From Deroplatys truncata (lineage: Eukaryota > Arthropoda > Insecta > Mantodea > Mantidae): a DNA stretch of 64,000 nucleotides. Each line of letters starts with the position of its first letter. Position 1 is the stretch's first letter. The notes beneath the pieces were generated by a model. That model was not told where the DNA came from and ran no database searches. It saw nothing but the letters and a program-made list of their open reading frames with translations. Below are positions 1 through 64,000 of the stretch, piece after piece. The translations under genes and the position numbers were made by a program. The stretch covers positions 49,350,067 through 49,414,066 of the forward strand of contig CM060983.1 in assembly GCA_030765065.1 (NCBI GenBank). Direction: 5' to 3'.

Positions 1-519
1 CCTCGACGCAAATTAAATAACACTTCACTGATATAGAGAGCTGTGAGATTCTTTTATTAATTACTTGCAATTTTTAACACTAAACTATTTTCGTCTCACA
101 CGAATACGTATTACATTTCTGGAGGACACATCTCGCGTCCGGTTAGGAACACTGTCTACAACCAACGCGTCCGGTTATGAGTGCTGTCTACAAGCAACTA
201 ACTTCTAAATTTGTAAATACATTATTGCTTCCAAGATCACAAGTAGCATTAAACTTTTGAATTCATTATTGCCTCAAGGCTACCTCATTGTTAGCAACTT
301 TTAACCTATTATTCTCACAGCTCCTACATTATTAAATTACGTAATATATTCACATAACATTATTACACATGTATACAATAATATTAACTTATACAATGAC
401 TGTCATATAGACTTTTTATATATTGTTAAATACACGTATTGCTTTAATGCGTGCTGTTATTGAATTTATATATTATACAATTAGACTGAAATCATTTAAC
501 TGTTAAAAATACTGCCTCA
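1..519 (-). repeat. LTR-like repeat (family L), copy C, cut by window edge
   Basis: Read on the minus strand this begins TGAGGCAGTATTTTTAACAG at 519 and runs to the window start. It matches the copies at 3212-4235, 4241-5034 and 21573-22526 over their first half. It includes the AATAAAAGAATCTCACAGC segment that resembles a polyadenylation signal. Termini of TG..CA type in the complete copies suggest a solo LTR. No retroelement coding sequence is attached. The LTR assignment is inference; the repeat relationship is seen directly. Confidence 0.6.
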
Positions 520-1228
520 AAGTTATGCGAGTGTAAAACTTCACATTTTTAATCCCGCTTTCTAGTCTCGTTGCATATAATAACGCTTTTAATGTTAAAA
601 TAAAAGCATAATGAGATAAAAATGCGTCAACATAACACGAGTTCTTTAAATTCCGCGCAGGAGTCGGAGAAAGACATTGATATCTCTTTAAATAGGAACG
701 TCGCCAAAAACGCTGTGCTAATTACAGAGTCATTAGCAAAATGTGCGACGTGGAACCTTTTGCTTCCAAGTACGTGCTGAACAGCGTATGGTAATGTTTC
801 GTAACGCCTATGCTAATACACGTATGCTGGAATTTTTTTTTAAAAAACGGAGGAGAGGCTTTAAAAAGGAGAGGGAGGGGTGGTATGCAGAACTAACCAA
901 AGCACCGTGATTTATTGCCTCGTTTTATTACACGGTGTTAACTACCCTCTCCAGCATCCAAGTTCGAGTCCAGAGTCGCATCCATCTATCGCATCGTGAC
1001 GTCCCGTGATGGAATCCCGGAGCAAGGAATATTTATACTTCCCATCTCGAAAACAAATCGCATTAATCGTAATTCTCGCGCACAGATTTAAACGAGAACA
1101 CAAAAAAGCAGTTGTGGAGAATCTTCTGAAATTTATAGACATGGTTGCAATGAACTTGTTTTTGCAAGTGTGCGAATCTGATTACTTTTTCTACCACTTG
1201 CCTATGGTAGCTTAGGGAGGTATAATAG
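520..1228. other. No recognised feature
   Basis: Unassigned DNA between the LTR-like copy and the mariner relic. It holds a purine-rich stretch with a T/A run near 830-880 but no ORF with a recognisable domain and no match to other repeats in the window. Confidence 0.5.
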
Positions 1229-1882
1229 GTTTGGGGGAAAAACATCTTTATTTCTCTATATAGTCTCCTTTCAGCTCGATACACTCTTCCCAGCGATGTT
1301 CAATAGCTTCGATACCCTGTTTATAGTGAGAACCGTCGAGTTCTGCAAAATAGCCATCAACTGCAAACTCCACCTCTTCGTTGTTGGCAAATCTTTTACC
1401 ACCAAGCCATTTCTTCAACTTTGGAAACAGAAAATAATCACAGGGGGCTAAATCTGGCGAATAGGGTGCATGAGGAAGCAATTTCAACTTTTAACTCATT
1501 GATTTTGGCCATGGCGATAATGGATGTGTGAACTGGTGCATTGTCTTGATGAAACAGAACTTTTTCCCTAAATGCGGCCGTTTATGCTTGATTCCATCAT
1601 TCAAACGCTGCAATAAGTTTGCATACTATTCGCCATTGATTGCTTTTCCTTTTTGAAGATAATGAAAATTATCCCACGCGCATCCCAAAAAAACTGACGC
1701 CATGACCTTGCCTACAGATGGAACTGCCTTCGCCTTCTTTAGAGCTGATTCTCCCCTTTCAGTCTACTGTTTTGACTGTTCCTTCGTCTCAGGTGTGAAG
1801 TAATGGACCCATGTTTCAACCATGGTTAGGAAACGACGCAAAAACTCTGCTTTATTGCAACGAAACATCGCCAAAGCGGCGT
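1229..1882 (-). pseudogene. mariner transposase relic, C-terminal two thirds
   Basis: Minus-strand translation gives a mariner-family (DD34D) transposase core: FLRRFLTMVETWVHYFTPET, ALKKAKAVPSVGKVMASVF, FHQDNAPVHTS, LLPHAPYSPDLAPCDYFLF and the ending CIELKGDYIEK at about 1250. The longest open piece is 1248-1487, covering the third catalytic Asp to the C terminus. The first catalytic Asp has become Val (TMVET instead of TMDET), and stop codons and frameshifts break the middle. The 5' third is missing; at 1882 the sequence changes abruptly to R1b DNA. It is the same lineage as the element at 58929-60021, whose C-terminal half is nearly identical in protein. No terminal inverted repeat is present on the transposase 3' side. 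Confidence 0.9.
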
Positions 1883-1896
1883 TTGTATAATCTTGT

Positions 1897-2283
1897 AAAA
1901 CTGACAAACGTTAAGCGATAGATGAAAACGTTCCACACAAAAAATGTAGATCTAATTAAAATACACAATTTATTTCAAATAACTTCTTTTGTAGATCAAC
2001 CAATTTCCGAGATGTACCTTATTAAAGGTTCAAATTGTTCATTTCTTGGACATTCTCTTATCAGCATTCAGCTGTTTCTCGCGGTTGCATGAAACAATAT
2101 GAAATTTTATGGCCAGCATATAGCGACCAGTTCTTAAACAGTTGCCTATCGCTGTTCTCTTTGTATTTATAACGAAATGTGTAATGTAGCTATTTCTCCA
2201 AAGGTTTATTTGGATTAAAATCCACTAATAAACGAAAGAGGGTAGAGAGAAACATGTGAATGTATCATATCAGATTTTTAAAT
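1897..2283 (-). repeat. R1b repeat, partial copy
   Basis: Reverse-orientation R1b segment. It contains AAACGTTAAGCGATAGATG, the CACAAAAAATGTAGATCT segment, TTTCTCGCGGTTGCATG and the terminal GGTAGAGAGAAACATGTGAA then ATCAGATTTTT. The same order occurs at 16185-16990. The palindromic end is missing, being replaced by the adjacent mariner relic. Confidence 0.8.
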
Positions 2284-3105
2284 TAATATAATAATATATA
2301 AAGGGAATGGACATGTATTAGGGTTTCAAATATACAACCGTACAAACGTTTTGTGAAGTGTTTTATAGTTTTTTCTAATTCGTCTGTTGTTTAAAACTGA
2401 ATGCACTTCAGTGAACTCAATACCGGAGTGCATATTACGGATAATTAGCGGTAACATAAAAACAAAAGCGCGCTAACTATAAAGTCAGACAAAAATATTT
2501 GCTGGTAACGGTACAGCAATAACGTTTCCTCAGATATGGGTGGTATATTTAGGCCAGGGGAGCATTGAGGCCACTGTCGATTTGAATGGGGAAGGACCCA
2601 CCCATTCTAGTGTGTTCACTGAACCATATCGAAGTGGGTTATACATCTCTTTTTGCTCCGTCTACAACAACAGTGAAAGTTAAACGCTCCCGCGAATCAA
2701 TCACGAAGATCGAACTAATCGATATATCTCGTACTCTCCAAGTGGGTAGGGATTGAAATTGAGAGACCGAACTTACCGCAGCGCTCTGTTTGAAGAAAAT
2801 ATTAAAATGAATTTAAATATGTAACAGTTACCATTAAGTGGTGAGGGAAAAAAATGTTCGATTTTCCGATCAAGAGCTTCTAGAGGAACAAATAAGATAA
2901 AAGGATTGTTTTTTTTTCCTCGGTCTAAGAAGTACAAATCCTGTGATGCTATTATCTCTTCCTCGTTCAGAAAGAAGAAAATAAATTCTAATAAAGTTTC
3001 CGAACTGTTCTCTAAGGAGATATCTTCCAGGATATCCATTAACTTCTACAATCATAGGGATACGATGCTTTTAAGAGCCCACTTTGCTGTGAAGTAGGTT
3101 TTGAG
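2284..3105. other. No recognised feature
   Basis: Unassigned AT-rich DNA. Overlapping ORFs of 61-88 codons around 2773-3097 lie on both strands and show no known domain, so they look like chance ORFs. Confidence 0.5.
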
Positions 3106-3208
3106 AAGAAGTTGTATTGTATTTCGACTGTTGGGGAGGCCAACACTTGATGAAGTAGTTGGAACCGCGTATGGTAAGCAGTTTCCGGTAGCCTTCGCCC
3201 CAAATTTA
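3106..3208 (-). repeat. Family L terminal fragment, inverted
   Basis: The reverse complement gives GGGGCGAAGGCTACCGGAAA, a spacer and CTCCCCAACAGTCGAAATAC, matching the 3' part of family L at about 4020-4110 and 22393-22470. It directly abuts the start of the forward copy at 3212, so the same terminal sequence flanks the copy in inverted orientation. Confidence 0.75.
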
Positions 3209-3211
3209 CTT

Positions 3212-4235
3212 TGAGGCAGTACTTTTAACACTTATATAATTTCAGTCTAATATGTAAATTCAATAACAGCCCGCCTTGAAGGAATATGTGTATGTAATAA
3301 TTTGTAAAATGTATGTAACAGTCATTGCATATGCTTATATTATTGTATCCATGTGTAATAATGTTATGTAAATATATTACGTAATTTAATAATGTAGGGG
3401 CTGTGAGAATAATAAGTTTAAGGTTGATAACAATGAGGTAACTTTGAGGCAATAATGAGTTTGAGAGTTTAAATGCTACTAGTCATTATTAGGGCAGCAA
3501 TAATGTAAATTTTGAGACAGTTTAAAAATGGCCAATCAACAGCCAGAAAAACCTTTAGTTAAATGAAGATATTCTATTGGAGTAGGATTAGCTAACCAGA
3601 GACTTGAAATAAAGAGATTTTAAGTTTAGACGGTTGAAATCTGTGCAGTTGCCTGCAGACCGTGATAGTAACCCGATGCAAGATGCGTCCTCTAGAGAAA
3701 TATAATACGTATTCGTGCGAGACAAAAAATAAACATACGTGTTAAAAAGTGCAAGTATTAAATAAAAGAATCTCACAGCTCTCTATATCAGTGTAGTGCT
3801 ATTTAATTTGTGTCAAGGATTAATAAAAAGGAGTGAATTAAAACTTAAAATCTGTGTAAGCCTACATTCTTGTCGCACCACGCCCTGCCTAAGAGAAACG
3901 TGTATCTAAAATAATACTGACGCAGCCGAGGCAAACATAAATATAATATTTAAAGAAGAAGTTTAATAACAAAGTTAATATTTTTTTTTAAACTTGGGGC
4001 AAAGGCCACCTGAAAGTACATTTAGAGCGAAGGCTACCGGAAACTGTTTAACATACGTGAGATTGCAACTACGTTCGGCTCCCCAACAGTTGAAATACGA
4101 TACAACTCCTTCAATACAAACTACTTCAAATCGGCTTTTCATACGTAGCAGCAGACAAAGACAACTACCATTTTCAAATTGTCGTCCTTACGTGGAGCTA
4201 AATAAATAAACAACTCCAACAAAACACCTTCTTCA
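3212..4235 (+). repeat. LTR-like repeat (family L), copy A
   Basis: About 1,024 bp from TGAGGCAGTACTTTTAACAC to CACCTTCTTCA. The TG..CA ends, an internal AATAAAAGAATCTCACAGC signal, a second AATAAAAAGGAGTGAA site and a downstream segment with GTGTAAGCCTACATTC are consistent with U3-R-U5 of a solo LTR. It is paired with inverted copy B immediately to the right. The similarity to copies C and D is high over the first 600 bp and lower near the 3' end. No open reading frame with retroelement domains was found. Confidence 0.6.
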
Positions 4236-4240
4236 ACTTT

Positions 4241-5034
4241 CCGATAGCCTTTGCCCCAAGTTTAAGAATCAACTTTGTATTTTGAATGTTGCTTTAAATA
4301 TTATATATTTATGTTTGCCTCGGCTGCGTCAGTATTAATTTGTAGAGACATGTTTCTCTTTGCAGGGAGTGGTGCGGCTGAAGAATGTAGGCTTACACAG
4401 ATTATAATTTGTTACTTCACTCCTTTTATTAATCCTTCGCACTATTAAATACACTTCACTGATATAGAAAGCTGTGAGATTATTTATTAACTACTTGCAC
4501 TTTTTAAACACGTAAACTATTTTCGTCCCACACTGAATAGGTATTAAACTTTTCGAGGACGTGTCTTGCGTCCAGTTAGGAACGCTGTCTACTAGCAACT
4601 GAATTCTGAATTTGTACAATTTGCCCTATTTCAGTTTCTGATTGGCTAATCCTACTCCAATAGAATACTTTTATTTAAATTTTTAGGTTTTTCTGGTTGT
4701 TGATTAGTTACTTATTAACTGTCTGAAAAATTACATTATTGTTGCTCCAAGAATTACCAGTAGCATTTAAACTTTCTAATTCATTATTGCCTCAAGGTTA
4801 CCTCATCGTTAAAAACTTTTAAGCTATTATTCTCACAGCTCCAACATTATTAAATTATATAATACATTCACATAACATTATTAAACATGTACACAATAAT
4901 ATAAACATAATACAATGACTGTTACATACATTTTATATGTTATTTATACACATATTTGCCTAAGGCGGGCTGTTATTATATTTTATATTATATAATTAGA
5001 CTGAAATCCTTTAAGTGTTAAAAATACTGCCTCA
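4241..5034 (-). repeat. LTR-like repeat (family L), copy B
   Basis: Inverted partner of copy A. Its TGAGGCAG end lies at 5034, and the other end begins inside the CCGATAGCCTTTGCCCCAAG motif at about 4240, so roughly 200 bp of the 3' terminal part is missing relative to copy A. Together 3212-5034 makes a large imperfect palindrome centred near 4100-4240. Confidence 0.65.
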
Positions 5035-5159
5035 GCTGACGGTTTTATATAATTCCTATTTTATTACCAAGAATACAGTAGGGTTAAGAAATATTAGCTG
5101 CACAAGTTGGCAACTGAATACTCGTTATTTATGATACAAGAATTAAAACCGAGATTTTA

Positions 5160-5490
5160 ACCTGTAGCTTTGAACATCCTCATCCTCATCATCTTTATCT
5201 TTCATAGTTTAAGCCCTTTGCTTGTTCCGGTCTCATCATTTAAACTGTTCCGTCCATCTTCTTTTAGGTCTGCCGATGTTTCTTTGACCTTTTGAAGTAT
5301 ATCTTAAAACCAACTTCGTATAACGGCTATCATCCATCCTCTCCACATGTTGTTTCCAGTGGTTTCTAGTAATTTGAAAATTCTTAATTCTTTACGTATG
5401 TTTTCACCTCTTCTGTCTTTTAAAGTATATTCTGCTACATGTCTTAAAAAGCGCATCTCTACCGCTTCTATCTTTCTTTCCATTTATTTG
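5160..5490 (-). pseudogene. Non-LTR retrotransposon (LINE) ORF2 C-terminal relic
   Basis: On the minus strand, residues typical of the region after the reverse-transcriptase domain of LINEs appear: EAVEMRFLRHVAEYTLKDRR, then ENIRKELRIF. After a frameshift come WKQHVERMDDSRYTKLVLRY and GQRNIGRPKRRWTEQFK, ending in a TGA at 5236-5238. The order MRFLR..YT..DR..NIRKEL..W..HV.RMD..R..K..L.Y..G.R..GRP..RW is characteristic of this C-terminal tail. Nothing upstream encoding the polymerase is present, as expected for a heavily 5'-truncated copy. The clade cannot be decided from this fragment. Confidence 0.7.
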
Positions 5491-5530
5491 AACATGTGTG
5501 TCTTATACTATCTTTCAGACAGTCATGAAC

Positions 5531-5532
<2 letters not shown>

Positions 5533-5570
<38 letters not shown>
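5533..5570. repeat. (TA)n microsatellite
   Basis: An uninterrupted TA dinucleotide run of about 38 bp. It encodes the spurious YIYIYIYI stretch of an overlapping 114-codon ORF. Confidence 0.97.
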
Positions 5571-5576
<6 letters not shown>

Positions 5577-5764
5577 TATAGATTATGAATTAGATTCATT
5601 TTACCCATTTCGTAACTGTGATGTTCAGGACGATTGTGATGGTCACTTGTTTCTTTTTAGCATCAGAGATAACAACCTAATGATTGTGTAAAGAAGCTGA
5701 ATTAAAGTTGAAAAAAATCTGACTATTGCATTTCCATAAATTTCTCTACACAGTCCTCTAGAAA

Positions 5765-6310
5765 TTGATCTTGTTTGCTAGATAAGAGGATTGGATCGGG
5801 AAGCGGTGGGGATACAGCCCCAACCCAGTGAATCCGGGTATTGTACCGATGCCACACCAAGGGAGGGAGAGATGACGTGAAGGGTGACACCGGGCGGCCG
5901 GAACCAGGAGTGACGGCACAGCAATGACAGAGTTCCTATAGTTTTCAGACATTGATGATCTGTCAGTGACAGGCAGATCGGCAACACCCCCCTAGGGGAC
6001 TGTCCTTATACCTCGGCAATCAGTCGAAATCCGAGGAACGAAGAAAGTGCACAAAGAGCATCTTTTATCTGTCATGCTGCACCGAAACACCATCGTCGAC
6101 ACTTTCAACCCTGAAATACACCAAACAGAGTGAAGGATGAATGAAAGAATTAATGGAATGAAATGAAGGGAAACGAAATTCGGAAGATGAAAGATTTCAC
6201 TCCAGCATTCAACTGACGACCGGGGAAAAAAGCGAAAAATCGATGGGTCAGAGTAGGTTGTCACTGGGTATCGAACCTGGGATCTCCCGAATGCGAGCAG
6301 ATAAGAGGAA
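5765..6310 (-). mobile_element. Long tRNA-headed SINE (family G)
   Basis: On the minus strand the head has GGGAGATCCCAGGTTCGATA, a pol III B-box-like motif (GGTTCGATAC). It is followed by TTTTTCGCTTTTTTCCCCGG, a pyrimidine-rich stretch, then a segment around TGGTGTATTTCAGGGTTG and TGGTGTTTCGGTGC. The part nearest 5765 carries GGAACCAGGAGTGACGGCAC on the plus strand. A sister copy lies at 12310-12665; the copies at 27421-27835 and 29606-30030 share the head-body layout but differ more. It overlaps a 110-codon ORF that is only a reading of the SINE. Confidence 0.65.
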
Positions 6311-6334
6311 GTATTACATTCCAAAGAACAATTT

Positions 6335-6860
6335 TGATGTAAATTTCACCCGAAATACTTTCACACTCCTTGTATAAAGAAAGCATTTTTAGAAAAAGTG
6401 TTCGAGAATAGCATCACTCAAAAATGAAAAGTCTGTTACATAGAAAACTTGGTGTTTAAGTTCAGCGTCTTCAAGGACGCGACTCGAAGATTTTGAAGAA
6501 AATCCCCCATCCAAAACTACACCCTTAATGGAAAAATTGATCACTGTTTTCTATGACCTCAAAAATGTTTCTAACTATTTTAATACAAGTACGATACATT
6601 TGAAATATTTACACGACAAATAAAATGTACATCCTGAATTTTCCCAAATAGCCTTTGAAGTGCTCTTCATCCGGAAAGAATTCTCTACGCTCTTATACCT
6701 TAACTGGCAAAATTTAAGAGATAGACAAAATGTAGATCCTACACGAAAAATGTAGATCTCTTTAAAACACACAATTTATTGCAAATAATTTATTTTGTGA
6801 TATCAATCATTTCCGAGATATCCGTTATTGCAGGTTTGAATTCTTCAATACTTCAGTTTT
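6335..6860 (-). repeat. R1 repeat, diverged partial copy
   Basis: Reverse-orientation R1. It has AACTTGGTGTTTAAGTTCAG, GAAGATTTTGAAGAAAATCC, ATTTACACGACAAATAAAAT and the CGAAAAATGTAGATCTCTTT segment in the family order. No microsatellite is present and the outer ends are eroded. It starts where the SINE ends. Confidence 0.75.
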
Positions 6861-8204
6861 TTTAAAGTGCTGTTGCTTGCGACGGTACTCTGTGCGCATA
6901 TTTTGTGGCACGGGATTTGCAGGAATGGTCCCGGGTTCGATGCTAGCTCAGGGATTTGCATGCATCTTCGATCTAGGGTTAGTGGTTAATACGACTGATT
7001 CATTTTCCTGCCCGTTTGATATTACCTAGCCACACACACACACGTGCATTTCTTTATTGTCGTGCTTCATACAATCGCCCCTATCCGCCGACACATTGTT
7101 TAAGAACCATCTCCAAGTAACTACCACCCAGAAGAAGTTGTCTTTCAAACTCTCCTGTTTCTTTATTTCAAATTTCCTATCTCCCCATTTCACTATCACA
7201 TGATTTCTACCTTCTTTCTTATTGTGACGCAGGTAATTCTTTCACTCCCACGTTTAGGCGCAATATGACGCAACCAAACTACGTCCTCCAACAATGAAGC
7301 AATACCTTTGCCTCATGGTTGCTGCTTTTCTCCTCCCAGTTGGTTCTTCTTTTGCCACGGCTGCTCCAGCATGAAATCTTAACCTCAGAGTATGCGTGGG
7401 TGTGTACAGAGAAACACGCAAACGCTGTCTTGGAACACCTTTATTCCCTGTTTAAAATAATACTTTAGGTTTGCCGATCACTTGTAAATGCATACGATGA
7501 TACTTTGTCATTGCCAAGACCGAAGAATATTAACTACAGTTAAGCGCTCTACCCTCTAGCATGTTCGCCGCCAATGTTCACAACTCGACGAGAATGTCGT
7601 CCCGTCCTCGCCAGGCACTCAGGACAGACTGATCTACCCACGCTAATACAAGGAAAACCAACGCCTAAACTTCCCCTCTCTCCCCTCAAACTTAGCGTCT
7701 TGATGCTTAGAGTGGCCTTCACCAGGCTAAGTGCAGCTGTACTCGGCTAGTTACCAGGAAAAACTTTCTTCAATGGTATTTACCCTTTCTACCTGGGGCT
7801 GGTCCCTAATTAACAAAACTGTGCCTGTCTGGTCTTTCTGTCGCTTTTACAGTCAACAATTTTCACAATCCTTCTCCTTTTTATACATACACTGAAATTA
7901 AATATTTTATTATTTATTTTATATCACTATCCTTCTCAGAATATTATAATTGGTGCCTTTATAATTACGCCTTCAATTGGATGCATGGCGGTTTTGAGAA
8001 CATGGGACTCTTTTTCTACATATCTACTTTTCAGGCGACCTAACGGTACACTAAAGACAACTAAGGGAAAAACCACCCGTTTCCGGGCCGTTGCTGGCAC
8101 TGTCTGTTCAACCCAGATTCATCTGCAGATGTAATATTCACTTCCCGTCTTATTTAATACTTTTCCTACTGTTATTAATATTCATTTTAATCATGGTTAT
8201 AATT
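6861..8204. other. Mostly unassigned; weak tRNA-like motif near 6930
   Basis: Near 6928-6942 the motif GGTCCCGGGTTCGATGC resembles a pol III B box, so a degenerate SINE may lie at about 6890-7050 (low confidence). From 7060 to 8204 no ORF with a recognisable domain and no match to other repeats was found. It is locally less AT-rich around 7550-7700. Confidence 0.35.
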
Positions 8205-8390
8205 TTATCCATCTACTCAGAAGTACTGCTTCGTGCTATTCAATTGTTCCTCGCGGTATCATGGAAACAGTATGGAATTTCAAGGCCAGCATTAGTAGAT
8301 AGAAATATCATTTTTCGTATGAATAGTTCATAGAAGCTGTATAAAACTAAACGATGATGAATAGGGAAGTCATGTAAATGTAACACATTA
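8205..8390 (-). repeat. R1b repeat, terminal fragment
   Basis: Has TTCCTCGCGGTATCATGG, CAGTATGGAATTTCAAGG and the outer end GGGAAGTCATGTAAATGTAA followed by CACATTAGATC. It is joined directly to the R1 copy at 8394 in the same orientation, so the two form a head-to-tail junction. Confidence 0.75.
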
Positions 8391-8393
8391 GAT

Positions 8394-9117
8394 CTTTTTA
8401 CTTTCTCTACTACGTATAGTAAGTAGGGGAAGTATTGTATTCCACGCAAAAATTCGATACCGAGATTTCACAGGAAATATATGTTTTGAGCTCCCCTGAA
8501 TCCAAAAAAAGCATTTTTGGAAACATGTCCGTGTGCGTGTCTGTGTGTCTGTCTGTCTGTCTGTCTGTTCCTGAGTCTGTGAACAGCATAACTCAGAAAC
8601 GAACAGTCGTATAAACACCAAACTTGATATTTAGGTTCAGTATCTTCCAGAGATGCGACACAAAGGTTTTCAACAAAATCCCCCCGCCCTAGATTACCCT
8701 TTGCATGGAACTTTTAATTTTCTCAAAAATCGCTCTAACGATTTTGATTAAAATATCATATGTTTAAGAAATTTTCATGACAAATGAAATGAATATCTCG
8801 AATTTTCTTGGAATGTCTCCAAAAGTATTCTTCATTCTGAACGACTTTTGCATAACTGGTAAGCCATAAGAGATTTTACTACACAATTTTTTTTTTGTGC
8901 TGGTAATGCAAAGAGAATGGAATACTCCACATAGCAACCAGCTCTTAAAATATTTGACTATCGCTTAAAGCCTACCAATTCCCCTTGATACTACAAGAAC
9001 ATTAGCAATAAGATAACATCTTGATTAACACGAAGCATATGGAGAATAAGCGTTTGTAAAAATAGTTTGTACAAGAGTAGAGAAAATCATGTGAGTGTAA
9101 CATAACGGATTTTTATT
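8394..9117 (-). repeat. R1 repeat, near-complete copy with (CTGT)n
   Basis: Runs from TTTTTACTTTCTCTACTACG with the CGTATAGTAAGTAGGGG palindrome segment to GAGTAGAGAAAATCATGTGA. A short CTGT/GT microsatellite lies at 8528-8575, followed at once by GAACAGCATAACTCAGAAAC. About 100-200 bp of the interior is missing compared with 48920-49845. ACTTTCTCTAC occurs inverted at both ends. Confidence 0.85.
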
Positions 9118-10448
9118 CAAAGACTCTATAACATCCATTCTTGGCATTAAACTTTGTGGCTGAATTCAATTAAGAAGTACAACTGGTAAGAGGGCACTCC
9201 GACCGCACACGTAGACTGAGACTGTGCCGCGCCTGTGTAACGAGGTTTCACCTTCATGGGCTTGGAACTCACCGGTAGCGAGACATGCATATCTGCGGCC
9301 AAAGTTTGGTTGAAACACACCGGTTTTTGTAAGAATTTACCCTGTTATCTTATGCTTTTTGCTTCGTTTTTGTAACAGGCACCCTCCATAGCGCTTTTCT
9401 CTTAAATTGTATGCTATTAAAGGAATAATTCATGCAATACTTGCTTGACGGAAGTAGATCTTCAACTGAAAGCCCCAAGAGGGCTTGGAATCAGCACCCT
9501 TTGGGATCCTTTAAAGGAAAGCACCCTCTACCGAAGGTAGGAACCTTTTAAAGTTATTGATGCCGCTCTTTCAAGGTACATTTAGAGTAGTTTACAATTC
9601 CCGAAAGTGCGGTCTGGGACGGCTAAATCGGATCAATGATGTACCTGCCCGGAGAAGGAAAAATCTTATTTAGCAGGAGGAACATGTAGCCGAGTAGAGT
9701 AGTTCTTAGTGGAACTGGCAGGTGTCTCCACCTCCGCTCGTACAGACCAAGCAATCAACCAAACACAAATACCAACTTCACTCCATCACCTTCCTCCCTT
9801 TCTCTCTTTCATCATTCTCCTTTCCTTAGCCCCCCTCCTCTTGCATTCCTTCTTTTTGTTGCGCATCCTCTACGTTCTTTACTTTGTAAACCTTTCGCTT
9901 CTCGCTCCAAGTAAAGCAAATTTCTTTTTTTCTTTTTTTTTAACTTGTTTTAGTGACTGCGCCTTTGGACCTCTTCCGCGTTTTAATTGTTTTCTTCTGT
10001 TAACGCTCTCGTTCTTTCTTTCACGCTGTTCGTCTACCTATTTCGTAGCATTTCTTCTTTTTTTTCCTTTCTTTCTTTTTTTTTATCAGTCCTTTTATCT
10101 CTTGGTTGAGATTTACTGCAGCATGAAATGGACAAAGTAGAGGCGTCTTCTATGGCTTTTAAACAACAATGGTTTTTTTGTGCAGACGGGTAAACACATT
10201 TTATAATTACTTCACTTTATCTGAAACTTACACACAGTAAATATCGATTTATTAGACCAACAATCACTATAGAAGGTTGGATTTTGAGAAATACCGTTTA
10301 AGCATTGTCAAATATCACATTGTTCAGATTAGTCCATGTTTTAAGGCAATGCATCAGTGAAATTTGGTAAAAGATGTTAAAATTTTCTGTTTTTATTTTT
10401 TGCTTTTCTTATACCTACCTATAACTTGTAATTTCATGCTACACAATT
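9118..10448. other. No recognised gene; pyrimidine-rich stretch
   Basis: Unassigned. A 143-codon ORF at 9709-10140 is a T/C-rich run giving mainly Phe, Leu and Ser without domain features, so it is treated as low-complexity noise. Short CTTTTT runs lie around 9915-10090. Confidence 0.5.
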
Positions 10449-11261
10449 GGCTTTTTACTTTCTCTACTACGTATAGTAAGTAGGGGAAGTATTGTATTCC
10501 ACCCAAAAATTCGATACCGAGATTTCACCGGAAATATATGTTTTGAGACCCCCTGAATCCAAAAAAAAGCATTTTTGGAAACATGTCCGTGTATGTCTGT
10601 GAACAGCATAACACCGAAATGAACACTCGGATAAACACCAAACTTGGTATTTAGGTTCAGTATCTTCCAGAGATGCGACACGAAGGTTTTCAAGAAAATC
10701 TCCCCAGCCCAGATTACCCTTTACATGGAACATTTTTTCGAAAATTTTAATTTTTTCAAAAATGGCTAACGATTTTGATTAACATATTATATGTTTAAGA
10801 AATGTTCATGACAAATGAAATGTATATCTGGAATTTTCTGGGAATGTCTCCAAAAGCATTCTTCATTGTGAACGACTTTTGCAGAACTGGTAAACCATAA
10901 GAGATAGACAAAATTTTACTAGGAAGAAAATGTAGATCACGTTAAAATACACAATTTATGTCATATACATTTTTTGTTTTTGAGTGAACCATTTTCGAGA
11001 TATTGCTTGTTATTCCCTTAAATTTTCCAATACTTTCTCTCATTTTTTTATGTCCTGGACATACAAACAGAATGGAATGCGCCACATAGCAAAAAGCTCT
11101 TAAAACATTTGATTGTCACTTAAAGCCTACCATATTCCCCTTGCATCTACAAGAAAACTAGCAATAAGATTAACATGAAGCATATGGAGAATAAGCGTTT
11201 GTAAAAATAGTCTGTACAAGAGTGGAGATAGTCATGTGAGTATAACGCATCGGATTTTTTT
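10449..11261 (-). repeat. R1 repeat, full-length type copy
   Basis: Starts CTTTTTACTTTCTCTACTAC with CGTATAGTAAGTAGGGG and ends GAGTGGAGATAGTCATGTGA then CATCGGATTTTTTT. The microsatellite position is nearly empty: CCGTGTATGTCTGTGAACAGC at about 10585. Because the GT tract is short here, this copy shows the family state without expansion. Confidence 0.88.
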
Positions 11262-11388
11262 TAATATCAACAACAATATCGGCGCGATTTTGATAACTTC
11301 CTCCATTCATTAGGAAGAGAGACGCAGCTGTGAGCGATCGTCACTTTGTGCTTTCCTGTTGTTAAAGCGTTTCGAAATGTTCAAAACA

Positions 11389-11765
11389 ATGAACGACCCG
11401 TAAACTGTGAAGTCAGATCAGTGATTTGTTTTTTGAATGCGAGAAATGTTACGCCAGCAAACATTCATCACCATTGTGAGAGGTTTATGGAGAAACAATA
11501 TTGAGTGACAATGCCGGGCCACACACAGCCAGACAACTCACACTCTGATTGCATCATTTGGTTGGGAGCGGTTCCATCACTCTCCGTACAGTCCGGATTT
11601 GGCACGAGCGATTTTGTCTTAAGAAATTCCATGCTGGAAAACATTTCAACGAAGATGATGTGGAACAAGAAGCGCAGACTTGGCTTTCATCACAGGCGGC
11701 ATCATTCTTTGACGAAGGCAAACAAAAATGGTTTCATATTACAAGTGCCTGAATAAAAGCGGTGA
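11389..11765 (+). pseudogene. Internally deleted mariner transposase (second lineage)
   Basis: The N-terminal part reads CEVRSVICFLNARNVTPANI followed in a shifted frame by EVYGETILSD, the start of a mariner DNA-binding domain. At about 11508 it jumps directly to DNAGPHTARQL, the second catalytic Asp motif. It continues in other frames as FGWERFHHSPYSPDLA, then KHFNEDDVEQEAQTWLSSQA, and ends KCLNKSGDYM near 11790. Roughly the middle of the protein, including the first catalytic Asp, is deleted. The motif order and the C-terminal KSGDY differ from the ELKGDY ending of the relics at 1229 and 58929, so this is another mariner lineage. At least two frameshifts are visible. Confidence 0.8.
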
Positions 11766-11799
11766 CTATATGAGGTAGTATAAGGTGCAAGGTAATGAA

Positions 11800-12300
11800 T
11801 GATAAAGTATTTGAAAAATAACGTTCGTTTGTTTTTTTTAAATTATCGGTAACTTAAAAGCACGCCTGGTAATTGATCCTTTGCCATTTAGGTAAAGCGT
11901 TGCATTGAACTTCAAGCCTCATTTTCTCAGTTCCTTCTTTTCTAACATTTTTCACTATTCAAAATCCTGCTTGGACCACAGTTTATAACGTATTAGCTTG
12001 AGGTTTTTACGTTAACCTTAGAAATTATCGATTTAAAAAATGTTGCGTACTAGTTAAAAATAATACATAGTTCAGTTAAAATTAATTATTTTCCTAACTC
12101 GCCTGAAAAGATAGAAAAATTGAATAACATGTACACAAAAATGTTTTTCTCTTAAACTAATTAAGAGATACCTGCACAAGTTTCTTTTAAGTTTATATAC
12201 TAAGATCAAATTAAAAATGTGGAAGCCGTACAAAGACCTGTAGGAGCATTTTATATAAACATATAAAACAACCTATTAATTTTGAATAAAAAATTATCTT
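11800..12300. other. No recognised feature
   Basis: AT-rich unassigned DNA between the mariner relic and a SINE. No ORF, tandem repeat or match to the other families was seen. Confidence 0.5.
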
Positions 12301-12309
12301 AACAACGGT

Positions 12310-12665
12310 TTGATATAGCTAGGGAATTCGGCACCGATCCAGGAATGAGAATATGTAACAACGTCCCACGAGAGGGCTCCCGAGTGGAAAACACCGGGCG
12401 GCCGGAACCAGGAGTGGCGGCATAGCAACGACAGGGTCCCTACAGTCCAGAGTGAGACTGCCCGACAGTCAGAGAGGCAGACCTGTGACACCGCCCCACA
12501 CACGCCCAAGGGGCAGTCCTTATACCCGGCAAGTAGCCGAGGGCCAAGGGATGCAGAAAGGTCACAGAGAACATCCTTTTTCCCTGCCACGCAGCACCGA
12601 AACACCATCGCCAACACTTCTAATCCTGAAATAGACCAAACGGACTGAAGGATGAATGAAACCAC
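12310..12665 (-). mobile_element. Long SINE family G, head-truncated copy
   Basis: Shares ACACCGGGCGGCCGGAACCA, GGAGTGGCGGCATAGC, CAGTCCTTATACC, GCACCGAAACACCATCG and CTGAAGGATGAATGAA with the copy at 5765-6310 in the same orientation. The tRNA-like head of that copy is absent here. The 123-codon ORF on the minus strand is only a reading of this repeat. Confidence 0.65.
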
Positions 12666-12779
12666 TCCAGCTGGGTTAAATGTCGTCAGTATGTGGCCTC
12701 CCCCACCAAAAAATCAAAGCAATGAGAAGAAAATTGCATATTTTTGGATTTTCACCAATGCTAGCCACTCTCTAAATCT

Positions 12780-13005
12780 CTAGAACCAGCTGTTCCATGT
12801 AAACACAGCGACCCATTTTTTAAAGATTTGACAATCGCTTCTCCATCTCTTTTCTAACCTACAACAGATGTCTAATGTACCGTTTATCTCGAGCAACGTG
12901 AAGCAGATAGGGAAATAATTTTTTGTAAAAATAGTTTGTAGAAGAGAGATATATATAAAACTAAATGACACAGCCTATAGAAAGTAATGTGAATGCAACG
13001 CAGCT
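12780..13005 (-). repeat. R1b repeat, diverged fragment
   Basis: Reverse-orientation end piece with TTGTAAAAATAGTTTGTAGA, AGAAAGTAATGTGAATGCAA and an upstream AAAGATTTGACAATCGCTT. The remainder of the unit is missing. It lies next to a forward R1 copy starting at 13035, so the pair is inverted. Confidence 0.55.
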
Positions 13006-13034
13006 TTCTTTTCTGGAAAACTATAAGGAATATA

Positions 13035-13740
13035 GATATTTTTAAAATCTGATATGTTACATTTACCTGACTTTCTCGTTTTTTTTCTATCCATTCCAAG
13101 TTTTATTACACATTTCATTCTAAAAGGGAATAGAGGAAGCTGGGTTCGACACTCAAATGTTTAAAAGTAGGACATTATATGCTGGCTTTATAATTCCATA
13201 GTCTTTCCAATGACATCAGAAGAAACAACTGAATAGCGACATCACTTAAAACAATTAAGAAGTATTAACAAATTCAAACGAACAAAAGCGGTATCTCGGA
13301 AGATATCCGGTATTGGCTGTTAGAAAGCTACAGTTTTGTGTAACAAGTTTTTGTTTTACTGTAAAACAGAATTAGATGCAAATTCCTTACGAATGAACAG
13401 GAACTAATAGGCTATTCCTAGAAAATTCAAGATATACATTTTATTTGTCTGCAAATATCTTAAACATATTAATCAAAATAGATAGTCATTTTTGAAAAAA
13501 TAATTTATAAATTCGAAAAATTGAGTATCTGAAGGGCAAGAGAATTTTCATGAAAGCTTTGTATGGCATCCTTGAAAGATAGTGAACAAACACCAAGTTT
13601 GGAATGTAACCGACCCACATGGAACTTTTTTCGGGTTTAGGGGACCTTAAGACATATATTTCCTGTGAAATGTTGACATTGAATTTTTGGGTGAAATACA
13701 ATACTTCCTGCATTACTGAAGAACGTGTAAGAAATTAAAA
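13035..13740 (+). repeat. R1b repeat, diverged forward copy
   Basis: Begins AAAATCTGATATGTTACATT and includes GACATCAGAAGAAACAACTG, TCAAGATATACATTTTATTT, AACACCAAGTTTGGAATG and GAATTTTTGGGTGAAATACA. The microsatellite segment is missing, and the final palindrome is replaced by AAGAACGTGTAAGAAATTAA. Its 3' end is part of the 257-bp tandem duplication that follows. Confidence 0.7.
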
Positions 13741-14155
13741 GTCATTTTTAAGAACTACTAAGACTAAGGCTAAGGAATATGTATGTTTATAATTTAGTTT
13801 TTCAAAATTTTCATCGTAGAGCCTCTTTCCAGAATATTTCCCAATGTTTAAAATTAAAATATGGAAAAGTTAAAAATGTATTGAACTGAAACTTTAGGTG
13901 ACCTTAACGTATATGCTTCCTGTGAAATTTCGACTTTGAAATTTTGGGTGAAATACAATATTTTCTGTATTACGAAGAACGTGCAGAGAAATTAAAAATA
14001 ATTTTTAAGGACTACTAAGAATAAGGAATCAATATTTATGTTTATAATTTAGTTTTTCCAAATTTTCATGCAGGGCTTCTTTTCAGAACATTTCTCAATT
14101 TTTTAAAATTAAAATATTGAAAAGTTTAAAATGTATTGAAGTGAAGTTCAAATTA
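13641..14155 (+). repeat. Two-copy tandem duplication, about 257 bp
   Basis: ACCTTAAGACATATATTTCC at 13644 recurs as ACCTTAACGTATATGCTTCC at 13901. Both are followed by TTTTGGGTGAAATACAATA, an AATTAAAA segment, TATGTTTATAATTTAGTTTT and AAAATTAAAATAT. The two units have diverged, so the duplication is not recent. The first half of each unit is the R1b 3' end; the second half is not found in other R1 copies here. Confidence 0.75.
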
Positions 14156-14303
14156 TTGTTTGTAAGTATATTGAAAATCGTGGCATTTAACATTTTCAGT
14201 TAAGGGCCCCTTTAACGTGTTGAGAGTGGATACCAAAAAATAAACTTTTCAAGATTTCGAAACACAACTTTGTTAGATATTCCCTTAGAGAAAATAAATT
14301 ACC

Positions 14304-14540
14304 GAGCGGAATGGCTCAGGCGGTAAGCCTATGACCCGAATTCGGGAGGTCCCGGGTTCAAATCGCGTGGGCCGACCAATCTGTCGGCGGTTTTTTCGTG
14401 GTTTTCCTCAGTCGCCAAGGTAAATACCGGATTGGATATTTAATACCACGACCCACAGTTCCACTTTAAGTCTAAAACAATAGTAAAATGAAAAATAACT
14501 GGTAATAGCGAAAGCCATCTATCCGCAGACAATGTAAGCA
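14304..14540 (+). mobile_element. tRNA-derived SINE (family P)
   Basis: The head ACCGAGCGGAATGGCTCAGG resembles a tRNA 5' end with an A-box-like TGGCTCAGGCGGT, and GGTCCCGGGTTCAAATCG supplies a B box. The body has GGTTTTTTCGTGGTTTTCCT and AAATACCGGATTGGATATTT. A degenerate copy of the same layout lies at 33175-33360. The head lacks an acceptor stem that could close and continues straight into SINE body, so this is not a functional tRNA gene. Confidence 0.75.
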
Positions 14541-14900
14541 TTTAGACTGAATGGCACACTAACACCATCTGCACGGCACGAAGCAGAAAATCCGGCTGCC
14601 ATGCGCTGACGGTCTCTGTAGACACGTGACGAAGCAAGACGACATTTTCCAGGGATGAGACCTAGAAGGCTAACTGTCCGCCTTTCTTGTGAGCGTGACG
14701 GTTAGACTGGACGGCACCCTAATGCCATCTGCACGGCATGAAGCAGGTGGTTACAGGGATGAGACCTAGAAGGCAAACTGTCCGCCTTTCTGTGCGAGGG
14801 CGGCGGTTAGACTGGACGGCACCCTAATGCCATCTGCACGGCATGAAGCACGTGGTTACAGGGATGAGACCTAGAAGGCTAACTGTTCTAAGAGTTATCC
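14541..14900 (+). repeat. Tandem units of about 160 and 105 bp
   Basis: Three successive units begin TTAGACTG..GGCAC at 14541, 14701 and 14806. The shared core is ACCATCTGCACGGCA, GAAGCA and GGGATGAGACCTAGAAGGC followed by TGTCCGCC. The first unit is about 160 bp and includes a segment with GTAGACACGTGACGAAGCA; the next is 105 bp, lacking about 55 bp of it. A single long-form unit recurs at 50150-50310, and a fragment lies at 33720-33745. The units follow directly on the SINE. Confidence 0.8.
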
Positions 14901-16184
14901 ACCAACAGATGTGTCGCGATGTTACCAGAGAGTTAAAAAAATTATTTTATATAAATATTCATATTATGTGTATATATTTGTGACAAATTTCATTCCACTT
15001 AATTGCTTCACAAATTACGTCAAAACAATTCAGTCCTCTAGTGTACGCAAACGTAACATCATACATGCATACTGCCTCTTCATTTTTTTTAAGTTTAATT
15101 TATAGCCACATATTCGCTCCTTTTCCCCAGACTTTCTTTTTTGTAGAAGCCTCAGAGAGAGTAGCTTCTACAGCACGGAGCACAATGCATATCAGAATTA
15201 CCAACACTACTTTTTGCGGTTGAGGATGGAAGTAATTAATTCAGAGCGCATGCTCACGCATGGCGAGATAAGTGAAGATTTCCCACAAGAATTAGCAACA
15301 CATATGGCTCGAAAAATCTCTCTCGTCAGAAGCCATGCTCTTGCTAAGTTAATGTAGCTTAGCAACGCGGTTGCGACAGAAGAACAGCGTTATGCGAGTA
15401 GTGGTTATTATTTCAGGAGCCAGGAGAATAGTAGCGTTTACTCTAGTTTCCTTTTTTATGTTGTTAGCGTGTTGTTGACATATATGGAACAAGGTACCGT
15501 ACTCACGTAGAAAATGTCCCAACTTCATGTTCCAGTGTGAATTTATGCATATTATTTCTGTTTATACCAACAACTCTTATCTTTTCCGTACACTATAGAT
15601 ACTAATAAGGGGAGACTAAATGACAAAAGTTGCAGAAAACTTATAATTTTACTTTTTTGCTATACTCAAAGTTTTTCAAAAATGTTTTTCTATTTAACGA
15701 AATTTTATGACCTTTTAGGATACTCTGACAAAGTTTATAACTCATATTATAAAGATTCAGAGCTATAGAACGAATTGTCATATATAAACCAAGTGTTAAA
15801 ATACATAAGAATAGAATTCTTGTAATTATTCAAGTTAATATATTTATTTAAATGGTATAATAACTATCGGTAAAATTGAGATTTTAATTTAATACATATA
15901 TTTAAATTAAGTGAAGAAATTTGAATAATAATTTATGGAATATTAGGTTTAATAACTTTTGCAGTTATTAGAGGAGGAATATTAAATTGAAAATCTTTTT
16001 AACTCCTTATTTTATTTATTTATCAAAATTAATAAATTTAAAGGTAATCAATGTAATATTAATAATAAATGTTCACGACAATATGCACTTATTCTTCTGT
16101 AAATACCAGAATAATAAATACCATGTTGACTATATAAATATAAAGTATAAGCAGCTCTAAAATATATATGTCCGAATTTGCCTC
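14901..16184. other. No recognised feature
   Basis: Unassigned and very AT-rich between 15780 and 16150. Short ORFs at 14911-15223 show no domain. No tandem repeats and no similarity to the repeat families in this window were seen. Confidence 0.5.
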
Positions 16185-16990
16185 ATACGTTTATTTTCTC
16201 TATCACGTACATAGTACATAGATAGAGAAGGTATTGCCCCCAAAAAACATTTTTGGAAAAAAGTCCGCGCGTGTGTCAGTGTACAGCATAACTCAAAAAA
16301 AGAAAAGTTGGATAAACATCAAACTTGGTATTTAGGTTCAGTACTTTTTAAAAATGCGACACGAAGATTTTCAAGAAAATACCACCACCGCAACCTACCC
16401 TTTACATGTAACATTTTTCGAAATTTTTCATTTTATAAAAATGGCTCTAAAGATTTTGATTAAAATAATATATATCAAAGACATTTACATAACAAATAAA
16501 ATGTATATCTTGAATTTTCTGGGAATTAACTGTGAAGTCCTCTAGATTCGGAGGGAATTTTGTATAATCTTCTATAACTGGTAAATATTAAAGAATAGAC
16601 GAAAACGTACTAAACAAAACATAAAAATCTATTTAAAACACACAGTTTATTTAACATAAGTTATTTTGTAGCATCTGCCGTTTCGAATTGTTCATTTCTT
16701 GGCCATTCTCTTTTTAATATCTGTCAACCTTCGGTTGTTTCTGGCGATTGCATGGAAACAGTATGGAATTTTAAGGTCAGTTAAGCGTCCAGTTCTTAAA
16801 CATTTGACTATCGCTGTTCCCTTTGTATCTATAACGAAATGTGTACTGTAGCTATTTCTGCAAAGGTTTATTTGGATTAAAATGTAGTAGGTAGAAAATT
16901 AAGGTTTAGTAAGAATAGTTTGTATACTCACTAATAAAGGCAAGGGGATAGAGAAAGTCAAGTGAATGTATCACATCAGATTTTTATCAC
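16185..16990 (-). repeat. R1b repeat, near-complete reverse copy
   Basis: From TTTATTTTCTCTATCACGTA and a duplicated ACATAGTACATAGATAGAG end to GATAGAGAAAGTCAAGTGAA then ATCAGATTTTT. Internal landmarks are CAACCTTCGGTTGTTTCTGG, GATTGCATGGAAACAGTATG and AACGAAATGTGTACTGTAGC. The microsatellite site is short: GCGCGTGTGTCAGTGTACAGC at 16266. It is the best full example of the R1b subfamily in reverse orientation. Confidence 0.82.
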
Positions 16991-17063
16991 TGGTGTATAA
17001 GCAGGTTGTATTGAAGTACATAATTTAAATACTTTATTTGCACGCCTTTCTTATGCTTTTCAG

Positions 17064-17400
17064 ATGCCGACAAAATACAAAAGAAAGCCAGGCAGTGTTC
17101 GTATATTTCGAAAGATTTATCTTCAACATTCAACATACCAGAAAGACTTAGGAACGAAGGGTGAAAACTGGCAGTGTCTCAAAAGGACCAATGGGAGCAA
17201 GTGGTTGTTTGGGCAGCGAAAATGGAGAAGCATGTTTTTTCTATAACAAGAGATGATACGATTTGTACTCTAGTATACAATTTCGCCACAGAACACGTCC
17301 TGAAACACTATAACAAAGAAAAATTAAAATCATATTTATTTTATAGTTTTCCCCAAACGTTTTTCTGCAAGGATAAGTACTTACAAGCACTTGACTACTA
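17064..17400 (+). pseudogene. pogo/Tigger-like transposase N-terminal relic
   Basis: Translation starts MPTKYKRKPGS, similar to the start of pogo/Tigger and jerky-type DNA-binding domains. In another frame TFNIPERLRNEG follows, the psq-type helix-turn-helix. The third part, from 17174, reads SQKDQWEQVVVWAAKMEKHV, FSITRDDTICTLVYNFATEH and LKHYNKEK, matching the CENP-B-like second helix-turn-helix region where TRDD..L.Y.FA and NKEK are typical. At least one stop and two frame changes interrupt it. The DDE catalytic domain is absent. A C-terminal relic of the same kind of transposase lies at 34443-34775, but the two are not obviously one copy. Confidence 0.62.
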
Positions 17401-17885
17401 ACTGGTAAACAAAAGTGTAAAACATGCACTGCATAATTAATTTTACTTTATTAAATCACTAAACATACTCTTCGATTACGAAAAATCTGTCACCATCTCC
17501 ACCCACTTATAATGAGGGATGGCCATGCATAAGTTTTTAAAATTCAGGAGTTTTTCATCCAAAATAAATTTGTATGATCACGGCACTTACTGTGATAAAG
17601 ATTAATCTTCAAGGAATCCATTTAGCTATTCACAGACGTTTTTGCTTCAAAATTCTTCGTATAAATACAACATTTTAAAATATGGCCATCTTGCCCTTAA
17701 TCAAAAGTTTCTAACCATGTTTTATTTACATACTAAGTCAATAAGTATCAGCACACTATTTTTAATTTGTTGTAGATTGGCTGTCTTGGTTTGTGCGCGC
17801 GCACGTCAACGTGTTGTTTCTTTGTCTCCGCTTGTGGAATGTTTGAGCGTTATCACTCCAGTGAGTGTTGCATTGTTGCATAATA
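17401..17885. other. No recognised feature
   Basis: AT-rich sequence between two transposase relics. It may contain non-coding remains of either element, but no terminal repeats were seen. Confidence 0.45.
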
Positions 17886-17887
17886 AG

Positions 17888-18110
17888 CATGGCTGCACCC
17901 CTCACCGTTTGCACCAAAGGAGGACAGCGTGGGCTTATCCGTTTTTTGTCGCCTGAAGGTGCACCATGAGCGAAATCCATTGAAGACTTTTCGCACAATA
18001 TGGGGCAATCTTTATCCCGGCGAAATGAGTACGAATGGATTGAAGAGTTGAAAAATAGTCGGACAAGTGTAAAGGACAAGGACGACTACGAGCTGTTGGC
18101 AGGCTAAGTT
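17888..18110 (+). pseudogene. mariner transposase N-terminal relic (third lineage)
   Basis: Starts MAAPLTVCTKGGQRGLIRFL then SPEGAP, stop, AKSIEDFSHNMGQSLSRRNE followed by YEWIEELKNSRTSVKDKDD. This order (basic start, RFL..EG, a second helix ending in YEWIE.FK.GRTSV.D) is the paired DNA-binding domain of mariner-type transposases. The sequence ends before the catalytic core. One stop codon lies after about residue 26. It is different in sequence from the other mariner N termini at 11389 and 59055. Confidence 0.65.
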
Positions 18111-18210
18111 TTAGCCCGAGTGAATTTTTGCTGCGTGCCCACCCTCATCAGGTTTAACCTTAGGATGATTATTTCGAGTAGGAAATGATAGTTAAGGATA
18201 ACGGTTTATT

Positions 18211-19047
18211 ACTTCTCTACTACGTATAGTAAGGGGAAGTATTGTATTCCACCCAAAAATTCGATACCGAGATTTCACCGGAAATAATGTTTTGAGACCC
18301 CCTGAATACAAAAAAAAACTTTTTTGCAAACATGTCCGTGTGTGTCTATGAACAGCATAACTCAGAATCGAACAGTCGGATAAACACCAAACTTGGTATT
18401 TAGGTTCAGTATCTTCCAGAGCTGCGACACGAAGGTTTTCAAGAAAATCCCCCCACCCCAGATTACCATTTACATGGAACATTTTTCGAAAATTGTAATT
18501 TTCTCAAAGATGGCTCTAACGATTTTGATTAAAATATCATATGTTTAAGATATTTTCATGACAAATGAAATATATATCTCGAATTTTCCCGGAATGTCTC
18601 CAAAAGTATTCTTCATTGTGAACGACTTTTGCATAAATGGTAAACCATAAGAGAAAGACAAAATTTCAGTACACAAAAAATATAGATCGCGTTAAAATAC
18701 ACAATTTATGTCATATACATTTTTTGTTGTTGTTGAGTGAACCATTTTCGAGATATTGCTTGTTATTCCCTTAAATTTTCCAATACTTATACTTTTTCTC
18801 AAATGGGAATTCGTTATTCATTTTTTATGTACTGACATGCAAAGAGAATGGAATGCGCCGCATAGCAACCAGCTCTTAAAATATTTGACTATCGCTTAAA
18901 GCCTACCAATTCCCGTTGCATCTACAAGAAAATTACCAATAAGTTAACATCTCGATTAACATGAAGCATATGGAGAATAAGCGTTTGTAAAAATAGTTTG
19001 TACAAGAGTAGAGAAAGTCATGTGAGTAACACATCAGATTTTTTTTA
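18211..19047 (-). repeat. R1 repeat, full-length reverse copy
   Basis: Starts TTACTTCTCTACTACGTATA and ends GAGTAGAGAAAGTCATGTGA then CACATCAGATTTTTTT. The microsatellite site holds only CCGTGTGTGTCTATGAACAGC at about 18336. It forms an inverted pair with the forward copy at 19466-20270, with both palindromic ends facing outward. Confidence 0.88.
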
Positions 19048-19214
19048 GGTAGTAATGAAAGAAGGGAGGAAGCATGTAGCTCCTCGAGCTGCGTGTTAGG
19101 ATGCAGCGGCCCTTCTGCGCCCTGGTGTGTGTGTTTATCAATTTCTTTGGTTGGGATTGAATTTAGAGACCAATCATCTCTTGGATAGAAGGACAAGGAA
19201 AGAGCAGGACGACT

Positions 19215-19465
19215 ATCCATATTCACTAGGGACGCCGACAGTGAGCAAGTCCATATCCTGATTCAGAGAACCGAAGATTGACTGTCGATGAAGTGGCAAA
19301 CCATATTTTTTTGGTCGTCTTAAAGGTGCCTTAAGGCGCCGTCGCTTCACCACAGACCAAGAAGTGAAAGAAGCGGTGCACACACTTTTTTCTGAGTTCT
19401 GAGGGCAACAGAAAGCTTGTGAACGATGAACTATGTGCATTGAGAATCAAGGGGACTACATTAAA
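19215..19465 (+). pseudogene. Internally deleted mariner transposase relic
   Basis: A piece reading RRLTVDEVANHI, a mariner-like helix-turn-helix segment, passes within a few bases into FFGRLKGALRRRRFTTDQEV then KEAVHTLF and, after a stop, GQQKAC and MCIENQGDYIKK, which is the mariner C terminus. The whole catalytic centre is missing. It sits in the 420-bp spacer between two inverted R1 copies. The C-terminal wording differs from the other relics, indicating another lineage or strong decay. Confidence 0.65.
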
Positions 19466-20270
19466 AAGTCTGATGTGTTACACTCACATGACTTTCTCTA
19501 CTCTTGTACAAACTATTTTTACAAACGCTTATTCTCCATATGCTTCATGTTAATCGAGATGTTAATCTTATTGCTAATTTCCTTGTAGATGCAAGGGGAA
19601 TTGGTAGGCTTTAAGCGATAGTCAAATATTTTAAGAGCTGGTTGCTATGTGGAGCATTCCATTCTCTTTGCGTGTCCAGGACATAAACAAATTAATAACG
19701 AATTCCCATTTGTGAAAAAGTATAAGTATTGGAAAATTCAAACAAATAACAAGAAATATCTCGGAAATGGTTCACTCCACACAAAAAAGTATATGACATA
19801 AATTGTGTGTTTTAATGAGCTCTACACCTTTTGTGTAGAAAAATGTTGTCTATCTCATACGGTTTACCAGTTATGCAAAACCCATTCAGAAAGAAGAGGA
19901 GGTTTGGGGATATTCCAAGAAAATTCAACATATACATTTTATTTGTCATGAAAATATCTTAAGTATATGATACTTTAATCTAAATCGTTAGAGCCATTTT
20001 TGAGAAAATCAAAATTTTCGGATGTTCCATGTAAAGGGTAGTCTGGGGTGGGGAATTATCTTGAAAATCTTCGTGTTGCATCTTTGAAAGATACTGAACC
20101 TTTGGTATTTTCGTTTTTGAGTCATGTTCACAGACACACAGACACGGACCTTTTCCATAAGGTGCTTTTTTGGGATTCAGGAGGCCTCAAAGCATGCGTT
20201 TGCGGTGAAATCTCGGTATCGAATTTTTTGGTGGAATACTTACTATACGTAGTAGGAAAAGTAAAAATGA
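19466..20270 (+). repeat. R1 repeat, full-length forward copy
   Basis: Starts AAAAAGTCTGATGTGTTACA and ends ACTTACTATACGTAGTAGGA then AAAGTAAAAATG. The internal order is the family standard: ATATTTTAAGAGCTGGTTGC, TGTCCAGGACATAAACAAAT, GGTTTACCAGTTATGCAAAA. The microsatellite position holds only CACAGACACACAGACACGG near 20130. It carries the reading frame with LENLRVAS seen in many copies. Confidence 0.88.
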
Positions 20271-21260
20271 GGTAATTGTAAGTTTCACTTATTGACTTAC
20301 TCTCCAATTTCTTAAAAACCCAGAGATAATTGCACATATTTTAGAGTTCTGTGGTTTTCTGCATATCGCGGATTAGTAAACGAACTTACATGTTTCCATC
20401 AAGTTTAATTCTAAAAATGGAAGGACAATAGTTTTAAATTAGAACATCCAGCATCGAACCTGACCAGAAAAGACTGTCAGAGCAACACCTGCTTGTCACG
20501 AAGAGCTATGGTCTATTTGCCTTTACAAGCACTTAGGAACGGACAGTATCCGACTTGCGCGTCGACAATGAACTGCGATGTATCGAACGTTTCCCATAAA
20601 TTTTATAGCAAAAGGGGATTGGAGCCGCGGACCCTCAGGCTAATAACGTCCGGCCGTGTTTTATTTACAGGTGCGTCGTAAAACCGACGTCCGGCGAGGC
20701 CGGAATGCCATATCGCTGTATTCTTTACTTATTTAACTTCCTGCCACTTGTCAGAGAATTTTCCAGCTTGTCGCTCCAGTACTGATAATTTCGGGAAACA
20801 ACAATTACGTCAGATTCTGCTCAAAATTAGGGAATGGTAATTATTTGTAATTTTGTTTCGCATGAACCTTGAAGGCCAAATTGTGTCCTGTACATGCATG
20901 CAAATTGCATGATAACATCGAAACCAGGCCAATTACTCCTCGAAGTTTTAGAGCTGAAACGTTGTCTCATTGGCTCTTCAGAACAATAAATTAAAACAAT
21001 TTTGGATAATCAGCCCCTTAGTAAAATAGAGTTTTTGCACAATACCACATTTTCTTGGCCTTGCAGGATATACCTATAGACACATGCTGGAAATGGAGTT
21101 TACAAATGCAATGGAGTGCCAGTGTGCTAATATCTCATTATTTCACTTGTGTTGTAAATAAAATCGTGATATCAATGTATGCTATTGTCACGACCTTCCA
21201 TACATCTCGAGTTCATCCTATTACTACCAAAAACACATGATCTGAGACGCCTTGAATCGT
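20271..21260. other. Mostly unassigned; possible degenerate SINE near 20620
   Basis: Near 20620-20665 the minus strand has a GGGTCCGCGGCTCCAATCC motif that weakly resembles a B box, so a decayed SINE may lie at about 20450-20690 (low confidence). The rest shows no gene, tandem repeat or family match. Confidence 0.35.
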
Positions 21261-21261
21261 A

Positions 21262-21450
21262 AAAGACCATTTTTAGAAAATGGTCCGTGTGTGTGGGACG
21301 GGGGTTTCTTGAAAATCTTCGTTTCGTTTCTTTGAAAGATACTAAACTTAAATACCAAATTTGGTGCTTATCCGACTTTTCGTTTTTGAGTTATGCTGCT
21401 CACAGACACACGCACACACACGGACCATTTTCTAAAAATCTTATGTGCGA
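21262..21450 (+). repeat. R1 fragment with a folded-back junction
   Basis: Contains GACGGGGGTTTCTTGAAAATC, GATACTAAACTTAAATACCA and CACAGACACACGCACACACA in forward order, which is the R1 middle. Its left edge is odd: TTTTTAGAAAATGGTCCGTG reads as the reverse of the CGGACCATTTTCTAAAAA found at its right edge (about 21420). The fragment is therefore flanked by about 20-bp inverted copies of its own microsatellite-adjacent sequence. Confidence 0.65.
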
Positions 21451-21572
21451 GTACATCTCTCTACTCTTGTACAAACTATTTTTACAAACGCTTATTCTCC
21501 ATCTACTTCATGTTAATCTTATTGCTAATTTTCTTGTAGGTGCAAGGGGAAGCTTTAAGCGATAGTGAATTG

Positions 21573-22123
21573 TGAGGCAGTATTTTTAACACTTAAATGA
21601 TTTCAGTCAAATTACATAATATATAAATTCAATAACAGCCCGCCTTAAAGCAATATGTGTATGCAACAACATAAAAAGTGTATATTACAGTCATTAATGT
21701 TTATATTAATATGTACATATTCAATAATGTCATGTGAATGTATTACGTTATTAATAATGTAGGAGCTGTGAGAATAATAGGCTAAAAGTTTCTAACAATG
21801 AGGTAAAAAGGAGGTAACCTTGAGGCAATAACGAATTTCAAAGCTTAATAATGCTACTTGTCATTCTTGGAAGCAATAATATAATTTGTGACAGTTTATA
21901 AAATAGCCCATCAACAACCAGAAAAAGCTTTAGTTAAATGACTAGGATTAGCCAATCAGAAACTAAATGGAGCAAAATTTAAAAATTCAGAAGTCAGTTG
22001 CTAGCAGACAGCGTTACTAACCAGACGCGAGATGCGTCCTCGAGAAATTTAATATGTATTTTGTGTGCAACAAAAATAGTTTACGTGTTAAAAAGTGCAA
22101 GTAATTAATAAAAAACATCACGG

Positions 22124-22154
<31 letters not shown>

Positions 22155-22526
22155 TCTATCAGTGAAGTGTTATTTAAATCGTATCAAGCATTAATAAAAG
22201 GAGTGAAGTAAAATTATACTCTGTGTAAGCCTACATTCTTCAGTCGCACCACTCCCTAGAAAGAGAAACAAGACTCTACAAATTAATGCTGCTGCAGCCG
22301 AGGCAAACATAAATATATAATATTTAAAGAAACAGTCAAAATTACAAAGTTAATATTTTTTAAATTTGGAGCAAGGGCCACTGGAAAGTACATTTGGGGC
22401 GAAGGCTACCGGGAACTTTTTACCATACGTACGGTTGCAACTACTTCAAGTTCGGCTCCCCAACAGTCGAAATATAATACACTTTAAAACTGGCTTTCCA
22501 TACCTAGCAGCAACAAACCTTCTTCA
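21573..22526 (+). mobile_element. LTR-like repeat (family L), copy D, nested in R1
   Basis: 954 bp from TGAGGCAGTATTTTTAACAC to AACAAACCTTCTTCA. It contains ATTAATAAAAGGAGTGAAGT, a candidate polyadenylation region, then GTGTAAGCCTACATTC and the GGCGAAGGCTACCGGGAAC motif. The flanks AATTG and AATTA form an imperfect 4-5 bp target-site duplication, as for LTR retroelements. With TG..CA ends and no internal coding region this best fits a solo LTR. A CT microsatellite lies inside. Confidence 0.7.
22124..22158. repeat. (CT)n microsatellite inside LTR-like copy D
   Basis: CT dinucleotide run with a single TG interruption at about 22141. Copies A, B and C have only GAGAGCT or AGCTCTC at the equivalent place, so the expansion is specific to this copy. 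Confidence 0.95.
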
Positions 22527-23082
22527 ATTATTTTAAGAGCTGGTTGCTCTTAATAACGCAGAATAAGAATTCCCATTTGAGAAAAAGAACGAGTATTGGA
22601 AAATTCAAGGATCTCGAAAATGGGTCACGACAGAAAAAAAAAAGTAGTATATGAGCTAAATTATGTGTTTTAATAAGATCTACATTTTTTTGTGTAGTAA
22701 AATTTTGCCTCTCTTAGGATTTACCAGTTATGTAAAAGTCATTCAGAAGAAAGCGGACTTTTGGGGACATTCCCAGAAAATTCAAGGTATACATTTCATT
22801 TGCCATTAAAATATCTTAAACATCAGTATTTTAATTAAAATCGTTAGGGCCATTACTGGAAAGTCAACATTTTCAAAAAATGTTGCCTGTAAAGGGTAGT
22901 CGTTTATGCTGTTCACACACACACACACACACACCTCACACGCCCCGAATATTTTCTAAAAATGCTGTTTTTGTATTCATGGCACCTCAAAACATGTATT
23001 TCAGGTGAAATCTCGGTATCGAATTTTTGGGTGTAATACAATACTCTCCCTACTTACTATACGTAGTAGAAAAAGTAAGAAT

Positions 23083-23192
23083 GGCTTTTTTTTAGTTCAG
23101 CGGGCCTGAAACTTTGATTTCCGGTGAAATCTAATCATGGAATTTTCTGGGTATTACCTATTATGCGTAGTAGAGAAAGTAATAACTGATAA
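23083..23192 (+). repeat. Extra R1 3' end, head-to-tail
   Basis: Has GGGCCTGAAACTTTGATTTC, GGTGAAATCTAATCATGGAA and TATTATGCGTAGTAGAGAAA then GTAATAACTG. This is a second, more diverged R1 3' end directly after the end of the preceding copy, so it is a remnant of a tandem neighbour. Confidence 0.65.
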
Positions 23193-24112
23193 TATGGTAA
23201 CCGTAGTATTAAGTCACTGTTGTTACCCGATTCCTTCCCCTCTGCCCTTACGTGTAAAATACAACTTCACTGTGCAATGTAGTGCATCCAGCTGTTAATG
23301 CACTGCCCCCGAAAATTTTCACGTGTTTCCTCGTTTAGAGGATACTTTATTTCGAGTATTCTTTAATTACGTAAGTTTAAAATTAGAGTAGCTTGAACAA
23401 TATTTTGCTGTAAATGATCTCGGTTGACCTCAGCTAGGTTAGGTGCGTATTTTAAAAAGAGGCGCTAGGCATTAGGAGACCACAGCATGCGTAGCAAGGC
23501 AATAAAAACTGCGTAAGCCAACACGAGGCGGCAGATTTTCAAGGGAAGAGTTACTGCTAGGTGTAGTGGCGGGAGGGGAAGAGGTAATGGCTTCTGCTCC
23601 ATCTCTCGCTAGCTCCAGGAAGCTTTAAATACGTAATGAGCCCGGGTATCACAGACAGAGTCTCACAAAGTAAACTGAATTAGGATGATGTCGCTATTTC
23701 ATCAGCTTCTGCATTTTACTCTCATAAATGCAGCTTATGAGAGTGCTTTCATATTCAACTTGGCTGTTTACAATGGTGTGTTTTGACACGATTTAGAAAT
23801 TATAGTACTTAAATCAGTTATTGTCAGACTACTAAACTAAAATCGCTGTCTGTGAAACAAAAAACCTACATCTACATACTTTCTGAAATTGAAACCCCTA
23901 AAACTTTACCTCACTCAGTGCAGTAAGTAAATGTACACAGATTACATGTAAAAATCAATGTGAATCTGAAGTCGAGCGTTGGTGTCAGTTTTGAAGCCGC
24001 ACCTTTGCTTGAATATCTGCTGTTGATTCTACTGCCGGCTGCTACAGTGGTTGGCTATGATATCTTTCTTTCAGGGTATGCGTGGGCATATTTTGAAAGG
24101 ATAACCTAGTTT
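23193..24112. other. No recognised feature
   Basis: Unassigned DNA. Somewhat GC-richer at 23455-23660. No ORF of note and no match to the repeat families. Confidence 0.5.
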
Positions 24113-25046
24113 AAGGGGACAAGTTAGTCTGAACACATGGAAATTACATCTTAAGTGTGTTAAATTACCACTGCTCTTAAAGTTCTCAATGGTTTTTCCT
24201 GAACTTTTTATGAATTATTCTATAAATGATGGCAATTATTTCAAGGCTTTGTTTGTACTGATAGCTTATGTAGTTGCGTCCATAAAAATTATTTCATTCA
24301 GCAGAAAAATTACAAAATTTACTCTTAAAACATGTGAATTCGTGTACCTTTTTCTCTGATATTACTTGCTATACGGAATCACACATTTGCATGCTTGTTC
24401 TTAGTGTAATCAGCTATCTTCTGAACCTCAATTACTTAGTTATGTATACCAGTTCACTAGAAATTAAAAACAATTATTAGCAAGGTTAAAAAAGCAAAAA
24501 TGTGGAAAATTTGCAATGTTGTTCCTTTCTTAATATCACTAATATACATTATAAAATTATGATCGTGGTACAGAAGGTTTAGCTGTGTGTTGTATACATA
24601 TATCGAAAATTTCAACTCTCTACCCCTCATACTTTCTCCGAAAAAGGTACATAAGTATCCAAAAATGTTGTTTTGAGAAAACTGAATTTAAAGTTTGAAC
24701 ATCCAAATTCTGACACACTTCAGTACATTCCACGGCCATAATCATCTGCACCTTCATTTCTGGATTGCTTCAACTTTTCTGATTTACTTCTCTTGGTCCT
24801 GACCTCTTTTGTTAGTTATTGATGTGCTCGCTGGGCTTGATATAACATTTGTTGTTTAAAGATACAAAAATGTTCTAAAACAGCTTAAAATGAATACAGA
24901 CTAGCATTTAAATGGCATTTAAATATCTTAGAAACCTCTTAACCCCCCAAAAGTATATATTTTCTGAAACTAGAAATACTAGAGATTTTATTGGTGCCAA
25001 AATAGAAACTGTGATTTTTGACCATTTCAGAGTACCTTGTCCCCTT
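24113..25046. mobile_element. DNA element with 12-bp inverted ends (family T)
   Basis: A 934-bp segment bounded by AAGGGGACAAGTTAG on the left and AGTACCTTGTCCCCTT on the right; AAGGGGACAAG is inverted at both ends. A second copy begins with AAGGGGACAAGGTAGC at 53882 and is alignable for about 330 bp. There is no ORF with a transposase domain, so it is non-autonomous. I could not find a convincing target-site duplication, so the superfamily is open. Confidence 0.65.
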
Positions 25047-25590
25047 GAACTGACTAAGAAATTTAATGTGATCTAATACTTCAGCTATTAATGCGAGTTG
25101 CCGACCTGTGAAGATAAAGAATGAAACCGATTATTAATCTTAGCACTTGAAACTACTTGTATTATCATACTTCTGCAGTATAAATTTTACGTCTTGAAAT
25201 AACCGTTTCCCAATAAAAAGAAAACTAGAAGCGTAACTTGCCGCGAGTCGCTAATATGCTTACCGGCAAAACCCCTCGCGACAGCCGCTAAATCTTACTC
25301 GCACAAGCGCGTGCTAAAAATAACACACGGGCAATCACCAGATTAAGTGAGGAATGCATCCACGAATGAGTATCTGATTAGAAAGCACGCCTTTATATTA
25401 ACTCAGGCTTCGCCTACATATAACTACCCTACCAACATCTCTTCATATACACTCCAATCTCAAAACTCAAAGTATGCGTTTGTTACACTGTTACTAGGCG
25501 GTACCTCGCCGACTCCCAAAATTTCATTACTTTTCTCTTTTTCAGAGTTTCTGTTCAAGCGTACTGAACTTATAACCTAACTGCATCCCA
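25047..25590. other. No recognised feature
   Basis: Unassigned DNA between the family T element and an R1 scrap. A 77-codon ORF at 25347-25580 has no recognisable domain. Confidence 0.45.
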
Positions 25591-25593
25591 AGA

Positions 25594-25595
<2 letters not shown>

Positions 25596-25647
<52 letters not shown>

Positions 25648-25700
25648 GAACAGCGCATCTCAAAAACTGTCGGATAAATACCAAACTCTATACCAAACTA
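25596..25700 (-). repeat. R1 scrap around a (GT)n tract
   Basis: A clean GT run at 25596-25639 is followed by GTGAACAGCGCATCTCAAAA and CTGTCGGATAAATACCAAAC, exactly the sequence that follows the microsatellite in reverse-orientation R1 copies. Thus even this isolated-looking microsatellite derives from an R1 copy. Confidence 0.75.
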
Positions 25701-25949
25701 CTCGAATAAGTTGCGGAATGCTAACTAATGCTACCATCACTGAGAATGAAAATAGTTAGCCTCATAATTAAGAGCAGCTAAAATGAGAATACAGGGAAAA
25801 CACTTTTTTTCAACAACATAATTTATTTGGAAATTGGCACTTTTGAATGTGCAGTGATTATAGGTACAGGTACACTACCTGATCAAAAGTATCCGGACAC
25901 CTGGCTGAAAATGACGTACAAGTTCCTGGCGCCCTCCATCGGTAATGCT

Positions 25950-27148
25950 GGAAGTCAATATGGTATTGCCCCACCCTCAGCCTTGATGACAGCGTTCAAT
26001 CTCGCAGGCATACTTTCAATCAGGTGCTGGAAGGTTTCCTGCGGAATGGCAGCCCATTCTTCACGGAGTGAGGAACTGAGAAGAGGTATCTATGTAGGTC
26101 GGCGAGGCATGGCACGAAGTCGGCGTTCCAAAACATCCCAAAGGTGTATAGGATTCAAGTCAGAACTCTGTGCAGGCCAGTCCATTACAGGGATACTATT
26201 GTCCTGTAGCCACTCCGCCACAGCCCGTGCAGTATGAACAGGTGCTCGATCGTGTTGAAAGATGCAATCGCCATCCCCGAATTACTTTTCAACAGTGGGA
26301 AGCAAGAAGGTGCTTAAAATATCAATGTAGGTCTGCGCTGTGATCGTGCCACGCAAAACAACAAGGGGTACAAGCCCCCTCCAGGAAAAACACCACCACC
26401 TCCGAATTTCTCTGTTGGAAAAAAAAATTGAGTTTTATTTATGGACGCTCTTTAACTACTATGGTTCTTAGCGTCCCATTCTATATTGGGCGTGAAACAC
26501 CTGTAATTTTGCTCAGAGGCCTCTTTATCAGGCTTGAGGTTCTTTTACGTGCCGTAAATCTACGACACGGGACCACCGGCTTTACTTCCCTTCCGAAGGA
26601 AGCCGTGCTAACGATTTTTACGCCCGAAAAAATCCATCGCCCTCCGCCGGGTTTGAACCCGCGACCTCGGGAACTAGAGGCTAGCACGGTACCACTAGTC
26701 CACGGAGGACGACTTTTTTTCTCTGTTGGCATTACACACGATGGCAGATGACGTTCACCGGGGATTTGCCATACCCACACACTGCCATCAGATCCCCACA
26801 TTGTGTACCGTGATTCATCACTCCACGCAACGTTTTGCCACTGTTCAATCGTGTAACTTTGACGCTCCTTACACCAAGCGAGGCGCGTTTGGCATTTTCC
26901 TGCGTGATGTGTGGCTTATGAGGAGACGCTCGACCATGGAATCCTAGGTTTCTCACCGTACGCCTAACTGACATAGTACTTGGAGTGGATCCTGATGCAG
27001 TTTGGAATTCCTGTGTGATGGTCTGGATAGATGTCTGCCTATTACTCTTTACGACCCTCTTCAAATGTCGGCGGTCTCTGTCAGTCAACAGACGAAGTCG
27101 GCCTATACGCTTTTGTGCTGTACACGTCCCTTCACGTTTCCACTTCAT
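25950..27148 (-). pseudogene. Tc1-like transposase, disrupted
   Basis: The N-terminal part from 27148 reads GTCTAQKRIGRLRLLTDRDR then HLKRVVKSNRQTSIQTITQE, the paired helix-turn-helix domain with a GRPR-like hook (here GRLR). After a frameshift near 26880 it continues ERQSYTIEQWQNVAWSDESR then YTMWGSDGSVWVWQIPGE, which carries the first catalytic Asp (WSDES). A SINE then interrupts the gene at 26418. Beyond it are DGDCIFQHDRAPVHTARAVA (second Asp), MDWPAQSSDLNPIHLWDVLE and RRLRAMPRRPT. The normal NPIEHLW motif here reads NPIHLW: exactly one codon, the third catalytic Glu of DD34E, is missing between 26146 and 26147. The element cannot code for an active enzyme. Confidence 0.88.
26419..26717 (-). 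mobile_element. tRNA-derived SINE (family S) nested in the Tc1-like element
   Basis: Minus-strand head GTCGTCCTCCGTGGACTAGT then GGTACCGTGCTAGCC gives an A-box-like region, and GGTCGCGGGTTCAAACCC is the B box. The body contains GATGGATTTTTTCGGGCG, CGGAAGGGAAGTAAAGCC and GGCCTCTGAGCAAAATTAC. A second copy with the same body is at 50974-51260. A perfect 12-bp target-site duplication, TTTCTCTGTTGG, flanks it at 26407-26418 and 26718-26729. Insertion into transposase coding sequence is therefore exact and traceable. Confidence 0.9.
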
Positions 27149-27420
27149 ATCATATCAGAAACAGTGGACCTAAGTATGTTTAGGAGTGTGGAAATCTCGC
27201 GTACAGACTTCTGACACAAGTGACATCCAATCACTTGACCACGTTCGAAGTCCGTGAGTTCCACGGAATGTCCCATTCTGCTGTTTCACGATGACTAATG
27301 ACTACTGAGGTCGCGGATGAGTTCCAGGCAGTAGGTGGCAGCACGATGCACCTAAGATGAAAAACGTATGTTTGTGGAGGTGTCCGGATACTTTTGATCA
27401 CATAGTGTATCTATAGGCTA

Positions 27421-27835
27421 CACCACGGAGGGAACACCTCACGCACTGCGACTACATATACCTATTGTAGCTACCACCTCCCTAGGAGGAAGGAATGAAC
27501 CACAGGAGGCTACAGAACGCAAGGCAGACAGAACACAGAGACGCGCGGAAGTCCCTAACAGTTCCAGGCTGAGCCGTCCCACTGCAAGCATCCGCACCAT
27601 CTGTCCGGCTCCGCTATACACCGCGAAAGGTAGAAGCAGACAGGAACGATGAGAAGGAACGGAATGAAAAGGAAATGATGGAAAGGAAATCGTGGTAGAT
27701 GAGAAACTATACCAGTATTCGTCTACCGACCAGGGAAAACTACGAAAAACCCAAGGATGAGAATCTAACCCGGAACCTACGCAATGTGACTCTCACATGT
27801 TATCGCGGAGTCATCTCGTTGGTTGCAGTGATTAA
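27421..27835 (-). mobile_element. Long tRNA-headed SINE (family G-related), reverse copy
   Basis: The head on the minus strand is CCAACGAGATGACTCCGCGA, with GTAGGTTCCGGGTTAGATTC as a B-box-like motif. Then come GGGTTTTTCGTAGTTTTCCC, a TTTCATCTACCACGATTTCC-type pyrimidine stretch, a segment with CGGTGTATAGCGGAGCC, and CTGTAGCCTCCTGTGGTTC. A copy in opposite orientation is at 29606-30030. The right flank is the start of a short repeat shared with 39303-39446. Confidence 0.65.
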
Positions 27836-27847
27836 AAATACCACTTT

Positions 27848-27975
27848 CAAAGTTGAAAATTAAAGGGAATCTGCTGGTTTTCGGCTATGAAAGCTACAGT
27901 GGTTGTTGAGATAGTAGGATTATGTAGCTTATTAATCACTGCATACTGATACTATTACGGTTCAGAGTTGACACG
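27848..27975 (+). repeat. Short repeat shared with 39303-39446
   Basis: AATCTGCTGGTTTTCGGC, TGTTGAGATAGTAGG and AATCACTGCATACTGATACT are conserved between the two places. Both copies lie immediately next to a long SINE head, but on opposite sides. The nature of the repeat is unknown; no ORF or terminal structure is visible. Confidence 0.6.
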
Positions 27976-28718
27976 TTATCCAATAAAACTGAGTTCATCA
28001 AAATTGTCCAGTAGTCGATACGCTTGATTAATAAATTATTTGGAATATCAACTATCCTATCAACTTTATAGCAGTATCATCCAAAAGTGAGACATGTCGA
28101 CATGTTTCGCATAAGCATTTCAACTCCGCATGATTTTTGTGCGTACAGACACACAAAGGGGCTTTGCTGCAGTGGTGAATGCCGCTATACATAAGATCGT
28201 CAGCATTCAACTCCTCTTCCATCAATAGTAAAGTCATTACAAAATCACACACATGACCTACATTGTTTATTCACCTTGCTCGTGCATTTCATTGAACAGC
28301 ATCTGTTTATTCACGTCTCCATTGTGCGATCTGTACGCCTGAGATTAATTGTATCCTTCCTCGGAGGTTTGTGCAACATTCCAGATTAATTCTGCGGAAA
28401 GTATTTATCGAAAGGTAACATTATCCAAGTACGAGAGACAATCTCAGATTACAGCCTCTCCTCGACTGGGCCAGGATGTCCTTAGGCGAGGTACTCCGTT
28501 ACTCGTGTGACCCTTCTGTTGAGGCGACCTCGTTCCTGGCATCAGGAAGTCGCAGTATGTACCGCTTCATCTGACGTACACATTCATTGTCTCGCTTGTG
28601 TGTTTACTTATCACTTCAGTGTGAATGAGAAATCTGATGTTTAACTACTTAAACGAAGTAAATATTTGCAGAAATAATTTCATTATACATTTCGTTGTTT
28701 AACCGTTAGTGCTACAGT
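27976..28718. other. No recognised feature
   Basis: Unassigned DNA. Minus-strand ORF 28052-28252 has several Cys residues, but the pattern matches no family I know. The segment around 28440-28560 is GC-richer than its surroundings. Confidence 0.45.
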
Positions 28719-28719
28719 A

Positions 28720-29146
28720 GGTGATGCGTTACACTCACATAACTTTCTCTACTCTTGTACAAACTATTTTTACAAACGCTTATTCTCCATATGCTTCATG
28801 CTAATCGAGATGTTAATCTTATTGCTAATTTTCTTGTAGATGCAAGGGGAATTGGTAGGTTTTAAGCGATAGTCAAATATTTTAAGAGCTGGTTGCTCTG
28901 TGGAGTATTCCATTCTCTTTGCATTACCAGGACAAAAAAGAATTGAATAACGAAATTGAGAAAAAGTATAAGTGTTAGAAAATTTAAGGGAATAACAAGC
29001 AATATCTCGAAAAATGTTCCATGTAAAGGGTAATCTGGGGTGGGGGGATTTTCTTGAAAACCCTCGTGTCGCATCTCTGGAAGATACTGAACCTAAATAC
29101 CAAGTTTGATGTTTATCCGACTGTTCGTTTCTGAGTTATGCTGTCC

Positions 29147-29181
<35 letters not shown>

Positions 29182-29326
29182 CACACACACGGACATGTTT
29201 CCAAAAATGCTTTTTTTCGGATTCAGGGAGTCTCAAAACATGTATTTCCGCTGAAATCTCGGTATCGAATTTTTGGGTGGAATACAATACTTCCCCTACC
29301 TACTATACGTAGTAGAGAAAATAAAA
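28720..29326 (+). repeat. R1 repeat, internally deleted forward copy
   Basis: Starts GATGCGTTACACTCACATAA and ends ACTATACGTAGTAGAGAAAA. It jumps from AAGCAATATCTCGAAAAATG to TTCCATGTAAAGGGTAATCT near 29010, deleting about 250-300 bp of the unit. The junction lies at an AAAATG present on both sides, suggesting deletion between short direct repeats. It has a (CAGA)n then CA tract at 29147-29189. Confidence 0.85.
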
Positions 29327-29605
29327 AACATTATTCACACAAAAAGCTGTTCAAAGCAAAAATTGTGAAAAAAAGGTCGCATATATTTGATTACAAAGAA
29401 ATCATATGGTTTGGAAACCGCTATATCTAGCAGTACTAGCAATTTATAGAGCTAAAGTTCCCCCTATAGAAGATTTAATTTTACTTCTATATTCGAAAGT
29501 GTGTAGGTGTTTTTTTTTTCTTTGAGGGGTAAAGTGGTGCAGATTTCACACTACAAAATACAGTACAATAATAAACTACATATATAAAATTAAACAAGAA
29601 ATTCA

Positions 29606-30030
29606 CCGAACGAGATATCTCCGGGTTGGATTCCCATCAAACCTTCCATTCGGAATTCTGTTGCGGTTTCTCATCTACCACGCTTTCCTTTCCCTCATTT
29701 CCCTTTCATTCTATTTCCTTCTTATGTTTCAAGGTTTTGTGGTGTATGGCGGTGCCGGGCAGATGCTGTGAATGTTTGCTTAAAGGAAAGGGAACTCCCT
29801 GTGTATATCAGAGGGCTACTTTGTCGACGGATCGTTCACCACCCTTTCTAGGCAGCTCCAACAGTGAGATGGGTCTTCGAGACTGGAACTGTTAGGGTCT
29901 TCCGCGTGTCTCTGTGGTCTGTAGCCTCCTGTGGTTCCTTCACTTCATCCCTTCCTCTTGGGGTTGGTAGTCACAATCTGTGTAGGTCGCAGTGCGACCT
30001 AACTAAACCTACATCTAAGGAAGAAATTCC
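29606..30030 (+). mobile_element. Long tRNA-headed SINE (family G-related), forward copy
   Basis: The head CCGAACGAGATATCTCCGGG then TTGGATTCCCATC lacks part of the tRNA-like region. It continues with TTGCGGTTTCTCATCTACCA, a TTCCCTTTCATTC tract, GTGGTGTATGGCGGTGCC and CTGTAGCCTCCTGTGGTTCC. The parts line up with the copy at 27421-27835 in inverse orientation. Overlapping ORFs are readings of the repeat. Confidence 0.6.
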
Positions 30031-30834
30031 AGTTTATAATAGTGCACACACACAAAAAAAAACTAGAGTGTAATTTTTTTGGCAGAATCCGGTATTTAGT
30101 CTCCCTTAAATTACACAAGAGTACATTTGACACATGATAGTATTCAGTAAGTAATTAGATACAATAAATCAAACTCCACCCAATTACAATAATTTCTCCG
30201 CATCATCGCGAGGAGACAAATTATTTCTAATCTACGAATGTAAATATTTAACGCGATCCTATTTGTTTGAACCATCCCTGTGCTGCCAAGGGGATGTAAA
30301 TATAGTCCACGTAATTTTACAAGTGATAAAAGTTGCCAGTGTATTGCAGCTTCATTCCCTTGGAGCCTTCCTCCCACATACATACACACACAAATTTTCA
30401 GTATGATTAATCCCACCGCAGCAGCACAGAAGCGTCACATGACCCCCCCCTTTCCCCTTACCTCCTACCAAAAAAAAACGGCGGGGGTTGCAATAATTTA
30501 GGGCGGTAGGTTCCGCACCGCAATTCTCTAGCATGCTCCCCGAGGCAGAGGTTCAGAAACGCCATTAGCTTCTGCCGCTAATGCTTTCCGACCTCTGCTT
30601 TGTTTCATGGAAAAGTGACAAAAATGTACTGCCTCAAAAAACACTTGGCGTGGTGGTGCATTCTGGAGGAGAGCGCATGCTCAGTAACCCGTAGTATGAC
30701 CACAGAGCATAAAGTGCAGCAATAGTGAACCTTATCAAACAATCGTGTACGTGACATTACTTATTCTAGGGGAATCACAACAAAAGACCGAAACCATTTT
30801 ACATGAGCGTAACACTATTTCGTTTCATTCTACT
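30031..30834. other. No recognised feature
   Basis: Unassigned. Contains homopolymer-like tracts (C run near 30444, A run near 30470). ORFs on both strands overlap and carry no domain. Confidence 0.45.
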
Positions 30835-30835
30835 T

Positions 30836-31080
30836 ACCTTCTCTACCGCCCACAGAAAGTATTATCTCGTATTCCACCCAAAATTCGATATCAAAATTTC
30901 ATACGAATGCCCAAAAATCTTGCTATATTCACACGACGTTTTTTTTTTATCTACTTCATGTTAATCGAGATAAAACTTTGTATGTGCAAGAGGGACACAG
31001 TAGTCAGAAGTGATAGTCAATTGTTTTAAAGTCTTTCCATGCCATCGCGAAAAAAAACTGAAGGGCGATAGCCTTTCCAA
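30836..31080. repeat. R1 fragments joined in opposite orientation
   Basis: 30836-30925 is reverse R1 (TTCTCTACCGCCCACAGAAA, CGTATTCCACCCAAAATTCG). 30945-31080 is forward R1 (TATCTACTTCATGTTAATCG, AGTGATAGTCAATTGTTTTA, CCATGCCATCGCG). The two scraps meet near 30935, leaving out the middle of the unit. Confidence 0.6.
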
Positions 31081-31084
31081 AATC

Positions 31085-32345
31085 ATCCTTTTGTTACATT
31101 CACATGACTTTATCCACCCCTCTATCGGATATTAGGGATATACAAACAATTCTTACGAAAGCTTATCTTTGTACTTCATTTCCGGAAATAGCGGCATTGC
31201 ACATTTCGTTACAGATACAAAACACACAGCGACAGTCAAATGTTTAAAAATTCGACGAATTCTATACTGTTTCCATGACATCGCGAGAAACAACTGAAAA
31301 TCGGGAGGACTTCAAAAGAAGGGAATAGGGATAGTCAAATGTTTTAGAACTGTACACTATATGCTGGCCCTAATACTTCCATACTCTTTCCATGACATCG
31401 CGAGAAACAACCGAAAACCGCCAGGAATTCAAAAGAAGGGCATAGCGATAGTCAGTTTTTTTTAGAACTGGACGCTATACACTGGCCTAATACCTCCATA
31501 CTCTTTCTATGACATCACGAAAAACAACTGAAAATCGACATGGCTTCTAAATAAGTGCTAAGAGATAATCAAATGCTTTAGAGCTGGACGCTATACACTG
31601 GCCCTAAAATTTCTACATCGCGGGAAACAACTGAAAATAGACAGGACTTCCAAAGAAGGGCATAGCGATAATCAAATGTTTAAGAACTGGACGCTTATCG
31701 CTGGCCTTAAAATTCCGTAATATTTCCATGACACCACGAGAAACAACAGAAAATCGACAGGACTTCAAAAGAAGGGAATAGCGATAGTCGACTGTTTTAG
31801 AACTGGACACTATACACTGGCCATAAAACTCCATATTCTTTCCCTGACATCGCGAGAAACAACTGAAAATCGACAGGAATTCAAAAGAAGGGCATAGCGA
31901 TAGTCAGATGTTTTAGAAGTGGAACGCTTATCGCTGGCCTTAAAATCCCATATTCTTTCCATGGCATCGCGAGAAACAATTGAAAATCGACAGGACTTTA
32001 AAAGAATGGTTAAGTGTTTAACAACCCAAACCAATAATATCAGAAATGTCTGATGCCACAAAACAAAGTAATTTGAAATAGAGTGTGTGTTTTGAAGAGA
32101 TCTACATTATATTTTTCTGTGTAGCACATATTTATCTCTTATGGTTTACGGTTACACAACATTTAACAAAATTCCTTGCGAATTGGATGGACTTCACAGG
32201 CTATTACGAGGAAATTCAACATGTGCTTTTTTCTTTGGATTCAGAGGACTACAAAAAATATTTTTCTGGTGAAATATCAACATTGAATTTTTGGTTGGTA
32301 TACAATATTATTTCTATCTACTCTAGGTAATGGATAGAAAATTAA
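31085..32345 (+). repeat. R1b repeat, forward copy with internal tandem expansion
   Basis: Starts TTTTGTTACATTCACATGAC with TTATCCACCCCTCTATCGG and ends GAATTTTTGGTTGGTATACA followed by TACTCTAGGTAATGGATAGA. Between these, a segment of about 116 bp that occurs once in other R1b copies is repeated about seven times. Downstream the order returns to normal: GAAATGTCTGATGCCACAAA, GAAGAGATCTACATTATATT, GGTGAAATATCAACATTGAA. Confidence 0.8.
31230..32010 (+). repeat. 116-bp tandem array inside R1b, about 7 units
   Basis: Landmarks recur as CATGACATCGCGAGAAACAA near 31272, 31388, 31505, 31615, 31724, 31839 and 31956, spaced about 110-117 bp. Each is followed by CTGAAAATCGACAGG-like sequence, AAGAAGGGCATAGCGATAGT, TTTAGAACTGGACGC and CTGGCC. 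Units differ by several substitutions, so the array is moderately old. Single copies of the unit occur in R1b at 16725-16815 and 56055-56145. Confidence 0.88.
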
Positions 32346-33170
32346 ATATTCTATGTCTTCTTGCGTGTCACGTTTAGGATTCATTCTTTAATCTGTACTG
32401 ACGGAAAATAAATTCAAATATTTGTAGTAATGCAAGCAATTATGGACTTGTGTGACGTACTTCAAGATTTGTTTCCAACTAATCAGACATAATCTCCCGG
32501 AATCCACTCTGTACCCTATTTTATAGGAACAAAGGTACCGCGTACAACTTGAGGAGAATCCAAAAGCAAAGTGAATTTGACAGACGAAGGCTTTTTTTAA
32601 CTTCTGCAGCCCGAGTTCAAGTGGACGTTGGAGTCAAGGCATTTGAATGAAAACAGGATTTGACAGATAAAACTTAGGTAAGTTAACTTCTCCGGTATGA
32701 AATTTCGGCGTGTGAATAAAACATGGAAAGCCTTTCGTGTGGGGGTAGGTACCGGAAATTATTCACCGGGGTTGCCGCAACCCTTCTGATTAACTACATA
32801 CAGCTTGCGGAGAAGAACACGTCGCGGAGATTTAATATTTTAAAAGGAACCTCGTCACCGTCTACGTCATATCTATCTTCATGGAAATAATGCATCACCT
32901 TAATGATGCCGCCTGAACTTAGTGGCTTTTTGGGCAGCTTGAGAACAAATATAAACAAGATCCTAGGTCTAGAAAACCCCACCGTTAGCCCCGTTAACGT
33001 ATTTTCTTTCTAACGAGCACCACATCTGAAGCGGATTTACTTTCTATATGCCTCATCAAAGACAAGGAAATGTTTTAGGTTCAAGAATTCCACATGGAGA
33101 TGTTTAAGAGAGGTGCCCCTAGGTAGTAAACTGCCGCAAACACAGTAGTTGAGAAGTGCGACAAAACAAG
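32346..33170. other. No recognised feature
   Basis: Unassigned DNA after the R1b copy. No domain-bearing ORF, tandem repeat or match to other families was seen. Confidence 0.45.
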
Positions 33171-33174
33171 GCAA

Positions 33175-33360
33175 CACCGAACGAGATGGTTCAGGCTGTA
33201 AAATCTGCAGCCAGCATTTGGGAGATCCAGTGTTCAAATTACGTGTGCGATCAATCTGGCTGGGTTTTTCGTAGTTTTCTTCAGTAGTAGCCAAATAAAT
33301 ACCGGATTGGTTATTTAATACCACGACCCGAAAGCAATAGCAAAGATGAAAACACATGGA
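33175..33360 (+). mobile_element. tRNA-derived SINE (family P), degenerate
   Basis: CCGAACGAGATGGTTCAGGC resembles the head at 14304, and GGGAGATCCAGTGTTCAAAT is a decayed B box. GGTTTTTCGTAGTTTTCTTC and AAATACCGGATTGGTTATTT followed by AATACCACGACCC match the body at 14390-14455. It is followed after a few bases by a 5S-like segment. Confidence 0.65.
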
Positions 33361-33365
33361 ATGGT

Positions 33366-33470
33366 GGATGCTTGCCATGCCGGCCACGCAAGCGGTCGCC
33401 AAAGTTAAGCAGTATTGGGCTTGACACCTCTTGGACGCTTGTCCGCCCAAATCGGATTGCTGAGACCCAG
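33366..33470 (+). pseudogene. 5S rRNA-like segment
   Basis: GCGGTCGCCAAAGTTAAGCA then GTATTGGGCTTG aligns with the conserved animal 5S core (TCCGATCACCGAAGTTAAGC.. C.TCGGGC). TCTTGGACGCTTGTCCGCCC and AATCGGATTGCTG follow in the order of the 5S GGATGGGTGACCGCC and GGGTGCTG parts. The internal promoter C box is too changed for a functional gene. It lies directly after a tRNA-like SINE, so it may be part of a composite SINE or an independent 5S pseudogene. The resemblance is by eye. Confidence 0.55.
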
Positions 33471-33521
33471 CCAATGGCAGTTCAGAAAGCTAAACTCCGC
33501 ACATTGACAGTGTAATTGTAA

Positions 33522-33710
33522 TTGCTTCACGTATGGAAAGCCAATTTGAAGTAGGAGTTGTATTGTAGTTCAACTGTTGGGGAGCCGAACTTGTAGTAGT
33601 TGCAACCGCACGTATAGTAAACAGTTTCCGGTAGCCTTCGCCCCAAATGTACTTTCAGGTGGTCTTTGCCCCAAGTATAAAAAAAAATATTAACTTTGTA
33701 ATTTGACTAA
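33522..33710 (-). repeat. Family L terminal fragment
   Basis: The reverse complement has CAAAGTTAATATTTTTTTTT, CTTGGGGCAAAGACCACCTG, GGGGCGAAGGCTACCGGAAA and GGCTCCCCAACAGTTGAACT. This equals the last quarter of LTR-like copy A (about 3975-4160). Only the terminal part is present, as at 3106-3208. Confidence 0.75.
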
Positions 33711-33714
33711 GAGC

Positions 33715-34440
33715 TCTGTGGATACGTGACGAAGCAAAGTGGTATGCTACACTGGCTTCCACTTATGCCGTCCCCGCAGTTTGGGGAGGCATTCTACTGG
33801 CCTTCACGGCTGGATTATGTATCTATAGCATGAAGGAGGTGTACGTATGTGTCCGTTTACCTTTTCGAGCATGCACAGTTCCAGATTATTCTCATATTGT
33901 GACGTATGCAAGCATTGTTAAGTGCGTACGTGACCTTGGCCGCCTGGATCGGGTATTACGCAAGAGAGTGGTGGGGGTAAGCAAGCTTAGATAGCGTCCC
34001 ACGCCGAAGTAGCGTGGCTTGGCAGTCAGTGAGTAGAGTCGCAGCTAGCAGGCAGGTTGTGTTGTTACACGCTCCCCATACAGACATGTATGGCGTCCTC
34101 GCCGACGGACATGAAGGTAATGTAATCCCCTTTTATTTAATAAACCCCCTTGCCATCCATTTCTATTCTGTTTAATCTATCATAGTAGAAAGATCCTTCT
34201 TTCCATCAGAACCATGTAGGAATCCTTTTATTAGATATTCTATAATATTTTTCATTTAGCTGCGTCCCTTGTCGTGGCCTCGCCTTGTTTAAATTGTTAA
34301 CTTCCTGGTACCTTATTAGTGAGTCGCCCTACTTCCCATTGAGTATTTGTTTAGAGGTCACGACAATATCAATGTATAACTTTGAGCAATACTTACTCAT
34401 CATCACTTATATGTAATAACCGTGTTTAAATATAGTTGTA
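33715..34440 (+). repeat. LTR-like or unknown repeat shared with 47426-47700
   Basis: Shared landmarks: CTGGCCTTCA, GGTGT, GTCCGTTTACCTTTTCGAGC and CATGCAC at 33853-33885, then CCAGATTATTC, and TAACTTTGAGCAATACTTAC with GTGTTTAAATATA at 34378-34435. The middle here, absent from the other copy, holds a GC-richer segment and TTTTATTTAATAAACCCCCT, a candidate polyadenylation context. The first bases, TGTGGATACGTGACGAAGCA, match the long tandem unit at 14620. The class is uncertain. Confidence 0.5.
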
Positions 34441-34442
34441 GC

Positions 34443-34775
34443 TACACTTAAACCCCATTAAACCGGATATCACTTAATCCGGACGAACGTTTATAGTAGT
34501 ATGTAATTAAATTCAGGTTCAATGATTTTCAATTTTGCGGCTGCAGTGAACATCGTTGGACAATGCATGGAATAAAATCTTATAGGACAGCCATGCTGAT
34601 CTCGAGAATAAAGAAATTTAAACAAAAGACTACCATGAAGCACCGGGTAGGGGTGGAGACGAGTCCGTCACAGTTGAAGACGTTCAAGAGTGGCTTGACA
34701 ATGATAAGGGTGATCCAGGCCATCACATAATGAATGAAGAAGAAATTGTATATAGTGTGGCGTATTAATAATTTG
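34443..34775 (+). pseudogene. pogo/Tigger-like element: 5' end fused to transposase C terminus
   Basis: The left part has CACTTAAACCCCATTAAACC then GGATATCACTTAATCCGGAC, which resembles the CAGT..AACCCCG.TTA.CCGGAT end of Tigger/pogo elements. From about 34650 the frame reads ESVTVEDVQEWLDNDKGDPG then HHIMNEEEIVYSV, matching the acidic tail of Tigger/jerky-type transposases (DV..WL..D..DPG..I..DEEI). The DNA-binding and DDE domains are missing. The right inverted repeat was not found. This looks like a deletion derivative; recognition of the family is by motif memory. Confidence 0.55.
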
Positions 34776-34947
34776 GGCGTTACATTATTGTTCTACATTA
34801 TCATTACTAGACACATTGTTGTTTACCTCACTCTTGGCTGGTAGCTTTGCTAGTGATAGCGTCTGTCTCAGTTAGGATTCCGTGAGGAACGGACCGCGTG
34901 TGTAAGCCGGGCTTTGGATCGGCGGACATTTCCTTCCACCTTCCATT

Positions 34948-35782
34948 TTTACTTTCTCTACTACTTATAGTAACTAGGGGAAGTATTGTATTCCACCCAA
35001 AAATTTGATACCGAGATTTCATCGGAAATACATGTTTTGAGACCCCCTAAATCCAAAAATAAAGCATTTTTGAAAACATGTCCGTGTGTGTGTGAACAGC
35101 ATAACTCAGAAAGGAACAGTTGGATAAACACCAAACTTGGTATTTAGGTTCAGTATCCTCCAGAGATGCGACACGAAGGCTTTCAAGAAAATCCCCCCAC
35201 CACAGATTACCCTTTACATGGAACATTTTTCGAAAATTTTAATTTTCTCAAAAATGGTTCTAACGATTTTGATTAAAATATCATATGTTTAAGATGTTTT
35301 CATGACAAATGAAATGTATATCTCGAATTACCTGGGAATGCCTCCAAAAGCATTCTTCATTGTGAACGACTTTTGCTTAACTGGTAAACCATAAGAGATA
35401 GACAAAATTACTACACAAAAAATGTAGATCGCTCTAAAATACACAATTTATGTCATATACATTTTTTTTGTTGAGTGAACCATTTTCGAGATATTGCTTA
35501 GTAGTCCCTTAACTTTTCCAATACTTATACTTTTTCCCAAATGGAAATTCGTTATTCATTTTCTTTTTTGGTCCTGGTAATACAAAGAGAATGGAATACT
35601 CCACATAGAAACCATCTCTTAAAAGATTTGACTATCGCTTAAAACCTACCATATTCCCCTTGCACCTACAAGAAAATTAGCAATAAGATTAACATGAAGC
35701 ATATGGAGAATAAGCGTTTGTAAAAATAGTTTGTACATAAGTAGAGAAAATCATGTGAGTGTAACACATCAAAATTTTTTTT
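34948..35782 (-). repeat. R1 repeat, full-length reverse copy
   Basis: Starts TTTTACTTTCTCTACTACTT with ATAGTAACTAGGGG and ends AAGTAGAGAAAATCATGTGA then GTAACACATC. The palindrome at its edge is changed (CTACTTATAGTAA). The microsatellite is minimal, CCGTGTGTGTGTGAACAGC at 35082. It is followed head-to-tail by an R1b copy. Confidence 0.87.
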
Positions 35783-35783
35783 A

Positions 35784-36467
35784 TTAAAATAGCACATATT
35801 CAAGATATTTACACTACAAAATATATATCTTAAATTTTCTGGGAATAGCCTGTCAAATCATCTTCATTCGGAAAAAATCTATAGTATCTTGCATAACCGT
35901 AAACGTTAAGCGATAGACGCAGATGCCCTACACAAAAAATGCAGATCTCTCTAAAATATACAATTTATTTGAAATAACTTTTTTTTGTGGCATCAACCAT
36001 TTGTGAGATATTCGTTATTAAAGGCTCGCATTGTTCAATTCAGGTCCTGTCGATTTTCAGTTTTTTCTCGCGATGTCATGGAAAGAATATGGACTTCTTT
36101 TTTAGTTTAGCGTCCATTAATCAGTTAGATCATATCGAACGATGAATTAAATTGGTGAAATTATGCTCAAATGATCCGGGGTCCATAGAGGCAAATGTTA
36201 CCAGACATACGTCTTTTCAGGATAAGAGAATACCTCGAAAAAATTCTTATTCGTGCGAGTCACCCTAGACAAGATTCGAACACGGGACCTCTTGAATGCG
36301 AGGTAGACACGCACCATAGAGGCGGACAGCTATTTCTGGAAATGTTTATCTCGATTAAAATGAACTAGATAGGAAAATAAACCTTCTTAAGAATAATCTG
36401 TACACCCACTAATAAACGACAGACGGTAGAGAAAGTTATGTGAATGTAACACATCAGAAATTCTTTT
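35784..36467 (-). repeat. R1b repeat, reverse partial copy split by a SINE-like insert
   Basis: From ATATTCAAGATATTTACACT through AACGTTAAGCGATAGACGCA and TTTTCTCGCGATGTCATGGA to GGTAGAGAAAGTTATGTGAA then CACATCAGAAA. An unrelated block of about 210 bp interrupts it between TTAGCGTCCATTAA and GCTATTTCTGGAAATG; about 80 bp of R1b is missing at the same place. Confidence 0.75.
36118..36331 (-). mobile_element. tRNA-like SINE inside R1b
   Basis: The minus-strand head GCTGTCCGCCTCTATGGTGC then GTGTCTACCTCGCATTCAAG leads to AGGTCCCGTGTTCGAATC, a B-box-like motif. The left end (3' of the SINE) lacks a clear tail. Flanking R1b sequence has a deletion, so no target duplication is visible. Confidence 0.6.
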
Positions 36468-37195
36468 TAAGTAGAAAAGGGCGTGGAACATTATTTGTTG
36501 ATGGTGCAGACGAAGGGGGAGAGGAACAGCGACGTATGGTTACCGGAGTGTCCACAATACAGAAATGCTGATCAAGCGATAACAGTTAAAAGACCAGTTT
36601 TTAGAAAAATCGAGGATACCCACTCGCTGTCTTTTTCCGTTCCTCTTCAGCAGTGCACATAATCACCCAAGAAATGGACTATAAAAGGGAAGATCTATAG
36701 CCAGAGCCAGAAGGCGAGGTGATGAAAACAGCAGGGACATTCCTATTGGAATGGTATGCCCTTAGCACGCGTACTGCGCTATCAAACTCCAGTTGAATAG
36801 CTCCACGCAAGCTTGGGTTTTCTCAGTCTTTGAAAGTGAGCTGATTTATCGGTTACAACGTTTTGTTTTGAGCAAGCGTTTTTCCACTTCAGGCCATTGA
36901 AGTAAGTAACGGTGGCATGCCTGCTCCCTTGCCATTATGGAGCCCCAACGTTTAAATAAAAGATCATGTGCCCATGAAAAAGGCAAACTCCTCTCTCGCA
37001 CAACACAGGGTAAATAAAAAACCCGGATCCGGTTCAATATACACAGCCACCAGTGGTTGTCCCGCCAGTCAATATCGCCTGCTAGCACCATCAAATACCA
37101 CCAGTGTCACCGACCAAACCTCAAAAACACTGTTATTCTCTGAGCCACTTAACTAAGACTTTCAATTTCGGCTAGAACTTATTACTAAATTATTA
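36468..37195. other. No recognised feature
   Basis: Unassigned DNA before the 77-bp array. A minus-strand 82-codon ORF at 36846-37094 shows no known domain. Confidence 0.45.
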
Positions 37196-37198
37196 CTC

Positions 37199-37871
37199 TG
37201 CTCTCGTAGGGATAGTATGTGAAGTGTGTTACCATCACAGATTTATATCCACTATAGAGCAAAAGTTGGCAGGTCTGCTCTCTTAGGGATAGTATGTGAA
37301 GTGTGTTACCATCACAGATTTATATCCACTATAGAGCAAAAGTTGGCAGGTCTGCTCTCTTAGGGAGAGTATGTGAAGTGTGTTACCATCACAGATTTAT
37401 ATCCACTATAGAGCAAAAGTTGGCAGGTCTGCTCTCTTAGCGATAGTATGTGAAGTGTGTTACCATCACAGTTTTATATCCACTATAGAGCAAAAGTTGG
37501 CAGGTCTGCTCTCTTAGGGATAGTATGTGAAGTGTGTTACCATCACAGATTTATATCCACTATAGAGCAAAAGTTGGCAGGGATAGTCTCTTAGGGATAG
37601 TATGTGAAGTGTGTTACCATCACAGATTTATATCCACTATAGAGCAAACGTTGGCAGGTCTGCTCTCTTAGGGATAGTATGTGAAGTGTGTTACCATCAC
37701 AGATTTATATCCACTATAGAGCAAAAGTTGGCAGGTCTGCTCTCTTAGGGATAGTATGTGAAGTGTGTTACCATCACAGATTTATATCCACTATAGAGCA
37801 AACGTTGGCAGGTCTGCTCTCTTAGGGATAGTATGTGAAGTGTGTTACCATCACAGATTTATATCCACTAT
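37199..37871. repeat. 77-bp tandem array, about 8.7 copies
   Basis: CTCTCTTAGGGATAGTATG starts at 37201, 37278, 37355, 37432, 37509, 37586, 37663, 37740 and 37817, an exact 77-bp period. The unit continues TGAAGTGTGTTACCATCACA, GATTTATATCCACTATAGAG, CAAAAGTTGGCAGGTCTG. Very few differences occur: GGGAGAGT in unit 3, GCGATAG and CAGTTTTATA in unit 4, GGGATAGTCTC at the start of unit 6, and AAACGTTGG in units 6 and 8. The unit has no match elsewhere in the window. It ends within a unit at CCACTATA. It is homogeneous and therefore young. Confidence 0.96.
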
Positions 37872-38569
37872 ATATCATATGTGTGGCGAAATTCTTGGAA
37901 CAAGAGATATGGCGTTTAAAACGAGATCAACTCTCGTGATGTAAAGCTGTTTTGGTTCGATAGCAGTCATTTACAGTGAAATTACTTTCAACATGTTTTG
38001 CCTTACAGAAGGCAACGAAGCGTTTAAATGATATATCATATTGCTTTCTGGAGTTTTTGGGTACTATTTATAGTGTTATTCCTTCTGCTGCATTTGTAAT
38101 TTCACCTGGCTTTTCCATTTCAGTTTCTTCTGAGTTCATAATTGCCGCCTTATGTAGGTTATACACATAAAAGAATAACGTTTTAGATCAAAGAAAGCAC
38201 AAGGCTTTCCACCACAAGGTATAGGTTAACTCCACAACGAATTGCGGTAAGTTGAAGTATGACCATTTGTATTGTGAACAAATAATACGATCGTTATGAG
38301 AAATTAATCATATAAAAAGACATAATGAAAAGTAAACCTAATCAAACCAAGTCGAGCTATTAAACATTTGCAAATACAAAGGTAATGGCCATGTGACTGC
38401 ACTTGAAACCAAAGTGGGTCACAATGGAGTGCTATAAAGTTTTTTTATTGCACTAGTGCGGTAATGTAAAGCTTTTAGTTCGTATGCAGTATGTTAAAAG
38501 TTTTACTTTTAGGCCATGCTGTCAAAAAATAAACAAATAAAAATAAATAAAATAGAAAATAAATTTGAA
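37872..38569. other. No recognised feature
   Basis: AT-rich unassigned sequence after the tandem array. A 64-codon ORF at 37976-38170 has a hydrophobic character but no recognisable family. Confidence 0.45.
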
Positions 38570-38690
38570 GTACACTTTTGTTTTAAAAGTATCTACATTT
38601 TTTGTGTAGTAAGTACGTTTTCGTCTATCGCTTAAGATTTACCAGTTATGCAATACTATTCCGTATATCCTTTACGTATGAAAATGTTCG
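38570..38690 (+). repeat. R1b fragment
   Basis: CTACATTTTTTGTGTAGTAA, CGTTTTCGTCTATCGCTTAA and TTTACCAGTTATGCAATACT match the middle of R1/R1b in forward orientation. Both ends are lost. Confidence 0.7.
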
Positions 38691-39302
38691 TTATTTTTTA
38701 ATTTTTCAGCTATAACAATTTTACTTAAAGTATTAAGAGCCTGGAAACTAAAAGCACTTGTAACTTTGCAAGCCACCTTTAAGTACTATCTCGCAGTATT
38801 TGAGATTGCTTTGAGTCCATGATACATGAATCATGTTCGGGTAGCTGGTCAATGCACTGTAGTTTATGGACAGAGCGTCGGACGGAAAATCAAAGATACA
38901 TGGCTCGAAAACAGGTTAAGAATGACGAAATTTTCAAACCCGATTCAGGTCTTCCAACCTTGCATGTCCGCCAGTGTGAAAGGGATAATTATCATATGCA
39001 ATCCCACGAAAGGTTACAAATTATTCTGATGAAACTCGCAATCTCAAGTGGAATTTATTAAGACTATTCCATGAATAAAACGCAACATATTATAAGAATA
39101 AATAATAATTACCCTCTCACTTGCGTTGTTTAAACTCAAATCACCATTTTGTCAGCTATAAATCATGGCGTACAAAGTGAATGAGCAATTGAATGTATTA
39201 CAGAATACGACACAATGTTACCAACAGCGGGAATAAGAAAATATTTATATTTATCTTTAAATTAAGATAAGCTAAAATCAGAACGCAATAAAAACACAAA
39301 TT
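38691..39302. other. No confident feature; weak tRNA-like motif near 38840
   Basis: CGGGTAGCTGGTCAATGC at 38839 resembles an A box and ATGGCTCGAAAAC a poor B box. A decayed SINE at 38830-39060 is possible but weak. The remainder shows nothing. Confidence 0.3.
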
Positions 39303-39446
39303 TGAGAGTTGAAAGTTGAAGGAATCTGCTGGTTTTAGGCAATTGAAACTGAGGTTGATGTTGAGGTAGTAGGTTTTCGTAATGTATCCAGAGTTGATGA
39401 ATGTCTTAGCCTGTTGATCACTGCATACTGATACTATTAGGGTTGA
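39303..39446 (+). repeat. Short repeat shared with 27848-27975
   Basis: GAATCTGCTGGTTTTAGGCA, TGTTGAGGTAGTAGG and GATCACTGCATACTGATACT match the other copy. A SINE head follows immediately. It is about 15 bp longer than the first copy because of an insert around CCAGAGTTGATGAATGTCTT. Confidence 0.6.
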
Positions 39447-40015
39447 GTACTAAGCGGAATGGCTCACGCGGTTATGTCTGTGGCCCGCAATCGGGAAGTC
39501 CCGGGATCGATTCCCGACGACCGCCTACTCTAGCCTATGGGTTTTTCGTGGTGTCCCCTGGTCGCAATCTTCTAGCAGGACTCTTTTTCCTCTCATTTTC
39601 TGTACCCATCCTCTTCATTATCATCTGTTTCATGGCTGTAGGACCCGGCGACGGTTTTCGGCGGGTTGCGGCTGGGCGGCGGCTTGCGCTCTGTAAAGTT
39701 TTATTTCCAGGCGTCGCTGCGTACCGCTCAGTTACGTCCCTCCTCAGCGTGGGGCTCCGCTCGGGGGATCCTGGAGGCTTGTGGCTTGTGGGCAGGAGCC
39801 GGGCGGCGGCGGATGCGTTCTATCTAGAAACGTTAAGGACCGCGTCAATGCTTGCGCCCGTCTGGTCACCCTTCGGGTCTCTCCCTTCATCTTTCCTCCC
39901 AGGGTTCACGCTGGAAGCACAATGGGCCGATAGGCCTGCGTGCGGTGCTCCGCCCCGGTTCCGGGGGGCCCCTCTATTATACGTACCTTTACCTTTATCA
40001 CGGTTCAGTAAGGAG
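39447..40015 (+). mobile_element. tRNA-headed SINE with GC-rich body
   Basis: The head CTAAGCGGAATGGCTCACGC then GGTTATGTCTGTGGCCC gives an A-box-like region, and GGGATCGATTCCCG gives a B box. GGGTTTTTCGTGGTGTCCCC matches the body start of the other SINEs. The rest, 39640-40000, is the most GC-rich stretch of the window (GGCGGGTTGCGGCTGGGCGG and similar). A 241-codon ORF from 39443 starts inside the tRNA-like head and runs through it; it has no domain and is read as fortuitous. Where the SINE ends is uncertain. Confidence 0.5.
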
Positions 40016-40374
40016 CTGACATTTTATCCCATAAAATCAGACTCTTGTGACTTTAACAGTATTGATTTTAAGATAAACGAGCATGATTATTCGATATCAT
40101 TTGCTAAATATATTTGGGTAGTACTAAATACGCGGCGTATGAGTGGAATGGTAACACACAAAATTTAATTAATGCATTTGAACGATTCGGATGGTGTCGC
40201 AGTTCTCAATGGCTTGTGTTATCTTATTTACTGGGCACTTATTGTTTAATTATTTTTAAATTTGGGTTCTTTACCCTCCGGCTAGCTATTATAACTCAGT
40301 CGAGCACGTGTCTCTTTAGCAGGGTGTGTAAACGGAAAGGAGTTGTTACTAAAAGATAACACTAATAAAAAAAT

Positions 40375-40974
40375 CTGAATCTAGACTTTTATTGCCGTCA
40401 CGCTTAGTTAATAATTGATACATTTAATCTTTATACACGCCTGACTGAAACTGTGATATTTCCGAATGTAACTACAGTCGTTATAGTTGCCGCGCACCAA
40501 TTACTTCGGTACCTTACATTTTTGTAACTAACTGCACGTGCACCTCGTGAGAGATTCTTCAGAACTGTGCGACACTTGCTTATGGCTCGAGGATATATAC
40601 TTCTTCACCTCGAATTGCCTAAACATTATAATAGAGCTGCTATTGGTTACCAAATTGCGCCCACTTTAGCGTCTGTTTTGGTCAGCCAATCACTACTACT
40701 AACATATATACTCTAGGGCAGATATTCCCTCCATTTCTAAAAAGGGCACGCTACCCTGACGTCATTTGTTTATCTCTTCTTAGTGATAAACAACTTACCC
40801 CCTCGGTTTATTGTTACCCACTTCTATTGTCAGTTTCAGTGAGGCCGTGTGAACTTATTTCCTAACAATCCTTATGGCTAACAAACATCTAAAATCATGT
40901 ACATACAATAATATTAATTTACACTATAATCACTCTGGTATTCACAGCATGTTATAATATAAAATATTGCCTCA
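40375..40974 (-). repeat. LTR-like repeat, second type
   Basis: On the minus strand, 600 bp from TGAGGCAATATTTTATATTA to AAAAGTCTAGATTCA, with TG..CA ends. It holds AGAGTATATATGTTAGTAG as a TATA-like site near 40710 and GGCAATAAAAGTCTAG as a polyadenylation-like site near 40390. Its start shares TGAGGCA with family L, and it carries the equivalent ATATTATTGTATGTACATG segment, so it may be a distant relative. No target duplication was found. Confidence 0.5.
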
Positions 40975-40985
40975 ATGGCTATCTG

Positions 40986-41150
40986 AAAATAGAAGTCTTC
41001 TTTCATTTGGACTGAATATTATAGATAACTACGAAATGACAAAAACAAACCATATAAAAAATGTAAATCTCGCTCGAATAAAAAGGTTGTGTGAAATAAA
41101 ATGTGTGTAGCATTAGCCGTTTCCGAAATATGCTGTTGTTCTCTTGATTT
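40986..41150 (-). repeat. R1b fragment, diverged
   Basis: GAAGTCTTCTTTCATTTGGA, CATATAAAAAATGTAAATCT, GTGTGTAGCATTAGCCGTTT and CCGAAATATGCTGTT follow R1b order in reverse orientation. It abuts the LTR-like repeat. Confidence 0.55.
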
Positions 41151-41794
41151 TTTTGCGCAATTGAAGCAGTATTCTTTGAAATGTTAAGTGATTGTTCATT
41201 TGTCTCTCACGAGATCATACAAGCTGTACGTAGTAACTAGTATTTAATATTCGACGAATATGTATTGTACTAAGAGGGCCTAAATTAAAAAAATAAGCTT
41301 TTAAACTAATAACTAGTAGAATGAGTATTAAAATATGACACTAATAAGCACATACAGTCGTGTCATCAGATTTTTTATTTCTAGCACAGCCGGTTAGCTC
41401 CCTCCCTCTGTTCTTAGCAACCTTATGCTTTCAATTTTTCATTATGCTCTAGAATCTGATTACAGGGGGCCATGACGTGCTCTAATGAAAACACGGAGCG
41501 CAGAGCGAGAGTCAGATGTTTCGTGATCGCACCAACGTGTCCCGGTGATACTGAATGATGGGATATTAATGGACGTTGCATCCCCGCTAAACAGGGGTCG
41601 TCCACTAAGGTGAAAAATTTATAAAGAGGGAAAAACTGCCCGCCAAGTCTGCTGGACTGTGGGCGAGGATGACTTTAATGCACGGACTCTGGTGTGAAAT
41701 TGAAGTATCTATTATTCATAGAGCAATATATTTTATACAAACAGTCACAATGAAATTTTACTATTTAAAAATCAATTACAAAGTACCTTTATTA
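41151..41794. other. No recognised feature
   Basis: Unassigned. A 60-codon ORF at 41423-41605 on the minus strand shows no known domain. Confidence 0.45.
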
Positions 41795-42845
41795 AAAAAA
41801 ATTCTGATGTGTTGCAATCACATGACTTTCTCTAATCACTCTTTTAGAAAGCTTATTCTTCTATTCACTTCATTGCCTATTTATACATATCGTTGTTGGT
41901 ATAAGAATAATACATTAGTCAAATCTTATCAAAATCCGTCGCTATGTGACTGTTTTGAAATTTTGTTCTCTTCGAATAAAAACAACAAATCATGACTTTC
42001 TCTACTCTTTGTACAAACTATTTTTCATTCATTCATTCATTCATTATCTGTTTACCCTCCTCTTATGTAGGACTTACACCCCCCCAGGACTTACAGGCGA
42101 GTGCCTGGGGTCAGAGGCCCGTCGAGGAGCAGACACTCATGGATCAGACAGAACATCCAGGATGGGTGATCAGCCCGATGCCTGGTATGGGATGAAGGAA
42201 GTTGACGAAGCGAAATGTTGGTGAAATGGATGAAAGGAAAGGTGATGATGGAGCAGTTGGTGGAATGAATGGCGGGGGAAACCGGAGAACCCGGAGAAAA
42301 CCCGCCCAGACGCCGCTTCGTCCACCACAAATCCCACATGCAGGTCTCTGGGATTGAACTCGGTCCGCCTCGGTGGGAGGCGAGCGGTCTAACCACTCGG
42401 CCACGGCGCCGCCTACAAACTATTTTTACAAACGCTTACTCTCCATCAGAAACTATGTTACTGCTAATTTTCTTGTAGATGCAAGGGGAATTGGTAGGCT
42501 TTAAGCGATAGTCATATCTTTTAAGAGCTGGTTGATATGTGAAGCATTCAATTCTCTTTGCATGTCCACGACATAAAAAACGAATAACGAATTCCCATTT
42601 GAGAAAAAGTATAAGTATTGGAAAATTCAAACATAACAAGGAATATCTCGGAAATGGTTCACCCGACAAAAAAAAAAAATAACCTAAGAACCTAAATACC
42701 AAGTTTGGTATTTATCCAACTTTTCGTTTTCGAGTTATGCTGTTCACAGACACACATCCACAGAGACACACACATACACACCCACATACCTAAGCTAAAA
42801 AACTTTTTTTTTGGATTCAGGGCACCTCAAAACATGTGTAATTAA
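41795..42845 (+). repeat. R1 copies, forward, split by a SINE
   Basis: A short first R1b piece (TCTGATGTGTTGCAATCACA then TGACTTTCTCTAATCACTC) is followed at 41993 by a second R1 start, CATGACTTTCTCTACTCTTT. The second copy is interrupted after TACAAACTATTTTT and resumes with the same 14 bases then ACAAACGCTTACTCTCC. It then continues to TTGGATTCAGGGCACCTCAA. Its palindromic 3' end is missing. The CA-rich microsatellite site is at 42752-42785. Confidence 0.82.
42026..42413 (-). mobile_element. tRNA-derived SINE (family V) nested in R1
   Basis: Minus-strand head GGCGCCGTGGCCGAGTGGTT then AGACCGCTCGCCTCC is a classic tRNA-like start with an A box (TGGCCGAGTGG), and CCGAGTTCAATCCCAGAG is the B box. 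Then follow TGGGATTTGTGGTGGACG and GGGTTTTCTCCGGGTTCTCC. The 3' tail is (AATG)n, seen on the plus strand as CATTCATTCATTCATTCATT. A perfect 14-bp target duplication, TACAAACTATTTTT, lies at 42012-42025 and 42414-42427. Confidence 0.93.
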
Positions 42846-42916
42846 ACTATTTCTGAAAAGTTTTATCTCGATTAGCATACAGTAGATCGTGATTCTTTTT
42901 TTTTAATCAGGTACGC

Positions 42917-42919
<3 letters not shown>

Positions 42920-42954
<35 letters not shown>
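42920..42954. repeat. (GA)n microsatellite
   Basis: An uninterrupted GA run of about 35 bp after the R1 copy. Confidence 0.96.
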
Positions 42955-42958
<4 letters not shown>

Positions 42959-43855
42959 TAATTTAATAAAAAAAATTCGAAATACTTCTGTCCACACAAA
43001 GGGATTGTATACAGGGTAACTTCTCTGCGTTCCCACACGTAGAATAAAACAGAATTATACGGGCTGAGGGATGCTGTATAGTTTTTCTCAGCTCTGGCGA
43101 TGCATGGCGGGAGATAGGATGCGGGACTTCCTCCCCCTACCCTAGCAGGTGGGTTTACTTGAAAAAGATCAGTATCTCGGAAACCGTTCCGCCATGCAGG
43201 GTAAGATAATCTACATAGAAATATCCTCTAATATCACGGTTCAATTTCAAATGAACGCCAAGCCTGATTTCCAATCTCGTTGTTTCACGAAGGGGGCGAG
43301 AGCGTATTGTGTAGAACTAATAAACTCGACGATTCGAGGGAGAATGGCACTTAAACACTATTCAGATAATAGTCCTCGAGGGCTGTTTTCGCATGAATGC
43401 GTTTTCCAGATGCTGTTGCCAAGCGCCTTTACGGGGGAAACATCTGAAGGAGGTTTAATATACGTTATTCCCCTGTTTTATCGATGAGTGACGGAGCTAC
43501 CGTTTTCCTGGTGGCGTTATCTAAAACTGTTGGTGTTAAACAAACGTTTCATTTGTCTTATCCATACGCCAACACCTAGGCTACATGCAGGAATTATGAC
43601 ACCTGATAAGAATAGTGCTATTCAACCCGCAGACACTACAACACCTTCAGGAGAGATAATTCCACAAAGAGCACCACTATTACGGCTTTAAAAAATGAAA
43701 ATTAACGCAAAGTTTATTAATCCTTTATTCACGCTGCTTTGATCGACAATAATCCCAAAAATTTAGATTAATCTAGTGTGTTTTTTATTCACAATACTTT
43801 CTCTAAGCTCTGCCATTTATTATTTTTTTTTTACCTCTTCTCTCTCTATTTTATT
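42955..43855. other. No recognised feature; two ORFs of unknown nature
   Basis: ORFs at 43149-43487 (112 codons) and 43488-43691 (67 codons) are in forward orientation. I recognise no domain. Composition is less AT-rich than the surroundings. They could be remains of an unrecognised element; no support beyond openness. Confidence 0.3.
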
Positions 43856-43861
43856 CTACGT

Positions 43862-44735
43862 CGCCTTAAGTCCACAGGACGGTCGGTTGAGGTCACAACA
43901 GAAGAAATGGTGAATAAAGTTCACGATATTGTGTTGGAAGACCGCCGAATGAAAATCCGTGAGATAGCCAAGACTGCAAACATGTCGAGTGAACAGGTGT
44001 ATAACATTCTGCACGAATTTTTGGGTATGAGAAAGTTGTCAGCAAGATGGGTGCCGCGACAGCTCACAGTTGAAAACAAGCGGAATCGTGTGACCATTTC
44101 ACAGGAATGTTTTAACATGTTCCAGCGCAACCCAAATGAGTTTTTGCGGCGTTATATCACGGTTGATGAAACTTTGTTTCATTACTATCAACATGAAACC
44201 AAACAATAATCAAAGCAGTGGATTTCCTTCGGCGAACCTGCTCCAAAGAAAGCGAAAACCATTCCGTCGGCAGGAAAAATCATGGCAGCTGTCTTTTGGA
44301 ATTCACAAGAGGTGATAGACTTCCACTACATGCAAAAGGGTAAAACGACCACAAGTTCATATTATGCCGCAATGCTGGATCAGTTTCACAAGGAATTGTT
44401 AAAGAAACAACCCCATTTGATGAAGAAAAAGGTTCTCTTTCACCAGGATAATGCACTCGCACACAAGTCAGCCATTGCCATCGCAAAATTTGTGGAATTG
44501 GGCTACGAACTGCTACCTCACCCACCATATTCTCCAGATTTGGCTCCGAGCGACTTCTTCCTCTTCGCAAACCTGAAAAATTGCCTCGCCTTGTCCAGTG
44601 AACACCTCGTGGCAGAAACAACCTCATAATAACATTTTTTGGAAGGATTTAAAACATTGAAGAAACGTTGGACAACGTGCATTGAATTGAAAGGAGATAT
44701 GTTGAGAAATAAGAACAATTTTTTTTCCAAAAAAT
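43862..44735 (+). pseudogene. mariner transposase, catalytic triad intact but frame broken
   Basis: Begins inside the linker as GRSVEVTTEEMVNKVHDIVL, followed by ERDRR-like EDRRMKIREIAKTANMSS and the second helix-turn-helix. The core has YITVDETLFHYYQHETKQ with the first Asp at 44165-44167, a TAA stop at 44207-44209 where related proteins have a Gln codon, then SKQWISFGEPAPKKAKTIPS. FHQDNALAHKSAIA has the second Asp at 44447-44449, and PHPPYSPDLAPSDFFLF the third at 44552-44554, exactly 34 residues later (DD34D). After LKNCLA the frame shifts and stops at 44627; the true C terminus (TLKKRWTTCIELKGDM) continues in another frame. The first about 60 residues and both terminal repeats were not found. 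It is the best preserved transposase here. Confidence 0.92.
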
Positions 44736-45905
44736 CAATATTTCTTTAAAAATTCAGTGACTTATCAATCCGTCCTCAGCTTTAGTTTCATAGTATACAG
44801 TCAAAAACTTTAAATTGACACAGAAATGTTGATTACGGCTTTATTAAATGCAGGTTTATAATTTCTTAGGCGCATCCCTAGAGAATAATGCGGACTACTG
44901 AATTCAAATTAATTCCCGATTCTGAAAGACTATTGATGTTTGCTGCGAGGGCAAATGTGCCGCAGTATACCTCCCATTCCAATCCTTTACAGAAACAAAA
45001 CAAAAGAAAGGGATGAAATTTAAAAGAAGCGATATCTGGCGGAACAATGTGCAGCTAGGAGCTCTATCAGAAGCAGATTATCTGCATGCACATATTCAAT
45101 GTCCCCTACAATAGCACTACTACACCCTCATCCCCTTCACTGCAGGTCTCTTTGCTCCCATTAACCACCCCCTTAAAATCCAGGCTGATTTGCATACATC
45201 CCTTTATCCCTGCTTGCTTTCTTTCTTCTAAGAATTTATTCTCAATTTTTTCTCTCTATTTCTCAACCCTCCTAAGAAAAATCGTGCTTCAAGAAAAGAA
45301 AAAGCGATTTTCGCGCTTTCAAAAGGCTCCTGCTGGATGGAGCTAAGAATTTATATAAAAAAAAAATTTGCCTCCCAACTTTATTACTGCATAGCATTTA
45401 TGAAGATTAAAAGCTGAATTGAGCTGCATGCAAATGAAGAATAATTGTTTCTTTATTATTGGTGGGAAGTAACGTTTCAAATTAATTCAGAACTTCTTAC
45501 TTGGGAATTTTTAAGAGTAGAATTAGAAAATAGGTGCCCAAAACAATACCCCCTTTCTGCAGTAAAAGCCGCTTTTTAAAATTAAATTTCTTTTCAATGA
45601 GTCATAAAAGCAACAAAAGAGTTTGGAAAACAATTTCTATGAAATATATAAGTTTCATGAATGAATAATGTATTTTATCACAGCCTCACATGAACTATAA
45701 ACCACTTCGTTCATTATTCTAGGACACAATCCAAATGGCCGTGTTAGAAACCTACATTTGGCTAATTCATAGCTTTATTGCGTTAATTGCGGAAATTCCA
45801 CTACTTCTTTCCTTACTCCTCTCTCCCTGTCTCACTCCCCTTTTCACCCTGTGAAAGGGTGTCATATGATGCTCTGGAAACCCTAATGAAACTGCCTTTT
45901 CTATT
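44736..45905. other. No recognised feature
   Basis: Unassigned AT-rich DNA. An 86-codon ORF at 45086-45346 and pyrimidine-rich segments near 45800 carry no recognisable feature. Confidence 0.5.
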
Positions 45906-45909
45906 CTGT

Positions 45910-46753
45910 TAATAAAAAGATCTGGTGTGTTGCAATCACATGTCTTTCTTTACCCTTCTACAAACTATTTTTACACACGCTTATTCTCCATATGATTCAT
46001 GTTAATCGAGATGTCAAACTTATTGCTAATTTTCTTGTAGATGCAAGGGGAATTGGTAGGCTTTAAGCGATAGTCAAATATTTTAAGAGCTGATTGCTAT
46101 GTGGCGCATTCCATTCTCTTTGCATGTCCAGGACATAAAAAAAATGAATAACGAATTCCCATTTGAGAAAAAGTATTGCAAAATTTAAGGGAATAACAAA
46201 CAATATCTCGAAAATGGTTCACTCAACAAACAAAACATGTATATAACATAAATTTGTATTTTAACGCGATCTACATTTTTTGTGTAGTAAAATTTTGTCT
46301 ATCTCTTATGGTTTACCAGTTATACAAAAGTCGTCCACAATGAAGAATACTTTTGGAGACATTCCCAGAAAATTCGAGATATACATTTCATTTGTCATGA
46401 AAATATCTTAAACATATGATATTTTAATCAAAATCGTTAGAGGCATTTTTGAGAAAATTAAAATTTTAGAAGAATTTTCCATGTAATGGGTAATCTGGGC
46501 TGGGGGGAATTTTCTTGAAAATGTTCGTGTCGCGTCTTTGAAAGATACTGAATCCAAATACCAAGTTTGGTATTTATACGACTTTTCCTTTTTCAGTTAT
46601 GATGCTCACAGACGCACACTGACCTTTTTCTAAAGTTTTTTTTTTTAATATTATTCAGGTGGCCTCAAAACAATTTCTGGTGAAATTTCGGTATCAAATT
46701 TTTGGGTGGAATGTAATACTTTCCCTACTTACCATATGTAGTAGAAAAAGTAA
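45910..46753 (+). repeat. R1 repeat, full-length forward copy
   Basis: Starts AAAGATCTGGTGTGTTGCAA and ends ACTTACCATATGTAGTAGAA then AAAGTAATAATAAA. It has the whole internal order, including AAACATATGATATTTTAATC and GGTAATCTGGGCTGGGGGGA. The microsatellite site is short: CACAGACGCACACTGACC at 46607. It is followed directly by another R1 start at 46762. Confidence 0.87.
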
Positions 46754-46759
46754 TAATAA

Positions 46760-47425
46760 ATAATCATATGACTTTCTCTACTCTTGGACAACTATTATTA
46801 TTATGAGAGATCTACTTTTTGATAACATAGATTAAATTTTCATTACACATTTTGTTGTAGGAATAAGAAGGATTCAGTAACCCACAGCGACAGTCAAAGT
46901 TTTATAAGCAAATCGGGACTTTGAAATTCTATGCTCTTTGCATGTCCAAGAGAAAAAGCGAATAGCGACTTACCACTCGAAAGTATTTAAAAGCTCAATA
47001 ACAGATAATATCTCGGAAATGCTTAACGATACAAAAAAATGTTTGTTTTACATAAATTGTGTTCTTTAAGACATTACTTTTTTCTGGAGTAAGATTTCTG
47101 TCTCTCTCTTACGGTTTACCAATTATATATATAAAAGGTTGAAGGGGAGGTCACAGGTCTTTCGCAGAAAATTCAGAATATACATTTTATTTGTCCAGCA
47201 AATATCTTGCAAATCTTTGTGTCGTGTAAAACACGAAGATTTTCAGGAAAATTCTCCAACCCCGAGCTCTGCTTTACTTGGAAAATATTCGTTAATGCAG
47301 ATTTTCCCCCAAAGCAGCTCTAATATTTTTATTAGAATGTCACATGTTTAACCTATTTACATGACAAATCAATTGCGCATCTTGAATTTTCTGTAAAGCA
47401 CAGTTCATCCTGAATGAATATTAGA
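46760..47425. repeat. R1b copy folded back on itself
   Basis: 46760-47222 runs forward (CATATGACTTTCTCTACTCT to TCCAGCAAATATCTTGCAAA). At 47222-47245 the sequence TCTTTGTGTCGTGTAAAACA then CGAAGATTTTC turns to the reverse orientation, and GAAAATTCTCCAACCCC, ACATGACAAATCAATTGC and TTGAATTTTCTG follow in reverse R1 order to 47425. The unit therefore forms a natural hairpin with a turn at the GTGTCG/CGACAC motif of R1. Confidence 0.7.
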
Positions 47426-47700
47426 CAAAGTCGTTGTATGTCGCTCCTGTATCCCTCTGCACACTCTCTTCCGTTTATACCGTCAGTGCAGCTTCAGGCG
47501 GCACTGAACTGGCCTTCATAAGTGGAGTATGTATAACAAGGTGGAGGTGTGTGAGTCTGTTTACCTTTTCGCCCATGCAGTGGCGTCCTGTTTTATGTGT
47601 ACTATTCTAGATTATTCATATATGGATATATAACTCTGAGCTGTAGCTTTACTCGTCATGACTTATAACAATGTTTAAATATATATCTATATGGTTTGCA
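47426..47700 (+). repeat. Deleted copy of the repeat at 33715-34440
   Basis: ACTGGCCTTCATAAGTGGAG, GTCTGTTTACCTTTTCGCCC, ATTCTAGATTATTCATATAT and AACAATGTTTAAATATATAT match the other copy in order. The GC-richer middle of that copy, about 400 bp, is missing here. Confidence 0.6.
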
Positions 47701-48917
47701 CAATATCTCCACGAAAAAATATTTTTAATGGCAACATAATGTAAAACTGAAATACATTACACTTCTTACACTCAAAGAGGACACATTTAGTAGACATTAT
47801 TAGAATCATTTGTACAATCTAAGCATACAACTAAATAAAACACTTTTTGGAACAATTTCTTCAGACCAGACCAAATACTAGATCAGAGTTAAGAGCATAG
47901 GCCAACACAGAAGTGTTGTAGGGCATTCCCTTATAGTAAGTCAACACCCACACCAGGAAAGAAGACGAGCAGCCGGAGAGGGATCCTTCGCAAGGAACAG
48001 AGGAGGTCATGCTGGCAGAGGGTGGGGCAGATCTGTCAGTACCAACATAAACAGCCGCGTTCCATTATAGGCCATTGCTGTAGGTATACCTACGTCAAAA
48101 GTGAAGTTCTAACACAAGTTCTGTGTGCTTGGAAAATTCAGTTCAGAGCTATACAGATCCTTTTATCGCTCTATACACAGACATATAAAATCTTGGCAAT
48201 AAACTAAATTACAGGCGTGTGTTACTTTAGCGAAGTTTCTTCTCAAGCAATTCATTACAGGACCAAAGCAAAGCTGGCACAAGATGATCTCGCAGTAAAC
48301 CGTCTCGTGGGTTCACTTTCAGCATATGAGGTCTGGGACGCCAAGTTAACTCTTTTCTAACGACGGTCGCCTAGGGCCTCGTCTTGACCTCCTGAAGGAT
48401 TAAAGGGAAAAATAAAGACGTGAGGTTGGCAAGTGTGTGCGCATGCTACTCCTCCGGGGACGTATAACTTTGTCGCGCTCCGGAGGACCTCTCCCCCAGC
48501 AATTATAAAACCTGGCTGTTCTAACCCACAGGAAGAAACGGGGAGATAAAGCAGCCGACGTAAATTCACCCTCTTTGTGTTCCTTTTCTTTTCCTCACTT
48601 TATCTTCTTAAGACTTCATGCACCGAGACCGGGCCAATTTGTTTTTCTTGTTTCCTTGAACAAATTAAACACTGTTCTCACTGCTCTGAATTTAATCGAT
48701 ATTTAATCAGGGAACGTCCGAAGCTCTTGGGGTAAGCCACACTGGGAAATTTCTCCTGTTTTTGCATACAAATCTCATTTCAAGTTTTTAGTGTAAACGA
48801 TTCCGTGGTTTTAGTTATCAAAACAATTTCATTACTGGAATACAAGCTGCTTTAGATGAATGAACTGAAATAATGGATTTCAAGAAACCGTGAAAGGCAA
48901 AGGTAGATGTGACAGAT
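47701..48917. other. No recognised feature
   Basis: Unassigned, with a moderately GC-rich segment at 48350-48560. ORFs of 60-70 codons have no recognisable domain. No repeat match was found, so this could be single-copy intergenic DNA. Confidence 0.45.
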
Positions 48918-48919
48918 AT

Positions 48920-49664
48920 TAAAGAATCTGATGTGTTACACTCACATGACTTTCTCTACTCTCTTGTACAAACTATTTTTACAAACGCTTATTCTCCATC
49001 TACTTCATGTTAATCGAGATAAACATTTGCAGACTCTATCTTATTGCTAATTTTCTTGTAGATGTAGGGGGAATATATATTTACAAGGGTAATATAGAAA
49101 TACAGTAGCTTTAAGCACATACATATCTCTTAATAGCTGGTTGCTAGATGCAGCACCATTCCCTTTACCACAGATTAATACTCTTTGCATATCCAAGACA
49201 AAAAAATGAATAATGAATTCCCATTTGAGAAGATAAGCATTGAAAAATTTAAGGGAATAACAAGCAATATCTCGAAAATGGTTCACTCAACAAAAAAATG
49301 TATATGACATAAATTGTGCATTTTAACGCGATCTACATTTTTTGTGTAGTAAACTTTTGTCTATCTCTTATGGTTTACCAGTTATGCAAAAGTCGTTCAC
49401 AATGAAGAATACTTTTGGAGACATTCCCAGAAAATTCAAGATATACATTTCATTTGTCATGAAAATATCTCAAATATATGAACTTTAATCAAAATCGTTA
49501 GAGCCATTTTTGAGAAAATTAAAATTTTGGAAAAATGTTCCATCTAAAGGGTAATCTGGGGAGGGGTGATTTTCTTGAAAATCTTCGTGTCGCATCTCTG
49601 GAAGATACCGAAACTAAATACCAAGTTTGGTGTTTATCCGACTGTTCGTTTCTGAGTTATGCTG

Positions 49665-49701
<37 letters not shown>

Positions 49702-49845
49702 TTACACACACACACAGATGTTTCCAAAAATGTTTTTTTTGGATTCAGGGGTCTCAAAACATATATTTCCGGTGAAATCTCGGTATCGAATTTTTGGGTG
49801 GAATGCAATACTTCCCCTACTTACTATACATGGTAGAGAAAGTAA
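48920..49845 (+). repeat. R1 repeat, reference full-length copy
   Basis: 926 bp from AAAGAATCTGATGTGTTACA to ACTATACATGGTAGAGAAAG then TAAAAAA. The order is: start with ATGACTTTCTCTACTCTCTT; AGATGTAGGGGGAATATATA; CATTCCCTTTACC; GCAATATCTCGAAAATGG; TTTTTTGTGTAGTAAACTTT; GGTTTACCAGTTATGCAAAA; TGGAGACATTCCCAGAAAAT; AAATCTTCGTGTCGCATCTC; CA microsatellite at 49668-49697; GGTGAAATCTCGGTATCGAA; terminal palindrome. ACTTTCTCTAC is inverted at the two ends. The 119-codon ORF at 49535-49894 lies in its 3' half. Confidence 0.9.
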
Positions 49846-49855
49846 AAAATATGAT

Positions 49856-50128
49856 GTGTGGTTTATTAGTGCGTATACAAATTACTTTTACTAAAGCTTA
49901 TTTTTCTATCTACTACATTTTAATCCAAATAAACCTTTATAGAAATAGCTGTATTACACATTTCGTTATAGATACAACTCGTATTGAACAAATCTAGCCA
50001 TTGATAATTCATATCTAGGAAGTGGCTAATGCCACAAAAAAGTTGTTTGAAATAAATTGCATGTTTTATTGAGCTCTACTTTTTTTTGTCTCTCGCTTAC
50101 TTTACCAGTATACAAGATTATAAAAAAT
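49856..50128 (+). repeat. R1b partial copy, head-to-tail with the preceding R1
   Basis: Begins TATGATGTGTGGTTTATTAG and contains TTTTTCTATCTACTACATTT, TTTCGTTATAGATACAACTC and AAATAAATTGCATGTTTTAT. It ends at ATTCCTTCC, where a different tandem unit takes over. Confidence 0.75.
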
Positions 50129-50129
50129 T

Positions 50130-50320
50130 CCTTCCAGGCTAATTGTCCGCCTTTTTATATGAAAGTGGCAGTTAGACTGGACGGCACCCTAATGCTATCT
50201 GCACGGCATGAAGCAGAAGATCCGGTTGCTATGCACTAAGGTATCTGTGGACACGACTAAGCGGGTGGTTACAGGGATGAGACCTAGAAGGTTAAGTGTC
50301 CGCCATACCTCGATCTAAGT
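50130..50320 (+). repeat. Single long-form unit of the 105/160-bp repeat
   Basis: GTTAGACTGGACGGCACCCT, AATGCTATCTGCACGGCATG, GAAGATCCGGTTGC, TGTGGACACGACTAAGC and GGGATGAGACCTAGAAGG match the first unit at 14541-14700. The presence of the middle segment supports the idea that the 105-bp units arose from the 160-bp form by deletion. Confidence 0.75.
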
Positions 50321-50385
50321 GTTGTGCCCTTAAAATCCAGTCAAGATTCTTCATAACCATCTATACCTACTCACATTAATTTCAT

Positions 50386-50966
50386 TTTTATTTTCTCCAC
50401 CACGTACATAGTAGGTAGAGAAGGTATTGCATTCCACCCAATAATTTGATGTCGAAATGTCACGAAAATACATGTTTGAGGCCTCCTGAATCCAAATAAA
50501 GTATTTTTGCAAACATGTTCCTCAAAACCGAAAAGTAGGATAAATACCAAACTTGATATTTAGGTTCAGTACCTTCCAAAGATGCAAGACAAAGATTTTC
50601 AAGAAAATCCCCCGTTCCAAACTACCCTTTACATGGCACACTTTTCGAAATTTTTTATTTTCTAAAAAATGGCTCTTACTATTTATATTAAATATATTTG
50701 CGTGACAAATAAAATATACATTTAGATCCGTTGGGATATGACCCTGTAGTTAAAGCGATTAAAATAGAGTAACAATAAACTTCCTTCCGGAAGAAGAGGA
50801 CTTCGCGGGCTATTCCCAGGAAATTCAAAATACATGTTTTATTTGTCAATTTATCAAACTTTTCGGTTTTGAGGAACATATTTGCAAAAATACTTTATTT
50901 GGATTCAGGAGGCCTCAAACATGTATTTCCGGTGAAATCTCGACGAATTTTTGGGTAGAATGCAGA
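50386..50966. repeat. R1b inverted pair
   Basis: 50386-50710 is reverse R1b from TTTTATTTTCTCCACCACGT to GACAAATAAAATATACATTT. 50775-50966 is forward R1b, TCCTTCCGGAAGAAGAGGAC to GAATTTTTGGGTAGAATGCA. The arms share the end region and can pair. The right arm is cut by a SINE just before the terminal palindrome. Confidence 0.75.
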
Positions 50967-50973
50967 ACCTTTT

Positions 50974-51260
50974 TTTTTTATTTATGGACGCTCTTTAACT
51001 GCTGTGGTTCTTAGTGTCCCATTCTATATTGGGCGTGAAAAACCGGTAATTTTGCTCAGAGGTCTCTTTATCAGGCTTGAGGTTCTTTTATGTGCCGTAA
51101 ATCTACGACACGGAACCACCGGCTTTACTTCCCTTCCGAAGGAAGCCATGCTAAGGATTTTAACGCCCGAAGAAATCCATCGCCCTCCGCCGGGTTTGAA
51201 CCCGTGACCTTGAGAACTAGAGGCTAGCATGGCTACCACTACACCACAGAGGACGACTGT
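50974..51260 (-). mobile_element. tRNA-derived SINE (family S), second copy
   Basis: Same body as 26419-26717 (TTATTTATGGACGCTCTTTA, GGGCGTGAAA, CTTTATCAGGCTTGAGGTTC, TTCCCTTCCGAAGGAAGCC on the plus strand). The head on the minus strand is GTCGTCCTCTGTGGTGTAGT then GGTAGCCATGCTAGCC, with the B box GGTCACGGGTTCAAACCC. ACCTTTT at 50967-50973 and 51261-51267 is the likely target duplication, and the sequence after it (CTACC) continues the interrupted R1b end. Confidence 0.88.
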
Positions 51261-51267
51261 ACCTTTT

Positions 51268-51899
51268 CTACCTTGAGACAGAATGTGCTGGAATTAATTT
51301 GATTATATACCTACTAATTTATTCAGTGTTTAATTTAACCTATAAATTATATATGTGCACAATGTGAAAACACTGTAAATAGTACTTTCTGTATAATGTA
51401 ATATTTGTCGTGTACATAATGTTCCTGTTTAACTAGGTTTAGAACGTCTTGAACTCTGCAGTTAGGGTAGAAACGTGATGTTCACATGGTCAGCGAAAAC
51501 GGGATCTTTGTGTGTGAATAGAAGGGTAAAGTTTTATGACTCTGTTTGTTTCCGCTCCGGAAGTATGGAGCGAGGCAAATATAATATATCGGTAGTTTTA
51601 CCGTTGCCTTTTAGGTTAAGCAGTGCATAATTGACATTCAGTAGAAGACAGTATACAGTAGTAGACAGTACACAGTGGAGGACAGTTGAAGTTGTTAAGC
51701 AGTTCACAGTCAACAATTGGCGCGCAAAATGGTGATAGGTGAACAGGAACAGTTATGTAGAGTTAGAGTGAGGAATTAACAATAAATAGCCATAAACCAA
51801 ACATTACAGTGTGTAGTCAATTCCTCTATAAGCTCCCAGTACCACAACTGAGATCGACGAGCTTAGCAAATATCATGATAGGCAGAGACCATGCTAAAA
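51268..51899. other. Unassigned; weak LTR-like signals
   Basis: 51640-51720 holds short direct repeats of the type GTAGAAGACAGTATACA and GTAGTAGACAGTACACA. CAACAATTGGCGCGCAAAAT at 51712 resembles the primer-binding zone after some LTRs, and AACAATAAATAGCCATAAAC at 51778 resembles a polyadenylation context. No coherent LTR boundary was found, so no call is made. Confidence 0.3.
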
Positions 51900-51949
51900 T
51901 CACCGCTGAGAACCAACTAGCCAGGGTAACAGCGAGAAGGACAACAAGA

Positions 51950-52145
51950 CGAAGCCACGTCGGATAGAGAAAAAGGTACAGTGAATTTTAACATTAATTC
52001 TATCTCTACCACTATACCGCGTTCGCCTCCAACCCGAGCGGGCATCGAATCCGGGACTGCCACCAACGGCGCAGTCGTCGAAACAATATGCAGGGGTACC
52101 GACGCAACCTACTATGTACGAGGTAGAGATAGTAAAAATGAAATG
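51950..52145 (-). mobile_element. Possible tRNA-like SINE next to an R1 end
   Basis: On the minus strand CAGTCCCGGATTCGATGCCC resembles a B box and GCGCCGTTGGTGGC a poor A box. The plus strand finishes with CTACTATGTACGAGGTAGAG then ATAGTAAAAATG, which is an R1-type 3' end. The SINE call is weak. Confidence 0.35.
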
Positions 52146-52149
52146 AATT

Positions 52150-53880
52150 TGAGTACGTATAGATGATTTTGAAGAATCTTGATTGATTTTTAATGGCAAA
52201 AACTGCAATATTGCGCATAAAATTGGGCTTGAGATTGCACCACTGGGCTTTTCCTATACCCAGAGGTGTTAAATATTGTGGAAAGGACTATTGCGTAGGA
52301 GCTAGGAATTGAATAGAATCACCGCCACATATGTTAACAATTTATTATAAAGTGTTACATTTGCTAACAATACCATCATCAGCTTGCTTTAACATTTTAA
52401 AAGTTGTTTGATTTACAAATAATATGCTCGGAGACGACAATGTAATGTACTATTTCAACTTTTTGCAATTTAAGTTGCCGTACAAATCGAGAATATTTCT
52501 GAAATAGCGACGAATACAATGCAATGTTACACGAAGTAAACAATATAAATGCTTCTCCCGTAAATGTGAATTTAGAAACACCAAGAGTAAAAAGGTTAAA
52601 TTTTGTAGCTTACCAAGCAGTTGAAAATAATTTAGAAAACGCCAAAAAGGTTACTCTTGGTGGCTTACGTCAAAGCTCGTCACCAAACAGAACGCAAGTC
52701 TGGTTGCTAGCCACTCGATCTCTGGCCGAAGAGTGCCTCTGCTGCCTGCCCAGGAGTTGGTGAGGTTGACCACGCGCTGGCGTTAGTGCCGTGAAGTAAA
52801 CTAGCCAATAGTAACTCTGCACGACGCTTTAAGTTGTGGAATGATGAATTACGTCATGCATGACATCTTTCTCGAAGCTTCGGATGTTAACTGTTTCTCT
52901 CGATGACCCACGTCATCATTTCCGAAGCATTGGGCCGTACTTGAGCTGGTTGCAAAAGCCATGACCAAGGGCACAAGATTGAACGGTTTGCAAAACTTAG
53001 TAAAGGAGTAGGTATTCTTGCCTATACCCAACCATCACCCATTTATCAACAATTTTTTATGATAATTTGTACTTCTGGTACACCCTGTAAAAAAGGTTGC
53101 CTGCGCAATGGTAAAATCTCATGAGTTTATTAACTGCTGGGATGAGACAGGAACGGTTTTGATAGGTTGATTTTCTGTTGAGACTGCCAGGGCTTGCAGG
53201 TGATGAAGGAATGTGTATTCTCTCTCCACGCCCATCCCTTCCGAGTACACATTATCCCTCAGCTTGCAAAACAGGTTTTCCTGCTGATGGTATATAGTAA
53301 TTACTCTGTAGCCTGCTGCAATGGAATGTCACGCTTCCGATTAGTTATATTTTAATAAGTGAGATAATTTCTATGCATATCGTAAGACCAGGCAAATTCT
53401 CCACAAATTACTCTGCTATTACGTGCCAATGTGTCATTACATTCATCTTGGAAGTGCTTCCTAAGGCAAATACCGCCAGCTTCACGATTCCGTGTTTGAC
53501 GAATTGAACCATTATAGCATTGAGTTGGTTCCTCTCAATTGCTAGGCGAGATTTGATACAGATATTACAGATAAGTTGGTAACTTGAGGTAGGAAGGTAT
53601 ATCTGATGTATTTGTATTGCATCTTTGAAAGATCGTGAACTTAATGGACACTGGAACTAAATTTTCTAAATTTGAAAATTGGCGCACTTAATATGAGTAA
53701 ATAGAAATGCTTCAAGCTCTAGCTCAAATAGTTTCTCATATAATAGAATTAAATATTTGTAATTAGCGAAAAAATGCAAAAGTTCTAAAACTGCCTTGTA
53801 CATTCAGATATGTCAGAGAAGTATGATAGTGACATTTTCTAATACATTCATACAGTGAAAATAAATGTAAAGATTTGATT
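52150..53880. other. No recognised feature; longest unassigned block
   Basis: About 1.7 kb with no repeat-family match. A 79-codon ORF at 52524-52763 and a 60-codon one at 52849-53031 have no domain. It could be single-copy intergenic DNA. Confidence 0.45.
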
Positions 53881-53881
53881 G

Positions 53882-54216
53882 AAGGGGACAAGGTAGCTGA
53901 ACACATGGAAATTACACCTTAAGTGTGTTAAATTACCACTGCTCTTAATGGGTTTTCCTGAAATTTTTATGAATTATTTATACATCCTACAATAATTTCA
54001 AGTGGTTGTTTGCATTGATAGCTTATGTAGTTCAGTCCCTAAAAATTATTTCATTCATCAGAAAAATAATAAAATTTACTCTTAAAACATGTGAATTCAT
54101 GTACCTTTTTCTACGATACTACCTGCAATACACTTTTGCATGCTTGTTCTTAGTATAATCAGCTATCTTCTGTACCTCAGTTATTTAGTTACGTATATCA
54201 GTTCCCTATAAATTGA
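53882..54216 (+). mobile_element. Family T element, 5' part
   Basis: AAGGGGACAAGGTAGCTGAA matches the left end at 24113. ACACATGGAAATTACACCTT, TGATAGCTTATGTAGTTCAG and ACTCTTAAAACATGTGAATT follow in the same order as at 24130-24340. It stops at 54216, where an R1 copy begins, so the right end is lost. Confidence 0.75.
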
Positions 54217-54857
54217 AAAAAATCTGATATGTTACACTCATATGACTTTCTCTACTCTTGTACAAACTATTTTTACAAACACTTATTCTCCATATGCTTC
54301 ATGTTAATCGAGATGTTTATCTTATTGCTAATGCAAGGGGAATTGGTAGGGTTTAAGTGATAGTCAGATATTTTAAGAGCTGGTTGCTATGTGCAGTATT
54401 CCATTCTCTTTGTATGTCCAGGACAAAAAAATGAACAACGAATTCCCATTTGAGAAAAAGTATAAGTATTACAAAATTTAAGGGAATAACAAGCAATATC
54501 CTGGAAAATGGTTCACTCAACAACAAAAATGTATATGACATAAATTGTGTATTTTAACGCGATCTACATTTTGTGTGTTGCACATAGCAACCAGCTATTA
54601 CGAGATATGTCTATGCTTAAAGGCTACTGTATTTCTATATTACCCTTGCAAATACAAAATAAGGGGAACATAGTAGGACTTAAGTGATAGTCAAATATTT
54701 TTAGAACTGGTCGCTATGTGTAAAATGTAATTCACTTTGCATGTCAAAAGATCGTTTCTGCAAATGTTTATCTGAATTAATATGAAATAGATGGAGAATA
54801 AGAGTTTGTAAAAATAGTTTGTACAAGAGTAGAGAAAGTCATGTGAGTGTAACACCT
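54217..54857. repeat. R1 inverted pair
   Basis: 54217-54575 is forward R1 (AAATCTGATATGTTACACTC to GCGATCTACATTTTGTG). 54585-54857 is reverse (GCACATAGCAACCAGC through GTTTGTACAAGAGTAGAGAA then AGTCATGTGAGTGTAACAC). The outer 60-70 bp of both arms pair perfectly or nearly so. The palindromic 3' ends of both units are missing, so only the 5' ends face outward. Confidence 0.8.
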
Positions 54858-55594
54858 TCCCTTTGGAGCAAACTGTTAAAATGCCAAATTATTTTCTAAG
54901 TGAGATCTTAATATTCTTTAATTATTCGATATTCAAGATATTCAAGAATCGATTTGGCCATTCTTTCGTGAAAAAGTGACACAAACAAACAATTTAACAG
55001 TGGAATTTTTAGCTTAAACTTACAAATTAGTATAACTATTTATAATCGAGAATTTAAGTTTAGGAATTTATTATATACGTATAATTACATACCATATTTA
55101 TATAAAACTTCCAGGATTTTTCTTATACTGCAAGATTAATCAGTCAATGAGATTTTCGTAGTTCAAGCTTAATATGTTAAAAAGTGAATACTCTGTTGAA
55201 ATGATAAATAACAGATTAGAATGTTATGTTTCAGATAGTCTTTTCCTTCCTTAGGAGTAACACCAAAGACTTTTCACAGATCTAATGTTTACAAGACACA
55301 CAGTTATAGTTGCACGCGCCTTACAATATACCAAGAATCACAAAATTTCAGAATTATATTTACCAAGTAGCTGGATTGTGCATCTCAGTGTCACCAACTC
55401 ACCTGTAAAGAAAATAAGAAAAATGTAGTATATTAAACACATTATTTTGAAGGACAGTACTTTAGGAAAAAATAGTTTGTGATAATGGTACCATACTGAT
55501 ATCTCGTACTGCACCTTAAATGACATTCTCCTGCGCCGACTTTACGTTTTTTTAATATGCTGTTGTTTTTTGTTTTGTTTTGTTTATCTTACCG
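54858..55594. other. No recognised feature
   Basis: AT-rich unassigned sequence. No ORF with a domain and no repeat match. Confidence 0.5.
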
Positions 55595-55735
55595 CATATT
55601 ACACATACAACACGCAAGTACAAACTCCCATGCCTATGGCGGGACTCGAACCCGCGACCTTCAACGTGACGGAGCGCCGAAGCTATACGCTCCAGCGAAC
55701 ATGGCTACGAGGGCCGGCTGTTCACAGACAAATGA
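55595..55735 (-). mobile_element. tRNA-like SINE head
   Basis: On the minus strand CCCTCGTAGCCATGTTCGCT then GGAGCGTATAGCTTCGGC is an A-box region, and GAAGGTCGCGGGTTCGAGTC then CCGCC is a strong B box. It lies directly before an R1 3' end. The plus-strand ORF reading MAGLEPATFNVTERR is the usual false protein produced by antisense tRNA-like heads. Confidence 0.65.
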
Positions 55736-55876
55736 AGTGTCCTTTTTCTAAAACTGCTTTACTTTTTAGTCGAAGAGCTCAAAAACATGCTTTTCCGGTG
55801 AAATCTCGGTGTCGAATTTTTGGGTGGAATGCAACACCTATTTACTATAAGCAACTAATAGAGAAAGTAAATATGG
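55736..55876 (+). repeat. R1 3' end fragment
   Basis: CCTTTTTCTAAAACTGCTTT, TCCGGTGAAATCTCGGTGTC, GAATTTTTGGGTGGAATGCA and TACTATAAGCAACTAATAGA then GAAAGTAAATATGG are the R1 terminal 140 bp. The 5' remainder is absent, replaced by the tRNA-like SINE. Confidence 0.75.
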
Positions 55877-55914
55877 GTTTTAGACAGCTGGCACTAAAAT
55901 ATTGAGCCCTCCTA

Positions 55915-56713
55915 TTAAAAATCTGATGTTACATTCACATAACTTTCTCTAACCTCGATCGTTTATTAAAAGGGATTCAAATTATTCTTACGAAAGTTTA
56001 TTTTTCTATCTACTACATTTTAATCCATTTCGTTATAGATACAAAGGAAACAGCGATAATCAAATGTATAAGAACTGGACGCTATATACTGGCCTTAAAA
56101 TTCATACTGTTTCCATGACATCGCGAGAAACAGCTGAAAATCGACAGAGAATGAAAGTATCGAACAATTTCAAACATTAATATCGGGTATCTCGGAAATG
56201 GATGATGCTACAAAAAAGTTATTTGGAATAACTTGTGTGATTTATAAACAGATCTACAGCGTTTTCGTCAAACGCTTAACGTTTACTAGTTATGCAGTAA
56301 GACTTCCTCCCGAATGAAGAGGACTTCACAGCTATTTCCAGAAAGTTCAAGATATATATTTCATTTGCCATATAAAATTATTTAATACATGGTATTATAG
56401 TTAAATCGTTAGTTATTTTCCAGTAAAACAAATAATTCGAAAAATGTTCCATGTAAAGAACAGTTTGGGGTGGGGGATTTTCTTGAAAATCTTCGTGTCG
56501 CATCTTTGAAAGACACTGAACCTAAATACCAAGTTTAGTATTTATCCGACTTTTCGTTTTTGAGTTATGGTGTTCAAAGGCATACACACGCGTACTTTTT
56601 TTCTAAAAACTCTTTTTTATAGGTGTCCTCAAAACATGTATTTGCGGTGAAATTTCGGAATCAAAGTTTTGGGTGGAATGCAATATCTGAGTACGTGGTG
56701 GAGAGAGTTAAAA
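55915..56713 (+). repeat. R1b repeat, reference full-length forward copy
   Basis: From AAAAATCTGATGTTACATTC to GAGTACGTGGTGGAGAGAGT then TAAAA. It includes a single unit of the segment expanded at 31230-32010 (CATGACATCGCGAGAAACAG at about 56115), GGGTATCTCGGAAATGGATG, GGTGGGGGATTTTCTTGAAA, the microsatellite position with only GGCATACACACGCGTAC, and GGTGAAATTTCGGAATCAAA. It is the best forward R1b example and lacks CA expansion. Confidence 0.87.
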
Positions 56714-56977
56714 TTTAATACCATAACACTCAGTGGAATACAATTTTTATAACATTCCACTGTTACCACCCTTTTTTTTTGCGATGGAAATTATATGGAA
56801 ATTAAGCGGAGACCTTTTATCAATAAATGTTATGGCAGGTTAGAATGATTGGGTAATGGATTCTGCAAGGCCAGAAGAAATTTTGCACGCAGCGGAGAGG
56901 ATTTCTCTGCACAAGGAATTATTATTAATATTACAAACTGTAACCATTGCACAATCAACATCACGCTTTCATCAAAG

Positions 56978-56979
<2 letters not shown>

Positions 56980-57046
<67 letters not shown>
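56980..57046. repeat. (AAT)n microsatellite
   Basis: An uninterrupted AAT trinucleotide run of about 22 repeats. It gives the poly-Asn stretch of a spurious 66-codon ORF. Confidence 0.97.
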
Positions 57047-57048
<2 letters not shown>

Positions 57049-57130
57049 TTAAATAGACTACATATTAATTATTAATAAAGGTATTCTTACAGTTATTTTG
57101 TTGATTATTTTTGCCACAATCTTCCATATA

Positions 57131-57869
57131 CAGGTAGAGCCAAAAAACTACGAACCGGCTGCGCGGGTTTTTCCTGTCCGCCTCCTCGGCGCTCGTTGCC
57201 GCTATCATAGAAAGGCGCGGATGAAACCATACAAGATTTTTAAAACTACTTTTAGAGGCTTTACTTATTAACTTTATGAAAGGAGGTGCTGAAACTGGCC
57301 AGCGTCGTTGTCTATATATTGTCTCTTTAGGAAACTATCCATCACTAGCCGTAGTTCATGTTGAGAAATGCTGGCAATTTCCTGGCGGATGTTTTGTTTT
57401 AATTCTTCCAGGGTGTGTGGGTTTGTCTTGTACATTTAATGTTTTAAGTTACCCCAGAGATAGAAATCGCAGGGGGTAGGTCGAGGGACCGAGGGGGCCA
57501 CAAATCTCTACTAATAATTCTGTCGTCAAACACACTTTCAATTGTTCTCCATTAAATATTGCCCGTATGAGCTGTTGCAGAGTCTTGTTGAAAAAAGACA
57601 AAATCACGCTCCCTTCTGTTAATTCTCTAAAAACATGGGGAAAAATTGAATTCACGTATGCACGGCTTCAACTATTGATCGAAAAAAAATTGGCCCTATA
57701 ACTCTTTCTAGCCACAACGACGCTGGCCAGTTTCATCATTTCCTGTTGGTAAGTAAATAAAAGTAGTTTCATCCGCACCTTTCTATGGTAGCGGCAGACG
57801 CAACGAGCGCCGAAGACGCGGACAGGAAAAGCGCCGCGCAGCCGGTTCGTAGTTTTTTGGCTCTCTCTG
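57131..57869 (-). mobile_element. Long-TIR DNA transposon remnant with transposase C-terminal relic
   Basis: Terminal inverted repeats of about 85-100 bp: the left has AGAGCCAAAAAACTACGAAC then CGGCTGCGCGG and TTTTTCCTGTCCGCC; the right, reverse complemented, has the same plus GCGCTTTTCCTGTCCGCG. CGGCGCTCGTTGC and AGAAAGGTGCGGATGAAAC also pair. Inside, the minus strand carries decayed coding sequence: a stretch like WPPRSLDLPPAISISGVT (compare WPPRSPDLTPCDFFLWGY of DDE transposases in the IS630/Tc1/mariner superfamily) and VQDKPTHPGRIKTKHPPGN, like the following region. Only about 200 residues could fit and frames are broken. I could not establish a target duplication. Confidence 0.75.
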
Positions 57870-58926
57870 TTTTATAGAATATTATGATAGTGAAGTGAAC
57901 ATATTTTCAGCACTGGTGCTGTGAAGATCAAACAACAACGAAGGCCAAACAGCAACAGACTAGAGATCACCATTGCGCATATCTGAATGTACACAGCTAT
58001 TTCCACACGATTTCAGCTGGATCCTTTATCATTTAATATTCAGGGCTATCTTACAACAGTATATGACTAACACATGTTAAAAGTAGTTTATTTCGCTCGT
58101 AGGATTAGTACTGGCAAAGTAAAGTTTCATTTTTAACTTTTATCATAAATCACTATTGTTGCCTACATAACCAGATTATTCCATCACTGCTAACTATCCC
58201 AAAAAGGGTCTTAAATGACTTCTGAACACAAAACTCAACATGGAATTTAAAAATACAATCCTCAAAGTTGTAATAATAATTTGTCAACATTTTCAAGAAT
58301 GTCTAAATTTCTCCTATGCACTCCTTGAACGCATTTGAATTTCTTTGACTGTAATTTAAAATATGGCCCGCAGAGCTCTCATTAAGACCGCAGACGAACG
58401 CGGTACAGAGCACAGCGCCCGTTTGCAAGTGCACTGCTAACGATATGAAGGGAACATAACGAAGGCAGACAGTTTGTGCGGGTAAATTGGTTATTTTCTG
58501 CACGCTCCACTACAAAACCGCCATGGTGACACGGTTCCCTCCAAGCGTTCTCTATGCCAGGGAGTGCAATAACTTCTCTCCGTCCTCTTTGTCACGTCGT
58601 GTTGGTTCGTTACTCGATGAGGCAGAATAAACTTCATATAGATGTAATGCACTAGCGATCGAACTGTTCGTATACAGAATTTGGAATCGGGGCGCACTTG
58701 GGCGAAGTCTACGTGATGACTATGTCTTCGGTTATTTAAAGTTGAGTGAAATATTGATTCAGTTAAAACTAAAAATGCAAATATTTTCTAATATTCCAGC
58801 ACAAACCATTTAATAATAATAATAATCATAATAATAAATCGAAATTTTAAGAGTATATTACTATAAGAATACATATAAATCTCAACTTTTCCTTCTAAAC
58901 TAACTTCTTAACTAAGATTCAAGTAT
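57870..58926. other. No recognised feature
   Basis: Unassigned DNA between two DNA transposons. ORFs at 58303-58697 on the minus strand show no known domain. Confidence 0.5.
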
Positions 58927-58928
58927 TA

Positions 58929-60021
58929 CGAGGGCAGTCCCAGAAGTACCCGACCTGACGTATATAAAGCTTAAGTTTTAAGTTTGACGATGCTACGTTG
59001 TTTACTAATTCTTTGGCAGCAATTAATACTGAACGCTCTCAGGAATTTGTAAACATGGATAAAACTGACCATCGTTATGTGATACAATATTTCCATTTGA
59101 AAGGTCTTAGTCCAACTAATATTAAAGCTGAGTCAGATTCTACTCTGGGGGAGTCTGCTGCTTCGTTTACAACAGTAAAATATTGGGTGGCAGAGTTTAA
59201 GCGAGGCGTACGAGCTACCAAGACGAACACGCAGTGGTCGACCAAGTGAGGTGACCACGCCAGAAATTGTGAAGAAAATCCACAAAATGGTATTGGATGA
59301 CCGTCGACTGAAAGTGCGCGAGCTAGCAGACATCGTAGGCATTTCAAAAAGTTCCGTACGTGGCATACTAACTGAAAATTTAGACACGAGAAAGCTGTGC
59401 ACAACTAGGGTGCCTCGTTTACTCACAATGGAACAAAAGCAGCGACGTGAGGATGTTTCAGACGAGTGTTTGGTGATGTTTCGCTGCAATAAAGTCAAGA
59501 TTTTGTGTCGATTCATAACCATGGATGAAACATGCGTCCATCACTTCACACCTGAGACGAAGGAACAGACACAAGTCGTTTGAAAGGCTAGAATAAGCTC
59601 CAAAGAAGGCGAAGACATTTCTACACATTTAGCGAAAAAGAAAGTTCTGTTTCATCAAAACAATGCATCAGTTCACACATCCATCATCACCATGGTCAAA
59701 ATCAATGAGTTAAAGCTCGAATTGCTTCCTCATGCACCCTATTCGCCAGACTTAGCCCCCTCTGATTATTTTCTGTTTCCGAAGTTGAAGAAATAGCTTG
59801 ATGGTAAAAGATTTGCCAACAATGAAGAGGTGGAGTCGGCAGTTGATGGCTATTTTGCAGAACTCGACAGATCTCACTATAACTAGGGTATCGAAGCTAT
59901 TGAACATCTCTGGGAAAAGTATATCGAGCTGAAAGGAGACTATGTAGGGAAATAAAGATGTTTTTCCCCCAAATTAATTATGTTTTCTTTGTTAGATCGG
60001 GTACTTCTAGGACAGCCCTCG
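58929..60021 (+). mobile_element. mariner element with both ends, internally deleted
   Basis: TA at 58927-58928 and 60022-60023 flank inverted ends: left CGAGGGCAGTCCCAGAAGTA then CCCGAC; right, reverse complemented, CGAGGGCTGTCCTAGAAGTA then CCCGATC. Length is about 1,093 bp versus roughly 1.25-1.3 kb for typical mariners, consistent with the deletion seen in the transposase gene. Same lineage as the relic at 1229-1882. Confidence 0.94.
59055..59955 (+). pseudogene. mariner transposase, disrupted
   Basis: Starts MDKTDHRYVIQYFHLKGLSP at 59055, the mariner DNA-binding domain, and frameshifts near 59225 (one base lost in the DEHRSGRPSE linker). From 59251 it continues TTPEIVKKIHKMVLDDRRLK, a helix-turn-helix, then FITMDETCVHHFTPETKEQT with the first catalytic Asp. 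A TGA lies at 59581-59583, followed by a join from KARISSKEGED to KKKVLFHQNNASVHTS that omits about 60 residues. The second catalytic Asp is Asn (HQNNA for HQDNA). The third motif, PYSPDLAPSDYFLF, is intact, but TAG stops follow at 59794 and 59884 before the terminal CIELKGDY-like YIELKGDYVGK. It is catalytically dead by residue loss as well as by stops. Confidence 0.92.
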
Positions 60022-60249
60022 TATTTTCACAAAAATTCGTGACGATGTATACGGGCATGCACAATCGTGATTTTTACTTCGTAGGAAAAAACGTTGACTC
60101 TACCCTGCCAGTATCAGTTCTCTGTGTGACTGAAATACGGTTTGTACTCAAGGAAAGACTTAAACAGTGCAACATAATTCGGCCTTCTAGAGAAAGGTGT
60201 GAAGAATTATTTGCACGTGTCGTGAAACTGGACTCAGCTAAGACATTTA

Positions 60250-60947
60250 AGGCCCGTTCACTACCACCCGAGAACGGTAACCAAAACGGTAACGAGAACG
60301 GGAATGCATATCGATAATCATCTCGGTGGCATAGTCGATTTTGCGCATTGGGACCTCATTTGTTTTTAACTGACCAATGATATTTTTTCACCTACTCCCA
60401 TTTAGCCGACACAATGTGGGTTAGCCAACGTCAAAATTCGATAGAGTAAACATTATCTAAATGCATATCCATTACATTTCCGATCCCTCTAGTTTTTCCA
60501 TGCTTTCATTCCTTTATTTAATGGCATACATTAAAAGTTGTTTATTGTTCTTTGCTAATTTCTACCCTTTCTCGCTGTTCTTTGTAGCTTTTGCCATTGT
60601 TTTTGAGCCTATAGTCAGTTTTGAGTTGCATATACACAAACTACTGATGACTCTTTCACTATAACAACCAATGCTCAATGGATCTGAGGGTAGAACGCAT
60701 ATATACTACTATTTCTTCCAGTTTCATGTTTCCAGTTTGCGACTATAGATAGCACTAGCGGCTGATTCATATCACGGGCGCCTAGAATAAACAGTGAAGA
60801 GTCTAATATGCACAATATGAATCTAATATGCCGTGCCTGGGAACGAGAAAATTAAATCATCCCGTCGATTGTGAATGCTCCCATTTGAATACATGTATTT
60901 CAACTGTCTCGTTCTGGTTACCGTTCTCGTTGGCTGTGAACCAGCCT
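60250..60947. mobile_element. PIF/Harbinger-like MITE with TTA duplication
   Basis: Left end AGGCCCGTTCACTACCACCC then GAGAACGGTAACCAAAACGG. The right end, reverse complemented, is AGGCTGGTTCACAGCCAACG then AGAACGGTAACCAGAACGAG. About 35 bp pair with few mismatches. TTA at 60247-60249 and 60948-60950 is the direct duplication, matching the three-base TWA duplication of PIF/Harbinger elements. The 698-bp interior is AT-rich without transposase sequence, so it is non-autonomous. Superfamily placement rests on the duplication length and the GGCC.GTTCAC-type end. Confidence 0.8.
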
Positions 60948-60980
60948 TTATGTGAGGTTTCATAATTTCATCAGACATCA

Positions 60981-61820
60981 AAAATCGGATGTGTTACACT
61001 CATATGACTTTCTCCACTCTTGTACACGCTATTTTTAAAAACGCTTATTCTCCATATGCTTCATGTTAATCAAGATATCCAAATGTTAATCGTAATGCTA
61101 ATTTTCTTGTAGATGCAAGGAGAATTGCTAGGCTTTAACCTATAGTCAAATATTTTAAGAGCTGGTTGCTATGTGGAGCATTCCATTCCCTTTGCATGTC
61201 CAGGACAAAAAAATCAATAATGAATTTGAGAAAAAGTATAAGTATTGAAAAATTTAAAGGAATAACAAGCAATATCTCGAAAACGGCTCACTCAACAACA
61301 AAAATGTATATGATATAAATTGTGTATTTTAATGCGATCTACATTTTTGTATAGTAAAATGTTGTCTATTCCTTATGGTTTACCAGTTATGCAAAAGTCG
61401 TTCACAATGAAGAATACTTTTGGAGACATTTCCAGAAAATTCAAGATATACATTTCATTTCTCATGAAAATATCTTAAACATATGATATTTTAATCAAAA
61501 TCGTTAGAGGTATTTTTGAGAAAATTAAAATTTTCGAAAAATGTTCCATGTAAAGGGTAATCTGGGGTGGGGGGATTTTCTTGAAAACCTTCGTGTCGCA
61601 TCTATGAAAGATACTGAACCTAAATACCAAGTTTGGTGTTTATCCGACTCTTCGTTTCTGAGTTATGCTGTTCACAGATACACACACGCGAAAAAGTTTC
61701 CAAAAATCCTTTTTTGGATTCAGGGGGTCTCAAAACATGTATTTCCGGTGAAATCTCGGAATTTTTGGGTGGAATACAATACTTCCCCTACTTACTATAC
61801 GTAGTAGAGAAAGTAAAAAT
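60981..61820 (+). repeat. R1 repeat, full-length forward copy
   Basis: Starts AAAAATCGGATGTGTTACAC and ends TACTATACGTAGTAGAGAAA then GTAAAAATGG. Internal order is standard. The microsatellite position is CACAGATACACACACGCG at 61674, unexpanded. It begins 34 bp after the MITE. Confidence 0.88.
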
Positions 61821-61985
61821 GGAATATTTGTAGAAGAGTGTGTATAGAAAGTCGTGTGAATATAACATATCAGAATTTTCTATTTGGGGGCCTCAAAACT
61901 TTATTTTTGGTGAAATTTCGATTCGAATTCTTGCACTTCTTCTACCTGTTATAAAGTTAGATGGTAGAGAACGTCAAAGGGGATT
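61821..61985. repeat. R1b end fragments
   Basis: GTAGAAGAGTGTGTATAGAA then AGTCGTGTGAATATAACATA is a reverse R1b start; GGGGGCCTCAAAACTTTATT, TGGTGAAATTTCGATTCGAA and GATGGTAGAGAACGTC are a forward R1b end. Two short pieces thus meet within 60 bp. Confidence 0.6.
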
Positions 61986-62002
61986 TAACAGAGCAACCGT
62001 TA

Positions 62003-62477
62003 CTTTCTCTACTACGTATAGTAAGTAGGGGAAGTATTGTATTCCACCCAAAAATTCGATACCGTGATTTCACCTTTCAAAGATGCGACACGAAGATTTT
62101 CAAGAAAATCCCCCCACCCCAGATTACCCTTCACATGGAAAATTTTTCGAATAATTTTATTTTCTCCAAAATGGCTCTAACGATTTTGATTAAAATATCA
62201 TATGTTTAAAATATTTTCATGACAAATAAAATGTATATCTTGGATTTTCTGGGAATGTCTCCAAAACTCCTCTTGATTGTGAATGGCTTTTGCGTAACTG
62301 GTAAACTGAAAGAGATAGATAAAATTTTTGTACACAAAAAAATGCATGTCTCGTTAAAACATAATTTATGTCATACATATTTTTTTGTCGAGTGAACCAT
62401 TTCCGAATTATTCCTTGTTATTTGTTTGGATTTCCCAATACTTATAGTTTTTTCAAATGGTAATTCGTTTTTCTTTT
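62003..62477 (-). repeat. R1 repeat, partial reverse copy lacking the microsatellite
   Basis: Starts TTACTTTCTCTACTACGTAT with AGTAAGTAGGGG. It jumps after ATACCGTGATTTCACC directly to TTTCAAAGATGCGACACGAA, removing the segment with the microsatellite. It continues to TTTTTTCAAATGGTAATTCG and is cut at 62477, where the next R1 copy begins in the same orientation. Confidence 0.8.
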
Positions 62478-62479
62478 TT

Positions 62480-63828
62480 TACTTTCTCTACCATGTATAG
62501 TAAGTAGGGGAAGTATTGCATTCCACCCAAAAATTCGATACCGAGATTTCACCGGAAATATATGTTTTGAGACCTCCTGAATCCAAAAAAAGGATTTTTG
62601 TAAACATGTCCGAATGTGTGTGTTTGTGTGTGTGTGTGTGTCTGTGTGTCTGTGTGTCTGTCTGTGTGTCTGTCTGTATGTGTGTGTGTGTCTGTGTGTC
62701 TGTCTGTGTGTCTGTCTGTGTGTGTGTGTGTCTGTGTGTCTGTGTGTCTGTGTGTCTGTCTGTGTGTGTGTCTGTGTGTGTGTGTCTGTGTGTCTGTGTG
62801 TCTGTGTGTCTGTGTGTCTGTCTGTCTGTGTGTGTGTCTGTGTGTCTGTGTGTCTGTGTGTCTGTGTGTCTGTGTGTCTGCGTGTCTGTGTGTCTGTGTG
62901 TCTGTGTGTCTGTCTGTCTGTGTGTCTGTGTGTCTGTGTGTCTGTGTGTCTGTGTGTCTGTGTGTCTGTCTGTGTGTGTGTCTGTCTGTCTGTGTGTCTG
63001 TGTGTCTGTGTGTCTGTGTGTCTGTGTGTCTGTGTGTCTGTGTGTCTGTGTGTCTGTCTGTCTGTGTGTCTGTCTGTCTGTGTGTCTGTGTGTCTGTGTG
63101 TCTGTGTGTGTGTCTGTGTGTGTGTGTGTCTGTGAACAGCATAACTCAGAAACGAACAGTCGGATAAACACCAAACTTGGTATTTAGGTTCAGTATCTTC
63201 CAGAGATGCGACACGAAGGTTTTCAAGAAAATCCCCCACCCCAGACTACCCTTTACATGGAACATTTTTCGAAAATTTTAATTTTCTCAAAAACGGCTCT
63301 AACGATTGTGATTAAAATATTATATGTTTAAGATATTGTCATGACAAATAAAATGTATATCTCGAATTTTCTGCGAATGTCTCCAAAAATATTCTTCATT
63401 GTGAACGACTTTTGCATAACTGGTAAACCATAAGAGATAGACAAAATTTTACTACACAAAAAATGTAGATCGCGTTAAAATACACAACTTATGTCATATA
63501 CGTTTCTTTTGCTGAGTGAACCGTTTTCGAGATATTGCTTGTTATTTCCTTAAATTTTCCAATACTTATACTTTTTCTCAAATTCGTTATTCATTTTTTT
63601 ATGTCCTGAACATGCAAAGAGAATGGAATTCGCCACATAGCAACTAGCGTTAAAATATTTGACTATCGCTTAAAAGCTACCATATTCCCCTTGCATCTAC
63701 AAGAAAATTACCAATAATATTGACATCTCGATATCTCGATTAACATGAAGCATATGGAGAATAGGCGTTTGTAAAATTAGATTGTACAAGAGTAGAGAAA
63801 GTTATGTGAGTGTAACACATCAGATTTT
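62480..63828 (-). repeat. R1 repeat, full-length reverse copy with giant microsatellite
   Basis: Starts TTACTTTCTCTACCATGTAT with AGTAAGTAGGGG and ends AAGAGTAGAGAAAGTTATGT then CACATCAGATTTTT. Outside the microsatellite it is close to the reference copy at 48920-49845. CATGTCCGAATGTGTGTG starts the tract and GTGAACAGCATAACTCAGAA ends it, the same two borders as in every other copy. Confidence 0.9.
62614..63133. repeat. Giant TGTG/TCTG microsatellite, about 520 bp
   Basis: An irregular mix of GT and CTGT, mostly as the eight-base step TGTGTCTG, with a few interruptions such as TGTATG near 62676 and TGCGTG near 62880. It gives several overlapping long but meaningless ORFs on both strands (Cys-Val-Ser repeats on plus, Thr-Asp-Arg-His repeats on minus). 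It lies wholly inside an R1 copy at the family's fixed microsatellite position. Confidence 0.98.
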
Positions 63829-64000
63829 TTATGTCCTGGACATGCAAAGAGAATGGAATACTCCACATAGCAACAAGCTCTTAAAGTATTTGACTATCGC
63901 TTAAAGCCTAGCAATTCCCCTTGCATCTACAAGAAAATTAGCAATAAGATTAATATCTCGATTAACATGAATTATAAAGTTTGTAAAAATAGTTTTTACA
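63829..64000 (-). repeat. R1 repeat, partial reverse copy cut by window edge
   Basis: TATGTCCTGGACATGCAAAG, CACATAGCAACAAGCTCTTA, ATTTGACTATCGCTTAAAGC and TTTGTAAAAATAGTTTTTAC follow R1 reverse order. It joins the preceding copy at the TTTTT after CAGA, so this is a further head-to-tail neighbour starting within the unit. Confidence 0.8.

What the first reader, a model, noticed from the sequence alone, without database searches (positions are those of the whole stretch)
48920..49845. R1: an abundant family with subterminal inverted repeats, a 3' palindrome and a fixed microsatellite
More than twenty full or partial copies lie in 64 kb. The unit has ACTTTCTCTAC inverted near both ends, the palindrome TACTATACGTAGTA close to one end only, and a GT/CTGT microsatellite at one position. 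Drosophila DINE-1/HINE elements (Helentron-associated, non-autonomous) are known to have subterminal inverted repeats, a microsatellite and a terminal stem-loop. R1 differs in detail (the hairpin lies inside the inverted repeat, and flanks are A-runs), so it may be a relative or an unrelated design. No transposase or Rep/helicase sequence is present here to decide.
Basis: partly seen in the sequence, partly recalled or inferred. Interest (0 to 1): 0.8.

Follow-up and report, generated by a model that had tools for sequence, protein, structure and literature searches.

The report
Rolling-circle jumping-gene family in mantis
The repeat is a gene-less "hitch-hiker" of a rolling-circle transposon (a Helentron) that is very abundant in what is very probably a dead-leaf mantis genome; driving elements with an intact gene are present in the same genome and some carry the hitch-hiker's own end, so the type is known but the case is unusually large and well resolved.

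Summary
R1 is a non-autonomous Helentron-associated element (HINE, the DINE-1 kind). Read on the minus strand it begins TTTTT-ACTTTCTCTAC with an overlapping palindrome, has a GT/CTGT microsatellite about 130 bp in, and ends GTAGAGAAAGT-CATGTGAGTGTAACACATCAGA before a host T-run, without target duplication. The "missing" Rep/helicase exists elsewhere in the same genome: two 10.4-kb elements read whole have 2,324-aa open frames (protease-like, DUF6570, Rep, PIF1 helicase, endonuclease). Their first 634 bp are 96-97% identical to R1, their last 33 bp 94%. The three copies whose 5' region was read right through are chimeras: an R1 5' part joined at a T-run to the Helentron's own 5' end, and two of them show that the chimera moved as a unit. 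Helentron machinery evidently starts from R1's terminus. Exact ends number 167,430 (5' 22-mer) and 125,509 (3' 30-mer), reversed controls zero. The host is very probably Deroplatys truncata, for which a Helitron burst was already reported. New member of a known kind; the chimeric driver and self-insertion are the interesting part.

The parts
48927..49848 (-). R1 (HINE) copy of the finding, including the element's 5' T tract
   Evidence: Ends defined from 55 complete copies and a 47-copy consensus; this copy listed as 48927-49843 without the Ts
49844..49848 (-). 5' terminal T5 (this copy has six Ts, 49844-49849)
   Evidence: Left T-run exactly 5 in 39 of 55 complete copies; right T-run variable
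49833..49843 (-). 5' subterminal inverted repeat ACTTTCTCTAC
49822..49835 (-). 5' palindrome (consensus TACTACGTATAGTA in element sense), 2 mismatches in this copy
   Evidence: the 34-nt consensus end folds at -4.7 kcal/mol, 4 of 200 shuffles as good
49668..49717 (-). GT/CTGT microsatellite (approximate limits)
   Evidence: read; same place in the consensus and in Helentrons A and B
48949..48959 (-). 3' subterminal inverted repeat GTAGAGAAAGT
48931..48947 (-). 3' terminal stem ATGTG-AGTGTAA-CACAT, just inside the 3' end CAGA
   Evidence: weak energy, 76 of 200 shuffles as good; 23 distinct stems surveyed, each pair kept in 19 to 23 of 23, one double change
8400..9109 (+). other complete R1 copy
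10457..11254 (+). other complete R1 copy
19469..20262 (-). other complete R1 copy
28720..29322 (-). other complete R1 copy (603 bp, shortened inside)
34951..35773 (+). other complete R1 copy
45921..46751 (-). other complete R1 copy
60985..61814 (-). other complete R1 copy
62481..63824 (+). complete R1 copy with expanded microsatellite, inserted in a T-run of another R1

Best explanation
R1 is a HINE: an 861-bp derivative of an endonuclease-encoding rolling-circle transposon (Helentron), moved in trans by a Helentron Rep/helicase. Shown: shared termini, shared 5' 634 bp, Helentrons with intact frames in the same genome, insertion at T-runs without target duplication, and Helentrons that moved as a unit with an R1-like 5' terminus. 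Inferred from the family's known biology: Rep nicks at the 5' T tract, the PIF1 helicase peels off one strand, the 3' subterminal repeat plus short stem mark the stop, and the strand joins a nicked T-run. R1's own T-runs serve as landing sites, which yields nested, tandem and chimeric elements.
For: Helentron copies A (C9:66.06 Mb) and B (C1:248.25 Mb), 98.6% identical over 10.45 kb with no match between their flanks, each have an uninterrupted 2,324-aa frame with, in A, Herpes_teg_N (4.5e-10), DUF6570 (1.9e-16), Helitron_like_N (8.6e-28), PIF1 (1.3e-28) and Exo_endo_phos_2 when the C-terminal piece is scanned alone (1.8e-6, just over the cut-off). The Rep motif YYQRVEFQMRGSPHEH has the Helentron signature of PMC4067079 (S between G and P). 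R1 consensus 1-634 is 96-97% identical to their 5' end and 829-861 is 94% identical to their 3' end. Five further long-frame copies have both termini (5 of 5). Of 19 exact Rep 30-mer sites up to C6:125 Mb, 16 have the Helentron 3' terminus about 4.4 kb downstream (my pairing by eye of the lists). Clear empty sites with host T5, T6, T7 and a C8 Helentron in an R1 T7 run keep T5 on the left and the whole host run on the right. A, B and the C8 copy contain R1-like 1-634 fused to the Helentron's own 5' end; A and B share this between unrelated flanks.
Against: The last 60 bp of R1 and Helentron A agree in only 45 positions of 60 (gapped), below the 80% published for one subfamily. R1's exact 3' end (30-mer) occurs 125,509 times, the Helentron's (34-mer, asking for four Ts as well, so not quite like for like) only 260 times; a lost or unseen sister Helentron may have driven most of the amplification. 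R1 consensus 724-828 had no match in Helentron A. The 3' stem is weak in energy. Tandem neighbours are inconclusive about rolling-circle concatemers: 7 pairs at 83.6-96.0%, 5 of them above the 75th percentile (93.5%) of 136 random pairs but all below their maximum (97.5%), and the pairs were chosen by exact junctions, which favours young copies. A control element of another Helitron lineage was asked for but not obtained. No transposition, circle or single-strand intermediate was observed.
Confidence: 0.95

Rival explanations
1. R1 is a HINE, but was amplified mainly by another, now lost or undetected, Helentron subfamily that carried R1's exact 3' end; the intact Helentrons seen today share R1's 5' end largely through chimera formation.
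For: Exact R1 3' end 125,509 copies versus 260 of the Helentron's (30-mer and 34-mer); last 60 bp 45 of 60; part of R1 is absent from Helentron A; R1 copies have a median of 93.6% identity to their consensus (55 copies), while A and B are 98.6% identical to each other.
Against: The Helentron's own (inner) 5' end is 92% identical to R1 and the 11-bp subterminal repeats are identical, so these belong to one family; the Helentron machinery evidently accepts an R1-like 5' terminus.
Confidence: 0.4
2. R1 is a MITE of a DDE (cut-and-paste) transposon with an A/T-rich target duplication.
For: Short inverted repeats near both ends; A/T-runs on both sides.
Against: Left T-run exactly 5 in 39 of 55 while the right varies, with some copies having fewer than 5 Ts on the right (old copies may have mutated); repeats are subterminal and asymmetric; the termini belong to Rep/helicase elements.
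Confidence: 0.02
3. R1 belongs to canonical Helitrons (Helitron1).
For: Rep/helicase partner; no target duplication.
Against: No 5' TC or 3' CTRR; inverted repeats near both ends; fused endonuclease; Helentron Rep signature.
Confidence: 0.02
4. R1 is mainly a satellite or segmental duplication spread by recombination.
For: A ~3.4-kb tandem array on C1 carries R1 in its units; 6,971 exact head-to-tail R1 junctions genome-wide, control 0.
Against: The 40 best-scored matches lie on 13 of the 16 large contigs; complete copies have precise ends in unlike flanks and three clear empty sites.
Confidence: 0.01

Closest known systems
DINE-1 / INE-1 (Drosophila HINE) and mite HINEs, PMC4067079 (abstract, Background, and parts 1-2 of 3 of Results read)
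   Same: Subterminal inverted repeats at both ends (13 bp in DINE-1, 11 bp here), 5' inverted repeat whose first arm lies in the 5' subterminal repeat, microsatellite, 3' stem, T-rich target, no target duplication, derivative of a Helentron.
   Different: Different sequence; the DINE-1 core was not looked for; the 3' subterminal repeat is 22 bp from the 3' end (38-60 bp in the mite HINEs); host is very probably a mantis.
Autonomous Helentrons with Herpes_teg_N or OTU, Rep, PIF1 and endonuclease domains
   Same: Same domains; 932 relatives at E <= 1e-20 among 7,991 scored candidates, 120 listed, best listed 60% identical to a psyllid (Cacopsylla) protein.
   Different: A block of 21-aa repeats in the N-terminal part (not compared with the relatives); chimeric, R1-like 5' end.
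FoHeli elements of Fusarium (PMC5148889; abstract, passages and the self-insertion section read)
   Same: Composite elements with several 5' termini, explained there by self-insertion; Helitron2-type ends.
   Different: There the duplicated 5' pieces are typically under 200 bp; here ~630 bp, and the outer piece matches the non-autonomous derivative best.
Helitron burst reported in Deroplatys truncata (PMC12908712; abstract, passages and the assembly section read)
   Same: Very probably the same assembly; a recent and an ancient Helitron burst are reported.
   Different: No family, termini, Helentron type or chimera in what I read; supplements were not open to me.

Membership tests
HINE / DINE-1-like (non-autonomous Helentron) | Identical subterminal inverted repeats of 11 bp or more at both ends, near the 5' terminus and further from the 3' terminus | tested here: met
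   directly after T5 at the 5' end; 22 bp from the 3' end CAGA
HINE / DINE-1-like (non-autonomous Helentron) | Palindrome near the 3' end | tested here: inconclusive
   Stem ATGTG...CACAT present and mostly kept (23 distinct versions) but not better than shuffles in energy
HINE / DINE-1-like (non-autonomous Helentron) | 5' inverted repeat overlapping the 5' subterminal repeat (DINE-1 type) | tested here: met
HINE / DINE-1-like (non-autonomous Helentron) | Insertion in T-rich sequence without target duplication | tested here: met
HINE / DINE-1-like (non-autonomous Helentron) | Autonomous Helentron in the same genome with the same subterminal repeats (family rule) | tested here: met
   identical 11-bp subterminal repeats
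[quoted passage not shown]
   45 of 60 with Helentron A: same family, not the same subfamily
Helentron (partner) | Rep with Helentron motif-2 signature, PIF1 helicase, C-terminal endonuclease in one frame | tested here: met
Canonical Helitron | 5' TC, 3' CTRR, insertion between A and T | tested here: not met
MITE of a DDE transposon | Terminal inverted repeats and fixed-length target duplication | tested here: not met
Rolling-circle mechanism | Single-strand or circular intermediate | not testable with these tools
   6,971 head-to-tail junctions are also explained by self-insertion

The most novel reading that the evidence does not exclude
The Helentron lineage with intact genes in this mantis is a chimera that has replaced its own 5' terminus with that of its non-autonomous derivative R1, and R1 copies are also its favoured landing sites; the hitch-hiker thus supplies both start signal and targets to its driver, a self-reinforcing loop that helped R1 reach its enormous number.
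Probability: 0.45. Interest if true: 0.55.

Novelty: new member of a known kind. Interest (0 to 1): 0.4.

Why it matters
It identifies an unnamed, very abundant repeat as a HINE and finds Helentrons of its family in the same genome, in an insect group for which the paper library held no Helentron work (0 papers with both 'helentron' and 'mantis'). Intact partners plus chimeras that moved as units give a natural experiment on which terminal parts the Helentron machinery reads: a 5' end like that of a derivative works. It also gives a concrete family behind part of the Helitron burst reported for the largest of the five mantis genomes of PMC12908712.

Tried and rejected
First guess of the host as a katydid from 16 large contigs (15 + a very long one): rejected by mitochondrial COX1 (best 92% Prohierodula, then Statilia and Sceptuchus at 91%) and by the match of contig C4's length (248,405,437) with the published scaffold N50 of D. 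truncata.

Tandem arrays as proof of rolling-circle concatemers: inconclusive. An empty-site search for a copy with only three Ts on the right (L021) found no spanning empty site, only its own two halves and 22 one-sided matches. The 3' stem as an energetically strong hairpin: not supported. Solved structures gave nothing useful for the endonuclease piece.

Of 35 joined-flank queries, 11 had a match of 80% or more across the joint: 4 queries (3 sites; L019 and L020 are one duplicated insertion) are clear empty sites, 2 (L028) are too diverged to read, 5 are matches to R1 relatives or to their own neighbours. The 55 complete copies are not all independent: three are units of one satellite (L009), L019 and L020 are duplicates, and stretches L033-L042 were chosen for tandem junctions.

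Not obtained: a sixth long-frame Helentron and one element of another Helitron lineage as negative control; both were in the request and were left out of the smaller.

Full report
The observation. ACTTTCTCTAC occurs 37 times in the window at up to one mismatch against 1.42 expected, the palindrome 13 times at up to two mismatches against 0.44. BLASTN with the cited unit returns 49 pieces, 9 copies have both ends, and 21.8% of the window matches the consensus at E <= 1e-5. In the whole genome (4.29 Gb, 818 contigs) the 11-mer occurs 668,437 times against 4,701 for the reversed control, the exact 22-mer of one end 167,430 times (control 0) and the exact 30-mer of the other end 125,509 times (control 0). 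Scaling the window's share by the 11-mer density (18 exact in 64 kb, against 0.156 per kb genome-wide) gives very roughly 12% of the genome; this is one window and a crude rule, and the 11-mer is also shared by related families, so only the exact-end counts are firm.

Anatomy. I took complete copies from the window and from fetched stretches of G000 (55 in all, not all independent) and a consensus from 47 of them (750-960 bp, the two later satellite units of L009 left out), 861 bp. In the sense that matches the coding element (minus strand in the window for the cited copy) the unit is T5-ACTTTCTCTACTACGTATAGTAAGTAGGGG... with a GT/CTGT microsatellite at about 132-168, ending GTAGAGAAAGTCATGTGAGTGTAACACATCAGA. 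The left T-run is exactly five in 39 of 55 copies, the right T-run varies from 0 to 11. The 5' end folds better than all but 4 of 200 shuffles; the 3' stem does not stand out (76 of 200), though its pairs are kept in 19 to 23 of 23 distinct versions. Copies lie at a median of 93.6% identity to the consensus, the 9 window copies at 87.0%.

Target sites. Three clear empty sites were found among fetched stretches: host T5, T6 and T7 runs became T5 left plus T5, T6 and T7 right (the right count includes the T printed after CAGA). Four Helentrons lie in T-runs of R1 copies, whose empty state I take from the consensus (T7 at both places used): C8 has 5 left and 7 right, C4:69.4 and C5:31.1 have 6 and 6, C4:200.7 has 6 and 7, a net gain of five, five, five and six. 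So the element carries about five Ts and goes in at or near the 5' edge of a T-run; copies with fewer than five Ts on the right argue against a 5-bp T duplication, though old copies may have mutated.

The partner. A search with PF14214 found 152 matches (150 of 291 candidates scored). Eighteen of the listed ones have frames of 2,100 aa or more without a stop in the domain. Two of them were read over their whole length: 98.6% identical, flanks without a match, 2,324-aa frames. The frame of A holds Herpes_teg_N, DUF6570, Helitron_like_N and PIF1 and an endonuclease domain that Pfam sees when the C-terminal 225 aa are scanned alone (not listed in the scan of the 1,833-aa piece at E <= 0.01). The Rep motif has the Helentron signature given in PMC4067079. 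Five more copies, chosen by frame length, have the same two kinds of terminus (5 of 5). Of 19 Rep 30-mer sites that fall within the listed range, 16 have the Helentron 3' terminus about 4.4 kb downstream (lists, paired by eye; the whole genome has 51 such Rep sites and 260 such 3' ends). The R1 consensus matches the first 634 bp at 96-97% and the last 33 bp at 94%. R1 is therefore a derivative, as PMC4067079 describes for HINEs, although positions 724-828 have no match in Helentron A and the last 60 bp agree in 45 of 60 only.

Chimeras and self-insertion. In A and B the 5' end is an R1-like piece (96.4% to R1 over 634 bp in A) fused at R1's internal T-run to a second 5' terminus, whose following stretch is 92-93% identical to R1 over 661 positions. 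Because A and B share this structure between unrelated flanks, the chimera itself moved, starting at the R1-like terminus and ending at the Helentron's. The C8 copy has the same structure (93.1% and 91.0% to R1). Three others (L044, L046, L047) begin with a piece closer to the outer than to the inner type by 4 to 5 points; L052 is undecided. That the outer piece came from an R1 copy, rather than from another Helentron, is inferred from its higher identity. Four of the seven Helentrons lie between two parts of an R1 copy (C4:200.7, C4:69.4, C8:76.4, C5:31.1), one (C13:75.8) is next to R1 pieces in a complex arrangement, and two (A, B) are not in R1. By a binomial, 4 or more of 7 has probability 0.005 if R1 is 12% of the genome and 0.045 if it is 21.8%, and the test ignores R1's share of T-runs, so preference is suggestive only. 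Fusarium elements with several 5' termini are explained by self-insertion in PMC5148889.

Mechanism. Shown: shared ends, no target duplication, T-run target, an R1-like 5' terminus in Helentrons that moved. Inferred from the family: Rep nicking, strand peeling by the helicase, stop at the 3' structure, joining at a nicked T-run. Head-to-tail junctions are common (6,971 against 0). Neighbours in 7 tandem pairs are 83.6-96.0% alike; 5 of 7 exceed the 75th percentile of 136 random pairs (93.5%), none exceeds their maximum (97.5%), and exact junctions select young copies, so this does not decide between concatemers and self-insertion.

Host and novelty. COX1 from a mitochondrial insert points to a mantis. 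Contig C4 is 248,405,437 bp, equal to the scaffold N50 of Deroplatys truncata in PMC12908712, which also gives 15+X chromosomes and a 4,290,792,545-bp assembly (G000 has 4,289,915,091). That paper reports a recent and an ancient Helitron burst in this species (passages). No paper in the library holds both 'helentron' and 'mantis', and three hold 'helentron' and 'orthoptera'. Repbase and Dfam were not available. I file R1 as a new member of a known kind.

Noticed in passing
G000:C1:20512-119372 (L009 is part): Tandem array with a period of about 3,408 bp near the start of C1; units carry an R1 copy, so R1 has been captured into a satellite.
   Followed up: partly
window 62442-63245: The microsatellite of one R1 copy has grown to roughly 600 bp of mixed GT/CTGT repeats, open in several frames on both strands.
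   Followed up: no
L031:3130-4620, L029:3-350: N-terminal Herpes_teg_N (viral-type cysteine protease) domain and a block of 21-aa repeats in the Helentron frame; some frame lengths of other copies differ by multiples of 21 aa (2324, 2345, 2387, 2408), others do not.
   Followed up: partly
L024:930-2268: A distant relative with changed subterminal repeats: ACTTTCTCTATCACT at one end and AGTGATAGTGAAATT at the other still pair at 13 of 15 positions, as if the two ends changed together.
   Followed up: no
G000:C12:187497786, C7:191494486, C638:59317, C16 (611, 638 and 672 Mb): Many mitochondrial COX1 inserts, some nearly intact and several apparently repeated in clusters on the longest contig C16.
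   Followed up: no
L019, L020: The same R1 insertion occurs twice in a short tandem array in which other units lack it, giving natural empty sites at 98.5-99.3% identity.
   Followed up: yes
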